DNA of 64,000 nt from Planctomycetes bacterium syqfu (lineage in GTDB: Bacteria; Planctomycetota; Phycisphaerae; Phycisphaerales; Phycisphaeraceae). Below the pieces are notes generated by a model. The model saw only the letters and a program-made list of their open reading frames with translations. It made no database searches and was not told where the DNA came from. The stretch spans positions 4,340,001 through 4,404,000 of the forward strand of contig CP087563.1 of assembly GCA_020974905.1 (NCBI GenBank), given 5' to 3'. A program made the translations under genes and the position numbers. Below, in pieces: positions 1-64,000 of this stretch. Numbering within the stretch: position 1 is the stretch's first letter; each line of letters opens with the position of its first letter.

Positions 1-2
1 TG

Positions 3-47
3 TTGAGCTTTGCTCAATCCTGCGTTGACACAACGCGGCTCGCCTGA
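3..47 (+). repeat. REP1 palindromic repeat, copy a
   Basis: Two adjacent hairpins: TTGAGC-TTT-GCTCAA (3-17) and GCGTTG-ACA-CAACGC (22-36), followed by GGCTCGCCTGA. Two related copies occur at 51653-51699 (inverted) and 51732-51776, where the second stem differs by paired changes that keep it complementary. It lies just upstream of a LacI gene and may mark the 3' end of a gene outside the window. Confidence 0.8.
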
Positions 48-131
48 GAGCAAGACGTAAGTCGCGATCATTTTTCTCAGATGTTTGGCAGTCAAACTGC
101 TAAGAGATTTTGGACAGGAACCCCGACGCCT

Positions 132-1148
132 ATGGCCACCATCACTGACATTGCCAAAGCCACCGGGATGGCGCGCACCACCGTTGCAGAGATTCTCCGC
201 AACAAGCCCGGTTACAACGAAAAGACACGTCAGCGCGTGTTGGCTGCTGCCAAGAAACTCAACTACCAACCCAACTATTTGAGTAAAGCGTTGGCAGGGG
301 GCAAGAGTATGACCATCGGTCTGGTCATGTCTTCGATTACCACGCCGGTGACGTTTTCCAAGGTGTTGGCCATTGAGTCCAAGGCGCGCGAGTATGGGTA
401 TCTGACATACCTTGCTGGCTGGGGTGAATCCGATGACCGTGAGATGGCGGACTACATCCGTGACCTGCTTGCAAGGCGGGTGGATGGGATCATTGCCTAT
501 CACCTGTATGACTTACCTGACAATGCCATCGAGATGCTTAACCAGGCGCAGATTCCCGTTGCGTATCTGGATTGGGGGCCCAGGGATTCGCCGCGTGTGA
601 TGATCGATCGTCAGCCGGGTATCGACGAACTTGTCGGACACCTGGCAGAACTGGGACACAAGCACGTGGCATTTCTGCATACCGAGGAAGACCGACAGAT
701 CAAATCACTCAAGGCCGATCGTTACATGCAGGCTTGCATGGCTCATGACGTGAAGTTGAACTTTGACAAGGACTGGTGTCTGGGTGCACCGAGCGTGTCG
801 ACGGATGCGGACGTGGTGAGTAACACGATCAAGCAAGCGATGGCCAAGCACAAACCCACTGCGGTGCTCTGCCCCAATGACCAGGTGGCCGGGTTGTCGG
901 TGGGGGCGCTGTTGGATTTGGGATACAAGGTGCCTGACGATGTGTCGGTAGCCGGCTTTGACGATATGCCTGTTGCGCAGATTCCCAGGCCACAGATCAC
1001 GACGGTGCGTCAGCCGCGTGGCGAAGCAGGCAGCGCGGTCGTGGAGTTGTTGATGGCGATGATGCACGACAAGCCATTACCCGAGTATCCGCCGGTGTTC
1101 CCATGTCGGCTATTGGTGCGTCAGTCTACGGGAAAAGTACGCGCTTGA
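132..1148 (+). CDS. LacI-family transcriptional regulator
   Basis: A 338-residue DNA-binding repressor of the LacI/GalR family. The N-terminal helix-turn-helix (ITDIAKATGMARTTVAEIL, residues 4-22) and hinge (about 45-60) are clear. They are followed by a periplasmic-binding-protein-like effector domain starting near IGLVMSS and ending with the family pattern VSVAGFDDMPVAQ. The start at 132 is preferred over an in-frame ATG at 81 because residue 1 then sits just before the HTH, as is usual, and AGGA lies at 116-119. The next genes are PEP-CTERM proteins on the same strand 250 bp away, so the target is not obvious. Sugars are the usual effectors of this family; the ligand here cannot be read from sequence. 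Confidence 0.92.
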   Translation: MATITDIAKATGMARTTVAEILRNKPGYNEKTRQRVLAAAKKLNYQPNYLSKALAGGKSMTIGLVMSSITTPVTFSKVLAIESKAREYGYLTYLAGWGESDDREMADYIRDLLARRVDGIIAYHLYDLPDNAIEMLNQAQIPVAYLDWGPRDSPRVMIDRQPGIDELVGHLAELGHKHVAFLHTEEDRQIKSLKADRYMQACMAHDVKLNFDKDWCLGAPSVSTDADVVSNTIKQAMAKHKPTAVLCPNDQVAGLSVGALLDLGYKVPDDVSVAGFDDMPVAQIPRPQITTVRQPRGEAGSAVVELLMAMMHDKPLPEYPPVFPCRLLVRQSTGKVRA

Positions 1149-1243
1149 TCGACAGATTGAAAGTCGCAACGCTTAATAATCCATGGTTTATATGTAAGCA
1201 AAACCACCCAATGCCTTGACGATATTGATCTTTCCAATAGCCG

Positions 1244-1262
1244 TAACCGCTACAAGCCTACC
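1244..1262 (+). promoter_or_regulatory. Shared upstream motif, copy 1
   Basis: TAACCGCTACAAGCCTACC lies about 137 bp upstream of the first PEP-CTERM gene. Closely similar 19-mers occur upstream of the S8 protease gene (14806-14824) and, in matching orientation, upstream of the PEP-CTERM gene at 56325-57020 (57213-57231). The consensus is yAAyCGCTACArrCyTrCC. Its role is unknown; a regulator site or a conserved leader element are both possible. Confidence 0.5.
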
Positions 1263-1398
1263 ATTAGCTGAGCTTTTATATGTCTTTTAATTAAGTTGGC
1301 TTGCCGACAGGTTATTTTTGTGATGAGATGGGTTCAACAAGAATGACACACCGGGTTGTCATTGAAATATTCCGGCCCATGAACGGGGGAGAACCTTC

Positions 1399-2079
1399 AT
1401 GTTTCGCAACACACTATCACTACTCGTGCTCATTGCACTGAGCCTGTCATCCAGTCATTTGTTCGCCGCTGTACAAAAAACCATTGGCACCAGCGACACG
1501 TCCGGCGAATTAACCCTTCAGGAAATCTTGAACAACAACGGTTATACCATCAATGGCAATCCCATTGACGTAACCGCCGATCAGGCTGGATATAAAACCT
1601 TCAGTTCAACCCAAACCACCCCAAAGTACTATGGCGCACAACTCATAGATTCTTATTACACACAACCCATCTCGGTAATCTATGTCCGCGATAGTAATAA
1701 GTACAACTTCTACTACGAAACCATGTTCGATACTTCCGTAGATAGCAACGGTGATACTTTTAATTTCAGCTTGCCTGGTGTTGGCACATACTATGGCGAA
1801 ACGTACCTTTGGTTTCAGTTTGTCTTTGATGATGATGGCAACCTTTACTCTGGACTCGACGACAACTCCTATGACTATCTGACCTTCAACACCGATCAAG
1901 GCTATATTATCGCGGGCGACTTCGGCTATGCGTCGACCTCCGCGGGTGCTCCCAGGGATTCGGACTTCAACGATATGGTGTTCCAGCTCAATGTCCCCGA
2001 GCCGACATCGGCCTGTCTGCTACTGGGTTGTTGTGCGATGCTTGTTGCTCGTCCCAGAAAGCGTCAGCGCATCGGCTAA
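1399..2079 (+). CDS. PEP-CTERM sorting domain protein
   Basis: A 226-residue exported protein. It has an N-terminal signal peptide (about residues 1-23, ending LFA). The C-terminal sorting signal has the VPEP motif, a hydrophobic stretch and the basic tail RPRKRQR, which is the PEP-CTERM arrangement processed by exosortase. The middle carries an acidic DSDFNDMVF motif like the D-x-N-D-hV of DUF4114-type domains. A strong ribosome site (GGGGGAG) precedes the ATG. It resembles the next gene: both have an ILNN-x-GYT segment about 40-60 residues from the start and an F-x-DMVF/YNDVVF motif before the PEP signal, so the two are probably paralogues. Function beyond surface or matrix localisation is unknown. 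Confidence 0.85.
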   Translation: MFRNTLSLLVLIALSLSSSHLFAAVQKTIGTSDTSGELTLQEILNNNGYTINGNPIDVTADQAGYKTFSSTQTTPKYYGAQLIDSYYTQPISVIYVRDSNKYNFYYETMFDTSVDSNGDTFNFSLPGVGTYYGETYLWFQFVFDDDGNLYSGLDDNSYDYLTFNTDQGYIIAGDFGYASTSAGAPRDSDFNDMVFQLNVPEPTSACLLLGCCAMLVARPRKRQRIG

Positions 2080-2114
2080 GCCAACACCAACAACATACAA
2101 TCAAACTCAAAAAG

Positions 2115-2143
2115 GCACCGTTCCATATGACGGTGCTTTTTTT
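2115..2143 (+). terminator. Rho-independent terminator
   Basis: Stem GCACCGT (2115-2121) pairs with ACGGTGC (2130-2136) and is followed by seven T. It lies 36 bp after the stop of the first PEP-CTERM gene and should end that transcript. Confidence 0.9.
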
Positions 2144-2182
2144 GTGTCTCTATGTGGTCTTCAGGGTGCAAACTATTGCGCA

Positions 2183-2213
2183 GTTTCAGTGACACGTGGT
2201 GTCGCAGCGATTG
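2183..2213 (+). repeat. REP2 palindromic repeat (CACGTG loop), copy 1
   Basis: GTGACAC-GTG-GTGTCGC (2189-2205) forms a 7-bp stem with a GTG loop. The flanks (TTCAG before, CAGC and TTG after) match the inverted copy at 47660-47692. This accounts for part of the 425-bp gap between the two PEP-CTERM genes; the rest, after the terminator, shows nothing recognisable. Confidence 0.7.
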
Positions 2214-2504
2214 CTTGAAGTGACGCGACGAGTTGATGTCAGACTGTTATGAACACTCTCTTGTCACGCGTCGTCTACGATTTAATTTCAACCGACTTGA
2301 ATATAAAACCACATTTTCCAAGGTTTTTCTTCTTTCCCTGCCTTGCCAATCGTTACAGAAGCGCGCTTTGGCGGGTTATCAGCAAGAAACTCTCAGAAGT
2401 TTTTTGCATTTGATTTGGCGTGTGGTCGGTTGATGTTGCGATCAGGCGGCCAAGGGGGCCACCTGAAAATACGGAGTGGAAATAGGGAAAGAAAAGGAAA
2501 CACC

Positions 2505-3218
2505 ATGATCTCCAAACTCATCAAGACCACCGCGGTGGCCGCACTACTGTTCCTGGGAACAACATCCGCAACCCAGGCTGCTTCAATCACGCCGTTCACT
2601 TTTGGTGACACCGGTCCTGACTACATCGGTGCCAGCTACAGTCCTGCCGAACTGAGCGTGTCGACCATCCTCAACAACTATGGCTACACCCTCGGCGGTT
2701 CGGCCATCAACACCTCTGCTGATCAAACGCAGATCCAAGCCTTCCAAGTCACCGGTGGCAGTGCCGATTTCACCATCGAACTGCTCGCCGAGTATGCCAG
2801 CTACAGCAACGACGTTTATGTCTTCTCTGGCACCAACGCCTCGAACCTGTCCTTCCAATACGCCTTTACCAACAATGTCGATCCGATCGGCACAAGCTTC
2901 GACTTTACCATCGCCGATGGTGACTACTTCGGCTTTGTGATTCATGCCAACGGCAACAACCCGCCGTCCTACAGCACCGTCAACAGCTTGAGCACCGACG
3001 GTCTGGATCACGCTCTGATCTTCGAAACCGATCAGGACGCTTACGTCGTCGCTTTTGAAGACCTGCCCAAGGCCAACAACGGTCTGCTGGGTGACCAGGA
3101 CTACAACGACGTGGTCTTCAGCCTCACCGGCAACGCCATCCCGGAACCCGCTTCCGCCGGTCTGTTGCTCCTGGGTGCCGGTCTGCTGCTGGGTCGCCCC
3201 AAGCGTCGCACCGCATAA
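2505..3218 (+). CDS. PEP-CTERM sorting domain protein
   Basis: A 237-residue exported protein. The start at 2505 is chosen because AAGGAAA precedes it and the protein then opens with a good signal peptide (MISKLIKTTAVAALLFLG..., cleavage near TQAA). The open frame extends upstream to 2343, but that extension has no signal character. The C-terminus has IPEP, a leucine/glycine-rich membrane segment and a basic RPKRR tail, which is a PEP-CTERM signal. A DYNDVVFSL motif just before it resembles DUF4114-type domains. It is a likely paralogue of the preceding gene. Its own terminator follows at 3287. Confidence 0.87.
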   Translation: MISKLIKTTAVAALLFLGTTSATQAASITPFTFGDTGPDYIGASYSPAELSVSTILNNYGYTLGGSAINTSADQTQIQAFQVTGGSADFTIELLAEYASYSNDVYVFSGTNASNLSFQYAFTNNVDPIGTSFDFTIADGDYFGFVIHANGNNPPSYSTVNSLSTDGLDHALIFETDQDAYVVAFEDLPKANNGLLGDQDYNDVVFSLTGNAIPEPASAGLLLLGAGLLLGRPKRRTA

Positions 3219-3286
3219 TGTCCCGCCTAAAAGGACAGCCACCAATCGTTCACAGCAATGTGATCAACTGATTGGTCAGAATTGAA

Positions 3287-3324
3287 AGTCAGGCATGACG
3301 GAGGGGTCATGCCTGGCTTTTTTT
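3287..3324 (+). terminator. Rho-independent terminator
   Basis: A 13-bp stem (3287-3299 with 3306-3318, one G-T wobble) carries the core CAGGCATGAC/GTCATGCCTG and runs into a T tract. It ends the second PEP-CTERM transcript. Confidence 0.9.
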
Positions 3325-3420
3325 GTGCGCAGATGTGATCCGGGGCAGGTTGTGTCAACACGTGAGAGACAAGTTAAAAACAGCCGCACACGCAGTAAGC
3401 GGACAACCTTTCTGAAACAT

Positions 3421-3498
3421 AATGCCAATCCTGATCATAACTCGTGCTTGAATGAGCACTGAATTCAAACGCACGATCCATAAACAGAATTGGCATAA
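3421..3498. repeat. Long imperfect palindrome upstream of LacI gene
   Basis: Outer arms AATGCCAATCCTG (3421-3433) and CAGAATTGGCATAA (3485-3498) pair. Inner pairs TCGTGC (3442-3447)/GCACGA (3471-3476) and TTGAAT (3448-3453)/ATTCAA (3463-3468) continue the helix. The hairpin is about 78 bp and lies 129 bp before the LacI start. The rest of the 408-bp gap is an AT-rich stretch (3499-3600) that probably contains the promoter, including GTTTAAAC at 3582-3589. Confidence 0.7.
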
Positions 3499-3626
3499 AA
3501 CACTTTTTTGAAACCATTTAAATGAATATCAACACCATATCAAATACCGCCAATACATTTTGCATGTTTTTTAAATTATTTGTTTAAACTTGTTGATTGT
3601 CTACGCAAACGTGCCTAGAGTTCACC

Positions 3627-4673
3627 ATGCCTGTGACACAGAAGGAAATTGCCCAGCAGCTGAATGTCTCCATTGCCACCGTCAGTCGGTCGCTGCAATC
3701 CGACCCGGCGATCGCACCGCACACACGCGGGGCGGTCATGCAATTGGCAGCATCGCTGGGTTATCGCCATCGACATAAAAACCGTCGGAGTCGTTCCAAC
3801 GAAATCATCCAGATCGGCGTGCTGGTTCGAACGCAGGCTTCGGCCCATCAACAGGATCACAACCCAACCTTCAACCAGTTTCTGACAGGGATGAGCGAAG
3901 CGTCGCGGCCGATGAAGGTGTCGCTGAGTATGGATTTTGTCCCACCGCAGTTGTGTGATGCGATCCACTTGCCTCAGAACCTGCCGCTGATGATCCGCGA
4001 AGGCATCGTCAAGGGGTTGATCCTCGTGGGCTACTTTCACCCACAGACGGTGGCAGCACTCAACGAGATGCTCCCGTGTGTGCGCATTGCTCAGCATGAC
4101 CCCAGCGTGGCGATGGACTGCGTGGATCATGACGACATGCGATCCATGCTCCTGCTCATCAAACATCTCAAAGCCAAGGGACATCAGAAAATCGGCCTGC
4201 TTCGCACTGGCACGCATTTGAGTTTCAACCGTTCACGCACCGCTGCCTACGTCGAAGCGATGATGGTCAACGAGCAACAACTCGATCCTGAACTGATCCT
4301 GCAGGTCGATGACACCCAGCCCGACGGGTTTGCCATGGCCGCCCAACGCATCAAGCAACTGGCTGAGCAAGGTGTCAGTGCATGGATCTGTACCAATGAC
4401 GAGTTGGGCTATCACCAGATGCAGGCGTTGACCGCAGCGGATATGGATGTCCCCGGCGATGTCTCGCTATGTGGCTTTGACAATCAGCGTCCGCCGACCG
4501 GTTGCGTGAAACTCACGTCGATCAACGCACCGTTTCAGGACATGGGTGCCGTCGCCGTTCGTGTCTTGCGGGAGAAGCTTGATTCACCGCCACGTGAACC
4601 GATGCGTCTGATGATGTCCACGTGGCTCGTCGAAGCCCAAAGCGTCAAAGACCGCAACAAGCAATCATCATGA
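3627..4673 (+). CDS. LacI-family transcriptional regulator
   Basis: A 348-residue LacI/GalR-type repressor. The HTH ([20 protein letters not shown]) occupies residues 3-22 when translation begins at 3627. An upstream TTG start would add ten residues with no family match. The effector domain follows (IGVLVRTQ onward) and ends with [14 protein letters not shown]. The TGA stop overlaps an ATG of the next reading frame (ATGA at 4670-4673), so regulator and downstream genes are probably one operon with translational coupling. The operon content (prepilin-like protein, beta-helix enzyme) suggests control of a polysaccharide-related function; the ligand is unknown. Confidence 0.9.
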
Positions 4674-4735
4674 CCCCAAGCAATTTCAATCGTGAGCACG
4701 CCGTACCCCAGAACCATGGCAACGGAATCCGTATC

Positions 4736-5545
4736 ATGAACAAACACACAACCAACGCATTCACACTCATCGAACTCCTGGTGGTCATCAGCATCATCTC
4801 ACTGTTGATCAGCATCCTGCTCCCGGCACTGCGATCCGCACGCGAGGCAGCGAGACAGACGCAATGTGGCAATAACCTGCATCAACTGAGTATCGCCCAG
4901 ACCATGTATGCCAGCGATTTTGACTGGTATGCGCCGGGCAAAATGACATCAGACAATAATGCCACGGCAACGGGTGACTACCCCTACTTGACCAACTACT
5001 GGTATCACCTGCTGGGACGTTACATCGGTCGCGATAAATTACCGACCAGTCTCGCTGAGAGTAAAGCCATGATGCAGGAAGGCATTCTCTGGTGCCCGTC
5101 GCAGAAGAAGTTGGGAACCGGTGTCGAAACGCGCGCTTACTCCATGAACAGCTTCCATCGTCATGTGCGAGCATCGCCGAACGTGGCATGGAACCGTGAC
5201 TTTCGCCCGGGCATGGTCGCTGAGTACAACACGTCGACCGGCCTGCCTGCCAACAGCTCCCCGGCATGTCTGGTCAAACCCGACAGCATTGATGCATCCT
5301 TTACCACCAACAAGCTGATGTTCATCTCCAGCCAGGGTGTCAATGCCAACGAAGCGGATGGCAACGGCTACGTGCATCACTCCATTCGCAACACGATCTC
5401 ATGGACAGGCCTGAGCACCTCCCCCAATGCGCCGCTGCCCAACTTCGTCCACAACGGTGCCAAGAGTGTGCTCATGTTTGACATGCATGTCGAAGCCAAA
5501 AAGCAGGACGCACCGATGCACTCCGTGGACATGATTTTCGAATAA
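4736..5545 (+). CDS. Prepilin-like protein with type IV pilin N-terminus (H-x9-D family)
   Basis: A 269-residue protein with a classic prepilin leader: a short basic start (MNKHTTNA) then [16 protein letters not shown], where cleavage and N-methylation before Phe are expected. The C-terminus has [11 protein letters not shown], an H-x9-D motif typical of the large planctomycete pre-pilin H-x9-DG group (here D-M rather than D-G). The chosen start gives a normal 8-residue leader, with GGAA upstream. An alternative ATG at 4670 overlaps the LacI stop and would add 22 residues. Such proteins are pseudopilin-like and commonly sit beside regulators and glycoside hydrolases in planctomycetes; their role is not established. 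Confidence 0.85.
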
Positions 5546-5604
5546 ATAGCGCATGACAATCATGCCAGCCAATCAATAACAACCGACTCCCGGAGTAACA
5601 TTTC

Positions 5605-7503
5605 ATGTGTTTTTCACTCAAATGGATCAAGCCTGCATTATGCAGTCTGGCGGTCACTGCAATCACATTCACAGCAACGGCATGCAACGCACAGTCGATT
5701 GACATTGAAGCGCCCAAACCAACGATCACCTACGAACCACTCACGGACTTTGCGGTCAAGCAGACCATCAACCTCATTGATCATGGCGTGATTCCTGATG
5801 ATGGCAAGGACGATCGCGCAGCCTTGGTCGCTGTCATTGAACAGGTTGCCAAACAGAACATCCCAACCAAACTCGTCTTTCAACAAGGCCAATATCATTT
5901 CAGTTCCATGCCCCGGCGTGTCTACGCGGTGAACATCATCAACATGTCCGATTTGATCATCGATGGGCAGGGTTCGACGATCGTGGTCACCAACCCCGAA
6001 TCGGGTGTGTTTAACGTGCGGCTGTCACAGCGGATCGTCATCAAGAATTTTGCTGGGATTGATTACGATCCCCTGCCGTTCACCCAAGGCACACTCGTTG
6101 CAGTGGACAAAGAAGCCCAGACATTTGATCTGCGTGTGGATGACGGTTTCCCGCTTCCAAGTGAATCCTATTTCAAAAAGTCTCAGCGTTCATGGGGCCA
6201 ACTCAAAGACCGGAACGTGCCGGGCAAACTCAAGGACTTGGCCAACGCCAGCGCGGTGTTTGACTGTACATGGCAAGACATGGGCAATCGAATTTTCCGC
6301 TTCAAGACACCCAAATCAGATTGTTTTGCATGGATGGAAGTCGGTGATAAATACGTGCACCTGGCGCGCACCAACATGGCTCAGAATTTTCATGCAGACG
6401 ATTCACAGGACATCACGGTGATGAACATGACCGTCTACTCCAGCCCGGCTTCGACATTCGCTGCCAACAGTTGTGAACGGTTTAGTGTCATCGGCTCCAA
6501 GGCATTACTCAAGCCCGGACGTTGGCATTCGAACAACGCGGACGCGGTCCACTGCCAACGCAATCGCATCGGCCCATTGATCGAAAACTGCTATTTTGAA
6601 GGCATTATTGACGACCCGGTCAACATCTACTCGGTGCGCTCGCGCATTCTCAAACGCCTTGATGATTACAACCTGCTGGTCAAACAAATGCGGCCACGCA
6701 CGTTCACTCATGACGAATCCATCGGCCAGACACTCACGCTACTCCGTCAACGCACCGGCACGATTCTCGGCACGTACACCATCACGAGTGTGACCGACAT
6801 CGACAAGGCTGTGAAAGTCACCGTCGATGGCAAATTGCCTGAATTGATCATCAATGATGCCAAACACCCGCGCTATGACAATGGCGATGTCGCATTCAGC
6901 AGTCACAATCTCTCACGCAACTTTGTCCTGCGCAACAACACCTTCCGCGTCGGCCAACGTCATTGCATCATCATGGGCGGACATGGTATCGTCGAAGGCA
7001 ACACCTTCGATCAACTCAGTGGCCCAGGCTTATCCATCCTTAATCACAACCGTGGACTCAATGATGCAGAGGGTTTACTCACCGGCGACCTGATCATCCG
7101 TAACAACACCTTCGTCAACTGCGACTTCGGACCCTTCGCCTACGCAACCAAGCAAGCCTATGGCAACTTGTACCTGGGTTCCAAAACATGGGATCAACAA
7201 CCGGGCCAGCAGCAACTCATCGGGCGTGTGCTCATTGAAAACAACACCTTCAAAAACATCCGTAAAGCAGGCATTAATCTCAACAATGCACATGATGTCT
7301 TGATTCGTAACAACACCTTTACCAGTTCCATGGACACGCCGCTGGACCCGGATGTCTCGCATGCAGCGATCATGATGGATAACGTGAGTAAGGTGAAGAT
7401 CACCAGCAACACACTCACCGACCCACGCCCCCGGAAGATCACATTCATCAAGAAGACCGATAGCGTGATGGATATTTACGTGCTGGATAACGCAGTGCAG
7501 TGA
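5605..7503 (+). CDS. Secreted right-handed beta-helix protein, GH110-like
   Basis: A 632-residue exported protein. The signal peptide covers about residues 1-30 (ends TACNAQS). The early GVIPDDGKDDRAAL resembles the N-terminal segment of pectate-lyase-superfamily beta-helices. Later segments with repeated N-N-T-F turns (RNNTF, ENNTF and similar) are typical of parallel beta-helix coils. The central NADAVHC...GPLIENCYFEG..DDPVN pattern is reminiscent of GH110 alpha-1,3-galactosidases, where acidic residues there act in catalysis. It is the last gene of the LacI/prepilin operon, with GGAG about 10 bp upstream. A polysaccharide hydrolase or lyase is likely; the exact substrate is not readable. 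Confidence 0.75.
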   Translation: MCFSLKWIKPALCSLAVTAITFTATACNAQSIDIEAPKPTITYEPLTDFAVKQTINLIDHGVIPDDGKDDRAALVAVIEQVAKQNIPTKLVFQQGQYHFSSMPRRVYAVNIINMSDLIIDGQGSTIVVTNPESGVFNVRLSQRIVIKNFAGIDYDPLPFTQGTLVAVDKEAQTFDLRVDDGFPLPSESYFKKSQRSWGQLKDRNVPGKLKDLANASAVFDCTWQDMGNRIFRFKTPKSDCFAWMEVGDKYVHLARTNMAQNFHADDSQDITVMNMTVYSSPASTFAANSCERFSVIGSKALLKPGRWHSNNADAVHCQRNRIGPLIENCYFEGIIDDPVNIYSVRSRILKRLDDYNLLVKQMRPRTFTHDESIGQTLTLLRQRTGTILGTYTITSVTDIDKAVKVTVDGKLPELIINDAKHPRYDNGDVAFSSHNLSRNFVLRNNTFRVGQRHCIIMGGHGIVEGNTFDQLSGPGLSILNHNRGLNDAEGLLTGDLIIRNNTFVNCDFGPFAYATKQAYGNLYLGSKTWDQQPGQQQLIGRVLIENNTFKNIRKAGINLNNAHDVLIRNNTFTSSMDTPLDPDVSHAAIMMDNVSKVKITSNTLTDPRPRKITFIKKTDSVMDIYVLDNAVQ

Positions 7504-7526
7504 TGGCAATGTCGTAAACGCATGAT

Positions 7527-7549
7527 CCCGAGGGTTAAAACCTCACGGG
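7527..7549 (+). repeat. Hairpin after beta-helix gene
   Basis: CCCGAGG (7527-7533) pairs with CCTCACGGG (7541-7549) with one bulged base. There is no following T run, so it may be an RNA-stabilising hairpin rather than a complete terminator. Confidence 0.4.
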
Positions 7550-7594
7550 GTATAGAGTATTCCCAGTCATTAATCTCCATACCGTCTTAGATTT

Positions 7595-7700
7595 CGTCAT
7601 TCCCGCGCAGGCGGGAATCCAGTGGCATTCTGTGCGCACTTGCAAGTTCCACTGCACTCCCGTCTTCCGGGGGCGCGGAAGTGACGGAAGATGGCGATTC
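7595..7700. repeat. REP-A element, copy 1
   Basis: An inverted-repeat element that starts CGTCATTCCCGC and ends GCGGAAGTGACG, with a terminal hairpin in each arm and an internal CTTGCAAG. The end flank GAAGATGGCGATT is also shared with copy 2, so the unit is about 105 bp. Other copies are at 27693-27796, 28914-29011 and 49552-49853. Confidence 0.85.
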
Positions 7701-7787
7701 ATTCGTTGAACTGCTTTATTTCAAGGTTCGTGATGTTTTGCAGTAAGCAACGTGCATCGTCGTTTGTCAGTGAACCTACCCGTGCCG

Positions 7788-7808
7788 CAGGAGCGACGCG
7801 GCTTTTTT
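7788..7808 (+). terminator. Rho-independent terminator (plus strand)
   Basis: GCCGC (AGGAGCGAC loop) GCGGC is followed by TTTTTT. It is oriented to stop transcripts reading rightward from the LacI/beta-helix operon before they run antisense into the exporter/secretin gene. Confidence 0.8.
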
Positions 7809-7828
7809 GAAGATTCACTTCATGACGA

Positions 7829-10800
7829 TCACTTGCCTGGGGTCCACTCGGCGGGACGGTCGATCTGCGTGGGATCATCAAGCAGGCGACCCAGGGCACC
7901 ATCACGCAGAATGTTCTTCAATGCTTCGGCATCACGCTGAAGCTCGCTGCGAACTGCCGGGTAATACAACTCGGAATAGAAGAAGTATCGGGCAACCTGA
8001 TCGTCAATCAGATACACCTTATCCCGCTTGACCATCGGCATGAGCAGCAGTCGACCCACCGAGAAATTCTTGAGTGTCAGGTCCGTCTCCTTGGCATTGA
8101 GATTCACGGCCTGCTTGATGACGATCGCGCGCTTGAGTCGGATCAGGTCGCGCGGCTGGTGGATCAAAATGGTGTACTGCTGCTGGCCTTCCTTGTTGGG
8201 TTGATTCATTTCCCAAAGCAGGTTCGACCACGTGTTACGATCCGGGCAGTCAACGAGTTTGATCTCGGGCACGGGCTGGGCCAAAAGCTCATCACTGTTG
8301 CGTGCATAGCGGCGAACCGTCCAGGTCAATGCCAACGCGCGATCACCCAATGCCTTAAACAGTGGCCCGTAGTCAGGGTCTTCGGTATCGCCCTTCTCAG
8401 GGCGTCCAGGCTTGGGCAACGCCAGCAGCTCATGCATCATCGGCCAGAGGAATGACACATCCATCTGCGCCTGATCCGGGTCGGTCTGCGGCTCGAAACT
8501 GATCAGACGTTGAATGCTGATTTGATCCTGAATGCGACGACGCTTGGCCACTTCGTAAATCTGGCGGTAAACAATAATGCGTTCACCGGGAATGCGATGA
8601 CGCGAAAAGCGGTCAAACGGATACATGTCAGCAAGCGATGCATTCTTGGAAACCGCCTGATCGGCCAGCGACTGAAGACGCTTGAGTCCGAGGTTTTCAT
8701 GCAAGAACGTCAGGTCGAAAACGTCTTCACTGCGAATGCGGTAAGCATCACGGAAGAGTTCATTGCCAAAGCTGTCAAAAGAGTCTTCATCCTTGGGCAT
8801 GTTTCGACCGGCATACTCATCGGTTGCCAGAACGTAGGGCGTGATGACGATGATCACTTCACGTTTGAGTCGATCCGTTGATGTACTGCGGAAGAGTCCG
8901 CCAATCAGGGGAAGGTCACCGAGAATCGGCGCTTTACTTTGTTCTTCGACATCATCCTGGGCAACCAGACCGCCAATGATAAACGGCGTGTTGTTGGCCA
9001 CGCGGGAATAGGTCTGCACACGTCGCGTTGAGATTTGCGGAGCACGTGCGAGGACCTGGTTGGTCTGCACATCCAGCAGTTCAAGGTCCGCACCGGGGAC
9101 TTCGGAAGAAACAATGCCATCAATCTGCAGGGACACATTTTCACCATCGGAGGTGATGCGCGGTCGCACGTTAAGCAGGATACCAATGGGAATGTACTTG
9201 AAGTTGAAGCTGATCTTATCACTGGAGGAGTTACCCGAGACACTGGTTGCAACGGGAATTTCCTCACCAACGCGAATCGATGCCTGACGATTGTCCAGCG
9301 TGAGAATGCTGGGGCGTGAAAGAATCTTGGCTTTACCTTCGGTGATCAGGGCCTGAATCTGAACGCGGAATTCGCCGAAGATGTCGTGGAGTTCCACATC
9401 AATGGCAGGCGAATCATTGGTTGCAAACAGTGGCAATCGCCCCACTGTCAAGCCTCCCACCGCATTGCGCGGCGAGCGCAAGTCCCATTCAACACCCAAT
9501 TGATCAAGCGAGGTCTTGGAGATTTCAAGCACCATGGCTTCGATGAGAATCTGACGAGCGGGAACGTCAATGGTGTTTTGAATCAGTTCAAGTAAACGGG
9601 CATGCTGCTCGGGACGTGATGCATCGTAGAGCACCATCAACTCCATCAAGGGTGCAGCAGACGTATGGTCCTTGAGGTCCGTTGCGATACTCGGGGTCAT
9701 GGTCAGACCAAACTCACCGCGCTGGGCCTTGGAGCCGCCGACCAAACCGGTGGCATCGGTGCCGGGGACGGCAGCAACCACGGGCAGATTTTTGGGATCG
9801 ACACTTTTGAGCAACGGATCAATGCTTTGATACCCCCCCGGACCCTTGCCACCGTTTTTGTATTCGACAACTTGGTAACCCAGTGTCTTGAGGATGGCCA
9901 TACAGCGATCCGGCTCGACATAACTGAGCGTGATCTTCTCAATGGTCAGGTCGGAAATTTTCAGTGCCTTTTGACGGGCATCCATACTCTTGCGCGAGTC
10001 TTCAAGATTTTTTTTCAGCCCCGTCAAGTCCATCGGCACAAGCTTGTCTTCCTTGTTGATGGTCGCACCCGCTATCCACAGATGCAGTGGCTGACTCTTG
10101 AAAACCTTGTAACCCAACTGTACCAGATGCACACCCTTGTCATCGGTCTTGGCCATCATGCGAACCTGGCGGTAACCCTCCAATGAAGGCATACGCTTGC
10201 GCAACGCCGGTGTCACGCGACCGAAATAACCCTGTGCCGTCAGACGCGATTCGACCACGTCAAGTAACTCCGCCGCCTCCAGGTCATTCATGTCGACCAT
10301 GGGTTCAAAGATGGCGTTGGGTGAACCATCCTGCGCGAAGACGGTGTGATTGAAGCTGGCAAAGCCAAGCGTTCCCAGGAAGACCGCCAGCCATGCGATC
10401 AGGCGCATTGCATGCCAGGACCCGGAACTCGAAGCGGTGTCATCGCGTTGGGTATCCTCTTTGAGATTCGGTTCTGCTTCGGGGGTGTCAGGCGACTTGG
10501 GGTCCTGCTCAAGTGGCGTTGACAACGCTGCAGACGGATCGAATGCGTCGGTGAGTCTGGACTGGAAATCCTGATGTGTGAACATTTGGGGTGGTCCTTG
10601 GTAACTGACGTGACCGTTGTCCAGATGCACAACCATATCCGCATGCCGAAGCAATTCGGGACGATGCGTGATCATGAGAGTGGTCTTGCCGTGCATGAAC
10701 TGGAGGATAGCCGGAACAATCTGAGCCTCGGACGCCGCGTCGATGGATGCGGTGGCTTCGTCGAGGATCAGGACCTGCGGGTTATTGAGCATGGCTCGGG

Positions 10801-12370
10801 TGAGGGTGATACGTTGCTTTTCACCACGCGAAAGCGTGATGCCTTTTTCACCGAGAATGGTGTCATAGCCGTTGGGTAAACGTTGAATAAAGTCATGGGC
10901 GCCGGTTCGCTGGGCGACATCAATGATCTGCTGCATGGATGCATCGGGACGGGCATAGCGGAGATTTTCAAGCACCGAGGAGTTAAACAGGAAACACTCC
11001 TGGAAGACAATGCCCATGTGTTGGCGAAGGTGATTGATGTCGATATCGCGAATGTCCAGGCCGTCAATCTCAATGCGACCGGCAGTGGAATCATGGAACT
11101 TGGGGACCAGACCCACGAGCGTACTCTTGCCTGCACCGGAGGCACCGACGATGGCGCAGACCTGGCCAGGCCGGACTTTGAAACTCACATCCTTGAGCAC
11201 ATGCGTCCCATCGCCGTAGGAAAAGCCCACGTTCTTGAACTGCACATGCCCGCGAATCTCCGGCTTGAGCAGTTGGCGGGTGGGCGTGGTTTCCAACTCA
11301 TCAATGTCGAGCATTTCAAACACACGGTCGACCGACGCGGCAGCGCGGGTGAACTTGGCCAAGCCCCCCATCAAATCGATCACCGTCGGATAGAGCATGC
11401 GGACATAGGTGAAGAACATGATAAAGTCGCCTGGCCGCATCGGGTTTTCTTTTTTGAGCACCTGGTAAGCACCAAAACCGATCAGCGCCACCGTGCCAAC
11501 CCCCACCAGCAGGTCGGTGGCAATTTTCTGAATCACGATATACGTCTTGGATTTGAGCTGGCTCTTGCGCGAAATATCAATCGCGCGGACGAAGGCTTCA
11601 TTCTCACGTTCCTGACCGGCAAAGCCTTTGACGACTTCGGCACCGAGAAACTTTTCAATCAAGTTGCCATGCACAATCGAGAGTTGTTCCGAGGCGTCTT
11701 TACCCGTGCGCTTGATCGGCGCTCTAAACCGGTAATAAACCAACAAGTGAATCGGCAGGACCACCGTACTCACCAATGCCAGCGGCCAATTGACCATGAA
11801 GATGATCACCAGGATACACAGGAACATGAACACCGCCTGGAGCAGCTTGGGCAAATCATCCTGAATGAACTGTTGGATGACATAGCTGTCGTTCATGACC
11901 TTGCTGGAGATCTTGCCCGCATTGTGCTGACGGAAGAAACTGAGGTTGAGTTGCTGGAGATGTTCAAAGAGTTTGTTACGGAGGGTGAAGCAGAAGTTCT
12001 CGCCGATCTGGACCACGGAGTATTTGAAGTGGAAGAACAGACCATTGCGAGCCCCGAAGATGAAGATCAACCCAAAGAGGATCAGCCAGAGAAGCTTGGC
12101 ATTGCCATCGGGATTGACGTCGCTGGGGAAGACATCGTTAAAGAGCAATTTGATGAAGTACGGCGGGGTGAGGTTCACGCCGGTGAGCGCGATCATGACC
12201 AGGAAGACGAACCCGAGCTTGACGAAGTATGGGCGCATGAGCACCAGGACTCGCCTCAGCGAACTGGCGTCCTGGGCAACAAATGGATCCGCTTGATTTG
12301 CCTGTCGTGCGTCGGACATGCCTTTTAAACCGCCAGACCCCTTTTGGTTTGCACTTTTCCCCTCCGACAT
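7829..12370 (-). CDS. ABC exporter fused in frame to a type II/IV-pilus-like secretin
   Basis: One 1513-codon frame without a stop. Residues 40-345 are an MsbA-like six-helix ABC exporter domain. Residues 370-605 are its ATPase: Walker A GASGAGKST (409-417), signature LSRGEKQR (513-520), Walker B VLILDEAT (533-540), H-loop ITHR (567-570). A Pro/Asp/Ser-rich linker (606-652) leads to a hydrophobic segment beginning at Met655 (MRLIAWLAVFLGTLGFASF) and ending HTVFA-QD, which reads like a cleavable signal peptide. Residues 935-1180 carry the secretin core (ILIEAMVLEI, LSRPSILTLDN, RVGEEIPV, GGLVAQDD, PILGDLPLIGGLF, ITPYV), followed by about 330 unrecognised residues. Either a true fusion, a polyprotein cut at 679/680, or two cistrons with a second start at 10408 (no clear ribosome site there). 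Confidence 0.85.
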   Translation of the reverse strand: MSEGKSANQKGSGGLKGMSDARQANQADPFVAQDASSLRRVLVLMRPYFVKLGFVFLVMIALTGVNLTPPYFIKLLFNDVFPSDVNPDGNAKLLWLILFGLIFIFGARNGLFFHFKYSVVQIGENFCFTLRNKLFEHLQQLNLSFFRQHNAGKISSKVMNDSYVIQQFIQDDLPKLLQAVFMFLCILVIIFMVNWPLALVSTVVLPIHLLVYYRFRAPIKRTGKDASEQLSIVHGNLIEKFLGAEVVKGFAGQERENEAFVRAIDISRKSQLKSKTYIVIQKIATDLLVGVGTVALIGFGAYQVLKKENPMRPGDFIMFFTYVRMLYPTVIDLMGGLAKFTRAAASVDRVFEMLDIDELETTPTRQLLKPEIRGHVQFKNVGFSYGDGTHVLKDVSFKVRPGQVCAIVGASGAGKSTLVGLVPKFHDSTAGRIEIDGLDIRDIDINHLRQHMGIVFQECFLFNSSVLENLRYARPDASMQQIIDVAQRTGAHDFIQRLPNGYDTILGEKGITLSRGEKQRITLTRAMLNNPQVLILDEATASIDAASEAQIVPAILQFMHGKTTLMITHRPELLRHADMVVHLDNGHVSYQGPPQMFTHQDFQSRLTDAFDPSAALSTPLEQDPKSPDTPEAEPNLKEDTQRDDTASSSGSWHAMRLIAWLAVFLGTLGFASFNHTVFAQDGSPNAIFEPMVDMNDLEAAELLDVVESRLTAQGYFGRVTPALRKRMPSLEGYRQVRMMAKTDDKGVHLVQLGYKVFKSQPLHLWIAGATINKEDKLVPMDLTGLKKNLEDSRKSMDARQKALKISDLTIEKITLSYVEPDRCMAILKTLGYQVVEYKNGGKGPGGYQSIDPLLKSVDPKNLPVVAAVPGTDATGLVGGSKAQRGEFGLTMTPSIATDLKDHTSAAPLMELMVLYDASRPEQHARLLELIQNTIDVPARQILIEAMVLEISKTSLDQLGVEWDLRSPRNAVGGLTVGRLPLFATNDSPAIDVELHDIFGEFRVQIQALITEGKAKILSRPSILTLDNRQASIRVGEEIPVATSVSGNSSSDKISFNFKYIPIGILLNVRPRITSDGENVSLQIDGIVSSEVPGADLELLDVQTNQVLARAPQISTRRVQTYSRVANNTPFIIGGLVAQDDVEEQSKAPILGDLPLIGGLFRSTSTDRLKREVIIVITPYVLATDEYAGRNMPKDEDSFDSFGNELFRDAYRIRSEDVFDLTFLHENLGLKRLQSLADQAVSKNASLADMYPFDRFSRHRIPGERIIVYRQIYEVAKRRRIQDQISIQRLISFEPQTDPDQAQMDVSFLWPMMHELLALPKPGRPEKGDTEDPDYGPLFKALGDRALALTWTVRRYARNSDELLAQPVPEIKLVDCPDRNTWSNLLWEMNQPNKEGQQQYTILIHQPRDLIRLKRAIVIKQAVNLNAKETDLTLKNFSVGRLLLMPMVKRDKVYLIDDQVARYFFYSELYYPAVRSELQRDAEALKNILRDGALGRLLDDPTQIDRPAEWTPGK

Positions 12371-12625
12371 TTAATCGTGACATTCTACCGTCTGTGACCA
12401 GAATCGTGGGGACTTTTTTACGTATTTGTCCGAATTCTACGCGCTTTATTCCGATAATTACCGACAATTGAACGTCAGATACGCATTATCAGACAAACGT
12501 GTGCACGACGATGACGCATTTCTACACCGATTTACCCGACCCCACTACACGAAAAGGCCAAAGTCGTTTAGAATCGTTCTATTGAGAATGAATCACAAAC
12601 ACCAAACCATGAGGTTGTAACAGCT

Positions 12626-13021
12626 ATGAGTCTGAATCGTCCCAAGCCACTGGAAGATGAACCGAGCGTCAAGGTTAAATTCATCCTGGAAGATCCCCAT
12701 CCCCTGGGCCAGGAAGAAAAAGAAGTCGAAGTCAAAGTCCGACTGGGTGATTCGATTCTGGGTGCGGCGTTGGATGCAGGCATCGGCATCGAACATGCCT
12801 GCGGCGGTGTGACTGCATGCTCCACCTGCCACGTCTACATCAACAAGGGTGAAGACTGCATCAGCGAAGCGGACGATGACGAACTGGATCGCGTGGAGGA
12901 AGCCCCCGGTCTGCAGGACAACAGCCGTCTGAGTTGTCAGTGTGTCGTGGAGCAGGACGGCGACATCGAAGTGCAGGTCCCGGCATGGAACCGCAATGCC
13001 GTCAAGGAACACCCGCACTAA
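12626..13021 (+). CDS. fdx: [2Fe-2S] ferredoxin, ISC/adrenodoxin type
   Basis: A 131-residue soluble electron carrier. Cluster ligands follow the ISC-ferredoxin spacing: C-GGVTA-C-STC in the loop HACGGVTACSTCHVYI, then a fourth Cys in LSCQCVV. The acidic helix EADDDELDRVEEAPGL and NSRLSCQ are typical of the Fdx group used in Fe-S cluster assembly. An extra N-terminal stretch of about 30 residues (acidic, containing DPHPLGQEEKE) precedes the core beta strand. GAGG precedes the ATG at 12626. It stands alone, divergent from the exporter/secretin gene across a 255-bp promoter region, with a hairpin terminator downstream. No isc/suf genes are adjacent. Confidence 0.9.
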   Translation: MSLNRPKPLEDEPSVKVKFILEDPHPLGQEEKEVEVKVRLGDSILGAALDAGIGIEHACGGVTACSTCHVYINKGEDCISEADDDELDRVEEAPGLQDNSRLSCQCVVEQDGDIEVQVPAWNRNAVKEHPH

Positions 13022-13058
13022 ATCACAAGATCACATTCAAACCAACACACAAGACAAC

Positions 13059-13086
13059 CCGTGACTCAGGAGCGTCACGGCTTTGT
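13059..13086 (+). terminator. Hairpin terminator after ferredoxin
   Basis: CCGTGAC (13059-13065) pairs with GTCACGG (13074-13080), and CTTTGT follows. The T run is weak. The AGGAGCG loop resembles that of the terminator at 7788-7808. Confidence 0.65.
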
Positions 13087-13255
13087 CATGCGCGAATGTG
13101 GATTGTGGTGTGATGTGTACGCAGGCGAGCCGCGGTGTGTCACCTTTCCATTATCAATAACTCATCAAGACATCGGTTCAAAAAAGTTGCGTTGCATCCT
13201 TGTGAAAATGGACTGCTCTGGCGCGATGGACAATACACGCGAAAAGCTGCGTGCA

Positions 13256-13376
13256 GCAACGCCAGCCACTCACCTGTTTTTTGCAACAGACGCGCACGCC
13301 TCGGAAGCCAACGTCATATTCCAACTTTGGAGGTGTGCAGGTCTCGTTCAGACAACCGGTGAGTGGCCGGCGTTGC
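13256..13376. repeat. 19-bp inverted repeat, 121-bp element
   Basis: Arms 13256-13274 (GCAACGCCAGCCACTCACC) and 13358-13376 (GGTGAGTGGCCGGCGTTGC) match at 18 of 19 positions. The spacer is 83 bp. The surrounding 552-bp gap (13022-13573) otherwise shows only the ferredoxin terminator and no convincing gene. Confidence 0.7.
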
Positions 13377-13573
13377 TTGAGTCAAGTCGAACCCTTAACC
13401 CCAGATGGCGCATGTGAAGATGGACACGAAAAAAGTCTACGATCGCCACCCATGAACCGATGCTCCGGCTAAAACCAAACCGTCTGAAGATGTGTATAAA
13501 CCGTAGGTGTGTCACCGCATGATTGAGCGCAAGCTCATCTTCGACGACAACGCGAGTATTTCACACCGTCCGA

Positions 13574-14632
13574 TCACGCAGCCAACATGCGTTCAAGCTT
13601 GTCGGGATACGCAGCCTGTGCGACCGCATCCTCGCGGGTGATCATGCCATTGAAATAGAGGTTGGCAATCGCGCTGTCCAGTGAGGTCATGCCCAGCGCA
13701 CGATTGGTTTCAATCACGTTGGGAATTTCAAACACGCGCCCTTCACGGATCAGGTTCCGCACAGCCGGGGTGCACAACATGATCTCCACCGCAGGCACCA
13801 TACCCGGTTGATCCAGACGTTTAAACAGGGTCTGACTGACCACGGCCTGCAACGTGTTGGCAAGCATCGCTCGAATCTGATTCTGCTGAGACGCAGGATA
13901 CATGTCCACGATACGTTCAACCGTCTGCGATGCGTTAACCGTATGCAATGTCGAAAGCACCAGGTGACCGGTTTCAGCAGCGGTGATCGCAGCGGACGTC
14001 GTCTCAAGATCACGCATTTCGCCCACCAGAATGATGTCGGGGTCCTGACGCAGAACGTGTCGTAAACCCGAGGCAAAGCTCGGCACGTCATCACCAAGTT
14101 CACGTTGCTCGATCATGCACTTGCGGCTGACGAGTTTGTATTCAATAGGGTCTTCGATGGTGATGATATGTTTGGCGTAACGCTGGTTCATCATCTCAAT
14201 CATGGCAGCCAACGTGGTGGACTTACCCGAACCCGTATCGCCGGTGACAAGAATCAAGCCGCGCGGCAAGTACGTCATGCGCGAAACCACCTCGGGCAAG
14301 TTCAACTTATCCAATGCCGGAATCTCTTCCTTGATCGCACGCATGGCAATGGCGATGGAGCGACGCTGCTTATGGGCATTGACACGGAAGCGAGCAATGC
14401 CGGGCACTTCAAAGGAAAAGTCGCTGTCCAGATGTTGGTCAAACGTCTTCATGTGAACGTGACTGGCCATCTGCTCCAAAGCTTGCTGGCAGTCTTCAGG
14501 TGTGAGAATGCCATGACCTTCGACCGGTTCGAGGACGGTTCGGTGACGCATCATCGGTTCATGTCCACTCACCAGGTGCAGGTCAGAAGCACCTGCTTCA
14601 ATGACTTGTTTGATAATTCCCAGAAGGTTCAT
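13574..14632 (-). CDS. pilT: Type IV pilus retraction ATPase PilT
   Basis: A 352-residue secretion/twitching ATPase of the PilT group. The N-terminal PAS-like part has ASDLHL (14-20). Walker A is GDTGSGKST (131-139), the Asp box IEDPIEY, Walker B DPDIILVGEMRD and the His box GHLVLSTLHT. The start at 14632 is preferred because GGAAAG lies nine bases upstream; ATG 14638 is possible, and 14680 adds unrelated residues. Full length for the family. It is expected at the cytoplasmic base of a type IV pilus, powering depolymerisation. No other pilus assembly gene is adjacent, though a prepilin-like protein and a secretin are within 10 kb. Confidence 0.95.
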   Translation of the reverse strand: MNLLGIIKQVIEAGASDLHLVSGHEPMMRHRTVLEPVEGHGILTPEDCQQALEQMASHVHMKTFDQHLDSDFSFEVPGIARFRVNAHKQRRSIAIAMRAIKEEIPALDKLNLPEVVSRMTYLPRGLILVTGDTGSGKSTTLAAMIEMMNQRYAKHIITIEDPIEYKLVSRKCMIEQRELGDDVPSFASGLRHVLRQDPDIILVGEMRDLETTSAAITAAETGHLVLSTLHTVNASQTVERIVDMYPASQQNQIRAMLANTLQAVVSQTLFKRLDQPGMVPAVEIMLCTPAVRNLIREGRVFEIPNVIETNRALGMTSLDSAIANLYFNGMITREDAVAQAAYPDKLERMLAA

Positions 14633-14805
14633 AGACATCACTTTCCGTGTATTTGCTTTTGAGTTTGGCGGACAAAGCAAGTTATCAGGACGTTGGTTTT
14701 AACACACTGCCCTGTGTCCAAAAGATCGACCAAACGGGTGTCGTGAATCAGCGTTTTTCAGCATCAAACCAGCAACGTCCGAGATTTTCACATTTCTAAT
14801 CCCGC

Positions 14806-14824
14806 TAACCGCTACAGGCTGTCC
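14806..14824 (+). promoter_or_regulatory. Shared upstream motif, copy 2
   Basis: TAACCGCTACAGGCTGTCC lies about 200 bp before the S8 protease start and matches 15 of 19 positions of copy 1. A small hairpin TGAACC/GGTTCA follows at 14853-14877. The 390-bp gap upstream of the protease holds nothing else recognised. Confidence 0.5.
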
Positions 14825-15023
14825 TTACGTAGAGACAAATCATCAATCTGTATGAACCATTGGAAACTGTCGGTTCATTACGACCGATCCACTTCCTGAT
14901 TTCTAAAACAAAAAATTACCCAAATTATCAAGCCTGCGCATTTTCCAAATCGTAGGTTTTGATTCCAGAGCGACGCGGGTTTTCTAACGCAACCGGGAAT
15001 CCTGAGAAGTGGAGATAGTCAGG

Positions 15024-16976
15024 ATGAAAAAGCATAACTCGCAGTTACTGTCAAAAATCGCACGTAAACTTCGCAAGCGTCAGCAACGCAAGCTGTATCG
15101 CCAACGCACACAAACGACAAACCATTTCCAGCCGCTGGAACCCCGCAAGCTACTCAGTGCCGGCGAACCGATGATGATGGCCATGAGCGCACCGCGCATG
15201 GTGGACGCAGGCGTTATCCAGGTTGAAGAGCGTTATCGCGAAGTCGATTCCACATGGTTTGAAGACCTCGCGCCACAAGTCACCGCCAACGTGGACGCAT
15301 CGGTTTCCAGTCTCAACTGGAAAGGTACGGACATCACCACCATCACCGACCAGTGGATCATCCAACTCAACGACAAAGCGCTGGGTGAAGTGCGCTCCGT
15401 GGGTGATACCTTCGACCTGCTGAATCTTGGTGATTACGATGGACAGGTTGTCCGCGGTCTGGGTATGGCAGGTCTGGTTCTCGTTCAAACACAGGCAGAC
15501 ATGGATGCCGATACCTTCATGGACAACATCTATGACAGCGGTTGGGTCGACTACATCCAACCCAATGCCGTCCTTGAAAACCAGGCAACCACGCCCAACG
15601 ACACCAACTTCCTTAACACGTGGGGCCTGAACAACACCGGCCAGTTCACCGGCTCCGTCGCCGATGCAGACATCGATGCACCTGAAGCATGGGACTTGTC
15701 CACCGGTTCATCAAGCATCGTCGTCGGCGTGATCGACACCGGTGTGAAATGGAACCACGTCGACCTGGTCAACAATATGTGGACCAACCCCGGTGAAATC
15801 AACGGCAACGGCATCGACGATGACGGCAACGGTTTCATCGACGACTACTACGGCTATGACTTCGTCAACAACGACGGCAATCCCATGGACGATCATGGGC
15901 ACGGCACACACGTCGCGGGAACCATCGCGGCGGACGGCAACAACGGCAAGGGGGTTGCCGGCGTGTCGTGGAACAGCAAAATCATGGGACTCAAATTCAT
16001 GGGCTCCGACGGTTCAGGTTCAACCAGTGATGCCGTCCGCGCCATCAACTATGCGACCATGATGAAGCAGAACTACGGCGTGAACATTCTCGTCACCTGC
16101 AACTCCTGGGGCGGTGGCGGCTACTCAACCTCGCTGTACAACGCCATCGTTGCCAACAAAAACGCGGGCATGCTCTTCATGGCAGCAGCCGGTAACGACT
16201 CCACCAACAACGACAGCCTGCCCCACTATCCGTCGAATTACAACGTGGAAAACGTTATCTCCGTGGCATCCACCGATTGGGCGGACAATCTCTCAAGTTT
16301 CTCCAACTACGGTGCAACCTCCGTTGACATCGCAGCACCGGGTTCCAACATTTACTCAACCACCTACAACGGCGGTTACGGGTACATGTCCGGCACGTCC
16401 ATGGCAACTCCGCAGGTCGCCGGACTCGCAGCACTGGCATGGTCCTATGACCAAACCGCAACCTGGCAGGAAATCAAGGCAGCCATCCTCGACAACGGCG
16501 ATACCCTTGCCTCCCTCAGTGGTAAAGTCTCAACCGGTAAACGCATCAATGCCTACAACACGCTCAACGCGCTCTCCGAATCAAATGACCCCAATCTGGA
16601 AGTCTTATACGGAGCTTCGCCCATCAGTTCCAATGAGACCATTGACTTTGGCACCGGTGCTACCGATTGGGAATCCATGATGGATTACATGGACATCCAG
16701 TTCTACATGACCAACACCATCGCCGATAGTACGCTCGTGGTCACCAGTGTGACCGTTGATGGCGGTTTTGAGATTGTGCAGGATGCGACCGACAAAGTCC
16801 TGGGGCAATATGAAGACTCATGGTTCACCGTTCGCCTGCCTACAGATACAGCTGGCACGTACAACGGGACCGTCACCATCACGACCAATGATCCTGACAC
16901 CCCCGCTTTCACATTCAAGGTCACCGGTGTCGTTGAACAGGTGGACACCCCGGCATTTGGTGTACTTTACAAATGA
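15024..16976 (+). CDS. S8 subtilisin-like protease with LEPR-x-LL motif (5' part of interrupted gene)
   Basis: 650 residues. A long basic N-terminus leads to LEPRKLLS (38-45), the LEPR-x-LL motif seen at the start of large planctomycete surface proteins. The subtilase domain (about 195-520) keeps the full triad: Asp238 in VIDTG, His293 in HGTHVAG, Ser459 in GTSMATP, with Asn391 as oxyanion residue. NGNGIDDDGNGFIDD is a probable calcium loop. The start at 15024 has GGAGA eight bases upstream; an in-frame GTG at 15009 lies before that site. The last 110 residues are a beta-sandwich repeat cut short by TGA at 16974. The same repeat family continues in the same frame from 17001, so this is probably one broken gene of about 1611 codons. 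Confidence 0.85.
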   Translation: MKKHNSQLLSKIARKLRKRQQRKLYRQRTQTTNHFQPLEPRKLLSAGEPMMMAMSAPRMVDAGVIQVEERYREVDSTWFEDLAPQVTANVDASVSSLNWKGTDITTITDQWIIQLNDKALGEVRSVGDTFDLLNLGDYDGQVVRGLGMAGLVLVQTQADMDADTFMDNIYDSGWVDYIQPNAVLENQATTPNDTNFLNTWGLNNTGQFTGSVADADIDAPEAWDLSTGSSSIVVGVIDTGVKWNHVDLVNNMWTNPGEINGNGIDDDGNGFIDDYYGYDFVNNDGNPMDDHGHGTHVAGTIAADGNNGKGVAGVSWNSKIMGLKFMGSDGSGSTSDAVRAINYATMMKQNYGVNILVTCNSWGGGGYSTSLYNAIVANKNAGMLFMAAAGNDSTNNDSLPHYPSNYNVENVISVASTDWADNLSSFSNYGATSVDIAAPGSNIYSTTYNGGYGYMSGTSMATPQVAGLAALAWSYDQTATWQEIKAAILDNGDTLASLSGKVSTGKRINAYNTLNALSESNDPNLEVLYGASPISSNETIDFGTGATDWESMMDYMDIQFYMTNTIADSTLVVTSVTVDGGFEIVQDATDKVLGQYEDSWFTVRLPTDTAGTYNGTVTITTNDPDTPAFTFKVTGVVEQVDTPAFGVLYK

Positions 16977-17000
16977 TCCTGTGGTGAACACCTTGCAACG

Positions 17001-19859
17001 ATGTACAGCGTCGACGCACACAACATCAATGATTCGGCTGACTATACTTTCAGACTTGCAAACACCGGCTCATTGCCCTTAACCGTCAACTCCATCGACT
17101 GGGACACAGTCAAGTTTCCCGGCGGCTGGACCATGATCGAAGGCTTGGATACAACCATCGCTGGTGGAAGTTCAGACACATTTACCGTGCGAATGGACAC
17201 CAGCACGTCTGGCACGAAAAATTCCTACTTCATCATCTACACATCGCACCAACCCATTTACGTTGAGCTCTACGGCCTCGTCAATGAACCAGGCACGCCA
17301 GAAGTCGCTGTGGCCGACCCCATTGGCAATGACATCACCGATGGCTCAAATACCGCAGTGAATCTGGGTAGTAAATCTCAAGGAACCAACTTCCAAAAAA
17401 CCTTTACCATAACCAACACAGGTAATGATGTACTGACACTCAGTAATCTGACAGTAACAGGCGATTTCACGACCAATACCAACCTGCCGGCATCACTGGC
17501 AGCGGGCGCATCCACAACCTTTACCGTCAAGACAGACACCACATCAAGCGGAGCAAAAAGCGGTAGTGTTTCGTTTAATTCAAACGACTCAGACGAAGCA
17601 ACATTCAATTTCCTGCTCGAAGCGACCGTTACTGATGCACCTGTCCCGCAGGAAGTCAAAGTCACCTACTCCGGCGGTGAAATCACCGACGGTCAAATGG
17701 CTGCAATCGACTTTGGTGATCTGAACTACGGCGATAATGCCCCGGAAATCACCTTCACCGTCAGCAACCTCGGTGACCAGAAACTTACAACATCCGGCCT
17801 GAACGCCGGCAGTGGTTTCACCATCGTCGAAGGTCTGAATGCAAACATCGATGCAGGCGAAAGCGACACCTTCACCGTCCGCATGGTCACCAACGCTGCA
17901 GGACAGAAGAATGCAACCGTCACCTTCTACACCAATGACGAAGACGAAGCAACTTTCAACTTCGATGTCACTGGCTCCGTCGCAGCACCGCCCAACGGCA
18001 TTGACCTGTCCGTGGCTTGGGCGGAGGATGCCGACGAATACATCATCCCAGGCAAGAAGTCCAAAGTCCTTGTCGATGTCACCAACAACGGCACCATCGC
18101 CATGTCCGACGCCGTCACCATTAACGTGTATGGCAACACCACCAACACACTCGATGGCGATCAAGTCCTCTTGGGAACCGTCACCAAAACCCTGACGCTC
18201 AAGCCGGACCAAAGCAAAACCAACCGCGTGGTCGTTGAACTGGATAGCTCCATTCCTGCTGATGATTACTATCTCTTTGCAGTCGTCGATCCCGATGACA
18301 CCATCAGTGAAGGCAATGAAAACAACAACACCGCCGTCACCGATGTCACCACCGAAATCGCATGGAAATTCGGTGACCTTGGCGATGGCAAGAAGACCAC
18401 CCTTAAACTCGAAGACGCTGACGGATCACTGGTCCAATTCAGCCTGTCGGGCAAAGGTGTCGGCGAAGTCGTCGAGAATCTTGATGGCTCCTGGAGCGTC
18501 TTTATCACAGGCACCACCAACTCCTCGAAGGTCAGTATCCGCGGTAAAGGTGGCGACGGACGCGTTGAACTCCAGGACCTGATCATCGGTGATCCTGATG
18601 ATGCAAATGATAATACCGTCATCGGGCAATTCGCTGGCAAAAACGTTGATATCAACGGCGGTGACTTCATCGTCACAGGCACCATCCAGAAACTCGTCCT
18701 CGGCGATATCATCGACAGTACCATGACATTCGGTGATTCCTATGGACGTGGTACAGATGTCACGCTTGAGCAACTCTCAGACGTCACCATCAACGCTGAG
18801 ACTGGCTTTAACAAGTTCACCATCGTCGATTGGAACGACAATGATGCCACAGCAGATGAGTTCAATGCCTTCTGGGTGAACAAACTCACTTCCAAAGGCT
18901 CCAAAAAGCTGAGTATTAATGGTGATTTTCAAACGAATCTCACCTTGTCCGGCGAAGGTGCAGGTCGCTATACCATCGACACCATGGTCGTCAAAGGCGC
19001 GATGGATGGCCAAAGCATCGACGTGACCGGCAATGTCAAACTCCTGAAAATCGATAGCGCTGAAGATACGGATATCAACATCATCGGTGATGTCGACAAA
19101 CTCATTCTCGGGCACATGCTCAATGGTTCTTTGACGGCCAACAGCATCGATAAAATGGCGACGAGTATCGCTAGTAATGCTGTAGGCAGTACCGGTGATT
19201 TCACTGCTGACGTCACCATCAACGGCAGCAAGTCCGCCAAATATTCACTGAAAACCGTCAGCATCAAAGGTGATCTGAGTAATGCCAACTGGGATGTGGC
19301 AGGCCGTATTGGATCACTCGTTGCCAAAGGTGACACCGCAGGTTTGACCTTAAGCGTCGTCGATGACAGTGATTTGAGAATTGATGCAGCGCTTGAAAAA
19401 CTTGTCCTCAAAGATGTCACCACCACCGACGTCTCCGTCGAAGGTAATATCGATCTGGTCAAAGCAGCCAACTGGACGGGTGGCAGCATTACCGCAGAAG
19501 CCATCACCGTCGTCAAAGTCGATGGCACCATGACCGGTGATATCACGCTTGCCGGCAACGAAGCTCGCGGTGATGTTCTCAAATCCATGACGGTCAAAGG
19601 TGATGTCAATAATGTCGATTGGGACATGGTCGGACAGGTTGGCAAAGTCCAACTCAACGGCACCGTCACCGGAATGCAACTTGATGTAATCGATGGCGAT
19701 GTCCGCGGCCAGGAAGCTTCCATTGAAAAACTCGTCTTCTCTGATGTCGCTTCAGGTGATGTCACCGTGGAAGGTCAAATTGAGTTTGTCAAAGCGGACA
19801 GCTGGACCAACGGTTCATTGACGGCAGAAGATATTCTTAAATCAAGTCTGCCTCAGTAA
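17001..19859 (+). CDS. Giant surface-protein repeat region (3' part of interrupted protease gene)
   Basis: 952 residues with no signal peptide and no ribosome site, starting in the middle of a beta-sandwich repeat. Residues 1-330 hold about three choice-of-anchor/DUF1573-like units (pattern: ...F-TITNTGND-L-L...). A CARDB-like domain follows (about 335-455, ending DDTISEGNENNNTA). The remaining 500 residues are repetitive beta-solenoid-like units with recurring V-KGD-x-N-x-x-WD and EKLVLKDV patterns. The frame matches that of the upstream protease part, and the gap is 24 bp. The C-terminus ends abruptly (ILKSSLPQ) without a sorting signal and overlaps the 3' end of ribD by 18 bp. Confidence 0.7.
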   Translation: MYSVDAHNINDSADYTFRLANTGSLPLTVNSIDWDTVKFPGGWTMIEGLDTTIAGGSSDTFTVRMDTSTSGTKNSYFIIYTSHQPIYVELYGLVNEPGTPEVAVADPIGNDITDGSNTAVNLGSKSQGTNFQKTFTITNTGNDVLTLSNLTVTGDFTTNTNLPASLAAGASTTFTVKTDTTSSGAKSGSVSFNSNDSDEATFNFLLEATVTDAPVPQEVKVTYSGGEITDGQMAAIDFGDLNYGDNAPEITFTVSNLGDQKLTTSGLNAGSGFTIVEGLNANIDAGESDTFTVRMVTNAAGQKNATVTFYTNDEDEATFNFDVTGSVAAPPNGIDLSVAWAEDADEYIIPGKKSKVLVDVTNNGTIAMSDAVTINVYGNTTNTLDGDQVLLGTVTKTLTLKPDQSKTNRVVVELDSSIPADDYYLFAVVDPDDTISEGNENNNTAVTDVTTEIAWKFGDLGDGKKTTLKLEDADGSLVQFSLSGKGVGEVVENLDGSWSVFITGTTNSSKVSIRGKGGDGRVELQDLIIGDPDDANDNTVIGQFAGKNVDINGGDFIVTGTIQKLVLGDIIDSTMTFGDSYGRGTDVTLEQLSDVTINAETGFNKFTIVDWNDNDATADEFNAFWVNKLTSKGSKKLSINGDFQTNLTLSGEGAGRYTIDTMVVKGAMDGQSIDVTGNVKLLKIDSAEDTDINIIGDVDKLILGHMLNGSLTANSIDKMATSIASNAVGSTGDFTADVTINGSKSAKYSLKTVSIKGDLSNANWDVAGRIGSLVAKGDTAGLTLSVVDDSDLRIDAALEKLVLKDVTTTDVSVEGNIDLVKAANWTGGSITAEAITVVKVDGTMTGDITLAGNEARGDVLKSMTVKGDVNNVDWDMVGQVGKVQLNGTVTGMQLDVIDGDVRGQEASIEKLVFSDVASGDVTVEGQIEFVKADSWTNGSLTAEDILKSSLPQ

Positions 19860-20990
19860 GCTGTTTTCGATCAAGTGTGACACACGAAAATCAAGCAGCG
19901 TATCGTCACCAAATGCAACACGATCGCGCAAAGTCATCGTCGTCCCCTGTGTGATGGCCTTGAGTTGTTTGCCGGTGTTCACAGGGCAAAGCGCTGTCGG
20001 ATCACCCAGCAGTTTGGGTGTGACATACGCTAACACCTGATCGACGAGTTTGCGTTTGAACATCTGCCCATGCAATGTAGCCCCACCTTCAACGAGGACA
20101 TTGGTCATCTGCTTGAGTGTCACCAACTGCTTGAGCAGTCGCTTGAGATTAAGCTTGCCATGCTTGTCGGGTTTGAGCATCACCAGTTCAACACCGCGTT
20201 GTGTCAGCCGTTTGGCTTTTGGCGAGTCGGTCATGGCCGTTGAACAGGCGACCAACAGCGGGGCTTGATCGATGGTCTTGATCATGTTGGACGTTAACGG
20301 CAATTTTAATGACGGGTCAACGACAATGCGCGTTGCGATGCGTTTGACGGGAACATCCCGCGCGGTGAGTGTTGCGTTGTCGGTGATGGCTGTATTGATC
20401 CCAACCATCACCGCATCGACGCGGGCACGTACCTCATGAACATGCTGTCGCGATTGACTGTTACTGATCCACTTGCTCGAACCGGTGTGGGTGGCAATGT
20501 AGCCATCCAGAGTCTGCGCCCATTTGGCGATCACCCAGGGCATGCCGGTGGACAGACGCTTGAGATACGGTTCATTGAGCGCGACAGCTTGCTGTTCACA
20601 AAGTCCGACTTGGACATCAATGCCATGTTCACGCAGAGTTTTGAGCCCATGTCCCGCGACTTTGGCGAAGGGGTCTGCCATGGCGACGACGACACGTTTG
20701 ACGCCTGCTTGAATCAGGGCATCGGTGCAGGGCGGTGTCTTGCCGAAGTGACAGCAGGGTTCGAGCGTGACATAGGCGGTGGCATTTTTTGCTGAAACTT
20801 TACAGTTGGCCAGCGCGTTGGGTTCGGCATGCGGGGTGCCAAATCGCTTGTGATACCCCTGCCCGATTTTTTTCCCCGCTTTGACAATGACACAACCCAC
20901 CATCGGATTGGGTTCGGCGGACCCCTCTCCGCGTTTGGCAAGCTTCAAAGCCAGGGTCATCCACTTCATGTCGTTATCGGTTTTTGCCAT
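19842..20990 (-). CDS. ribD: Riboflavin biosynthesis deaminase/reductase RibD
   Basis: A 382-residue bifunctional enzyme for two successive steps of riboflavin synthesis. The N-terminal cytidine-deaminase-like domain has the zinc motifs HAEPNAL and PCCHFGKTPPC, preceded by PNPMVGCVIV. The C-terminal reductase domain begins near PWVIAKWAQTLDGYIAT and contains GSSKWIS, VGINTAITDN and LVEGGATLHGQM. The start is set at 20990 (MAKTDND), since the upstream extension from 21032 is not family-like; MKWMTLAL at 20969 is an alternative. No ribosome site is strong. It stands alone, without other rib genes, convergent with the giant surface protein and divergent from the phosphate operon. Confidence 0.93.
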   Translation of the reverse strand: MAKTDNDMKWMTLALKLAKRGEGSAEPNPMVGCVIVKAGKKIGQGYHKRFGTPHAEPNALANCKVSAKNATAYVTLEPCCHFGKTPPCTDALIQAGVKRVVVAMADPFAKVAGHGLKTLREHGIDVQVGLCEQQAVALNEPYLKRLSTGMPWVIAKWAQTLDGYIATHTGSSKWISNSQSRQHVHEVRARVDAVMVGINTAITDNATLTARDVPVKRIATRIVVDPSLKLPLTSNMIKTIDQAPLLVACSTAMTDSPKAKRLTQRGVELVMLKPDKHGKLNLKRLLKQLVTLKQMTNVLVEGGATLHGQMFKRKLVDQVLAYVTPKLLGDPTALCPVNTGKQLKAITQGTTMTLRDRVAFGDDTLLDFRVSHLIENSLLRQT

Positions 20991-21113
20991 GATGCGAACA
21001 TGATAACAGTTGCAAAGCGATCCGTAATACACAACATAGCAACTGATTTTGATTTGTCGTCAAGGACGAACCGATACAATAAAAGTGGACTTTAACCAAT
21101 GGATGGAGCAGAC

Positions 21114-21773
21114 ATGTCCGAACGCAATGTCAAAATCTTCGGCAGAATCACATCCCTGCAAAAACAGATCGACCAGATGCTCGATCACATCTCCGAAACG
21201 GCGATGCTTTACCAGCAGTTGTTTGATCACTATCTGGATCATGGCGCTGATGATGCCATGGAGAAAAAAGTCGGGCGCATTCTGGATCGCAAGCATCTGA
21301 CCAGTGCTTTATGCAAGGAGTTGGAGATCGCGCTGTACACGGACATGCTCATTCCCGATGCACGCGGTGATGTGTTGGAGCTGCTTCATGCGTTGCATGA
21401 CTTGATGGACTTGTACAAAGACCTGGCGGTGGACCTATCCATTCGCCAGCCGCGTTTTGACGCTTCACTGAATCACGATCTGCTGGCGGTGGTCAAGCTT
21501 GTCACCCAGGCGGTTGACCATCTGGTCAAAGCATCACGATTATTCTTTGCAGACTTTCGTTCGATGCAGCATGACCTGCACAAGGTCGGATTTCTGGAAG
21601 GTGAAGCGGACGACATGGTCAACAAACTCAAGCGACAGATTTTTGCAACAGATGATCCGATTTACAAGAAACTCTTCCGATGCGAGATTCTGGACAACCT
21701 TGATGACCTGGCCGACTCTGCCAAGGACGTATCAGAGATGTTGAGCATTTACGCGATCAAGCGTGCCCTGTAA
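21114..21773 (+). CDS. DUF47/PhoU-like phosphate transport accessory protein
   Basis: A 219-residue all-helical cytoplasmic protein of the DUF47 family, distantly related to PhoU. Such proteins pair with PiT phosphate transporters and are thought to tune them. Helices with regularly spaced Leu/Asp (YQQLFDHYLDHG, ELLHALHDLMDLYKDL, CEILDNLDDLADSAKDVSEML) fit the PhoU three-helix-repeat pattern, and the E/DxxxD metal-binding style motif occurs near the C-terminus. The start at 21114 has GGAG six bases upstream; ATG 21099 lies before that site. The PiT gene begins 32 bp downstream, so the two form an operon. Confidence 0.9.
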   Translation: MSERNVKIFGRITSLQKQIDQMLDHISETAMLYQQLFDHYLDHGADDAMEKKVGRILDRKHLTSALCKELEIALYTDMLIPDARGDVLELLHALHDLMDLYKDLAVDLSIRQPRFDASLNHDLLAVVKLVTQAVDHLVKASRLFFADFRSMQHDLHKVGFLEGEADDMVNKLKRQIFATDDPIYKKLFRCEILDNLDDLADSAKDVSEMLSIYAIKRAL

Positions 21774-21805
21774 TAATCGATTAAGACCATCACGAATCGA
21801 GTGGT

Positions 21806-22864
21806 ATGGATAGCAGTCTTCTCATTTTCCTCTCAAGCGGCCTGTTTTTGGGTTGGAGTCTTGGGGCCAACGACGCCGCGAACGTGTTCGGCACGGCGGT
21901 GGGTTCGCGAATGGTGCGCTTCGGGACCGCTGCATTGATCTGCAGTGTTTTCCTGACACTTGGTGCGGTGATCGGTGGTGCCGGTGCCACACATGGTCTG
22001 GGGAAACTCGGTTCCATCGGCACGCTTCCCGGCGCGTTCACCGTCGCTCTTGCCGCAGCCGTCACCGTGTTATGGATGACGCGTGCTGGCTTACCCGTCT
22101 CCACTTCACAAGCCATTGTCGGCGCCATCGTGGGCTGGAACATGTTCGCCAGCATGAATACGGACAAGACCGTGCTCTCAAAAATCGCGATGACATGGGT
22201 GGCATGCCCGATCCTCGGGGCAATCTTTGCCATGGTGTTATACCAGTTACTCAAGGGCGGGATTTACCTGTTCAAACCGCATCTACTCAGACAGGATCAA
22301 CTCACGCGCTATGGCCTGGTACTCGCTGGAGCGCTGGGCAGTTACAGTCTCGGTGCCAACAACATCGGCAATGTCATGGGCGTGTTCGTACCTTCATCAC
22401 CGTTTACCGACATCACGCTCTTTGGCAGTCTGACGCTTAACAGCACGCAGCAACTGTTCCTGCTGGGCGGCATTGCCATCAGCGTTGGTGTGTTCACCTA
22501 TTCTAAAAAAGTAATGATGACCGTCGGAGACAGCCTCATGCCCCTGACGCCGGTGGCAGCATTGGTGGTGGTGGTCTCGCATTCACTGGTCTTATTCGTC
22601 TTCTCGTCAACGACCTTGCGGGACGCACTGGTATCAATGGGGTTATTCAAAATCCCGCTCATCCCGGTTTCCAGTTCACAGGCCGTGATCGGGGCGGTGA
22701 TCGGCATTGGTCTACTCAAGGGAATGCGCGGCGTGCGACAGATCCGCTGGGGTGTCCTGGTGAACATCGCAGGCGGTTGGATCATGACCCCGATCGCAGC
22801 AGCGATTCTCTGCTATATCCTGCTGTTTGTGATGCAGAATGTGTTTAATCAGGCGGTGATGTAG
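21806..22864 (+). CDS. pit: Inorganic phosphate transporter, PiT family
   Basis: A 352-residue inner-membrane protein with about ten hydrophobic segments. It has both PiT signature halves: GANDAANVFGTAVGS (about 20-34) and GANNIGNVMGVF in the second half, plus PVSTSQAIVGAIVGW and PVSSSQAVIGAVIG, the paired motifs of the inverted repeat fold. It moves phosphate, usually metal-phosphate, with a cation gradient. It sits 32 bp after the DUF47 gene, and the pair is a common low-affinity phosphate uptake module. Length is typical of the shorter, archaeal-like PiT type. Confidence 0.95.
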   Translation: MDSSLLIFLSSGLFLGWSLGANDAANVFGTAVGSRMVRFGTAALICSVFLTLGAVIGGAGATHGLGKLGSIGTLPGAFTVALAAAVTVLWMTRAGLPVSTSQAIVGAIVGWNMFASMNTDKTVLSKIAMTWVACPILGAIFAMVLYQLLKGGIYLFKPHLLRQDQLTRYGLVLAGALGSYSLGANNIGNVMGVFVPSSPFTDITLFGSLTLNSTQQLFLLGGIAISVGVFTYSKKVMMTVGDSLMPLTPVAALVVVVSHSLVLFVFSSTTLRDALVSMGLFKIPLIPVSSSQAVIGAVIGIGLLKGMRGVRQIRWGVLVNIAGGWIMTPIAAAILCYILLFVMQNVFNQAVM

Positions 22865-22868
22865 GGTC

Positions 22869-22986
22869 AAAAAGGGACTGGCGTCTAGGGACTTGGGACT
22901 AGGGGAAGGCAATAAAAACAAAATAATCGCACGAATTTCAACGGCCTTGAGCCTAGTGGCTAGTGGCTAGTCCCTAGTCGCTTTTT
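22869..22986. repeat. G-tract hairpin repeat, copy A
   Basis: The left arm (22869-22905) has repeated GGG words spaced by ACT/T (TAGGGACTTGGGACTAGGGG) and is followed by AAGGCAATAA. The right arm (22950-22986) is C-rich in complementary orientation (TAGTCCCTAG). Related architecture occurs at 29031-29110 and 43391-43493. It lies between the PiT gene and the next gene. Confidence 0.7.
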
Positions 22987-23087
22987 ACGTGTATTTACTC
23001 GTAAAATCCCCACGACATTTCCCATTGACCACCATGAGACGTAACATACAACACATTCTCTGATTTGATTCTTACACGGTATTGATC

Positions 23088-25280
23088 ATGCTCGACACCC
23101 GACTTTGTCTAAAATCCCTTTCGCGCTGGCTCTCTGCTGCACAGGCCTATTGGGTTGAATTACCCGACCATCCGGGGTTAGGTTTCTATGGCACGGGGTA
23201 CAACACCTGGGCGGTCCAGACCAACCAGAAGTTCATTGCTGCTGCTGCCACCATGGCGGTGATGGATGACCGGAACACCGAACGCAATCTCTCACAGGCG
23301 ATCAGCGCGCTGCGCTACTGCCTGGCAACGCATAAGACCGGCCCCTTGCCACTGACCGACGGATCACGTTGGGGACATACGTGGATCAGCGTGCTCGGAC
23401 TTGAGCGCATGATGTACGTGTTCAAACTGCTTGACGATCACATGACCGATGAGGACAAAGCCGACGCCAAACGCGTTCTCACCAGTGAAGCGGATTGGAT
23501 CGCACACGATCTGGAACGTGGGGGCACCAAGGGCGTCCATGCCAGCAAATGGGCCAAAGACGGCAACAATGATCCTGAGTCGCATATGTGGAACGGCTCG
23601 TTTCTCTGGCGCATCGCCCAGATGTATCCCGATCACGAGAACGTCGCAGACTGGGTCAAGCAATCCGAACTGCTGCTGTTCAACGCCATCACCACCGAAG
23701 CTGACAGTGATCACGAACGCTACGTCGGCCCGCAGTTCTTCGAGAACTACGCATTGGATCATCATGGCTACATGAACGTGGGTTACATGGTCATCACACT
23801 GTCCAACGCAGCGATGCTTTACTTTGACTTAAAGCACAATGACTGGCCGATGCCAGAGTATCTGACGCATAACCTGGAAAAACTCTGGCGGGTGACCAAG
23901 AAAATGATCTTTGCAGACGGTCGTTTGGCACGCATCGGCGGGGACACGCGCGTCCGCTATGCCTACTGCCAGGAGTATCTGCTGCATACCATGATGATGG
24001 CAGCGGACCTCTTTGGCGACACCCATGCGATGTATCTCTGCGCCAGCCAGCTTCAAACGTTACTCAAAGAACAGAACACCAACGATGACGGTAGCTACTA
24101 CGGCAGTCGCCTTGGCTACCTCATCAAGACCAGCCCGTACTACTACACACGCATCGAGTCCGACCGCGCTTGCGCTGTCGCTGCTTCCATGCATTACAAC
24201 CAACTCGTCAAATGGCCCGGTCGTGGCAGTATGGATTTTGAATCCGACGTGGCTGGTCTCTGGGTCGAAAAAGAACACGGCGATGTCATTCACCGTAGTC
24301 CCACCCGCTTTGCTTCCGTGAGTTGGCATGCATGCGGACTCGGGCAGGCCATCTGCCAACCGCCAGACGATGGCAATCTCGCGGAGTGGTCGAGCAACCT
24401 CTGCTCCGTGGTGAAATTCATGGGGGACCAAACCAGTATCCAGGACCTGCACCCGCCCCACCGTGATCTGGAACACTATCAAATCGACGGCTTTGATGGC
24501 GGCTTTGCAACGCTGGGCCGCATCCGCGAAGGCGTCAACGTCCCTGTCAAGGAAGGTTGGCAGAGTACGCAGCTTGCAACGCTCCAGCAAGCCTTCATCG
24601 CGCTTCCTGACGGCCAAACCCTCATCGGCATGCATCACTGCAAGACCGGTGAAATCCGTGCGTATCCGACTGTGATCAAAGGCATGCACCTGAACCTGCC
24701 TAACGATTTGTACAACGGTCATCAGCGCACGCTCAACACGCCCGAAGACCAACTGACGTTGGCAACCGAAACGCGCGAGGATCACGTGGTCCAACTCAAC
24801 TGCAAATGGGTCAATATCGACCATCGCGTCGGCGTGGTCGGCGTGTACGGCGCAGATCAATTGTGCATTGACCGCAGTGTCAAACGCCGTGGCGGTCCCT
24901 ATCAATCATTACATGTCGATGAGATTTGTTATGGCTATCAGGATGGCGCCAACAATGGCGTGACGCCTTACTCGATGATTCTGGATATCGGCTTTGTGAT
25001 TGGGTCCAACATCAACACACAGGACACGCAGGAACTGGCCAAGAAGACCACGCATAAGTCCGACGGTGATCTGCGCACCATGCAGGTGATGGGTGCTGAT
25101 GGTCGGATGTACGTTGCCTGTGCCAACTTCGGTGTGGGGACACGGACGATCAACTGCGGTTCACTGTGGCCGTCGAGTATTGATGCGATCAACCTTGCCA
25201 ACGGCGAGAAGGTTAAATCCGACGACCGCAGCTTCACCATCCCCGGCGCGACTGCAGCCGTGTATCTGTTGGATATGTGA
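23088..25280 (+). CDS. Large putative polysaccharide-active protein, (alpha/alpha)-toroid-like
   Basis: A 730-residue protein without a signal peptide. It is not firmly recognised. The first 400 residues are rich in paired helices (WAVQTNQKFIAAAATMAV, HTWISVLGLERMMYVFKLL, YALDHHGYMNVGYMVITLSNAAML) and the HHGYMN/YYxSR segments resemble (alpha/alpha)-toroid polysaccharide lyases of the heparinase/alginate-lyase kind. The C-terminal third is beta-rich, as in the sandwich domain of those enzymes. The start at 23088 lacks a clear ribosome site. It stands alone, followed by a REP3 pair. An uncharacterised lyase or a protein of the GH-toroid group are both possible. Confidence 0.55.
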   Translation: MLDTRLCLKSLSRWLSAAQAYWVELPDHPGLGFYGTGYNTWAVQTNQKFIAAAATMAVMDDRNTERNLSQAISALRYCLATHKTGPLPLTDGSRWGHTWISVLGLERMMYVFKLLDDHMTDEDKADAKRVLTSEADWIAHDLERGGTKGVHASKWAKDGNNDPESHMWNGSFLWRIAQMYPDHENVADWVKQSELLLFNAITTEADSDHERYVGPQFFENYALDHHGYMNVGYMVITLSNAAMLYFDLKHNDWPMPEYLTHNLEKLWRVTKKMIFADGRLARIGGDTRVRYAYCQEYLLHTMMMAADLFGDTHAMYLCASQLQTLLKEQNTNDDGSYYGSRLGYLIKTSPYYYTRIESDRACAVAASMHYNQLVKWPGRGSMDFESDVAGLWVEKEHGDVIHRSPTRFASVSWHACGLGQAICQPPDDGNLAEWSSNLCSVVKFMGDQTSIQDLHPPHRDLEHYQIDGFDGGFATLGRIREGVNVPVKEGWQSTQLATLQQAFIALPDGQTLIGMHHCKTGEIRAYPTVIKGMHLNLPNDLYNGHQRTLNTPEDQLTLATETREDHVVQLNCKWVNIDHRVGVVGVYGADQLCIDRSVKRRGGPYQSLHVDEICYGYQDGANNGVTPYSMILDIGFVIGSNINTQDTQELAKKTTHKSDGDLRTMQVMGADGRMYVACANFGVGTRTINCGSLWPSSIDAINLANGEKVKSDDRSFTIPGATAAVYLLDM

Positions 25281-25330
25281 TTATCCGCGGACACGCGCCT
25301 TGGCGACCTTAAGCATGTGTTCTTGAAAGT

Positions 25331-25408
25331 TGAGCACCGGATGTTAATCCGGTGCCCGTTGTGCATACGTTCATCCAAGGGGCAACGGGTTAACACCCCG
25401 TGCTCATT
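25331..25408. repeat. REP3 palindrome inverted pair
   Basis: Copy 1 (plus, about 25332-25360) contains GCACCGGAT (25334-25342) paired to ATCCGGTGC (25347-25355) with a GTTA loop. Copy 2 (minus, about 25378-25408) reads GAGCACGGGGTGTTAACC and on to GTTGCCCC. The two share GAGCAC-GG-TGTTAA-CCG-TGCCC. They lie between convergent genes. Confidence 0.7.
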
Positions 25409-25413
25409 CCAAA

Positions 25414-27541
25414 TCAATCCTCGTCCGCTTCGTCATCTTCCTGCGTGTCGGATGCAGGTGGGGTGTCCCACACCACGGTGAGCAGGCGTTGATCAGTGCG
25501 CAGTGGCGCATCGAGGTCCGGTGGGGTTTGGATGCTGCCATCGGCCATCTCGATAGCGATGACCTGGGCGTTGAACTGCTTGCGGAAGTCGCATTGCTTA
25601 AGTGATTTGCCCACCGCAGTCAGCGGGACAAAGAGTTTTTGAATGTTGGCATGCGTGTTGGAAACGCCAAGGATCAACTGATCCACCTGCAGGTCGGCTT
25701 CCAGTGCGCCAAGGCCTTCGTGTTCACTGAATGCCTGGGTGTGCGTCTGAGCCAAACGTTCATGCAGATGATCGACGATGGCTTTACGTTCGAGCATGCC
25801 CAACCATTTGCTGCGATCCCCAAGGTCCAACACCGGCAGGACTTCATGATCCTCACGGGCGAAAATGGCCAACGAGGAAAACAGGTCATCCTCCGGTGAG
25901 ATGAAGGCGACGTTCTCCGTCATCAGGTCCTGGGCAACGATCACCGAGGCCATCAGGAAATTGTCCGCACCCACAACATGCCCAAGATCCGAAGCGGAGA
26001 TAATGCCTTTAAGCTGGCCATCCTTGGTAACTGCAAAGACCGGTCGCGTCCCAGGCTGAACACGGGCGATGATCTCATCCAGCGACATGTCCGGCGTGAT
26101 GGTCATCGGCCAATGCTTGGTCATCACCTGACTGACGCGCGTGGACTCAAGCAGGTGGATCACCGGGTCAGCTGCATGGGCTGGCGAGTCGGCAGCGGAG
26201 CGAAGCTGTTCGTGGTTGAGTCCCCAACCGCGTCCGATGAGATAGCTGGTCACACAGACAATCATCAAAGGTGCAATCAGGCCATAGGAACCAGTCATCT
26301 CGGTGACCATGACCATGGAGGCAATGGGCACGCGCATGGTCGCAGCAAGCACACCTGCCATCCCCACGGGGATCAATGCTTGCCTCAGTTCCTCGGGGAA
26401 ACTGTCGGGGAAGAAGGCCAAACCGATCGCGCCAAGGGTTGCCCCCACCATCCCACCGATGAACACCGACGGACCGAGCACACCGCCGGGCGCACCGGAA
26501 CCGACGGTCAAGCCGGTCGCCATGCACTTGACGATGACGATCAAGCCAAAGAGTCCAGCCCACATCCAGTAACCGTAATGTTTGACGGATTCAGCTTCCA
26601 TGAAGGTGCCATCCAGGACGCCCTGCACGAAGTGATAACGGTCATCCATCACTTGAGGGAGCATGCATGCCAGCGCACCGGTACACAGTCCGCCGATGGC
26701 AGCGGTCATCCAGACGGGCATGTTGAATCGGGGGCGAAGCTGGGTTTCGACGGTTCGCATGCAGACGGAAAAGAAGATGGCGGTGATCCCGCACATCGGC
26801 CCGAGCATGGCATACCAGAGCAGGTCCTTGCCGGAGGTAAAGTGCAGGTCGATGACGCCTTCGAGAATCGGTGCCGAGTAGCCCCAGAGTTGCATGTAGA
26901 TCGAGTAACCGACAACCGAGGCGACGAACGACGGGACGATGGCGTCGGACTCAAATTCCGGTTCGGAATAGAGAATGCCTGTTGCAAAGAGCGCACCACC
27001 CAACGGGCATCGGAAAATCGCACCAATGGCAGCAGCACAACCGCAGACCAGCAGGATGCGCCGCTCGTGAACGGTCAGGCGAAAGAGCTTGCCAATCGTC
27101 GAACCGATGGCAGCGCCCAATGCGGCGATCGGACCTTCGAGGCCCGGCCGAGCCACCGGAGGAGATCACCAATGCTGCGCCGATGTTACGGATGATCGGC
27201 GCGTTGATGTGCATGCGACCTTGTTTGTGGTGAAAGGCGCGGGTGAGAATGTCCACGCCGTGTCCCTGATTTTTCTGAGCAAACAGGTGAACGAGCATTC
27301 CCGCGATCAAAGCACCCATGGCTGGCAACACCAAAATGCGCCAGTCAAAATGAAACATGGTCAGCGAATCAGGTTCGATGTACTGACCGATGAGATGGTG
27401 CGTACCTTCATGGATGGCAAACTCAAGCAGGGCTGCAGCACAACCGCTGAGTATCCCTGCCACCGTTGCGACCAACAGCCGCCTGATCCATCGACGGGCA
27501 GGCTGAGGGACATGCAACAGGTTGGCAGTGTTTTGCCACAT
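25414..27541 (-). pseudogene. ClC-type chloride channel/transporter with CBS and RCK_C domains, frameshifted
   Basis: Two overlapping frames make one ClC protein. The N-terminal frame (27541 down to about 27145) carries the first helices and ends ISSGGSAG. The second frame (from about 27156 to 25414) resumes GLEGPIAALGAAIGS. Together they form the ion-selectivity motif GSAGxEGP, so a single extra base in GGGCC/GGCCC at 27143-27145 explains the break. Downstream are GSGAPGGVLGPSVF, two CBS domains (from about TRVSQVMTKHWPM) and a TrkA-C/RCK_C-like end (NAQVIAIEMADG). Repaired length is 708 residues. It could be a real lesion or a homopolymer sequencing error. Confidence 0.8.
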
Positions 27542-27692
27542 GGTCTTGTGATTCTACCTTATCAGTCGATGCAAAAAATTCATTCGTAACCTGATTGTCG
27601 GGGCTTTGATGGTCACCAAAGCCTGTTTTTCAATCGCGTGCACACCCAACGCATGCCACTTTTTTGTTCTTGTTAGATCAATCTGTAAAATC

Positions 27693-27796
27693 AATCGCCA
27701 TCTTTCGTCACTCCCGCGAAGGCGGGAGTCCAGTGGAACTTGCAAGTGTTTACTGCATGCCACTGGATTCCCGCCTTCCGGGGCGCGGGAATGACG
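27693..27796. repeat. REP-A element, copy 2
   Basis: Core CGTCACTCCCGC (from 27706) to GGGAATGACG (27796), with internal ACTTGCAAGT. Orientation is opposite to copy 1. The flank AATCGCCATCTTT (27693-27705) is the complement of the extended end of copy 1. Confidence 0.85.
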
Positions 27797-27885
27797 AACA
27801 GGTTTTTATCATGGCGAAAATTCGTACCTATTGCTCTACCTTGAATCACGCAGACACTGCGATATTCAAGTCCAGTCCGACGCCA

Positions 27886-28764
27886 TTACAGGGCGCCACA
27901 ATCCTCAAGCAAAGCCTTGAGAATCGTCTTGTTGTCTTCGCCCATTTCACACATGGGTAAACGCAACAAACCGGTGTCCATGCCTGCAAACATCATGGCT
28001 GTCTTGATCGGGATCGGGTTGGTCTCGATCGAGAGCATGCCTTTGCAGAGCTTAAAGAGATCAAGATGTAATTCGCGGGCCTTGGCAAAGTCACCGGAGA
28101 GGCCAGCCTCGGCCAACGCCTTGAGCTTGGCCGGAAGCAGGTTGGAGATCACACTGATCACACCCTTGCCACCAATGGACATCAGCGGAACCGTCATCGC
28201 ATCATCGCCGGAGAGAATGGTGAAATCGTCACCACAGGTCATGGCAATTTCCGATGCGGTGTCCAGCGAGCCGGTGGCTTCCTTGATGGCCACGATGTTC
28301 GGATGCTGTGATAATCGGTACACGGTCTCACAGGTCAACGCCACGCCACTGCGACCGGGAATGTTGTAAAGCATCACCGGCACGCCCACGTCAGCAATCT
28401 TCATGAAGTGACGGTACATGCCTTCCTGGGTCGGCTTGTTGTAGTACGGGTTGACCGAGAGTACACAATCCACGCCGGCTTGCTTGGCATGCTTCGTCAG
28501 TTCGATGGCTTCGGTCGTGGAGTTGGAACCGGTGCCCGCGATGACGGGAACGCGACCTGCAGAAGCTTTGGTGACTTCCTCGATCACGCGGGAGTGTTCG
28601 TCATTGTTGAGCGTGGGCGATTCGCCGGTCGTTCCGCAAGGAACCAGGCCGTCGATACCACCTTCGATCTGAAAGTTCACATTTTTGACCAACTGCTGCC
28701 AATCGACTTCGCCATCGGCGGTGAAGGGAGTGACCATTGCAGTAAACGCGCCTTGGAGCTTCAT
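27886..28764 (-). CDS. dapA: 4-hydroxy-tetrahydrodipicolinate synthase
   Basis: A 292-residue class I aldolase of lysine/peptidoglycan precursor synthesis, condensing pyruvate with aspartate semialdehyde. Key motifs are present: GTTGESPTL (carboxylate binding), YNIPGRSGVAL with the catalytic Tyr, and AIKEATGS with the Schiff-base Lys. The start at 28764 has AAGGA about eight bases upstream. The open frame runs on to 29184 but that part is a REP element and G-rich repeat. Length matches the family. It is a single gene downstream of the chemoreceptor terminator, with the broken ClC gene next. Confidence 0.96.
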   Translation of the reverse strand: MKLQGAFTAMVTPFTADGEVDWQQLVKNVNFQIEGGIDGLVPCGTTGESPTLNNDEHSRVIEEVTKASAGRVPVIAGTGSNSTTEAIELTKHAKQAGVDCVLSVNPYYNKPTQEGMYRHFMKIADVGVPVMLYNIPGRSGVALTCETVYRLSQHPNIVAIKEATGSLDTASEIAMTCGDDFTILSGDDAMTVPLMSIGGKGVISVISNLLPAKLKALAEAGLSGDFAKARELHLDLFKLCKGMLSIETNPIPIKTAMMFAGMDTGLLRLPMCEMGEDNKTILKALLEDCGAL

Positions 28765-28913
28765 GAGTCCAATCCTTATAAGTTCAAAAAATCTGAATAG
28801 ACGGTCTACTGTATCGCTGAGTCGGTCTGTTGGCAAGAAAGAAACAGATGAGTTGGAAAGGGATTGGGGATTAAAGCAGTTCAAAAAAATAATCTCCATG
28901 ACATCGCATTGTT

Positions 28914-29011
28914 CGTCATTCCCGCGAAAGCGGGAATCCAGTGGCATGCTGTTGACGCTTGCATATACCACTGGACTCCCGCCTGCGCGGGAGTGACGGA
29001 GGGTGGAAATT
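28914..29011. repeat. REP-A element, copy 3
   Basis: CGTCATTCCCGC (28914) to GGGAGTGACG (28998), with GAGGGTGG and ATTAATT in the extended end. Same orientation as copy 1, with a shorter terminal hairpin (GCCTGCGCGGG). Confidence 0.85.
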
Positions 29012-29030
29012 AATTCCTGGGAACACTCAA

Positions 29031-29110
29031 GGGATTGAGGATCAGGGTGTTTTTTCGTAAGCCTTTTAACGCTTCCTGCCTTATTGCCTTGCCCTGATCC
29101 CAAATCCCTA
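29031..29110. repeat. G-tract hairpin repeat, copy C
   Basis: GGGATTGAGGATCAGGG (29031-29047) pairs with the C-rich arm at 29092-29108. On the minus strand it reads TAGGGATTTGGGATCAGGG and then CAAGGCAATAA, aligning with copy A. Confidence 0.7.
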
Positions 29111-29125
29111 ATCACGAATCCCTGA

Positions 29126-29176
29126 CAAAAAACAGCCCCGCTGTCTCGTACGGTTGGAAACGGGACAACGGGGCTG
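29126..29176 (-). terminator. Rho-independent terminator of chemoreceptor operon
   Basis: On the minus strand, CAGCCCCG...TGTC pairs with GACA...CGGGGCTG (29164-29176 with 29133-29145), followed by T7. It closes the MCP transcript 26 bp after its stop. Confidence 0.93.
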
Positions 29177-29201
29177 GACGGCAAATGTTTGATGTTGTTT
29201 A

Positions 29202-30776
29202 TCAGGCAACCGGTTCGGGTTTCTGAACACGGAACTGACTGACCGCCGTGCGGAGTCGGTTGGACTTGCTGTCAAGCAACTCTGCAGCCTCGGCGGCCTG
29301 CTCGGTACTCTGGGCAGCATCCTTGATCACCGAGTTGATCGCATCCATGTTGCGCGAGATTTCCTCAACGCCATGAGCCTGCTCCTGTGATGCAGCGGCA
29401 ATGGTTTCGATCATCTTGGACACTTCCGCCGTGCTGGCCACAATCGTCTCCAGTGCATGACCGGCTTCATCAGCCAATTCCACACCGCCCTGAACACGCT
29501 GCGATCCAGATTGCATCTGATCCACGGCACTGAGTGTGTGCTGCTGAATGACCTTGATCGAGTCGGTCACCTCTTCGGTCGCACGCGTGGTACGTTCGGC
29601 CAACTTGCGGACTTCATCGGCCACAACGGCAAAGCCGCGACCATGTTCACCGGCACGGGCTGCTTCAATCGCAGCATTGAGTGCCAACAGGTTTGTCTGA
29701 TCGGCAATCTCATTGATGACTTCAACGATCTGACCAATCTTGTCACCACGACGGCCGAGTTCTTCAATCACCGAGGTGGTTTCATTCACCGATGATGCAA
29801 TTTCTTCCATGCTCGAAGCGGTTTGCTTGACGACATCACCGCCCTTGCTGGCACGATCGCCGGCTTCCTGGGCTTGGTCGGAGACACGCGTGGCGTTGGC
29901 AGCCACATCGCGCACCGTACTTGCCATCTCTTCGACGGCTGCGGTGATGTTCATGGTCATCGTCGCCTGCTCGCGGATACCACCCGCAATGGAATTATTG
30001 GTCTGCGAGATTTGTGTTGCCGTTGATGCGACTTCTTCAGCAGATAAAGACACATCCAGAACCACGTCATGAATCTTGCCGACAAAGACATTAAACCAGT
30101 GTGCCAGTTCGCCCAATTCATCTTTGCGACTTTCGTCGACACGGCGGGTCAGGTCACCTTCACCCTGGGCAATGTCTTTAAGGGCTTCGGACATCTTGTT
30201 GATCGGCCGACCGATGGATCTCTGAATAACCCAGACCATCAGGATACCGACCGCCAGTGAACCGCCGATGACAATGCCGATGATGGTGGTATATCGGGCC
30301 ATCTGTTCCTGACGTGCTGTCAGATCCGACTGCACGTAGATGCCACCGATACGTTGTCCATCGGACTTGATGTCGTGGAAGACTTCCAGCGTGGAATCGG
30401 TATACGTTTCGCCGACCTGCTCAAAGGCTGGGGGCGTGTACTCGGGTAATTCCTTGTCTTCGTTACCCTCTGCGACATACTGATATGTCGCCATGGGCTG
30501 ATTATCACCATCGTAAATGGCGGCCGCCATGATGTGTGGGTTGGCTTTGAGACGCTTAAGTGTTTCCTTGGCCGTATCACCGTCGGCAAACTCAATGGCA
30601 CCGGTCGCAGAATTACCTACCACGTCTGCCAGGGTTCCCAACTCGCGGATCATACGCTGATCCATGGACATCAATTCATTGCCGACAAACAAACCACCAC
30701 TGAGTAATACGGATACTGTCACGGTGGTTGCGATACAAAGCGCCAATCGCCTCCGAATGGTTAAATGAAACCGCAT
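29202..30776 (-). CDS. Methyl-accepting chemotaxis protein with CHASE8-like sensor
   Basis: A 524-residue inner-membrane chemoreceptor. TM1 is about 11-33. The periplasmic part (45-160) has [19 protein letters not shown] and [15 protein letters not shown], the pattern of CHASE8 domains as found in the diguanylate cyclase YfiN. TM2 is about 163-185, HAMP 186-238, and the signalling hairpin includes [20 protein letters not shown] (356-375) and [18 protein letters not shown]. No CheR/CheB tethering pentapeptide is seen at the C-terminus. GAGGAG lies nine bases before the start. It follows yfiR by 46 bp in the same operon, suggesting YfiR is its periplasmic partner. Confidence 0.93.
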
Positions 30777-30822
30777 GATGCTTTCTCCTCAATAATCGAG
30801 CGGTTAATACGAACGTCCCAAG

Positions 30823-31341
30823 TCAGTCAACGATCTTGGCCATCTGCAAAAGCTTGGCATTGATCTTGAGCTTGGCAGCATCAGCCTGATTCTTGTTGAT
30901 CTCCAGGTTGATCTTGTTGGTTGCAATCAGCCCCACCATGCCCTTGTTCTTGGCAAAGTCGGCGGTGTCACCCACGGTGAGAATCGGGGCGTTACCAATC
31001 TTCTCAAGCACGGGCTTAATGTCCGTGTTGACGAATAGAATGCTACATTTTTTCAGATCATCAGCAGATGCATCGGCAGCAAGATAGGCCGTCTTGATCG
31101 GGCGATCGCCAGCAGACTTGCCATCGACAATCTTGTCGAGCACACCATCAAACGGATCTTTACCCACCACGCCGATCACGAAGTCACCACTGCCATCAGG
31201 CCAGACAACATACTTGGTGAAGTTCAGCAGGAAAGCGCATTTGACCTTGTCAAGTTTGTCCGCGGCACTGGCCTGGGTGGCCAATGAACCAACAAGCAAG
31301 AGCATGGCGAGCATCAAAGTGGTATGTTTGAAAGTATTCAT
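30823..31341 (-). CDS. yfiR: YfiR-family periplasmic protein (DUF4154)
   Basis: A 172-residue exported protein with a signal peptide (cleavage near ATQASA). The mature N-terminus KVKCAFLLNFTKYVVWPDG matches the K-x(2)-F-x-LNF-x-K-(F/Y)-v-WP pattern of YfiR/DUF4154. In Pseudomonas, YfiR binds the periplasmic domain of the cyclase YfiN and holds it off; here the downstream partner is a chemoreceptor with a similar sensor domain. GAGG precedes the start. Order on the minus strand is TonB receptor, TonB receptor, yfiR, mcp. Confidence 0.88.
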   Translation of the reverse strand: MNTFKHTTLMLAMLLLVGSLATQASAADKLDKVKCAFLLNFTKYVVWPDGSGDFVIGVVGKDPFDGVLDKIVDGKSAGDRPIKTAYLAADASADDLKKCSILFVNTDIKPVLEKIGNAPILTVGDTADFAKNKGMVGLIATNKINLEINKNQADAAKLKINAKLLQMAKIVD

Positions 31342-31359
31342 GATTACTTACCTCAAGAG

Positions 31360-31394
31360 AAAAAACCTCTCTGCCCGTTGCAGAGCAGAAAGGT
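31360..31394 (-). terminator. Terminator between TonB receptor and yfiR
   Basis: On the minus strand, ACCTTTCTGC pairs with GCAGAGAGGT and is followed by TTTTTT (31360-31365). It should reduce or end read-through from the receptor into yfiR, so the two may be regulated separately. Confidence 0.75.
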
Positions 31395-31408
31395 GATGGT
31401 TTAAAAAA

Positions 31409-33319
31409 TCAGAAAGTAATGGTCACCTTGCCGAAGACGCCGGATTCGATTTCACCACCCGGATTACCCAGGCTCAGTGAGTTGTTGTATTCCGGATGTG
31501 AATCATCAGCCAGGTTCTGTCCCCAAACGGAGACTTCAACATTGTCCTTGGGCTTCCAGGTCAGACCGATGTCATAGCGGAAGAAGGAATTGATGTTGGC
31601 AGCAGGGATGTTGTCATACCAGTACAGAGCGCTGTTGATTGCCAACTTGTCGCTGAGATCATAGTAGGCACGGACGCTGAACTGGTTACGGGGTGAAGTC
31701 CCTTCGTTGCCAGCACTGTTGGGGCCATGGGATTCGACATCCTGGAAGGTGTAGTTACCGATGAACTTGAGATTGTCATCAGCCTGCCAGGTGACACTGG
31801 CTTCTAAACCATAGGCTTCAGAGTAGATGTCATTTTGGTAAGTCGTGCCAAGGGTACCCATCTGGTTTTCATACTTGTTGAAGAACGTCGCCAAGTCCAC
31901 CGAAAGGTTCTTGGCAAGCGAGATACGGTAACCGGCTTCGTATGCCATCACATTGGTGGATTCGATACCGGTGTTGCCATAAATCGGGAAAATGGGTGCC
32001 AGGAAACCTTCTTCGACGCGTGAGGGCGTACGCACGGCACGTGAGACGGCAGCCCAGAATGTGTGTCCATCCTTGATACGCCAGGACAGACGAGCGCTGG
32101 GCTGGATTTCCACACCGGTGTAATCATTGTGTTCGATCTTGGTACCGACTGTGAAGAACAGTTTGTCATCAACGAGGGTCATGGTGTCCTGCACAAAAGC
32201 ACTGAAGGTGTTATCTGAAGCACTGTTGGCAGTAAAGGCCATCAAGGGTGTACCCATGAAATAGGCCGTCGGCAGGATCGAGTCCTTGGTCCAGTGGTAG
32301 TTCATACCCCAGATGACATTGTGTTTGCCACCATCGAGTGTGAAGTTGTGCTGTAAGTCGAAGTCCAGCGTATGCCGTTCCTGATCCAGTGTGGTGGCTT
32401 CGGTGCGGTGGGTATAGTCATAGTAGAACTGCAACTGCAAGCTGGAGTCCTCAGAGAAATCATGGGTCAGGCGTGCAATGATATTGCCACCATCGAACAT
32501 GGATTGACCACCAGTAGTGTCATCAACACCGCCGGTGTAGTAATCGCCCTGCACCGTCAGATGGTTGCTACCGGTGTAGGTGTCCGTACGGAAACCAAAC
32601 TGGCCACGTTGCCATTCATCAGAGTTATCATTGGACGTACCAGCGATTTCGGTATCATCAAACATCTGATACTTGCCATAGACGCGGTAGTAGGAATCGT
32701 CGTTGAACTTGCCACCATAACGGACAGTGGTGTTGCTGAGGTCTTCGTTACCGCCTGACTGCGAAAAGAGCAGTCCTTGGGTGTTCTTGGCATCTTTGGT
32801 GGTGATGTTGATCACACCGTTAACCGCATTGGCACCCCAAAGCGTACCACCGGGACCACGGATGACTTCCACGGATTTAAGGTCTTCCAGAACAGTGTCC
32901 TGAACGTCCCAGTACACACCAGCAAACAGGGGAGTATAGAGACTGCGGCCATCCATCAGAACCAACATTTTATTATTGTACGGGCCATTGAACCCTCGGG
33001 CACTGATTGCCCAGTTGCTTGAATTCACACGGGCCACGTGCAGACCGGGAACCAAACGTAAGAGTTCGGGAATCGACTGGTGGCCGGTTCGTTTGATATC
33101 TTCTTCGGAGATCACGCTGATGGCGCCCGGTGCGTCGGAGAGTTTCATCCCCTTGCCCTTGGTCACCGATGAAACTTCAACATTCATCAAAGCATCAAGA
33201 TCCATGTCGGCGAAGTCTTCTTCGGCCTTGACCAGGGAAGTACTCGCAAAAAGCACGACGCAAAAAAGGGACGTGATCCATTGTGTACGACGTAAAATAT
33301 AGCGGTTGAGTGTCAACAT
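31409..33319 (-). CDS. TonB-dependent outer-membrane receptor
   Basis: A 636-residue receptor. A signal peptide (to about residue 32, STSLVKA) is followed by an acidic segment (EEDFADMDLDALMNVEVSSVT), then the plug domain (DAPGAISVISEEDI, RLVPGLHVARV, ISARGFN, VLMDGRSLYTP, EVIRGPGGTLWGANAVNGVINI) and a 22-strand-type barrel ending in F with a terminal aromatic (VTITF). It imports an unknown large ligand using TonB energy. The start at 33319 is chosen over upstream codons because the signal peptide begins there. It is a tandem paralogue of the next receptor upstream. Such receptors with YfiR nearby are a recurring genomic pattern. Confidence 0.93.
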   Translation of the reverse strand: MLTLNRYILRRTQWITSLFCVVLFASTSLVKAEEDFADMDLDALMNVEVSSVTKGKGMKLSDAPGAISVISEEDIKRTGHQSIPELLRLVPGLHVARVNSSNWAISARGFNGPYNNKMLVLMDGRSLYTPLFAGVYWDVQDTVLEDLKSVEVIRGPGGTLWGANAVNGVINITTKDAKNTQGLLFSQSGGNEDLSNTTVRYGGKFNDDSYYRVYGKYQMFDDTEIAGTSNDNSDEWQRGQFGFRTDTYTGSNHLTVQGDYYTGGVDDTTGGQSMFDGGNIIARLTHDFSEDSSLQLQFYYDYTHRTEATTLDQERHTLDFDLQHNFTLDGGKHNVIWGMNYHWTKDSILPTAYFMGTPLMAFTANSASDNTFSAFVQDTMTLVDDKLFFTVGTKIEHNDYTGVEIQPSARLSWRIKDGHTFWAAVSRAVRTPSRVEEGFLAPIFPIYGNTGIESTNVMAYEAGYRISLAKNLSVDLATFFNKYENQMGTLGTTYQNDIYSEAYGLEASVTWQADDNLKFIGNYTFQDVESHGPNSAGNEGTSPRNQFSVRAYYDLSDKLAINSALYWYDNIPAANINSFFRYDIGLTWKPKDNVEVSVWGQNLADDSHPEYNNSLSLGNPGGEIESGVFGKVTITF

Positions 33320-33469
33320 CTTTTTACTTTCTTTAAAACGTGAGTCTTGTTTTCTGAATCGGCCAGATGCCATTAATAGAAAAGGTCGGTCCGCATTATT
33401 CAGTATTTCTATTCAACTCGGGAACACCTGTAGGACTTGGCGCGATTTACCATCGTTGGAGATATCGCT

Positions 33470-35371
33470 TTAGAACGTAATGGTCACTTTGCCATAAACA
33501 CCACGTTCGATTTCGGCAACGGCACCGTATTCCGGATGCTGATCATCGGTGAGATTCTGTCCCCAGACGGTCAGTTCAACATTGTCCTTGGGCTTCCAGG
33601 TCAACCCCAGGTCATAGCGGAAGTATGAAGGAATGTTCTGCGCCGGGACATTGTCATACCAGTAAAGTGCCGTGTTCAGTTCGAACTGATCGGACAGATC
33701 GTAATAAGCACGGATGCTTGCCTGGTTCCTCGGGCTGGTCCCTTCCTGTGAAGCGCCGGCTGCCGGATGAGCTTCAACATTCTGGAAGGTGTAGTTGGCG
33801 ATGAGCTTGAGATTGTCTGCCGCCTGCCAGGTGGCGCTGGCTTCAAAACCGTAGGACTCAGCATGCTGATTGTTATCGGGGGGGAAGCCGGTGGAAGCCA
33901 GATCTTCATACTTGTTGATGTAGCTCGCCATATCCAACGAAAGGTGTTCATTAAAGGAAATACGGTAACCCGCTTCATAAGCCAACACATCCGTGGATCG
34001 CAGGTTGGGATTGCTGAAGTTTAAGAAGGTACTCGTCAGGGCCGTTTCCAAACGCGAAGGTGTGCGAACGGCACGGGAAATGGCTCCCCAGAAGGTTTGT
34101 CCCTCCTTGACGCGCCAACTCAAACGAGCACTGGGTTGGAATTCAAACTGGGTGTATTCGTTGTGTTCGATCTTCGTGCCGATGGTGAAAAACAATTTGT
34201 CAGGCGACAGGGTCATCGTGTCCTGAATGAAGGCACTGAAAGTATTGTCAGCCTTGGCACGCGGGGTGAAATCAAAGAAATTGGTCGGCAACGGAATGAT
34301 CGTATCTCGGCGCCAGTGATAGTTCAGGCCCCAGATCATGCTGTGACCTTCAGCAGGCACGAAGCTGTGTTGCAGATCAAAGTCCAATGAGTTGGCTTCC
34401 AGATCATTGAGCGCTTCGTCTTTTCGGACGACGTGATCATAGTAGAACTGGAGTTGGAGATTGGAATCCTCGGAAAAATCATGTGACCAACGGGCAAGCA
34501 GGTTCCCGCCGCGCAAAACATTGGTACCGTTGTTGGCATTATCATCGGCATCCATGTCCACGTAGTACCAATCACCCTGCAATGTCAGATGATCGGAGCC
34601 AGCCTGGTTATCAATCCGAAAACCGGTCTTGGTGCGCTTGAATTCATCATCATATTCATTGCCTGCCGGTGTTTTCGTATCGTCGAACATTTGATACTTG
34701 CCATAGATGCGAAAGTGCGCATTGTCGTTGATCTTGCCACCGTAACGCATCACCGTGTTGTTGAGATCTTCGGTTCCCGCAGAGGTTGAAAAGAGTACGC
34801 CCTGAGTATCCTTGGCATCCTTGGTGGTGAAGTTGATCACACCATTAACGGCATTGGCGCCCCAAAGTGTACCGCCGGGTCCACGAATCACTTCCACGGA
34901 TTTGAGGTCTTCCATAACCGTGTCCTGCACATCCCAGAACACACCGCTGAATAGCGGCGTGTAAATGCTCCGGCCATCCATCATCACCAGCATGTACTTG
35001 TTGTACTGGGCATTGAATCCACGGGCACTGATCGCCCAGTTGTTGGCATCAATACGCCCCACGTGCAAACCCGGAACCAAACGCAGCAGTTCAGGAAGCG
35101 ACTGATGGCCCGTACGTTCGATATCTTCTTCAGAGATCACTGTGATGGCACCCGGCGCGTCGGAGAGTTTCATCCCCTTGCCTTTGGTCACAGAAGAAAC
35201 CTCGACATTCATCAAGTCATCCAGATCCATCTCGGCGAAGTCTTCGTCAGCATTGACCTGTGTACCGGCACAAAGTCCGACGATCAAAACACAACATACA
35301 AGTGTTTGCATCCGTGCAAAGCGGCCTTTGAGATTCAGGCCTAACGATAAAGTCCATTTGCGATGCAGCAT
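33470..35371 (-). CDS. TonB-dependent outer-membrane receptor (tandem paralogue)
   Basis: A 633-residue receptor with the same organisation as its neighbour: signal peptide to about residue 41 (TQVNA), acidic DEDFAEMDLDDLMNVEV, near-identical plug (VTKGKGMKLSDAPGAITVIS, GPGGTLWGANAVNGVINFTT) and a barrel that ends KVTITF. The barrels diverge more than the plugs, which suggests different ligands after duplication. AAGGAG lies seven bases before the start. The gap to the second receptor is 150 bp with no terminator seen. The upstream region is long and AT-rich, so the promoter of the cluster is likely there. Confidence 0.93.
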   Translation of the reverse strand: MLHRKWTLSLGLNLKGRFARMQTLVCCVLIVGLCAGTQVNADEDFAEMDLDDLMNVEVSSVTKGKGMKLSDAPGAITVISEEDIERTGHQSLPELLRLVPGLHVGRIDANNWAISARGFNAQYNKYMLVMMDGRSIYTPLFSGVFWDVQDTVMEDLKSVEVIRGPGGTLWGANAVNGVINFTTKDAKDTQGVLFSTSAGTEDLNNTVMRYGGKINDNAHFRIYGKYQMFDDTKTPAGNEYDDEFKRTKTGFRIDNQAGSDHLTLQGDWYYVDMDADDNANNGTNVLRGGNLLARWSHDFSEDSNLQLQFYYDHVVRKDEALNDLEANSLDFDLQHSFVPAEGHSMIWGLNYHWRRDTIIPLPTNFFDFTPRAKADNTFSAFIQDTMTLSPDKLFFTIGTKIEHNEYTQFEFQPSARLSWRVKEGQTFWGAISRAVRTPSRLETALTSTFLNFSNPNLRSTDVLAYEAGYRISFNEHLSLDMASYINKYEDLASTGFPPDNNQHAESYGFEASATWQAADNLKLIANYTFQNVEAHPAAGASQEGTSPRNQASIRAYYDLSDQFELNTALYWYDNVPAQNIPSYFRYDLGLTWKPKDNVELTVWGQNLTDDQHPEYGAVAEIERGVYGKVTITF

Positions 35372-35873
35372 GTTTGTCTCCTTGGAATCATGGACAAGCT
35401 ACGGTGACAAATGAGTTCTTCGGCCTATTGATCAGGACAGTTTAAACGTTGGTCTTACCCTGAATTATCAGACCTTTTGTAGATATGACATTTCCACAAT
35501 TAAAGATGCGTACCACGCTTCCCATCTCAGTTTCTGGGCCAGTTCCGATAAAATCTTAATGCGCAAATTATCCATGCGAATACTTACCGGACTCATCGCA
35601 TGCAACATTTATGTATTTAGAAAAAAACCATACCCAGAAAGGAAAAAATATGAATTGAAACGGGGTATGTAATGACGAGTGATACCCTGTTATCTGCTCG
35701 ATTTAGGCAAGATAGTTGAGAATATTAATCCACAAAAAAGTGGGATTGATTCAAAATTGTCTCGAAAAATCCATACTGTTGATTGGAATCATCCTGATCG
35801 AGCCCATCAATATATAGACTCGATCAATCAGATACTCAAGGTACAAGCGGCCCATAACCAGGCAATCCCGGTT
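35372..35873. other. Intergenic region between TonB receptor and sulfatase
   Basis: About 500 bp, AT-richer than the surroundings. It probably holds the promoter of the receptor cluster and the 3' end of the sulfatase transcript. An open frame at 35679-36020 overlaps the sulfatase on the other strand and looks spurious. No repeat or RNA gene is recognised. Confidence 0.5.
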
Positions 35874-37340
35874 TTAACTGTAGGTCAACTGCTCAGGCCA
35901 AGTGCGACAATCGCGGTCGTAGGGCATGACATCCGACGTGGCCAACATCCATTGCAACAGGTTTTCGTTGAGCTGAGCTTTTACGTCCGAATAACCTGGA
36001 TCATCAATCAGGTTCACTGACTCCGTCGGATCCTTTTTCAGGTCGTAGAGTTCACTGATATCTTTGGTGCGACGGATCAATTTATATTCTGACGAACGCA
36101 CCATCACCGCACGGCAGATGGACTCAGGCTGGACTTCCTGCTGATGCGTCTTGGGATAGTAAATATGTTCGGGGTTGGTGATCATCGGCTTGGGGTCATA
36201 GCCTTTGTGACCTGCATGACCACCGTTAAACTCAAAGGCAACATAGTCACCGGGCAGATCGTACCCGCCATCGGCATAGACATATCGATCCGGGTCGCCA
36301 GCTTCGCCATTGAGTTGGGGTATAAGTGACCGGCCGAACTGCGTGTGTTTGAGTTCATAGCCTGCAATCTGCGCGGTGGTGGCAGCGATGTCCTGAAGTT
36401 CCACAGGCTCGGTGACGCGATGACCCTGCTTGCCACCGGGCGTGGAGATGATCAGGGGAACACGGGTCAGATCGTCATCCAACGCTGAACTCCATTTTTC
36501 GACCAGGCCGCGATGCCCTGCCCAATCACCGTGATCCGAGAAGAACAGGATGCTGGTACAGTCGCCTGCGGGGGACTCTTCCAACGCCGTGAGTAACTTG
36601 CCAAACATGTGATCAGCATAGCTGACCATGCCCAGGTAAACCGCCATGATTTTTTTCAAATCATCACCACATTCATCCAGCCTGCGGTGATGACGAATCC
36701 ACTTATGGAACGCAGGCGCTTTTTCAATACGCTTCTCAAGCAGTGGTGGAATCTCATCCGGTGAGTACATGCTGTACCAGGGCTCAGGACAGGAGTATGG
36801 GCAATGCGGCAGTGCCGTGGTGATGTACCACATGAACGGCTTATCGCCGGGCTTCCAGTTGCGCACATACTCTGCTGCAATTTGAGCACAGGCCATGTCG
36901 CGATGGTCCGTTGGCATCGGTTCATACAGGAAGTTCATAAAGCCCGGGTCTGCTGGATCGTTATGGACACGATGGGTATGGCCTGCACCATCAGGCATGT
37001 GAATCTCATGGACACTCTCTGCAAACGACTCTGCTGCAAGCGCATCATTCTTACCAACGCAGTGAACGTCATAGCCATTTTGTTTGAGATACTTGAGTGT
37101 GTTGGGTTCATCAGGCTGAAGCAGATGCCAGAGACTGCGATGACCACGAACATGCGGATACCAACCGGTCAGAAAGCTGCATCGCGAAGGCGTGCAGACG
37201 GTGTGCTGAACAAAGCAATTCTCAAACGTCGTCCCGCGAGCAGCTAGGCGATCAATGTTGGGCGTCTTGACCAATGGGTGACCATAACAGCCAAGCACGT
37301 CAGCACGCATTTCGTCGGGGTTGTAATAAATGATGTTCAT
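35874..37340 (-). CDS. Type I sulfatase
   Basis: A 488-residue arylsulfatase-type hydrolase of sulfate esters, probably on a sulfated glycan. The formylglycine motif C-x-P-S-R is CTPSR at 49-53, with Cys49 the residue converted by an activating enzyme. The metal site includes the N-terminal DE (9-10) and SDHGDWAGH. The start at 37340 has AAGG about eight bases upstream and gives MNIIYYNPDEMRADVLGCYG, the usual family opening; the frame extends to 37412 without family match. No signal peptide is evident, which is unusual for this family and would place it in the cytoplasm. AraC and sialidase-like genes nearby fit a glycan-degradation locus. Confidence 0.92.
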   Translation of the reverse strand: MNIIYYNPDEMRADVLGCYGHPLVKTPNIDRLAARGTTFENCFVQHTVCTPSRCSFLTGWYPHVRGHRSLWHLLQPDEPNTLKYLKQNGYDVHCVGKNDALAAESFAESVHEIHMPDGAGHTHRVHNDPADPGFMNFLYEPMPTDHRDMACAQIAAEYVRNWKPGDKPFMWYITTALPHCPYSCPEPWYSMYSPDEIPPLLEKRIEKAPAFHKWIRHHRRLDECGDDLKKIMAVYLGMVSYADHMFGKLLTALEESPAGDCTSILFFSDHGDWAGHRGLVEKWSSALDDDLTRVPLIISTPGGKQGHRVTEPVELQDIAATTAQIAGYELKHTQFGRSLIPQLNGEAGDPDRYVYADGGYDLPGDYVAFEFNGGHAGHKGYDPKPMITNPEHIYYPKTHQQEVQPESICRAVMVRSSEYKLIRRTKDISELYDLKKDPTESVNLIDDPGYSDVKAQLNENLLQWMLATSDVMPYDRDCRTWPEQLTYS

Positions 37341-37514
37341 GTCACTGCCTTTCAAAACCGGGGACGATACAGGGGAGTTCCCGAGGATAGTGTGCCAAGG
37401 CGGCCTCGACAAGACGTTGGATGACGAAAGCTTGATGAACTTTCATGAACCTGGCGATAGGGTATTTAAATCGCTATTAACAAAGCAAAACGACACCTGT
37501 AACAATAAAAAATC

Positions 37515-37991
37515 TCAAATACGTAACAGTGGAACTAATAAATACGAAAAGAGTGCTGAGAAAAAACAGATCATCATTGTCAATACATACCACCATCTAT
37601 TGGTAGGATTATGTCGATGCAAGTTCAAACAAAGCAACCCCATTGGCAAGGCAAATACTGACATCACCAGCATCATCCCCAAGCTATCTGAATACATCTG
37701 AGAATCAAAGAACATCCCAACTGTCAGTTTTGATACATACCAATACTTGAATCCAACCAAGCCACAATACGCCCCAGAAAATGCACAGACAGGTATTAAA
37801 CATACCAGCAGCAGTATTGGATTGATGCTACGCACAAAACGATACACACCTTTGGGATTCGGGTGATCAGACCATGTCTGTGGATCAAAATGTACAAACG
37901 GTTCGCCACATTCAGGACAGACATCTTTCTCCAATTGGTCCAATGGGTACGAACAGTTCTTGCAATATCGTTTGGAAACTTGATTAGACAA
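37515..37991 (-). CDS. Zinc-ribbon membrane protein
   Basis: A 158-residue protein with an N-terminal zinc ribbon (CKNCSYPLDQLEKDVCPECG) and three to four hydrophobic segments. The start is assigned to TTG at 37991 because GGAGGA lies just before it; the open frame extends to 38147 through the 3' end of the AraC gene. It is 25 bp downstream of the AraC gene and likely co-transcribed with it. The same C-x2-C-x-Y-x-L...CPECG ribbon occurs in two other membrane proteins of this window. Function unknown. Confidence 0.65.
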   Translation of the reverse strand: MSNQVSKRYCKNCSYPLDQLEKDVCPECGEPFVHFDPQTWSDHPNPKGVYRFVRSINPILLLVCLIPVCAFSGAYCGLVGFKYWYVSKLTVGMFFDSQMYSDSLGMMLVMSVFALPMGLLCLNLHRHNPTNRWWYVLTMMICFFSALFSYLLVPLLRI

Positions 37992-38016
37992 AACACATCC
38001 TCCGGAAATAGTTAGC

Positions 38017-38970
38017 TTAACCACTGACCGCCTTTTCGCGATAGGCTCCGGGTGGCATGCCTGCGATTTGTTTGAAGCGGCGGGAAAAATAGTATTCGCT
38101 ACCAAAGCCCAGTTCGTCTGCGATTTGTTTAAGCGGGAGTTGAGCATGCTGCAGACGTTGGCAGGCCTGCTCGATGATCAATCGCGCGTGGTAGTTGGTT
38201 GGCGTCATGCCTGAGAGTCGTTTGAACTTTTTGCGGTAGGTTTGCGACGTGATGCCAAACGCGTGGGCCAGATGTTCCATGTCCAGGGGTTCGCGTAATG
38301 GCCAATCACGCAGGTCTTGCTGTGCCTTTTCAAGCCACTGCACATCCGCATCCTGCCATGGGGTTAACCAGACAGCGCACATTTCACTGATGAGCGCAAT
38401 GAACTTGCCGGTGTCGGTGATCGTTGGTTTGCGATCGGGTTTGGCAAGAGGCAGCACGATCTGGTGAATACGTTTGAACCAGTGATCCACCGGTTCAAGC
38501 TGACGCACGGGCTGCATGGGATCAAGCAGATTCCGGCCAACCCAACTGTTAAAGACTTCGCCGGAAAAGTTGACGTTGATCTCATTCCAACGCGTGCCGG
38601 GTTCCGGTGCATAGACGTGTCCCTGCCCTGGGAACATACAGATCAAACTCCCCGCCCCAAGCGGGATGCCTTGTGGGTGATTCACATCAAAATAGCGACC
38701 TTGACCCTGTGTGATATAGCAAATGGAAAAGTAGGACAGCTTGCGCAAATCATGAGGTCGCTGATTGATGGCAACCTGCATCGCCCAGCTGTGATGGATC
38801 TGTGAACTGCGCAGCACGGTCCCGCCGGGCAAGCGAAACATCGTTTCATACAATAGCCAATAACCACGCGGCCCCAGCCCATCCATACCTTTTTGGACAA
38901 AAAAATGACCACCATGGGTATGGCTCATTGCCTTTAAGCCTTGAATAATATGTTTAACACGGTCATTCAC
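38017..38970 (-). CDS. AraC-family transcriptional regulator
   Basis: A 317-residue regulator with an N-terminal cupin-like sensing domain (pattern LSYFSICYITQGQGRYFDVN, GAGSLICMFPGQGHVYAPEPG) and a C-terminal double HTH of the AraC/XylS type (MEHLAHAFGITSQTYRKKFK, then QIADELGFGSEYYFSRRFKQ). Such proteins usually activate sugar-use genes. It is divergent from the sialidase-like gene with a 17-bp palindrome between them and is followed by the zinc-ribbon gene and the sulfatase, so these are its probable targets. Confidence 0.93.
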   Translation of the reverse strand: MNDRVKHIIQGLKAMSHTHGGHFFVQKGMDGLGPRGYWLLYETMFRLPGGTVLRSSQIHHSWAMQVAINQRPHDLRKLSYFSICYITQGQGRYFDVNHPQGIPLGAGSLICMFPGQGHVYAPEPGTRWNEINVNFSGEVFNSWVGRNLLDPMQPVRQLEPVDHWFKRIHQIVLPLAKPDRKPTITDTGKFIALISEMCAVWLTPWQDADVQWLEKAQQDLRDWPLREPLDMEHLAHAFGITSQTYRKKFKRLSGMTPTNYHARLIIEQACQRLQHAQLPLKQIADELGFGSEYYFSRRFKQIAGMPPGAYREKAVSG

Positions 38971-39004
38971 AACACACCATTATAGGCCAAAAGCGACAAG
39001 TTCT

Positions 39005-39021
39005 AGTGCGTGTCATGCACT
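39005..39021. promoter_or_regulatory. Near-palindrome between divergent AraC and sialidase-like genes
   Basis: AGTGCGTGTCATGCACT is almost self-complementary (AGTGC...GCACT arms) and lies between the two starts, 35 bp from the AraC ATG. It could be a regulator operator. The T run after it (TTTTT) would also allow a small terminator or attenuator on the plus strand. Confidence 0.4.
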
Positions 39022-39184
39022 TTTTCGTTGCATAGACCTTTTTCGGTGTTTAATCACCGTGCAGACCAGTACAGGCGATACGCAAGCATCGTCGAGTACG
39101 GGATGCCAGGAGACAACACGGGAACAATCAGTATCAGAGCGATACAAGCGCATGACACGCGCCAACCCAACAAGGATTTCAATC

Positions 39185-40432
39185 ATGCTCGCAAGCGAAC
39201 AAATCATTTACCAATCACCCGACCCCAAAGGTGTCTACTGTTACTCACCTGCACTGCTGCAGACACCGACAAGCCGACTCATCGCTACCTGTGACCTGGG
39301 CGGCCCGGGGGTCAAAAACCTACCCGGATGCAAATCCCAAAAAGGCGATGACCCCGCAGGCAACCAGGGCAAAATCTTCATCTCCGACGATGACGGCAAA
39401 ACATGGGAACACGTCCACGACTTCCCCATGCTCCATGCCCGACCCTTTGTGGCAGGTGATCGACTCTACATCCTCGGGCACAGTGGCCCCATGGGTATCT
39501 GCGTTTCACATGATGATGGCAACACCTGGTCCGATGTCATCACGCTCGATGATCAACATCACTGGCATCAAGCCCCCTGCGCTTACGACATCCATGACAA
39601 CCAAATCTACATCTGCATGGAAATCCGCATCCCCAATCACGGTTGGCCCGGTGTCCAGCCTGTGGTCATGCGCGGGAATCTCGATGATGACTTAACCCAA
39701 CGTGACAACTGGACCTTCTCCAACCCGCTGGATTACGATACACTCCTCGATGTCCGCCAACCCATCGGTACGCCCGTCTTCCCCGAAGGCAAAGTCGCTC
39801 ACGATCGCTGGTATAGCAACGCAGGTTGGCTGGAAACGCACATCGTACGCATCCGTGATCCGCGACATCGACTCCACGACCCCGAAGGTAAAACCGTTCA
39901 CCTGTGGATGCGATTGGCATCAGGCATGACCAACATCGGTGCCATCGCACAATGCCGCGAATGCAAAGACGGTCGCCTACAAACCGAACTGGTCCCCACC
40001 CCCGGAAATAGCGCGCTGACCTACGTCGCATTACCAGGTGGTCAAATGAAATTCCACCTGCTCTTTGATGATGTCACGCAAACCTGGTGGCTGCTCTCCA
40101 GCCAAACCACCGACAGCATGGTCAAACCTGAACTCATGGAAAAAGACCGCTACGGCATGCCGGACAACGAACGTCATCGTCTGCAATTGCATTACTCCAC
40201 CAATCTCTTTGACTGGATTCCAGCAGGGCTCGTTGCTGTCGGCAAGACACCGCTGCATTCACGTCACTATGCCCACATGATCACTGTCGGAGATGATCTG
40301 CTGATCCTCAGTCGATCCGGCGACGAGCGCGCAGCCTCAGCACACAACGGCAACCTGCTGACCTTGCATCGCGTGTCCAACTTCCGTGAATTGATTGATG
40401 AATCAATCCTGCAAAGTCCGACTTATGCCTAA
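39185..40432 (+). CDS. Sialidase-like (BNR/Asp-box) protein
   Basis: A 415-residue six-bladed beta-propeller-type protein. Two Asp boxes are visible: SDDDGKTW (about 75) and SHDDGNTW (about 117). A conserved-looking RQPIGTPVFPEG and a late HYSTNLFDW also fit exo-sialidase/BNR-like folds. The start at 39185 is chosen because AAGGA precedes it at normal spacing; the frame opens earlier (39059) without family match. No signal peptide is seen. It is divergent from AraC and overlaps the 3' end of the GH114-like gene by 30 bp. Catalytic activity on sialic acid is not assured, as many planctomycete members of this fold act on other sugars. Confidence 0.82.
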   Translation: MLASEQIIYQSPDPKGVYCYSPALLQTPTSRLIATCDLGGPGVKNLPGCKSQKGDDPAGNQGKIFISDDDGKTWEHVHDFPMLHARPFVAGDRLYILGHSGPMGICVSHDDGNTWSDVITLDDQHHWHQAPCAYDIHDNQIYICMEIRIPNHGWPGVQPVVMRGNLDDDLTQRDNWTFSNPLDYDTLLDVRQPIGTPVFPEGKVAHDRWYSNAGWLETHIVRIRDPRHRLHDPEGKTVHLWMRLASGMTNIGAIAQCRECKDGRLQTELVPTPGNSALTYVALPGGQMKFHLLFDDVTQTWWLLSSQTTDSMVKPELMEKDRYGMPDNERHRLQLHYSTNLFDWIPAGLVAVGKTPLHSRHYAHMITVGDDLLILSRSGDERAASAHNGNLLTLHRVSNFRELIDESILQSPTYA

Positions 40433-41353
40433 GGTTTTGAGTTCACTATCGGTGATGAGTAAACGCATGCCAAGTTCCCTGGCTTTGCTCTTGACCAACC
40501 GACGGTAACGCGGGTGCGTCGCATAATTGACCAACCAGACTGGCTTGCCGGTTGCGATAAACGGTTTGATAAATGACAGTCGGTAAGTGGTATCGTCTTC
40601 CGGTTGTTTTTGATTGCCATCACTGTAGAGGTCTTCAATGCCGATCCCGCTGACCCATTCCGAGTAGGCTTTGTCTTCGAGTAACTGTTCGCCGTTCTGC
40701 GGAATGATCAGCGCATCACGATGAAAGCGGCGTGCGTTCTGGGCGATGAGTTGTACCCATCGGATCATGTCCTGGCGATAGGTGTTGCCGGTCTGTTCAT
40801 TGCGCCGGTGATCAAGCCATTGGTCGGTTTTGGGATCGTGTTCAAAGAAGCTGAACGCGTCGATGATGTCCAGATACAGGCCATCGAATTTTTGTGTCTG
40901 CATGATGGTTGCAACACGCTTGAGAATCATCGCCTGCCAATCACGATGCCAGTAACGGACTTTGTAGTTACCTTCCCAATTGGGATTCACCGCACAGAGA
41001 AACCCCGGCGCCCCGTCATCGGGTTTGCCATCCTTGTTGGCATCCCATTTTTTCTCCCAGTATTCGCGGTAGTCTTCCGCTTCACCGATGGAAAGGTAGG
41101 CAAGCACCTTGCGGCCGGGTTTGCCATCACGAATCATCTTGATGGCTTCCGGGGGCCAGGGGTCACCGTCGAACTGGGTGTCGAGAATGATCCAGTCACG
41201 GTCGGACTTGGCCAAACGGTTCACGACCGCGTCGCGTGTCGCTGCCAAGCCTTCGGGCTGGAGAATGTAACCGAGTGTTTGGGGTGAAGGAGTTTGAGCA
41301 GCGACGGGAATCACAGAGAACAAAACCAGCAACAGGGCAAGTGTTTTGAGCAT
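40403..41353 (-). CDS. Secreted GH114-like glycoside hydrolase
   Basis: A 316-residue exported protein with a signal peptide (to about PVAAQ). The body is a TIM-barrel of the endo-alpha-1,4-polygalactosaminidase (GH114) kind, with VLAYLSIGEAEDYR and FDGLYLDIIDAFSFFE matching the conserved acidic strands, and the middle HRDWQAMILKRV. Members cleave galactosamine-containing exopolysaccharides. It is convergent with the sialidase-like gene and follows the topoisomerase genes on the same strand after a small hairpin (41377-41397). Confidence 0.82.
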   Translation of the reverse strand: MLKTLALLLVLFSVIPVAAQTPSPQTLGYILQPEGLAATRDAVVNRLAKSDRDWIILDTQFDGDPWPPEAIKMIRDGKPGRKVLAYLSIGEAEDYREYWEKKWDANKDGKPDDGAPGFLCAVNPNWEGNYKVRYWHRDWQAMILKRVATIMQTQKFDGLYLDIIDAFSFFEHDPKTDQWLDHRRNEQTGNTYRQDMIRWVQLIAQNARRFHRDALIIPQNGEQLLEDKAYSEWVSGIGIEDLYSDGNQKQPEDDTTYRLSFIKPFIATGKPVWLVNYATHPRYRRLVKSKARELGMRLLITDSELKTLGISRTLQD

Positions 41354-41376
41354 GAGAATATTGTAGACGACAGGCC

Positions 41377-41397
41377 CTCGGGACTGAAGTCCCGGAG
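41377..41397. repeat. Small hairpin (GGGACT/AGTCCC)
   Basis: CTCGGGACT (41377-41385) and AGTCCCGGAG (41388-41397) pair with a GA loop. There is no T run, so this is a REP-like hairpin in the gap between the topoisomerase B subunit and the GH114-like gene. Confidence 0.5.
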
Positions 41398-41448
41398 CTT
41401 TATTTCAAATTCGCTTTGTGATGGGTTATTTGTCAGACGTGACGGCGA

Positions 41449-43356
41449 TCACACGTCCAGCGCTTCGGCTTCTTCGGCACGTTCCATGATGAAGTTAAAC
41501 CGCGCGCCGGGGTCTTTACCCATCAGTTCGCTGATGACCTGTTCGGTCTTGAGTCCGTCATCAATCTCCACGCGAAGCAGTGCGCGTGTCTTGGGATTGA
41601 GCGTGGTGTTCCAAAGCACCTTGGGCATCATTTCACCCAAACCTTTGAAACGGCTGATGTCGATCTTGGCACGTCCGCCACCATGTTTTTCAAGAATGCG
41701 CACACGGTCTTCATCGTCGTGGGCCCAGTGGGTTTCCTTGCCGATGTCGATGCGATAGAGCGGAGGCTGAGCCAGGAAAATCTTGCCATCGCGCATCAAG
41801 GGTCGCATGTGTCGGTAGAAAAACGTGAGCATCAACGTGGAGATGTGATGGCCGTCGTAGTCGGCATCCATGAGCAGAATGATCTTGCCATACCGGAGTT
41901 TGGATGGATCACAGTCCGCCCCAAGACCACAACCCAGCGCGGTGATGATGTCGGAAATTTCTTTGTTTTCAAGGACTTTTTTCAGTGATGCCTGTTCGGT
42001 GTTCAGGACTTTACCACGCAGCGGCAGGATCGCCTGATGTGCACGATCACGTCCCTGTTTGGCCGAACCACCTGCAGAATCACCTTCGACGATGAACAGT
42101 TCGGTGCGGTCACGCTTGTTACTTGAACAGTCAGCAAGTTTGCCCGGCAGGTTCAGTCGGTTGGTGGTCGCACTCTTACGGGTCACTGCAGCGGAGGCTG
42201 CGCGAGAAGCTTCACGGGCTTTGGCTGCCATCACCGCGCGGGTGACGATGGCGTTGGCCATGGTGCCGTTGTTGTTGAGCCAATGCTCCAACGCAGGGCG
42301 CACCAGGCCATCAACCTGCGGCTGGACTTCGGGGTTATTGAGCCGATCTTTGGTCTGCCCCTGGAATTGCGGGTCGGGGATGAAGATCGAGACAATCCCG
42401 GTGAGTCCTTCGCGAAGGTCTTCGGTCTGGAGATTCACGCCACGCGGGGTGAGTTTGTGGATTTCGATGTAGTTTCGCAGGGCTTTGGTCATGCCTGCGC
42501 GGAGTCCATTTTCATGACTGCCGCCCGAGCCGGTGGGAATGCCGTTGACATAGCTGCGCAGGTGTTCGTCGGTGGATTCGGTCCATTGGAGAATGATCTG
42601 GACGCGGATGCCGTTTTCTTTTTCCAGGACGAAAGGCTGATCATGGACGGGACGCGCACTGCGCTGTGCCATGATTTTGGTCAGGTAATTGACGATGCCT
42701 TCTTCGTGTTGGAAGACTTCCTTTTTCTTGGACAGTTGATCGTCCCAGACGACTTTAACGCCTTTGTGGATGTAGCTGACGATTTCCAGGCGATCGCGGA
42801 TGGTGTCGGGGTTGAACTCGGTCTTGGGGAAAATCGTGGGGTCGGGATGGAAGTAGATGGTGGTCCCGCTGCCACGTGCAGCTCCGAGTTTTTTGATCGG
42901 GCCGGTGGGCTTGCCGAGTTTGAAGGATTGCTCGTAGAGTTTGCCATCCTTCTTGACGGTTGCGACAAGTTTTTTGGACAGTGCATTGACGACGGATGCA
43001 CCGACACCGTGCAGACCGCCAGAGGTTTTGTAGTTTTGACCTTCAAATTTACCACCTGCATGGAGCGTGGTGAGAATGATTTCCAGCGCGGACTTTTTGA
43101 GCTTGGGATGGATGTCAACGGGGATACCACGACCGTTGTCACTGATGGTGATGGAGGTGCCATCATCGTGAAGTGTCACGATGATTTCGGTGGCATGACC
43201 GTTCATCGCTTCATCGACGGAGTTATCGAGCACTTCCCAGACCAGGTGATGCAGGCCAGCCGAACTCACGCCGCCGATGTACATACCGGGGCGTTTGCGG
43301 ACGGGCTCGAGTCCTTCGAGAACGGAAATATCTTTAGCTGTATAGGTTGAGGTCAT
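41449..43356 (-). CDS. Type IIA topoisomerase subunit B (GyrB/ParE)
   Basis: A 635-residue ATPase subunit. The GHKL fold has EVLDNSVDEA, DNGRGIPVDIHP and GLHGVGASVVNAL. The TOPRIM domain has EGDSAGG (424-430) and the metal triad in MDADYDGHH (496-504). It ends with RFKGLGEM and the C-terminal tail. Length suits ParE or non-enterobacterial GyrB. It lies downstream of the A subunit with a 141-bp gap that holds a G-tract hairpin. Named gyrB or parE only after comparison; context with a ParC-like A subunit slightly favours topoisomerase IV. Confidence 0.93.
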   Translation of the reverse strand: MTSTYTAKDISVLEGLEPVRKRPGMYIGGVSSAGLHHLVWEVLDNSVDEAMNGHATEIIVTLHDDGTSITISDNGRGIPVDIHPKLKKSALEIILTTLHAGGKFEGQNYKTSGGLHGVGASVVNALSKKLVATVKKDGKLYEQSFKLGKPTGPIKKLGAARGSGTTIYFHPDPTIFPKTEFNPDTIRDRLEIVSYIHKGVKVVWDDQLSKKKEVFQHEEGIVNYLTKIMAQRSARPVHDQPFVLEKENGIRVQIILQWTESTDEHLRSYVNGIPTGSGGSHENGLRAGMTKALRNYIEIHKLTPRGVNLQTEDLREGLTGIVSIFIPDPQFQGQTKDRLNNPEVQPQVDGLVRPALEHWLNNNGTMANAIVTRAVMAAKAREASRAASAAVTRKSATTNRLNLPGKLADCSSNKRDRTELFIVEGDSAGGSAKQGRDRAHQAILPLRGKVLNTEQASLKKVLENKEISDIITALGCGLGADCDPSKLRYGKIILLMDADYDGHHISTLMLTFFYRHMRPLMRDGKIFLAQPPLYRIDIGKETHWAHDDEDRVRILEKHGGGRAKIDISRFKGLGEMMPKVLWNTTLNPKTRALLRVEIDDGLKTEQVISELMGKDPGARFNFIMERAEEAEALDV

Positions 43357-43390
43357 TCTGATCCAATCATTTTCAACCGCAAGGCATTAG

Positions 43391-43493
43391 AGGGTGTAGG
43401 GTTTGGGGTTTGGGGTGTAGGGAAAAAGGCAAACGAAATCATGCCTGTTTCAATGTCTTGATCCCTACACCCCAAACCCTAAACCCCAACCCC
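43391..43493. repeat. G-tract hairpin repeat, copy B
   Basis: The left arm (43391-43422) is made of GGGTTTGGGG-type words ending GTGTAGGG. The right arm (43463-43493) is its complement (CCCTACACCCCAAACCCT). Between them are AAAAAGGCAAA and a small hairpin. It sits between the A- and B-subunit genes of the topoisomerase. Confidence 0.8.
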
Positions 43494-43497
43494 CGGT

Positions 43498-45903
43498 TTA
43501 CAATTCCACAATCTGCACATCGGGTGGGACGATTCGGGTGAAGGTTCCTCGCTTGAGGATTTCGCGTCCCTTGCCGCCGCGTGATGTCAGTTCGTATTTA
43601 CCGGTATTGATGCGTTGCTCACCGCCCATGGAGGTCTTGACGGTCATGGTGTCGCGGTCATCCACAGCGGTGGTAAAGCCGATGACGTAATCGTCCTTTG
43701 CAATCTTGATCAGTTGCACGCCCTTGGCTGGGCCGGAGACGAAGTTGACTTCCTCGGCATGGCACAGCAAGGCGCGGGCGCGGAAGGTGGCGACGATGAG
43801 CGTTTCGTCACCTGCCACCGGATACACGCCAACGATCTGCTTGTCCTTGGCCGGACGCGCAAACTTGCGACCTGCGCGGGTGCTCGGTTCGACGAAGGGT
43901 TGCATGCTGAATCGGATGGAGTAACCGTCGGTACTGCATGCCACCGCGTGAATCTCGGGAACGTCCTCGCCTTCGGAAGTCACATTGCCGATGACGCGCG
44001 GATCCAGACTCAGGGCAGAGAGTATGACTTCGCCGTCCTTGAGTTTGAAAAGTTTCTGGATCGGTTCGCCGTAACCCGTCGTCGCAGGCAGGTCGATGAG
44101 TCGGGCAGTGTAAGCAACCCCAAGATTGGAGAAGAACACCGCGGTGGCACGTGTCGAACCGATGGAAGCAGCGAGCACGGTATCACCTTCGCGGAGTCGG
44201 ACTTTCTCCAGATCGATGGGGTTTTTCTGTCGCTTGACCCAACCGTCACGGGTGACCAGGAAGTAGGTGTCCTCGTCGACAATGAAGTCCTGTTCGTCGT
44301 ATTCGACTGCCGCTTCTTCGCCGACAAAGGTCGTGCGACGTTTATCACCCTTGCCATAGTTGTCACGGATATGAAGCAGTTCGTCTTTGACAATGCCCCA
44401 GCGTCCGACCGCATCCTGTTCATCAAGGAGTTTGCTGATCTCGCCGACACGTTTTTTCTTGTCCGCCAATTCATCACGAATCAGGTTGATTTCCAGCTTG
44501 GCAAGACGGTAAAGCTTCAACTCGAGAATCGCTTCGGTCTGCTCTTCGTCGAGTTGCTTAAAGCGTTTCATGATCTTCTGCGCAGCATCAGCTTTGCCAT
44601 CGGATGCACGGATGATTTTGATGATCTCATCCAGGGCATCAAAGACCAGCGCGAAACCTTCGAGAATATGGATGCGCTTTAGCAGTTGCTTCAGTTCGTG
44701 TTCCAGTCGCTTGGTGACGACTTCCAGACGGAAATTCAAAAAGCACTGGAGAATCTCACGCAGATCACAACGCTCAGGCCTGCCGACTTCCGGGTTTTCC
44801 GTGGGGATCAGACAGGTGAGGTTGACGTTGAAGTTGGTCTGCAAGGGTGTGTGCTTGCAGAGATAGGCCATGACCTTCTGCTCGTCAGCATCCTTCTTGA
44901 GTTCCAACTCAATGCGCACGTCTTCGGTGGAGACATCCTTGATATCCAAGAGCGGTGGGAGTTTGCGTTGGATGACGACCTGAGCGATCGACTCAACGAG
45001 GTTGGATTTATTGACCGCGTAGGGAATCTCGGTGATGTAGATCGTCTTGGTTGAACGGGTAGCCGGTCCGAGCTCCCACTTGGCGCGGAGTCGGATGGCA
45101 CCCTGGCCGTTCTTGTAAATCTCACGCATCTCATCACGGCTGTTTAAGACCTCACCGCCGGTGGGGAAGTCCGGCCCCTGGACCGCGTCGTTGGCAATGA
45201 GTTGATAGGTCTTAAGCTCGGGGTTTTCCAGAAGCTTGACCAGCGCGTTACAGACTTCCTTGAGATTGTGGGGTGGGATGTTGGTTGCCATGCCCACTGC
45301 AATGCCCGTCGCACCATTGACCAGTAGGTTGGGCACGCGTGCAGGAAGCACGACCGGTTCGGACTTGGTGCCATCGTAGCTGGGTCGGAAGTGCACGGTC
45401 TGCTGCGTGAGTTCCGAGCACATCTCAATACTGATGGGCGCCATACGACATTCGGTGTAACGCATGGCTGCTGCGTTGTCGCCGTCGAGCGAACCGAAGT
45501 TACCCGAGCCATCGACCAGCGGGACACGCATGGAAAACGGCTGAGCCATGCGCACCATGGCATCGTAAATCGCCGAGTCGCCATGCGGGTGATAGTTACC
45601 CATCACGTCACCGACGACCTTGGCACACTTGCGGTGCTTGGCAGTGTGGGTGACGCCCTGGGTGAACATGGTGTAGAGAATACGCCGCTGAACCGGTTTC
45701 ATCCCGTCGCGCACGTCCGGCAAAGCACGGCTGGTGATCACGCTCAGCGCGTAGTTGAGATATCGGGTTTGTGCCAGGTCATGCAGCGGTGCACTGTTTT
45801 CCGTGGGGTCTGCCAGCACATCGTCGAGCTCACCACCACTGCCATCGGCGGACGCCGCATCGAACAGTGATTCGTCTTGTTTGCGTTTTTTACGTTTGGC
45901 CAA
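43498..45903 (-). CDS. Type IIA topoisomerase subunit A (ParC/GyrA-like)
   Basis: An 801-residue DNA breakage-reunion subunit. The catalytic Tyr149 is in [11 protein letters not shown], and the winged-helix region has [16 protein letters not shown]. The C-terminal beta-pinwheel starts near [16 protein letters not shown] canonical GyrA box is missing from the usual first-blade position; an SRGGKG sequence instead lies near the C-terminus (about 778). This pattern fits ParC-like or divergent GyrA proteins. It is upstream of the B subunit; together they could be topoisomerase IV or the cell's gyrase. Confidence 0.93.
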
Positions 45904-45924
45904 CGCCTCTGCCCTCCCTGGCAG

Positions 45925-46251
45925 TCAAAATAAGCACTGAATACAGATATTATCGGCACCAAGATGCCGTTTGCTCAAATCCGCCTTGATGCAACTTCCA
46001 ATTTCAAGGCAACCTGACCCTCCCGGGAATCCTGCACAATAAGGCAGAATCGCCCGCATCTCAAGTGGCCGGCAATCAGACAAAGGTGCAGGATTGACCT
46101 TCGCATCATACCGCAGTGACACAACATCGTTTACTTCGAGGACAAAAGACGACGTGCAACACGCCCATCCGTTTGTAACACCTGTAACGGCTGATGCTTT
46201 TAACCCTTCACGTACCGCTTGATTATCTGACTTTTCTTTTGCATCAGCCAT
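45925..46251 (-). CDS. Possible small cysteine-rich protein, unrecognised
   Basis: A 108-residue open frame starting MADAKEKSDNQAVREG, with six to seven Cys (CC, C..C pairs) in the second half. No ribosome site is apparent. It lies between the divergent topoisomerase A-subunit and glycosyltransferase genes, in a 397-bp gap that otherwise holds nothing recognised. It may be a chance frame. Confidence 0.2.
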   Translation of the reverse strand: MADAKEKSDNQAVREGLKASAVTGVTNGWACCTSSFVLEVNDVVSLRYDAKVNPAPLSDCRPLEMRAILPYCAGFPGGSGCLEIGSCIKADLSKRHLGADNICIQCLF

Positions 46252-46300
46252 CCAAGGGGATATAGCCAGTGTAGGAAAATCCAAGAATCGAGAGACACTC

Positions 46301-47578
46301 ATGCAAATTACATCCCAATGGTCACTTTCCGCCGACGCCAAGCCGATGGATCGCAGCATGTTGTTGGTCCTGCCGTTGGCATTTCATACCGATGAACAGG
46401 GCAACCTGCTTGTCGAGTCACAGGGGCTAAATGGGCTGAAGTGTTGGTTGAATCATTTTTCACCATTGACCCTGGCAGCACCGGTCCGCCCGATCGACGA
46501 ACAGTCAAAAATGGGTAATGCGACATGGGTCCCCGTCCCCGAGTCGTACTACCAAAAGGGCCTTAAGCTCGTGGCATTGCCCTGGGGATACCATCCGAGC
46601 AAACATTTCAAGCACGTCAAACAAGTCCGCCATCAGCTTGCCGACCTACTGGATCAACACCGTTACCTGCAATGCGGGATCGGTGGATGCACGTTTGGTG
46701 ATTGGGCCGCCGTTGCCGCGCGGTTAGCCATTAAGCGTAACCGTACCTATGCCGTGCATACCGACTGGATCACGCACCAGGTCTATCAGCACAATGCCAA
46801 AAGTATGGGGCTTCGCAAACGTCTGCGTGCGATGATCGAAGGTAAGTTCATGTGGTTTGCTGAAAAGAAAATCATCAACCACAGCACGCTGGGACTCTTT
46901 CACGGTGCCGACACCTATGAAGGTTATCGCAGCTGGTGCAAGCATCCCTTTATGATTCACGATGCCCAGGTCCAACCCAGCGAGTTGGCGACGATGGATC
47001 GTGTGGAAGCCAAGATTCAATCGGTCGATGCTCAGCGCCCTCTGAGAATCGTTTATGCCGGGCGTGCGATTTCGATGAAGGGGCCGGATCACTGGATCAA
47101 AGCACTGTCGATTGCGCGCGATGCGGGTGTGAATTTCACCGCCCAATGGTTTGGCTATGGTGATCAGATCGACAACATGCAAAAGCAAATCAACGATACT
47201 GATCTTGCAGACCGCGTAACCCTCCCCGGACACCTGGAAGGGCGGATGGCCATGATGGATGCGATTTTCGATGCAGACATGCTGCTGTTCTGTCACATGA
47301 CGCCTGAATCGCCGCGCATTCTCATTGAGTCGATGGGCCAGGCCACGCCCATCGTCGGCTATGGCAGCAACTACTCCGAAGAACTCATCCACAAAGGCGG
47401 TGGTGAGTTGGTTACCATCGGTGCGTTTAACGAACTTGCCCAGCGCGTCATCGCTCTGGATCAAGACCGCGAGAATCTACGGAAGATGATGCACGAAGCG
47501 CGCATTCGCTGTGATGAATTGACGGATGTGCGTGTCTTTGGTGAACGCGCTGAGTTGATCGAAAAGTACCTGGGGTAA
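46301..47578 (+). CDS. Glycosyltransferase, GT4-like
   Basis: A 425-residue GT-B fold sugar transferase. The C-terminal half is typical: LRIVYAGRAISMKGPDHWIKAL, VTLPGHLEG, and the nucleotide-sugar binding stretch MTPESPRILIESMGQATPIVGYG with the conserved E-x7-E spacing altered to SPRILIESMG. It has no membrane segment. The start is preceded by GAGAGA. Isolated gene upstream of a REP2 pair and polX. Acceptor unknown. Confidence 0.85.
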   Translation: MQITSQWSLSADAKPMDRSMLLVLPLAFHTDEQGNLLVESQGLNGLKCWLNHFSPLTLAAPVRPIDEQSKMGNATWVPVPESYYQKGLKLVALPWGYHPSKHFKHVKQVRHQLADLLDQHRYLQCGIGGCTFGDWAAVAARLAIKRNRTYAVHTDWITHQVYQHNAKSMGLRKRLRAMIEGKFMWFAEKKIINHSTLGLFHGADTYEGYRSWCKHPFMIHDAQVQPSELATMDRVEAKIQSVDAQRPLRIVYAGRAISMKGPDHWIKALSIARDAGVNFTAQWFGYGDQIDNMQKQINDTDLADRVTLPGHLEGRMAMMDAIFDADMLLFCHMTPESPRILIESMGQATPIVGYGSNYSEELIHKGGGELVTIGAFNELAQRVIALDQDRENLRKMMHEARIRCDELTDVRVFGERAELIEKYLG

Positions 47579-47602
47579 GAACAATCGATCTTCACACTTG
47601 TT

Positions 47603-47692
47603 TTGCATTGCATCAATGCAACAGCATCACGTGGTGATGCAGCTATTCACAGAGCGTTATTACCAACAGCTGCGACACCACGTGTCGCTGAA
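47603..47692. repeat. REP2 palindrome inverted pair, copies 2 and 3
   Basis: A 19-bp hairpin TTGCATTG/CAATGCAA (47603-47621) is followed by GCATCAC-GTG-GTGATGC (47624-47640). The inverted partner GCGACAC-CAC-GTGTCGC is at 47672-47688. The stem pairs differ between copies in a compensatory way. They lie in the 200-bp gap before polX. Confidence 0.8.
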
Positions 47693-47779
47693 GCTTTACA
47701 GTATTTAATCCAGTCTCAAATCTGAACCCCGACACCTGCCCAAGTTTTGCGTTACAAAACTTTGTGATACGCTTATCGC

Positions 47780-49513
47780 ATGGATACCAATCAACAACTC
47801 GCAGCGATTTTTCAGCAGATGGCGGACGTACACACCATTCTGGAAGACGACCGATTTCGCGTCAACGCCTACGCCAAGGCCGCCCGTGTCATTGGGGAAT
47901 TACCCACCGACCTGGGGGAAATCGGTGCGGAAGCCGCGCTGCTTGCCAAGATCGACGGCATCGGTAAATCCACTGCCAGCAAAATCGCTGAGTATCTGGA
48001 CACCGGCAAGATCAAAGCCCACGAACAAGTCATGGCACGCATCCCTCATGGTCTACTGGACCTGCTGCAAATCTCAGGACTCGGCCCCAAAACCGTTGGC
48101 CTGATGTGGTCACAGGCTGGCATCGAATCGCTGGATGACCTCAAAGAAAAACTCAAAACCGATGAACTGACCAAACTCCCACGCATGGGCCAAAAGTCGC
48201 TGGATAAAATCCGCAAGTCCATCGCGTTCATGGAGTCCACTGGCGGGCGCGTGAATATCGGTAAAGCCCTGCCCATCGCCCAATGGTTCGTCGAACAACT
48301 CCAATCACTGGACGAAGTCGAACAAGCTCAATACGCAGGGTCATTACGGCGTGGCAAAGAGACCATCGGTGATATCGATATCCTCGTTGCTGCAAGTGCA
48401 GATCACTCGGAGACGATTAGTAACTTCTTTGTAAAACTTCCGGGGGTCACCGAAGTCCTCGCGCAAGGTCAGACCAAAAGTTCCGTGCGCACCGAGCATG
48501 GCGTGCAAGTCGATTTGCGCAGCGTCGAGCCGGACCACTTTGGTGCAGCGTTGATGTACTTCACCGGTTCCAAGGAACACAACGTGGCCATGCGTCAGCG
48601 CGCGATCAAGATGGGCATGAGTCTGAACGAATACGCATTGACCAAAGACGATAAACCCGTCGCTGCCAAGTCCGAGGAAGATGTGTTCAAGGCATTGGAT
48701 TTGGCATGGGTTGCCCCGGAGATGCGCGAGGATCATGGTGAATTATCGTTGGCTGAAAAAGGCAAGCTGCCCAAACTCATTGAAGTGGCTGACATCAAAG
48801 CGGAGTTACATGCTCATACCACTGCCAGTGACGGTATCTGGAGTATTGAACAGTATGCCGACTTTGCGATTGATCGCGGGTTTCACACCATTGCCATCAC
48901 CGACCACTCCAAGGGTCAGGCGCAGGCCAATGGTTTGAATGAAAAACGCCTGGTCGAACACATCGAAAAAATCCGTGCTGCTGCCAAAAGGTATGAAGGC
49001 AAACTCACCATCCTGGCAGGCAGCGAAGTGGACATCCTTGCTGACGGCACGTTGGATTATGCAGATGACCTGTTGGCAGAGTTGGACATCGTCGTTGCCA
49101 GCCCGCATGCCGCGTTGACGCAGGAACCCAAAGCTGCGACAGCGCGTTTGCTCAAGGCGATTGAAAATCCATATGTCACCATCATGGGTCATCCTACGGG
49201 ACGGTTAATCAATCGTCGTGAAGGTTTAAGCCCGGACATGGGCAAGCTCATTGATGCTGCCAAAGAGCGCGGGATCGCCCTGGAGATCAATGCCAACCAT
49301 TGGCGATTGGACCTGCGCGATTCACATGCACGCTTGGCGATTGAGTCGGGCGTGATGCTTGCCATCGACACCGACGCGCACGGCCCTGGTGATATGGATG
49401 AACTGAAGTACGGCATTCTCACCGCCCGACGTGCTGGCGCCACTGCGGACAACGTGATCAACTGCATGAGCAAAACGGCGTTAGCCAAATGGCTCAAAAG
49501 CACGCGTCCGTGA
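47780..49513 (+). CDS. polX: DNA polymerase/3'-5' exonuclease PolX
   Basis: A 577-residue repair polymerase. The N-terminal helix-hairpin-helix part has [16 protein letters not shown] and [13 protein letters not shown]. The polymerase X palm has [17 protein letters not shown] (catalytic Asp pair) and [10 protein letters not shown]. The C-terminal PHP nuclease domain has [19 protein letters not shown] and [11 protein letters not shown] (metal ligands). It acts in base-excision and gap repair. Length is as in the family. It is a lone gene. Confidence 0.96.
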
Positions 49514-49551
49514 TATGCACTTTGCTTGATGACTGAATAGCTACACGGATT

Positions 49552-49853
49552 GACCTTCACCATCCGTCACTCCCGTGCAGACGGGAGTCCAGTGGAACTT
49601 GCAAGTGTCTACAGAATGCCACTGGATTCCAGCCTACGGACATTATGCACGTGGCCTTCTGTGACGTAGGGTGGGTAGAGCGTAGCGAAACCCACCATCG
49701 GTGCTTGCAATGGCGTTGAATTGGTGGGTTTCGCTTTGCTCTACCCACCCTACGAATCATGTCGAGTAAGTCCGACCCCTAAAACATCACTAATCGCAGT
49801 TCATATAAACACTTGTGAAATGACGTACATAATGTCCCTACGCGGGAATGACG
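49552..49853. repeat. REP-A element, copy 4, interrupted by an insertion
   Basis: The element begins CGTCACTCCCGTG (49565) and ends GGGAATGACG (49853). It is split by 49638-49837. Removing the insert and one CTAC joins CCAGCCTAC to GCGGGAATGACG, which matches the intact right end of copy 3. Confidence 0.85.
49638..49837. mobile_element. 200-bp MITE-like insertion with CTAC target duplication
   Basis: Terminal inverted repeats are GGACATTATGCACGT (49638-49652) and ACGTACATAATGTCC (49823-49837), 14 of 15 matching. CTAC flanks both ends (49634-49637, 49838-49841). Inside lies a 32-bp inverted repeat (49665-49696 with 49723-49754, 30 of 32 matching). No coding capacity. Together with copy 4 of REP-A this fills most of the 379-bp gap. 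Confidence 0.85.
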
Positions 49854-49892
49854 ACATGAAAGTCGGAGATGTCGTGTAAAAACTGACCAACC

Positions 49893-50645
49893 TCACTGCG
49901 GCAGATTCGTGGTTTGGTCAATCTCTTCCGGGCCGAGGATTTCGTCGACGACTTTGCGAACGTGCACAGACGGATCGAGTTGGTAAGGTTCATCGTCAGC
50001 AGGAATTTTTGCATCGTCTGCCAACTGTTTGCAGATCACCAACACATCATCCAACTCCTGGGCGGTGAGCTTATCCTTGAGTGGCGATTGATGCTCGGAC
50101 TGTGGCTTGTCGGGGTCGACCTCTGCTTTGAGAATGTCAACGATGGGTTCAAGTGCATCCGGTGGAAATTTTTTGGCTAAGCCTGCCTGGGTCATTCGAC
50201 CAACCTGCATCCTGGCTTCACGTTTTTGTGCATCACTGCGATCTGAGATCTCAATCTGGTGATTCACCGCATAGTACACCGTCCCCACCATCAGGACCGG
50301 TCCCTGGATGAGTTTCTCAACGACATCTCCCAATTCATTGGCTGTGATGCGCTTGTCCAGAAACGCTTCGTAGAGTCGGTCGGTCTGATGAATGATGTCT
50401 TTTTTCTGCTGCTCGGGTAACGGCAACTCCGTCAAGGCAGCGTGCAGACTCATGTTCACCACGGACGCAACCATCTTGTCTTTGTAGACCCAACCGAGCA
50501 TGACAATCGTACCAATGAACATGCCAAACATCACCAGCGTGACGAGAATCAATACCAGCCATCCGCCTGAACTTTTGCGTGGCGGACCATCGCGTCGCGG
50601 CGTGGGTGGCGTTGGGGGGTGGGGTGTCGAAGAAGGCTGGTTCAT
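49893..50645 (-). CDS. Single-pass membrane protein of unknown function
   Basis: A 250-residue protein. The first 25 residues are proline- and threonine-rich (HPPTPPTPRRDG), then one transmembrane segment (about 29-52, WLVLILVTLVMFGMFIGTIVML), then a mostly helical, charged remainder. Topology is probably N-in. It begins six bases after the purU stop, so it is the second gene of that operon. Nothing in the sequence identifies a function; a role in membrane regulation is only a guess. Confidence 0.65.
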   Translation of the reverse strand: MNQPSSTPHPPTPPTPRRDGPPRKSSGGWLVLILVTLVMFGMFIGTIVMLGWVYKDKMVASVVNMSLHAALTELPLPEQQKKDIIHQTDRLYEAFLDKRITANELGDVVEKLIQGPVLMVGTVYYAVNHQIEISDRSDAQKREARMQVGRMTQAGLAKKFPPDALEPIVDILKAEVDPDKPQSEHQSPLKDKLTAQELDDVLVICKQLADDAKIPADDEPYQLDPSVHVRKVVDEILGPEEIDQTTNLPQ

Positions 50646-50651
50646 GTTGGT

Positions 50652-51542
50652 TTACTCTTTGTCGTCGTGATCCAGGAAGGTGCTTAAGCCGGGACGGAAG
50701 ACGACTTTTTCGTCGATGACCACCAGCTTTTCATCCAGATACATCTGCACGGCATCGGAGAGCACGCGGCCTTCGAGTTGCTGTCCCTTGAGTTTGACTT
50801 CGTCGGAACTGTCCTTGCCAACGTTGATGTGAAAGACGTCCTGGAGAATGATGGGTCCCTGATCAAGTTGTTCGGTGACCAGGTGCGCAGTGCAACCGGT
50901 GACGCGGACGCCTGACTCCCATGCCTGGTGATACGGCTTGGCGCCGGGGAAGTATGGCAGCAGTGACGGGTGGATGTTGATGATGCGATGCTTGTAGGTT
51001 TCCAACACATCGGGTGTGATGACCTGCATGTAACGAGCAAGGACCGCCAGATCGGTGTTGTAGTGGTTAAGGCGCTCAAGCAGCCACTTCATGTGTGCAG
51101 GCTTGTCGGTCGAGGGCATGTGTTCAAAGGGGATGCCCGCTTTGTCTGCCATGGGTTTGAGATCAGGATGGTTACTGAGCACGCAGACGATATCGCCACG
51201 GAGTTTACCCGCGCTGTCATCACGGAGCAGTTGCTCCAGGCAGTGCGGTTCCTTGCTGACGAGGATGGCAACATTTTTCTGACGGCGTTGATCATGCAGC
51301 GCCACGCGCACCGTCATTTGAATCTGCTGTCCCAGATCAAGTAAGCCGGTGATCAGGCCGTCGAGGGTGACGGACATGTCTGCCATATCGACAAGCATGT
51401 CCATGATGAACTGCCCGTGGACGACCTGCTGTTCGATGTCTTCAATGTTGACGCCCTGCTCAGCCAGGTATGTCGCAAAGCGCGCGACAACACCTTTCTG
51501 ATCCTGCCCGATGACACTGACGACTGCTTTGATCTTGGCCAT
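50652..51542 (-). CDS. purU: Formyltetrahydrofolate deformylase PurU
   Basis: A 296-residue hydrolase releasing formate from 10-formyl-THF. An N-terminal ACT domain (VSVIGQDQKGVVARFATYLAEQG) precedes the formyltransferase-fold domain with LARYMQVI, NIHPSLLPYFPGAKPYHQA and GCTAHLVTEQLDQGPII, the latter holding catalytic His and the Asp. Length is as usual. The start has AGGA about ten bases upstream. It is first in an operon with the membrane protein. It balances one-carbon pools and supplies formate for purine synthesis. Confidence 0.95.
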   Translation of the reverse strand: MAKIKAVVSVIGQDQKGVVARFATYLAEQGVNIEDIEQQVVHGQFIMDMLVDMADMSVTLDGLITGLLDLGQQIQMTVRVALHDQRRQKNVAILVSKEPHCLEQLLRDDSAGKLRGDIVCVLSNHPDLKPMADKAGIPFEHMPSTDKPAHMKWLLERLNHYNTDLAVLARYMQVITPDVLETYKHRIINIHPSLLPYFPGAKPYHQAWESGVRVTGCTAHLVTEQLDQGPIILQDVFHINVGKDSSDEVKLKGQQLEGRVLSDAVQMYLDEKLVVIDEKVVFRPGLSTFLDHDDKE

Positions 51543-51652
51543 GATGTTGGTTTCCTGACAATGATAAACAAGGTTGTCATTGTAACGAAAACCGGTGAAT
51601 CGGGTCAGAATGCAGGCTCAGGCGCATTGCAAACAAGCGTGAACTTATCTCT

Positions 51653-51776
51653 TCAGGCGAGCCGCATCGTGTCGATGCGGGTCTTGGCTGAGGTCAACCC
51701 GGAATGTCGTGCATCATTGACGTTTTCATGTTTGAGCTTCGCTCAATCCCGCGTCGACACGACGCGGCTCGCCTGA
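51653..51776. repeat. REP1 palindrome inverted pair, copies b and c
   Basis: Copy b is on the minus strand (51653-51699) with stem CGCATCG (51663-51669)/CGATGCG (51673-51679). Copy c is on the plus strand (51732-51776) with stems TTGAGC/GCTCAA and GCGTCG/CGACGC. Copy a at the window start has GCGTTG/CAACGC. The pair lies in the gap between purU and the rhamnosidase gene. Confidence 0.85.
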
Positions 51777-51794
51777 TTGAAGGACATGCGTTGT

Positions 51795-54203
51795 TTATTG
51801 ACTTGCACATTGGAGTACGATGTCTCCGCCGTGGTGTTCGGTGATATTGCCATCGGGCATGGTGATGATGCAGGGGACGTTGTCGGGCGTTTGGACTTTG
51901 AGTGTGAACGTGCCTTCGATTTGCGTCAGTTCGACTTTCACCGGGCCATGCGGTGTCGGGACGATACCTTGGGCCTGTTTCTGTCGGCCGAGTTGTGGCT
52001 TGATACCAATGGTTGCATAACCACGCGCTGCCGGATGCACGCCAAGCACGTGACTGACAAACCAATAAGCTGGCCAACCACTCCAGGCATGACAGTCACT
52101 TCGTCCCGGGTTTTCAAGGGTATCGGGGCGTTCGGGCAGCGTGGTCAGATGCAGGTCAAGGAACGTCTGCCACCCATCGAGTTTCTCCCAGACGCGGTCG
52201 GGTAAGCCAAGCTGACTCATCACGCGAGCGAAGTAGAACTGGAAATACATGGTGCAGCGTGCGAATTTTTCGTCGGTCTGCGTGAAGAGATTTTCTGCAA
52301 TGAGCGATCGCTGGGATTCATCAGCCGTACCCGTCAACACAGCAAGCAGGTTGGCATGTTCGGAGAATTGATCCAGATGCTCACTATCAGCAAAGAGTCC
52401 GCGGTCATCGGACCACATGTGTTTGCGGATCGCATCACGCAGACTGTCTGCCTGCTGTTGATATTTGATGGTCACATGCTCATCGACACCTGCTACCGGC
52501 GCCATCTCGATCATGGCATGCAGCGCATCAAGCAGGAACAGGTTCATCACGGTACTGGGATAGACTTTGTCATCCCCTTCACGTTGGACCTGGTGTGAAC
52601 CGCCACCCTTTTTCCAGAATGGGACCCAGTCAACAAACTGCCACCACTCCAGTGATGCAAAGAGTCCATCGTCGTTGTATCGCTGGGTGAACCAGTGAAT
52701 CACCTGCTGCATGCCGTTGTAGAGTTCTTTGACCAGTTCGGTTTCGCCGATGTGTTGATCGTAAAGCTGAACCGCGCGTACCCAGATCAAACTGAATGTC
52801 GGGATGAACTGTGGATGATGCGAGGGGTAGCGGCTCATCGTCAAACCAAAATGCTGGCGGGAGTGATCCATATCCGTAAGCAGACGACGCCACAGCAGGA
52901 CATCTCCGCCGACATTGCAGGCGATGAGTGCCTGGATGATCGAGTCGCCAACATACTGGAGTTGCTCGTAGTACGGGCAGTCGGTGAAATGATCCTGAGC
53001 ACAGAGTCTTAGCGTATGCCAACTCAAATCCCATATCTCATTGGCGAGATCATTGTCCGTTTGGAACTCAGCCTGACGGGTTAAGGGATACGCATGGAAA
53101 AGTGAATCGAACTGCTTGATGGTTAACGGCTGGTCTTGCGTATCGATGTGGAGTTCGATGAAGCGATAAGTCTGCCAACGCATGGGGGAATAGAATGCGG
53201 TCTTGCCACCGGCAATGACGACGTCGCTGTGTCCTTCGATCTGCTGACCTTCTGCCTGATCGCGAATGCCTTTTTTCCAATCGTTACTAAAACCCTCTGC
53301 GTAAACCATTCTCATGCTGGCCGCTTTGCCATCGGTGAAGCTGATCTGCGGGTAAGCGGTGGTGAGTTGGCCTTGATCGAAAATCACGCGCACCGAGGTG
53401 TTGGCAGGAATCGTCACCGGCTCGCGCTTGTAGATCAGGTTTTCCCAATCTGTTTTCTCTGTGTTCTCCGAAGTGCGAGCGATCTGGAAAAACACCTGTT
53501 GCCCGAGTTCGGGTTGCGGGATGACACTGGGGACGAGTAACCAGGGCGCAGCATAATCGGTCACCGGATCACTACGACGGTACACCGGGAAAAGACGATG
53601 CACCGGTTGCCAGCGTTCATCATCCAGTGGCAACGACAACGGGTCCTCGGGCATCTTCGTCAGGTCCACCGATTCGGTGTAGCCCAACGCCCAGTAGTAA
53701 TAGTTGGGTACGTCCGAGTCCGAGGTCTTGCCCCCACCAATCTGAGGTGAGAAGGTCGGGTCATGCAGGACGCGCCATTTGGATTCACCATTGCCCTTGG
53801 TCGACAGGGACACCAGGACATCATCTTCACTGTCATTGAACACCGCACCGTGAAGCATCATAGCCGCCCGCGCGTGCATCTCATTGATCGGGCCGTTGGT
53901 ACCAAAACTAAGCACCTCGACAACCAACTGATAGGTGTTGGGATTGAGTTTGATCCTGCGCTCAAAGCCGAAGCTGTCGTAGTGATAATGAAAAAAGTCA
54001 CCGGCAGCCGGCCCGACGCCGAGCATCTGACCATTGATGTAGAGCTTGTAACGACTGTCTGCTGAGAGATGCAGCTTCAGGTAACCGATCTCACCCAGCG
54101 TGAAATCCAAACGGAAAAAGCATCGCTCAAACGGCAAAGTCTGGGGCTGATCCCGCCAAACCCAATGAACGTCCCAGGAACCGGTGTGTGACAGATCAAT
54201 CAT
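51795..54203 (-). CDS. GH78-like alpha-L-rhamnosidase
   Basis: An 802-residue protein. The N-terminal half is beta-sandwich (substrate-binding module: FFRLDFTLGEIGYLKLHLSADSRYKLYINGQ). The C-terminal catalytic (alpha/alpha)6 barrel has HFTDCPYYEQLQYVGDS, a variant of the CP-x-R-D-E region, and RSDCHAWSGWPAYWF, the usual late motif of GH78. It ends with a beta-sandwich. No signal peptide, so it probably acts in the cytoplasm on imported oligosaccharides. It is a lone gene, divergent from the NUDIX gene. Confidence 0.85.
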   Translation of the reverse strand: MIDLSHTGSWDVHWVWRDQPQTLPFERCFFRLDFTLGEIGYLKLHLSADSRYKLYINGQMLGVGPAAGDFFHYHYDSFGFERRIKLNPNTYQLVVEVLSFGTNGPINEMHARAAMMLHGAVFNDSEDDVLVSLSTKGNGESKWRVLHDPTFSPQIGGGKTSDSDVPNYYYWALGYTESVDLTKMPEDPLSLPLDDERWQPVHRLFPVYRRSDPVTDYAAPWLLVPSVIPQPELGQQVFFQIARTSENTEKTDWENLIYKREPVTIPANTSVRVIFDQGQLTTAYPQISFTDGKAASMRMVYAEGFSNDWKKGIRDQAEGQQIEGHSDVVIAGGKTAFYSPMRWQTYRFIELHIDTQDQPLTIKQFDSLFHAYPLTRQAEFQTDNDLANEIWDLSWHTLRLCAQDHFTDCPYYEQLQYVGDSIIQALIACNVGGDVLLWRRLLTDMDHSRQHFGLTMSRYPSHHPQFIPTFSLIWVRAVQLYDQHIGETELVKELYNGMQQVIHWFTQRYNDDGLFASLEWWQFVDWVPFWKKGGGSHQVQREGDDKVYPSTVMNLFLLDALHAMIEMAPVAGVDEHVTIKYQQQADSLRDAIRKHMWSDDRGLFADSEHLDQFSEHANLLAVLTGTADESQRSLIAENLFTQTDEKFARCTMYFQFYFARVMSQLGLPDRVWEKLDGWQTFLDLHLTTLPERPDTLENPGRSDCHAWSGWPAYWFVSHVLGVHPAARGYATIGIKPQLGRQKQAQGIVPTPHGPVKVELTQIEGTFTLKVQTPDNVPCIITMPDGNITEHHGGDIVLQCASQ

Positions 54204-54357
54204 GTAGCTGGCCTTTGAGCATGTGGCTGTGGTGAAAGTGAAAGATTGATGGTAACCAAATGTGATGTGAATGCTAAGACAATCTTGCGCTGCGTGACAA
54301 ATCGCTGCTTGGTCGTTGGTTCAAGCGGGTTTAGGTGTTTTGATTTACAATGCCCAT

Positions 54358-54897
54358 ATGGCTCAGCGCAAAATCGAACAAATGGGCGAGAAGGTCTTCG
54401 ACGGCAAACGGTTTGGCGTGGTCCAGTTGGAGTTACCCAATCGCAATCCTGATGCGGGGACGTATCACAAGGAAATCGTCCTCCATCCCGGGGCAGCAGT
54501 GATCCTGCCGATGATCGATGATGATCACGTGGTGATGATCCGTAACGAACGCCCCATTGAGGACGAGGCGTTATGGGAACTTCCCGCAGGCACACTCGAA
54601 CCGCCCGAACCGGCAGACATCTGCGCCGGACGTGAACTGGTCGAAGAAGCCGGCTACAAGGCAGGGAACATCACGTTTCTCACCCGGTTCTATTCCTCGC
54701 CGGGCATCTGTACCGAGATGATGCACTGTTACCTTGCAACGGATCTGACGGCAGTGGGGCAGCAACTTGAACCCAACGAGAAGATTACCGTTAAAGTCAT
54801 GCCCATCAATGAGGCGATTGAAATGATACGCGACGGGAAAATCATTGATGGTAAAACCGTCGCAGCCTTGTTGTATTATCAGACATTTTGCAGATAA
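54358..54897 (+). CDS. NUDIX hydrolase, ADP-ribose pyrophosphatase-like
   Basis: A 179-residue hydrolase of nucleoside diphosphates linked to another group. The NUDIX box is GTLEPPEPADICAGRELVEE followed by AGY (G-x5-E-x7-REU-x-EE-x-GU), complete. Upstream VVMIRNERPIEDEALWELPAGTLE is the ADP-ribose-type entry. Start at 54358 puts the box at the expected position; the frame extends to 54316. No ribosome site is obvious. Lone gene before rhomboid. Confidence 0.92.
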   Translation: MAQRKIEQMGEKVFDGKRFGVVQLELPNRNPDAGTYHKEIVLHPGAAVILPMIDDDHVVMIRNERPIEDEALWELPAGTLEPPEPADICAGRELVEEAGYKAGNITFLTRFYSSPGICTEMMHCYLATDLTAVGQQLEPNEKITVKVMPINEAIEMIRDGKIIDGKTVAALLYYQTFCR

Positions 54898-54935
54898 TCC
54901 CCGGAAGTTCCCCGGAAGCCCCCGGAAGTCTCCCC
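54898..54935. repeat. Short tandem CCCCGGAAG repeat
   Basis: Three near-identical 11-bp units (CCCCGGAAG plus two) follow the NUDIX stop. Probably a small slipped repeat without known role. Confidence 0.6.
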
Positions 54936-55044
54936 TGAGTTTTGCGGAGGGCAGCTTTGACCGCCTTGCCACGCCTGATGTATCTTGCGTTGGCAAAGCA
55001 ACCGAAGTCAACCATGATGGGTATCACCCACAGGATCAAAACCC

Positions 55045-55968
55045 ATGGGCGTATACGATCGCGACTACACACAGGCTGACAGCCCCTTTGGCCCCTCCAA
55101 ACGCGTGGGCAATTTTCTCATCCCCGCACCGGGTTGGCTGTCGATGGTGGCCATTCTGATCATCATCAATGTCACCGTGTTCGTGGTGGATGCGATCCTG
55201 ATCAACTTCGCCAAAATTACCTTCCATGGCATGGCCCCACTTCATGGGATCGGCTACTTCTCGTTCGTTACCGCATTTGAACACTTCCAGGTCTGGCGTG
55301 TGGTCTCGTATCAATTCCTTCATGCAGGGGTCAGCCACCTGTTCTGGAACATGCTTGGCCTGTTTTTCTTCGGGCCGATGGTTGAAACATATCTGGGTTC
55401 CAAACGGTTTCTGGCTTACTACCTGTTATGCGGTGTGTCGGGCAGCCTGTTTTATGTCTTGATGATGCTGATGCATATCCTGCCGGAGTTCAACGGGCAA
55501 AGTGGCTATATCCCGCTGGTCGGTGCCTCGGCCGGACTCTTTGGCGTGATGGTGGCAGCAGCACGAATCTCCCCCAACACGCAAGTCCTGTTCATGTTCA
55601 TCATCCCCATCAAGATGCGCGTGATGATCTGGATGATGGTGGGTGTTGCAGCATTGACCTTACTCAGCCAAGGCAACAACGCAGGCGGCGAAGCTGCTCA
55701 CCTGGGGGGCGCGATTCTTGGTTTCTTCCTGATCCGTAAACCCGGCCTGCTGAACTTCGCGGACATCGGTGGCAGTCAACGCAGCAAACCCACACTGGCC
55801 CAACGGGCCAACCAATGGAAAGCCAACCGTGATCAGAAATCCCAGAAGGAACTCGATGAGGAAGTCGATCGCATCCTGGCGAAAGTCAAAGCCTCGGGTA
55901 TTCAATCGCTGACCGAAAAAGAAAAGAAGACGCTTAACAAGGCCACCAATCAACAGCGTCGTGGGTAA
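55045..55968 (+). CDS. Rhomboid-family intramembrane serine protease
   Basis: A 307-residue membrane protease. Six transmembrane segments span about 30-240. The catalytic Ser is in GASAGLFGVM (about 172) and the His in GEAAHLGGA (about 216); WRVVSYQFLHAGVSHLFWNML is the conserved L1-loop region. A charged cytoplasmic tail of about 65 residues (RSKPTLAQRANQWKANRDQK...) follows. AGGA precedes the start. No substrate is indicated by neighbours. Confidence 0.93.
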   Translation: MGVYDRDYTQADSPFGPSKRVGNFLIPAPGWLSMVAILIIINVTVFVVDAILINFAKITFHGMAPLHGIGYFSFVTAFEHFQVWRVVSYQFLHAGVSHLFWNMLGLFFFGPMVETYLGSKRFLAYYLLCGVSGSLFYVLMMLMHILPEFNGQSGYIPLVGASAGLFGVMVAAARISPNTQVLFMFIIPIKMRVMIWMMVGVAALTLLSQGNNAGGEAAHLGGAILGFFLIRKPGLLNFADIGGSQRSKPTLAQRANQWKANRDQKSQKELDEEVDRILAKVKASGIQSLTEKEKKTLNKATNQQRRG

Positions 55969-56130
55969 GATATTCGCCTTTGATCTGCGCTTGACCCATC
56001 GTGATGATCAAATCACATGACACGGATATTTCACATTGCTTGTTGTCTCAAACTGCCTTTGTGTTTGAGCATGGCGTGATATCGAAGCGACTGTGTTTGC
56101 ATCTGTGTTTTGCTGGTTAATTGCATTACA

Positions 56131-56226
56131 TCAAGACACCCGCTGGAATCTGCTGCGCAACTTCCAGCGGCTTTGCAGTGAAAATCATAGCCGTTGGAAG
56201 CCGAAGGATTCGGGCGGGTGTCTTGA
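56131..56226. ncRNA. Cloverleaf-like intergenic element
   Basis: A perfect 13-bp outer stem TCAAGACACCCGC (56131-56143)/GCGGGTGTCTTGA (56214-56226) encloses three hairpins: CTGGAA/TTCCAG (56143-56148, 56162-56167), CGGCT/AGCCG (56168-56172, 56189-56193) and CCGAA/TTCGG (56201-56205, 56209-56213). The layout recalls a four-way junction. It is not a tRNA (no conserved bases). It could be a structured RNA or a mobile palindromic element. The rest of the 356-bp gap holds only the terminator that follows. Confidence 0.45.
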
Positions 56227-56260
56227 AAGCTACTGTATCACAATGTGAAAAGTGAAAATT

Positions 56261-56290
56261 AAAAAAACACCGACGCAAACGGTCGGTGTT
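56261..56290 (-). terminator. Rho-independent terminator of PEP-CTERM gene
   Basis: On the minus strand, AACACCGAC pairs with GTCGGTGTT and is followed by T7 (56261-56267). It is 35 bp after the stop of the PEP-CTERM gene. Confidence 0.92.
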
Positions 56291-56324
56291 CTTGAATGTT
56301 GTCGTGTTGTTGGTTGCTATCAGA

Positions 56325-57020
56325 TCAGGCCACGCGGCGACGATTGCGACGACGCATGATCAGCAAGCTGCCAAAACCCAGCAAGGTCAGTGTTGCCGGT
56401 TCGGGCACCACACCGGTTGTTGCCGAGAAGCTGCCGATCGTAAAGTCATCTGCGACACCTGAGCTGAAGATGCCCAATGAGATGGATTTGATATCGGACA
56501 GGTCCACACCTGCAAGCAGGAAGTCTGCATAGTCAAAGGTCAGCGTACCAGCAAAGCCATCCGTAATGGCGGAGATGCTTGAGTAGGTGTTACCACCGTT
56601 GTCTCGCACATTGACATGTGCCGTACCTTCGCCGTTGGCATCATAAACCACCAGCGAAAAGTTACCCGTATTAGTCCCGCCCAGAATGTCGAGGTTCAAC
56701 GGAATGTTGGTACCAAACCCATCGTAGGTTGAAACATAAAAACCTGCTGAACCTGCAAGGCCGTCAAATGCAATGGTGTTACCAATGACCGGTGAGTAGA
56801 AGATGTTGATGGCGCCTGATGAGGCAACCACAAAGGTATCGCGATACCCACCGAGTACACCAGAATGGAATCCGTCGTTGATGGCACTATTGGTGCCAAA
56901 CGTACTCAGATCCACACCGGAGGCAAAATCGTCAATGAGCAGGTCTGCACGTGACTGATTTTGCGAAAAACCAAGAACCAAAGTCAGAACCAGTAAAAAT
57001 GGAATGATGTGCTTTTTCAT
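56325..57020 (-). CDS. PEP-CTERM sorting domain protein
   Basis: A 231-residue exported protein: signal peptide (MKKHIIPFLLVLTLVLGFSQ), a beta-rich middle (carbohydrate-binding-like, with many G, S, T, N) and a C-terminal VVPEPATLTLLGFGSLLIMRRRNRRR, the standard PEP-CTERM signal. GGGGGA lies upstream of the start. It shares the upstream motif at 57213-57231 with two other exported-protein genes. Exosortase processing and surface attachment are inferred from the family. Confidence 0.9.
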   Translation of the reverse strand: MKKHIIPFLLVLTLVLGFSQNQSRADLLIDDFASGVDLSTFGTNSAINDGFHSGVLGGYRDTFVVASSGAINIFYSPVIGNTIAFDGLAGSAGFYVSTYDGFGTNIPLNLDILGGTNTGNFSLVVYDANGEGTAHVNVRDNGGNTYSSISAITDGFAGTLTFDYADFLLAGVDLSDIKSISLGIFSSGVADDFTIGSFSATTGVVPEPATLTLLGFGSLLIMRRRNRRRVA

Positions 57021-57212
57021 GGCGTCTCAATTCCCCCTTGTAAATGTTGTTCTCGTCAACAAGATTCCGGTTGGCTAAATCACCCCTGACGCCACCAACC
57101 AGAGCCCTCCATGTGCGTCCAATAAAAAATTACAGGACTTTATACAGAATAAGTCGGTCCATTTAAGGTTCAATGGCAATGCAAGTTAATTTGATGAATT
57201 AGTCACCAGACA

Positions 57213-57231
57213 GGTAGGTTTGTAGCGATTG
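57213..57231 (-). promoter_or_regulatory. Shared upstream motif, copy 3
   Basis: Read on the minus strand (gene direction), CAATCGCTACAAACCTACC matches 16 of 19 positions of copy 1. It lies about 193 bp before the PEP-CTERM start. Confidence 0.5.
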
Positions 57232-57271
57232 TAACGTTTGGACTCGCTGCAAAGTGCTGGTAAAGGGGCAT

Positions 57272-57739
57272 TCAACCGTTCCCGCTGAGTTGGCGAACGG
57301 TCTGATCGAAATTCCGGACGATATTCAACAGCAAAATATAAACCATCACACTGTAGCCCACCGCAGCCAACGATGCCCCCATCATCAGGTTCCATCGGCC
57401 GGGAATCGGCTCAGCCATCATGCTGTGAACGCGCTCATAGGGATTAATGATCACCAGCATATGCGTTACCGGGCTGAAACTATTGATGATTGGTCCCACC
57501 ACCGGGATGTTGGCAGCCGCACTCCAGCCGCAGAACCCCAGCACCATGCTGATGGCAGACAAAATGCCCACCGACCAGATCACCGCACCCAACACACCTT
57601 TGCTCTTGACCGACCAGTTCATGCCAACCATCACACAGAATCCGACAAACGGCACAAGCATCAGAAGCAAGAGTACCGCAGCTTCAATATTCAACAGCGG
57701 GTACGTAGCGGTGGCATTGCCTGCGCCATAACTGACCAT
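57272..57739 (-). CDS. C-terminal part of interrupted ABC-2 permease
   Basis: 155 residues with about four membrane segments (AAVLLLLMLVPFVGFCVMVG, LGAVIWSVGILSAISMVLGF). It continues in the same frame directly after the TGA that ends the preceding frame (three codons later). Its pattern parallels the end of the first half of the permease (loss of the second half would leave that half without its last helices). There is no ribosome site at ATG 57739. It is best read as the end of the same gene. Confidence 0.6.
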   Translation of the reverse strand: MVSYGAGNATATYPLLNIEAAVLLLLMLVPFVGFCVMVGMNWSVKSKGVLGAVIWSVGILSAISMVLGFCGWSAAANIPVVGPIINSFSPVTHMLVIINPYERVHSMMAEPIPGRWNLMMGASLAAVGYSVMVYILLLNIVRNFDQTVRQLSGNG

Positions 57740-57748
57740 CGCCTGGGG

Positions 57749-59155
57749 TCACTGCTGGGCGCGACCGATCCATGTGTAGACACTGACCATCGCCAAGGTC
57801 ACCACAGGTACCGTCAACATCATCGTCAGAAAACTCACCAGACCCCGCAGCTTGCCCCAGATGTAAAGCTTGGGCGTCACCGGCGTCGTCAGAATCAAAT
57901 CCAGCGTTCGGTCTTCACGTTCGCGACTCACACAACTGGCACTCATGTACAACGCCACCAGGCAGATCACCGCCAATTCCATGATCAACAGGGTTGCCAG
58001 AATGTTGCGAAACACCTCATGCATCGGCAAGTTGCGTCCACCGGCATTGGCGATCGAAGGCAGATTCTTGCTGTGATACAACCAGATCAACAACGCAGCC
58101 GCTAACCAGCCGATGAGTACGAACGCCCATTTGCCAAGAATACCCGCAGCCACTTTGCCACGTGTCGAAGCCTCCCGCCAGGCAATGGGATTGGTCCAGA
58201 CCGTTCGCGGTTGACGACGGCGTTCGCCCTGCCCCTTACCGATACGGAGTTTCTTTTTGAGTTTGTAGACCCATTGACTCTGCCCCTGCCCGATCATGCG
58301 GACCCACAACGAGCAGAACGTGAGCATAAACACGCTCAGTACACAGGTCACCGTGGCAAACACACCAAAGGGATGACAGAGATACAGCTTGGCCAACCCC
58401 GAATATCCCGTCAGTTCATCCGGCGACGGCGCGTGATAGTTGGCAGCATTCAGATAACTTTCGAGCACCAGGATCGGGTGCAAAGGTGTGAGATAATTCG
58501 TGCCATCGGCAACAATCGGGAAGTTGCGCAGCAGCGTCACGTCGATCATGTAACCCGCCACGAGATAACCTGCCACACTGATGACAAACCCCACCACGGC
58601 CTTTCGCCCGCCGATGCGCATCACCGACAACGTCACCGCCACCGCACCCATGAGTAATGCGGATAATCCAGCTACTGCAAAACTCACGAACACTGCACTG
58701 ACGGGCACGCCACCGAAGATCAATAACACGGAAAACAAAGGCAATCCGCTGATCAACAATGCCAGCACAAAATAGAGTCGGCCAAGCAGCGAACCAAAGA
58801 CAATCTGGAGATTGCTCAACGGTGTGGTGAGCATGATGTCAAAGGTTTTGCCCTGCTGCTCAGCAGAGATCGCACCTGACATGAATAACGGTGAAAGCAG
58901 ACAGATGAGAATCACCTGCCCATAGGCAATTTGAGCAAAGACATGCGCACCTGCCTTGGCCAGCGCGGTCATGGAGATGTCCTGTCCAATCCCCCCGCCG
59001 GACGCCAGCGCAAGCATGACCAGCATGACCATGACGCCAACATAGCCCATGCGCACCCAAAGATGCCGCACCCGTCGTGATCCCCCGTGAACGATTCGCA
59101 TCAGAATCGGATTGGCTGGGATCAACTGCCAAAACCAGTAGATCAACCATTGCAT
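57749..59155 (-). CDS. ABC-2 type transporter permease (5' part of interrupted gene)
   Basis: 468 residues, multi-pass. It has two internally similar halves, each with the ABC-2 motif: SAEQQGKTFDIMLTTPLSN...GSLLGRL and SREREDRTLDLILTTPVTP...GKLRGL. The second half stops soon after its second helix at TGA (57749-57751), but the same frame then runs on for another 158 codons with fitting membrane helices. A full protein would be 627 residues. No ATPase gene is adjacent. Cargo unknown. Confidence 0.8.
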   Translation of the reverse strand: MQWLIYWFWQLIPANPILMRIVHGGSRRVRHLWVRMGYVGVMVMLVMLALASGGGIGQDISMTALAKAGAHVFAQIAYGQVILICLLSPLFMSGAISAEQQGKTFDIMLTTPLSNLQIVFGSLLGRLYFVLALLISGLPLFSVLLIFGGVPVSAVFVSFAVAGLSALLMGAVAVTLSVMRIGGRKAVVGFVISVAGYLVAGYMIDVTLLRNFPIVADGTNYLTPLHPILVLESYLNAANYHAPSPDELTGYSGLAKLYLCHPFGVFATVTCVLSVFMLTFCSLWVRMIGQGQSQWVYKLKKKLRIGKGQGERRRQPRTVWTNPIAWREASTRGKVAAGILGKWAFVLIGWLAAALLIWLYHSKNLPSIANAGGRNLPMHEVFRNILATLLIMELAVICLVALYMSASCVSREREDRTLDLILTTPVTPKLYIWGKLRGLVSFLTMMLTVPVVTLAMVSVYTWIGRAQQ

Positions 59156-59224
59156 GGGGGAGATTGTACCTTATTCTGCATCCACGGGAACAGTCACATG
59201 ATGTTCACATAAATGATTATCGTT

Positions 59225-59887
59225 TTACTGAGCCGAGGTATTGATCCGATCAAGCAGATAAAAATCATCAACCCAGAACGGAGCATAACTGTCGTTATCT
59301 TCAACCATATCCACCAATAATTTATAGCCTGCGCCTTCGACTACAAAGATCGGTTCGGTTATCTGCTTAAATGGAATCATGCTCCAGTAAATCTTTTTCT
59401 CTTCATGATTGAGTTGGCGAATGGTATCAGTTGAATTGAATTGCAGACGATCTGCCGATGCTTTCCAAAAGCTTTGCACCTGATCATTATTCTGGAACAG
59501 CTTGCCTTCCATCTCGATAACCTTGACCACTTTACCATTGCCAATTCTCGGGCTTTTGATCGACATGACTCCTGCGTCGATTTTGGACACACGGTCATGA
59601 TCTTTGATTTTGGACCATAAATAGGGGCCACAGATCGTAATCTTAGGCAGCATTGACTGGCATTTACCCGATAGGCTGGCACACATGAGGAGTTGCTGAA
59701 GTTTGTCCTTGGCTTTCTGATTTTCAGATGCACTGATGGTTTTGTATGCCACCGGCTGAAGTTGCATTGAATCCCCGGGCGCGATGCCATCATCTGTTGT
59801 TTTACATCCCTGACTCAACAAGACCGCAACAAACAGAAGACATAAACTTACAACTTTGGATGTGAACTCAGAGCTTAATGGCGACAT
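59225..59887 (-). CDS. Putative lipoprotein
   Basis: A 220-residue protein with a lipoprotein-style leader: hydrophobic VVSLCLLFVAVLLSQGC, where Cys28 would be lipid-modified (lipobox LSQGC is slightly atypical). The rest is mixed alpha/beta with no recognised domain. GGGGGA lies before the start. It is 69 bp upstream of the permease on the same strand and may be co-transcribed. The 428-bp gap on its other side shows no clear feature besides a likely promoter. Confidence 0.7.
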   Translation of the reverse strand: MSPLSSEFTSKVVSLCLLFVAVLLSQGCKTTDDGIAPGDSMQLQPVAYKTISASENQKAKDKLQQLLMCASLSGKCQSMLPKITICGPYLWSKIKDHDRVSKIDAGVMSIKSPRIGNGKVVKVIEMEGKLFQNNDQVQSFWKASADRLQFNSTDTIRQLNHEEKKIYWSMIPFKQITEPIFVVEGAGYKLLVDMVEDNDSYAPFWVDDFYLLDRINTSAQ

Positions 59888-60315
59888 GGTTAATCCCCCA
59901 AGAGAAATGTAAATAAAACTTCAATAAAAACTGGTAACCAGTATACTAATCCGCAATGTGAATACATCAGAAAGCAGCAATTGATATGGTTGAAACCTAT
60001 TTTTTCAGCTAGCCAATATTCACAATAGCACGTTGTACTTTGACCATATTGGCATTCACATCATCTTGTCATCCCATCAACGTCTGATCATAATATGGAT
60101 CAATCACTTGATACCAGGCCAAGGCCTGAGGGCAATTTGCATCCGGTGGGCATGATCATGCTGCGAAATTGGATCTCTATCGTTACGTTGCACACTCACC
60201 GCCTGTCACATATCCAACGCTTTTCAATCATTAACCAATCACAACAACAACACACACGGTGCATCGGTGATGCATGCTGTGATGTGATGACATACACCCT
60301 CAAGGAGCACACAAC

Positions 60316-60747
60316 ATGATCATCGTCAACACCGAGGAAGTGCCCAATCGTCAAATCAGTGACGTGCTGGGCCTGGTCCAGGGCAACACCATTCGCGCCA
60401 AACATGCCGGCCGTGACATCATGGCCAGTTTGAAAAACCTGGTCGGCGGTGAACTCAAGGGTTACACCGAACTGCTCACCGAGTCGCGCCGTCAGGCAAT
60501 GGACCGGATGATCGCCCAGGCCCAGCAACTCGGTGCCGACGCCGTGGTCAATGTGCGCTTTACCACCAGCGCGGTGGCATCGGGCGCAGCGGAAATGTAT
60601 GCCTACGGCACGGCGGTCAAGCTGGCGCCAAAACCTCAACCGATCCCAGCCCCCCAACCGCAACTCCAACCAGTTGCCCAACCAGTTCCCATCATGGAAA
60701 ACAACCAACCCCCCGTCACACAAAACGATGCACCCGCTGCATATTGA
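60316..60747 (+). CDS. YbjQ-family (UPF0145) protein with proline-rich tail
   Basis: A 143-residue soluble protein. The core (1-105) matches YbjQ/UPF0145 with GLVQGNTIRAKHAGRDI, LVGGELKGYTELLTESR and AQQLGADAVVNVRF, a pentamer-forming fold once thought to bind metals. A Pro/Gln-rich tail (PKPQPIPAPQPQLQPVAQPV) follows. AAGGAG precedes the start. First gene of a three-gene operon with a membrane-anchored paralogue and a PrsW-like protease. Confidence 0.88.
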   Translation: MIIVNTEEVPNRQISDVLGLVQGNTIRAKHAGRDIMASLKNLVGGELKGYTELLTESRRQAMDRMIAQAQQLGADAVVNVRFTTSAVASGAAEMYAYGTAVKLAPKPQPIPAPQPQLQPVAQPVPIMENNQPPVTQNDAPAAY

Positions 60748-60771
60748 CCCTGATCAGCGAAAGGTACGCTC

Positions 60772-61236
60772 ATGGACTTTATCCTTGGGATGTTGCTCGG
60801 CCTGATCTTCGGGCAACGCAACGAACGAACTCACATCCGGTCACTGGAACAACGCGAAGGCATTCTCTTTCCCATCGTCAAACTCGATAACCGCAAGCGC
60901 ATCAAAGACCCACAAACCGTAGCCGATGCGCAGATGGTCATCGGGCAGGCGGTCATGGCAAGCGACTATGCCAAGACATTCTTCGCACGTTGGCGAAACA
61001 TCTTCGGCGGTGAGATGAAATCATTCCAATCACTTCTCACACGCGGGCGACGTGAAGCCCTGCTGCGCATGGTCGAAGACGCAAGACGACTGGGCGCAAC
61101 CGAAGTCTGGAATGTCCGCTTTGAAACATCCAATATCAGTATGGCAACCGGTCGAAGCGGCATGGCGCAGGTGGAAATCGTGGCATTCGGTACGGCTGTC
61201 CGACGCGCTGAGCCCATCACACAGGTGTTGGCATAA
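60772..61236 (+). CDS. Membrane-anchored YbjQ-family (UPF0145) protein
   Basis: A 154-residue paralogue of the previous gene, preceded by a short hydrophobic segment (MDFILGMLLGLIFGQ) that could anchor it to the inner membrane. The core keeps IFGGEMKSFQSLLTRGRREAL and ARRLGATEVWNVRF. The gap to the preceding gene is 24 bp, and the stop overlaps the next start as TAATG. Confidence 0.82.
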   Translation: MDFILGMLLGLIFGQRNERTHIRSLEQREGILFPIVKLDNRKRIKDPQTVADAQMVIGQAVMASDYAKTFFARWRNIFGGEMKSFQSLLTRGRREALLRMVEDARRLGATEVWNVRFETSNISMATGRSGMAQVEIVAFGTAVRRAEPITQVLA

Positions 61237-62123
61237 TGGCAAAGGGACACGGGATCGAAGACGAACCCATCTATGGCGGTCAGTCCATCGACGCCCACAG
61301 TATTGATCCCTCCGAAGCCATCGCCGACCGCACGCTCCGATACACGGACATCCATCACGAAATCGCACAGCATTCGGTCTTCGATGAACCGGGCTACACC
61401 ATCACCGCTGATCAAGACCAGCAGCGCGTCATTGACCGGCCGTGGCATTGTCTGAATTGCGACTACAACCTTCAGGGCTGCCAGGTCGGCCAACCGTGTC
61501 CTGAATGTGGCCATATCCAGTATGACCGACCGCTGCGTCATGGTGAACTGGGTTATGCGTCATGGCTGCAGTACAAAGCTTCGCAGGTTTCGGCCATTCA
61601 GTCATGGTTGATCCTGGCGGTATTGGCTTTCGTCAGCGGTCCCATTGCCATCGTCGGCACGCTTTGGCAAACCATGCAGGTTCAATCCGGCCTCGACGTT
61701 TTTGGTCTGCTGGGCGTCATCATGATCGCCCCCATGATTGAAGAAATCATGAAGGTGTTAGCCATCGCGTTGGTGGCAGAGCTCAAGCCGTACTGGGTCC
61801 GCACACCCCGGCAGATTGTCATCTGTGCAGCGCTGTCAGGCCTGGGCTTTGCCGTGATTGAAAACGCGGTGTATCTGCTGGTTTATATCAACAGTCCAAC
61901 CCCTGCGATAATCGCCTGGCGGTGGTCGGTGTGTGTCGCGCTGCACGTGGGATGTTCGACAATCGTGGGCACAGGCGTTGCCAACGTCTGGCAGCGGACC
62001 ATGCGCACCACCCAGCGTCCACAAGTCCCCTTTCAACTCAACCGCCTGACATTAGCCATCATCATCCATGCCAGCTACAACACCCTGGCAATGCTCCTGG
62101 AACTGGCCGGTGTCTTTAAGTGA
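61236..62123 (+). CDS. PrsW-family intramembrane protease with zinc ribbon
   Basis: A 295-residue membrane protein. An N-terminal cytoplasmic part (1-110) holds a zinc ribbon (CLNCDYNLQG...CPECG). The membrane domain carries the PrsW/abi-like motifs APMIEEIMKV (E-E-x3-K), GLGFAVIEN, a His in ALHVGCSTIVG and IIIHASYNTLAML (H-x3-N). PrsW proteins cleave anti-sigma factors or precursor proteins inside the membrane. TAATG overlap with the YbjQ gene implies tight coupling. The substrate is unknown; the two YbjQ proteins are candidates. Confidence 0.88.
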   Translation: MAKGHGIEDEPIYGGQSIDAHSIDPSEAIADRTLRYTDIHHEIAQHSVFDEPGYTITADQDQQRVIDRPWHCLNCDYNLQGCQVGQPCPECGHIQYDRPLRHGELGYASWLQYKASQVSAIQSWLILAVLAFVSGPIAIVGTLWQTMQVQSGLDVFGLLGVIMIAPMIEEIMKVLAIALVAELKPYWVRTPRQIVICAALSGLGFAVIENAVYLLVYINSPTPAIIAWRWSVCVALHVGCSTIVGTGVANVWQRTMRTTQRPQVPFQLNRLTLAIIIHASYNTLAMLLELAGVFK

Positions 62124-62179
62124 CCAAGGTGTTATCTGGGTGATCCAACAAACAATCAAATGCGGGAAAGAAAACGCGG

Positions 62180-63247
62180 TCACATAACCTTTTGAATGAT
62201 CTCATTGACCTGGCGGGCGCAGGATTCGGTGGTGAGTTTTTCAAGGAAGTCGGTATAGGCCTGCTCAGCAAGACGATTGCGTTTGGCTGGATCGTTGAAT
62301 AAATCATCAATCGCATCAGCATAACCCTGCTCATCCATGGGCGTTTTGCCGTTGACGTCGTTGGTGAAAAAGATGGCATGATCAAGCACATCATGGGTCA
62401 CCACGGGGACACCTGCACAGATGTAGGACAGAATCTTGCCAAAGCTTTTACCTTCGCTAAAAGCACTTTCCAGACAGACAGGATGAATACCCACCGCACC
62501 TTCGCGAATGCTGTTGAGGTAGGCTTCGTAGGAAGGCATGAAGGGTTGGTATTCGATCTTCACGCCCATATCGCGATAAGGCTTGACGAACTTGTCAGCG
62601 ACTGCTTGATCACGCACACCGTGAATCCGGAAAATAAAGTCGGTGCGCTTGGCGGTGAGCTTTTCCAACAGCCCGTTGACAAATTTCAACTCAGCGGGAT
62701 AGTTGAACGGCTCGGCATGGGCCCAGACCAATCGGTTCTCGCGCTTCTGATGATCATAGGTCGGTGGCGTCGGCGGGGCTGGATGGCTCACCCAGACCAC
62801 ATGGGCATTGTCGTTGTACTGACCGCACCAATCACGGACTTTCTTGTTACCAGCCACGACCGCGACACTGTCACGGCAGCTTTGCTCGACCTTGGGACGC
62901 AGGTTCGGATCAACATAGTCTGCATCATCAATGATAAAAACGATCGGCAGGTCATAGCTGGCAGGTGCATTGAGTTTGTGACGACACTTGATCATCAATC
63001 CCAGATCCGGTTTGAACCATTTGAGCAGACGTTTGCGCTGAGATTGGCCGACCTGCATGGGGATGATGTTGACCGTCCAACCGAGTTTGCGAAGTTCCAC
63101 AGCCAGACAACTGCCCCAGAGCATGCCCGAGGAACTGGCCATCTCGGTACACGGGAAGATGATCAGGCGCTTACCTGCTTCACCGCGAGGTTGGGTGTAC
63201 ATCTTCAATTCCCGGAGTAGGTGGCCGACCCAGCTCTTGATGCTCAT
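62180..63247 (-). CDS. Glycosyltransferase, GT4-like (GT-B)
   Basis: A 355-residue protein. Features include an N-terminal Rossmann-like half (RLIIFPCTEMASSSGMLWGS, WTVNIIPMQVGQSQ), then IGIHPV-like contact residues (GAVGIHPVCLESAFSEGKSFGK) and CAGVPVVTHDVLDH near the C-terminus, consistent with a GT4-type fold. Start at 63247 has GAGGA upstream; the frame opens at 63277. Convergent with the PrsW gene. Acceptor unknown; surface polysaccharide synthesis is a guess. Confidence 0.8.
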   Translation of the reverse strand: MSIKSWVGHLLRELKMYTQPRGEAGKRLIIFPCTEMASSSGMLWGSCLAVELRKLGWTVNIIPMQVGQSQRKRLLKWFKPDLGLMIKCRHKLNAPASYDLPIVFIIDDADYVDPNLRPKVEQSCRDSVAVVAGNKKVRDWCGQYNDNAHVVWVSHPAPPTPPTYDHQKRENRLVWAHAEPFNYPAELKFVNGLLEKLTAKRTDFIFRIHGVRDQAVADKFVKPYRDMGVKIEYQPFMPSYEAYLNSIREGAVGIHPVCLESAFSEGKSFGKILSYICAGVPVVTHDVLDHAIFFTNDVNGKTPMDEQGYADAIDDLFNDPAKRNRLAEQAYTDFLEKLTTESCARQVNEIIQKVM

Positions 63248-63444
63248 GTTGTTCTTCCTCGTCAGGTCTGAAAACACAACAGCGTAAACGCCAAATTGGC
63301 GCAGTGACAGTACGGATACGAAAATTATCGGCGTTTTTACAGGTCAGCTTAACCAGACACTCTGTGATCGCACGTTTGCCCGTTTCAATGCTACCTGAGT
63401 GATCAGTTTGCAGGATCGGGCTCAATCCCATTGGAAATGAAAAA

Positions 63445-63528
63445 TGCGGGCGAGAGGACTCGAACCTCCACGGGTATTACCCCACCAGAACCTAAATCTG
63501 ACGCGTCTGCCAATTTCGCCACGCCCGC
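63445..63528 (-). tRNA. tRNA-Leu (anticodon UAG)
   Basis: 84 nt. Acceptor stem GCGGGCG/CGCCCGC, D arm with TGGCAGACGC, anticodon loop TTTAGGT with TAG, long variable arm typical of Leu, T arm GGTTCGAGTCC, discriminator A. It decodes CUA and, with wobble, other CUN codons. Confidence 0.97.
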
Positions 63529-63577
63529 ATGGTGAAGCGCGGTGATGCACTCCAAGTGGCACATGATACACGCTTGT

Positions 63578-63994
63578 TCATGCTTTCGCACTTGCCCTGA
63601 CCACCTTGCCACACTCGGGGCAGGTCTCAGATGTCGTGTTCACCAGCAGGTAATCACAGTTGGGGCAATGCGGTTCGAACAGTTTGATTTGAAATTCCAT
63701 GTGACACACACGGCATTGACTCTCACCAATGGGTAGCGTCTGACTTGTCTGACAATGTGGGCAGGTCAGTGACAGTTCCCTGTAAACCAGTTCCGACTCC
63801 TCGCGCGTGCGACGGCGGGTCCGGCGACGGTTGGCACCATGAATCACCAGCAAGGCAAATGTCCCGCAAATGGTCATGAACCCACAAGCACCCGAGAGTC
63901 TTGCCAAACCATCAACACTGCCTTTGGAGAAGATGTCCATCACCGCAAGCTGCACGAAAAGTCCGGTGGCAACGGCCATCCCCTGCACCACCAT
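63578..63994 (-). CDS. Zinc-ribbon membrane protein, possibly truncated by window edge
   Basis: At least 138 residues. Two hydrophobic segments (about 5-22, 33-53) are followed by a basic stretch and a double zinc-ribbon tail: CPHCQTSQTLPIGESQCRVCH and CPNCDYLLVNTTSETCPECG. The N-terminus may extend beyond base 64000. The second ribbon matches those at 37515-37991 and in the PrsW-like protein. Function unknown. Confidence 0.7.
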   Translation of the reverse strand: MVVQGMAVATGLFVQLAVMDIFSKGSVDGLARLSGACGFMTICGTFALLVIHGANRRRTRRRTREESELVYRELSLTCPHCQTSQTLPIGESQCRVCHMEFQIKLFEPHCPNCDYLLVNTTSETCPECGKVVRASAKA

Positions 63995-64000
63995 GCGCGT

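Follow-up and report, generated by a model that had tools for sequence, protein, structure and literature searches.

A conserved Phycisphaerales gene joins an ABC exporter to a secretin and probably encodes a polyprotein cut by signal peptidase

We report that a single gene of Planctomycetes bacterium syqfu encodes an ABC exporter and a secretin in one uninterrupted reading frame. The window analyzed is a stretch of 64,000 nucleotides (positions 4340001-4404000 of the genome G000, on a single 7.38 Mb contig). The joined frame occupies 7829..12370 of its minus strand, as do all parts of the gene given below: 1513 codons from an ATG start, with an MsbA/Sav1866-type exporter at residues 1-600 and a GspD-like secretin at residues 680-1513. 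The gene is real and conserved; its parts are ordinary and its architecture is unusual. The reading with the best support is a polyprotein cleaved by signal peptidase, given the conserved types of signal at the join and a linker that is coding. We infer cleavage, membrane positions and shared function: signal peptidase I or II probably releases the secretin half, the exporter would keep the spent signal as a seventh helix, and the products probably serve one export route.

An earlier note, made from the DNA letters, had described an exporter ATPase and a secretin in one frame, and Pfam finds the domains of both above curated cut-offs in the 1513-residue product. The transmembrane domain of the exporter, ABC_membrane (PF00664; residues 53-326, 11393..12214, E 1.2e-38), is followed by its ATPase domain, ABC_tran (PF00005; residues 392-541, 10748..11197, E 3.4e-32). 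The latter is intact, as the note had it, with Walker A (GASGAGKST), the LSRGE signature, Walker B and ITH all present, and its motif columns can be followed across 69 relatives: in 69/69 exporter halves, the third residue of the ABC signature (residues 513-517 in the protein of the window) is R, H or Q and not the usual Gly. In length, domains and motifs this is a half-size exporter like MsbA, Sav1866 and TM_0288, and its PDB matches are chains of P-glycoprotein, Sav1866, TM_0288 and MsbA; the AlphaFold2 model is weak (mean pLDDT 52.9) and has long helices in the transmembrane domain. It differs from MsbA, Sav1866 and TM_0288 in the signature residue, in the secretin behind it and in scoring below the curated cut-off of the MsbA lipid A exporter model TIGR02203 (348.7 bits vs 602). 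The pairing of an ABC exporter with an outer-membrane channel is also reminiscent of type I secretion, with its ABC exporter, adaptor and TolC. Here, however, the channel is a secretin, the exporter half reaches neither of two type I models (TIGR03375, 309.9 vs 693.1; TIGR01846, 294.6 vs 725.55), a Pfam search of the joined protein found no peptidase domain, and no adaptor recurs among the neighbors of 39 loci.

The predicted mature secretin (residues 680-1513, 7832..10333) belongs to the PF00263 superfamily, scoring 145.6 bits against a gathering score of 27.5, with its core at residues 1007-1181 (8828..9352, E 1.4e-42). Like the GspD of type II secretion, it has a secretin core whose closest solved structures are GspD chains (best E 2.6e-28), followed by PilQ, and TIGR02517 (GspD) is its best NCBIfam model. 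Unlike GspD, it stays below the cut-off of that equivalog model (177.5 bits vs 351.35, over profile positions 319-594 only), has an N-terminal region with no Pfam match at E 1 (residues 680-940) and carries a long C-terminal tail. The tail measures 332 residues behind the Pfam core (7832..8827), close to the 330 or so that the earlier note had counted; it forms conserved blocks across 76 secretins and has no Pfam match above cut-off, its single match being at E 0.15. The AlphaFold2 model of the mature secretin, built on 7 sequences, is poor (mean pLDDT 40.6) and usable for the first ~120 residues only, where an N-terminal domain (9971..10333) appears as a block of pLDDT 71-87 over mature residues 1-110. 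Two structural likenesses of this part were set aside: the best Foldseek match (E 0.05), which is the N-terminal domain of BamC, and a VIA likeness (Z 7.5) that was tied with unrelated folds. In two relatives, L034 (G005) and L061, this first domain is doubled in tandem within the joined protein. The genome itself holds nine secretin loci over the Pfam cut-off, among which the joined-gene secretin scores second. More distant secretins, from six genomes (G522, G440, G487, G552, G566 and G593), align to the query only as far as residue 540 of 833, and the stretches fetched around them hold no relative of the exporter at E 1e-5.

The joined frame recurs well beyond this genome. The earlier note had proposed looking for it in relatives, and it is found in 4/4 genomes of the genus searched and in 41 of the 78 genomes classified, the joined ones spanning 20 genera and six families of the order; an assembly or frameshift artifact is therefore ruled out. 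The secretin half was detected in 70/400 genomes of the order (E 1e-60 or better) and in 31/397 genomes of the class (1e-40), and the exporter half in 25/397 genomes of the class (1e-110). In all, 80 loci from 78 genomes were classified. Exporter and secretin are joined or neighboring in 68 of the 78: besides the 41 joined genomes, separate neighboring genes occur at 24 loci with the exporter before the secretin and at two in the opposite order (G054, and G690 outside the class), and G052 completes the count. The last (L047) has an exporter joined to the secretin with a frame break midway through the exporter, near 7262 of a 2.86 Mb contig, which may reflect faulty sequencing or decay of the exporter. 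Nine loci carry the secretin only, a status that is unsure for five of them, which lie at contig ends (G380, G391, G715 and G702) or have an exporter on another contig (G028); three loci from two genomes carry the exporter only. Within the order, the 70 genomes divide into 41 joined, 21 + 1 separate, G052, five secretin only and one unclassified, and none of the classified loci beyond the order has a joined frame. G036 counts as joined by a frame cut at a contig end; its second fragment, G023 and G417 were fetched and left unclassified. The named relatives are six Phycisphaeraceae or Phycisphaerales MAGs, one labelled Planctomycetota only. Two-gene relatives had been named beforehand as a result that would speak against the fusion; the 24 loci show that a fusion is not needed, and leave the fusion itself standing.

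Beyond the pair, no operon partner was found in more than five genomes when 39 loci were compared. The comparison clustered the neighbors, and its quick choice of open reading frames retained long antisense ones where the G+C content was high; the five-genome cluster holds such frames. As to a link with type II secretion, a PilT-like T2SSE ATPase recognized by Pfam lies upstream of the joined gene in the window (13574-14680, minus strand); it is not a recurrent neighbor, and no neighbor recurs widely among the clustered, not individually annotated genes of the 39 loci. Farther along, 15009-19859 of the plus strand contains a protease-like stretch (15009-16976) and a repeat-rich one (17001-19859) in the same reading frame, with one stop and eight codons between them; a stop codon may have split a single gene here.

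Quick trees of the secretin (76 rows) and of the exporter (69 rows), in which long branches were flagged, show the same main division. Clade A comprises families f1 and f6, and clade B families f2-f5, plus f20 and f23 in the secretin tree; f10 and G690 fall outside. Outside the order, f10, G690 and G534 have separate genes, as do three lineages within it (genus g9; g74 with g85; G054). The fewest changes between joined and separate states number four on the tree of each half when secretin-only rows are left out, and seven on the secretin tree if these are counted as not joined. Because separate genes lie outside the order, the simplest story would be that the genes were joined once, at the root of the order, and came apart again in g9, g74/g85 and G054. 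In g74, the best start of the secretin overlaps the stop of the exporter by 1 or 4 bases at 8/14 loci, so joined and overlapping states would be one small step apart. The pair itself seems older than the fusion, since G534, outside the class, has a related exporter (33% identity; L122, 4835-6616) followed by a separate secretin gene.

The evidence for processing lies at the join. The earlier note had pointed to a signal-peptide-like stretch ending VFA-QD, and this stretch is there: a putative embedded signal peptide spans residues 655-679 (10334..10408), giving Q680 (10333) as a possible mature N-terminus. A hydrophobic segment occupies the join in 41/41 joined frames, the best 15-mer between exporter and secretin having a Kyte-Doolittle mean of 1.69-2.76. 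In 36/41 frames no more than 5% of shuffled versions of the linker reach this peak, and in the other five 8-25% do. What follows the segment depends on the clade. Scored with a tight AXA pattern and against controls in which the residues behind the segment were shuffled, clade A joined frames have AXA in 17/17 (10.4 expected) and a lipobox-like cysteine in 0/17 (0.2 expected), while clade B frames have the cysteine in 24/24 (2.4 expected) and AXA in just 2/24 (11.2 expected). A looser AXA pattern also matched 12/24 clade B frames, often off the sites chosen by eye, and was replaced. The lipobox sorts perfectly by clade; AXA alone is weak evidence, and exact sites in clade A were picked by eye. 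Q often follows these by-eye sites (QD, QN, QE, QQ), which brings to mind the Q rule reportedly studied in Bacteroidetes.

The lipobox-like cysteine thus belongs to the clade B relatives and not to the gene of the window. When clade B sequences are anchored on it, the cysteine is present in 25/25 joined loci (G052 included) and preceded by G in 19/25; the other clade B secretins have it in 21/22, preceded by G in 16/22, with G223 scored as having no lipobox because the cysteine in its scan window accompanies an AXA-type appearance. We consider this lipobox relaxed, as the -3 residue is often F. The stretch behind the cysteine is alike in joined and separate proteins (IESARASGGLL and LETPQISGGSM, a likeness drawn partly by eye), a strict pattern matching 17/25 joined and 7/22 other clade B loci. 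Secretins from loci that are not joined carry the same kind of signal near their N-terminus (15 loci among those listed).

Upstream of the signal, the two halves are connected by a variable hydrophilic linker (residues 601-654, 10409..10570). Across 40 linkers (G036 left out), 5044 codons hold no in-frame stop, against 151 and 211 stops in the other two frames; this count is partly circular, because loci were called joined by the absence of a stop, so we rely on omega instead. Over the whole linker, omega was 0.14-0.64 in the eight of 13 close-relative pairs with finite values, against 0.02-0.17 in the flanks. That region also covered the signal and some of the mature protein, hence a repeat on the linker upstream of the signal only, which gave 0.03-0.54, all below 1, in nine of 13 pairs (two saturated, two too short). 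Short upstream linkers contribute few changes (14 codons for G730-G940, 8 for G887-G823), and same-genus pairs are not independent; genus pairs gave 0.25, 0.34 and 0.40 (three of five finite). The linker is, on this sequence comparison, read as protein and loosely constrained.

These features suggest the following course of events. Ribosomes would make a single chain, whose first 600 residues would insert as an MsbA/Sav1866-type exporter subunit. The ATPase domain of such exporters is cytoplasmic; a hydrophobic segment that follows it therefore has to traverse the membrane outward, which would place the rest in the periplasm, as a secretin needs. Residues 655-679 would act as an internal signal peptide whose N-terminus stays on the inner side, everything behind it being exported. 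Signal peptidase I would then cut after VFA, and in the sister clade signal peptidase II would cut and the cysteine would be lipidated. Exporters work as dimers and secretins as rings of 12-15 subunits, a mismatch that the earlier note had found surprising in a fusion; once cut, the parts would separate and the puzzle would be solved. In the outer membrane the freed secretin would assemble into a ring of its own; the exporter would dimerize, retaining the spent signal as an extra helix. Substrate would cross the inner membrane through the exporter and leave through the secretin.

Three other explanations have to be weighed. The working secretin could come from its own internal start, the joined chain being a by-product, and the gene of the window lends itself to this: an ATG at residue 655 (10406..10408) opens the signal, with a weak Shine-Dalgarno energy of -3.7. 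The same ATG is present in G001 and one nearby in G003; in genus g65 an ATG (MKHP) precedes the signal in 13/13 joined frames, so an internal start could add secretin there, and the secretins of relatives with separate genes begin with the signal that joined proteins carry inside. The start at 10408 that the earlier note had suggested is thus possible in this genome. It is, however, not conserved even in the genus, G002 being one of the four of 41 joined frames (with G026, G058 and G964) that have no ATG, GTG or TTG in the interval from 45 codons ahead of the first residue of the hydrophobic segment to 3 codons past it. On average, the best Shine-Dalgarno energy, uncalibrated for the Shine-Dalgarno use of these bacteria, is -3.7 for joined frames (41, those with no start set to 0) against -6.3 for separate (25) and -6.7 for secretin-only genes (6), in a table that omits G073, G715, G702 and G223. 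The linker upstream of the signal is constrained at the protein level, and since no stop divides the halves, ribosomes making the exporter run on into the secretin in any case. We consider an internal start unlikely as the main source of secretin.

The chain could instead stay whole, with the junction as an uncut anchor that tethers the secretin ring to the exporter across the envelope, the new kind of channel imagined in the earlier note. A helix predicted with low confidence at residues 652-668 would be consistent with an anchor, and such a channel is a possible, if the least supported, reading of the join. A permanent tether is nonetheless hard to reconcile with a join that carries a conserved candidate processing site, of two kinds sorted by clade, with lipoprotein-like N-termini common to joined and separate secretins, with the mismatch of dimer and 12-15-mer, and with relatives that keep the genes separate in either order (including the three lineages within the order) or have the secretin but not this exporter; we judge it very improbable. 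A last explanation is that joining only fixes equal, co-located synthesis of two proteins at work in unrelated processes. Five genomes have the secretin and no close relative of the exporter (G024, G226, G298, G223 and G380). Two of these, G024 (L041) and G226 (L064), of genus g22 in clade A, have a secretin with its own signal and exporters that are only 27-32% paralogues; in G226, on one contig and 97% complete, the secretin is kept although the best exporter match is a 32% paralogue. Conversely, G419 has two such exporters and only distant secretins (32-33%), and the 39 loci compared share no other neighbor beyond small groups. Yet the two genes are joined or adjacent in 68 of the 78 genomes and in G534, and two such lineages lie outside the class, which makes unrelated roles rather doubtful. 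From the pairing alone, in those 68 genomes, we infer a shared export route, and a precursor cleaved by signal peptidase, one of the options raised in the earlier note, is the reading that we retain.

A comparable gene exists in bacteria: fbcH of Bradyrhizobium encodes a cytochrome b/c1 polyprotein that is cut in two via an internal signal peptide. On its sequence features, the joined gene would be a polyprotein of this kind, with a signal-like segment and a putative cut site standing between the two proteins encoded in its single frame; in both, a multi-pass membrane protein comes first and an exported protein that carries an internal signal peptide comes second. The partners in FbcH are respiratory and share one membrane, whereas exporter and secretin would be expected in two, and the clade B joined frames use a lipobox-like site. 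Excerpts of PMC12456017 name fbcH as a cytochrome b/c1 subunit. Among the literature matches listed, including the excerpted texts of PMC9239104, PMC8277102 and PMC12456017, we found no description of an ABC exporter-secretin fusion or pair. We tentatively propose that the gene may represent an undescribed two-membrane export system of Planctomycetota, in which an MsbA-like exporter and a dedicated secretin exit come from one precursor with no adaptor; in one clade a lipoprotein would be excised from within a polytopic membrane protein, and some of the chains may escape cleavage and tether ring to pump.

If cleavage does take place, this would be an unusual bacterial polyprotein kept over an order, in which the same join would be handled as an ordinary signal peptide in one clade and would yield a lipoprotein in the other. 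It would also raise the question of whether signal peptidases and the enzymes of lipoprotein processing can use a signal preceded by an entire ABC transporter. The pairing of exporter and secretin, whether joined, neighboring or reversed, points to a secretin that serves an ABC pump and not type II or pilus machinery, a role that would be new for secretins.
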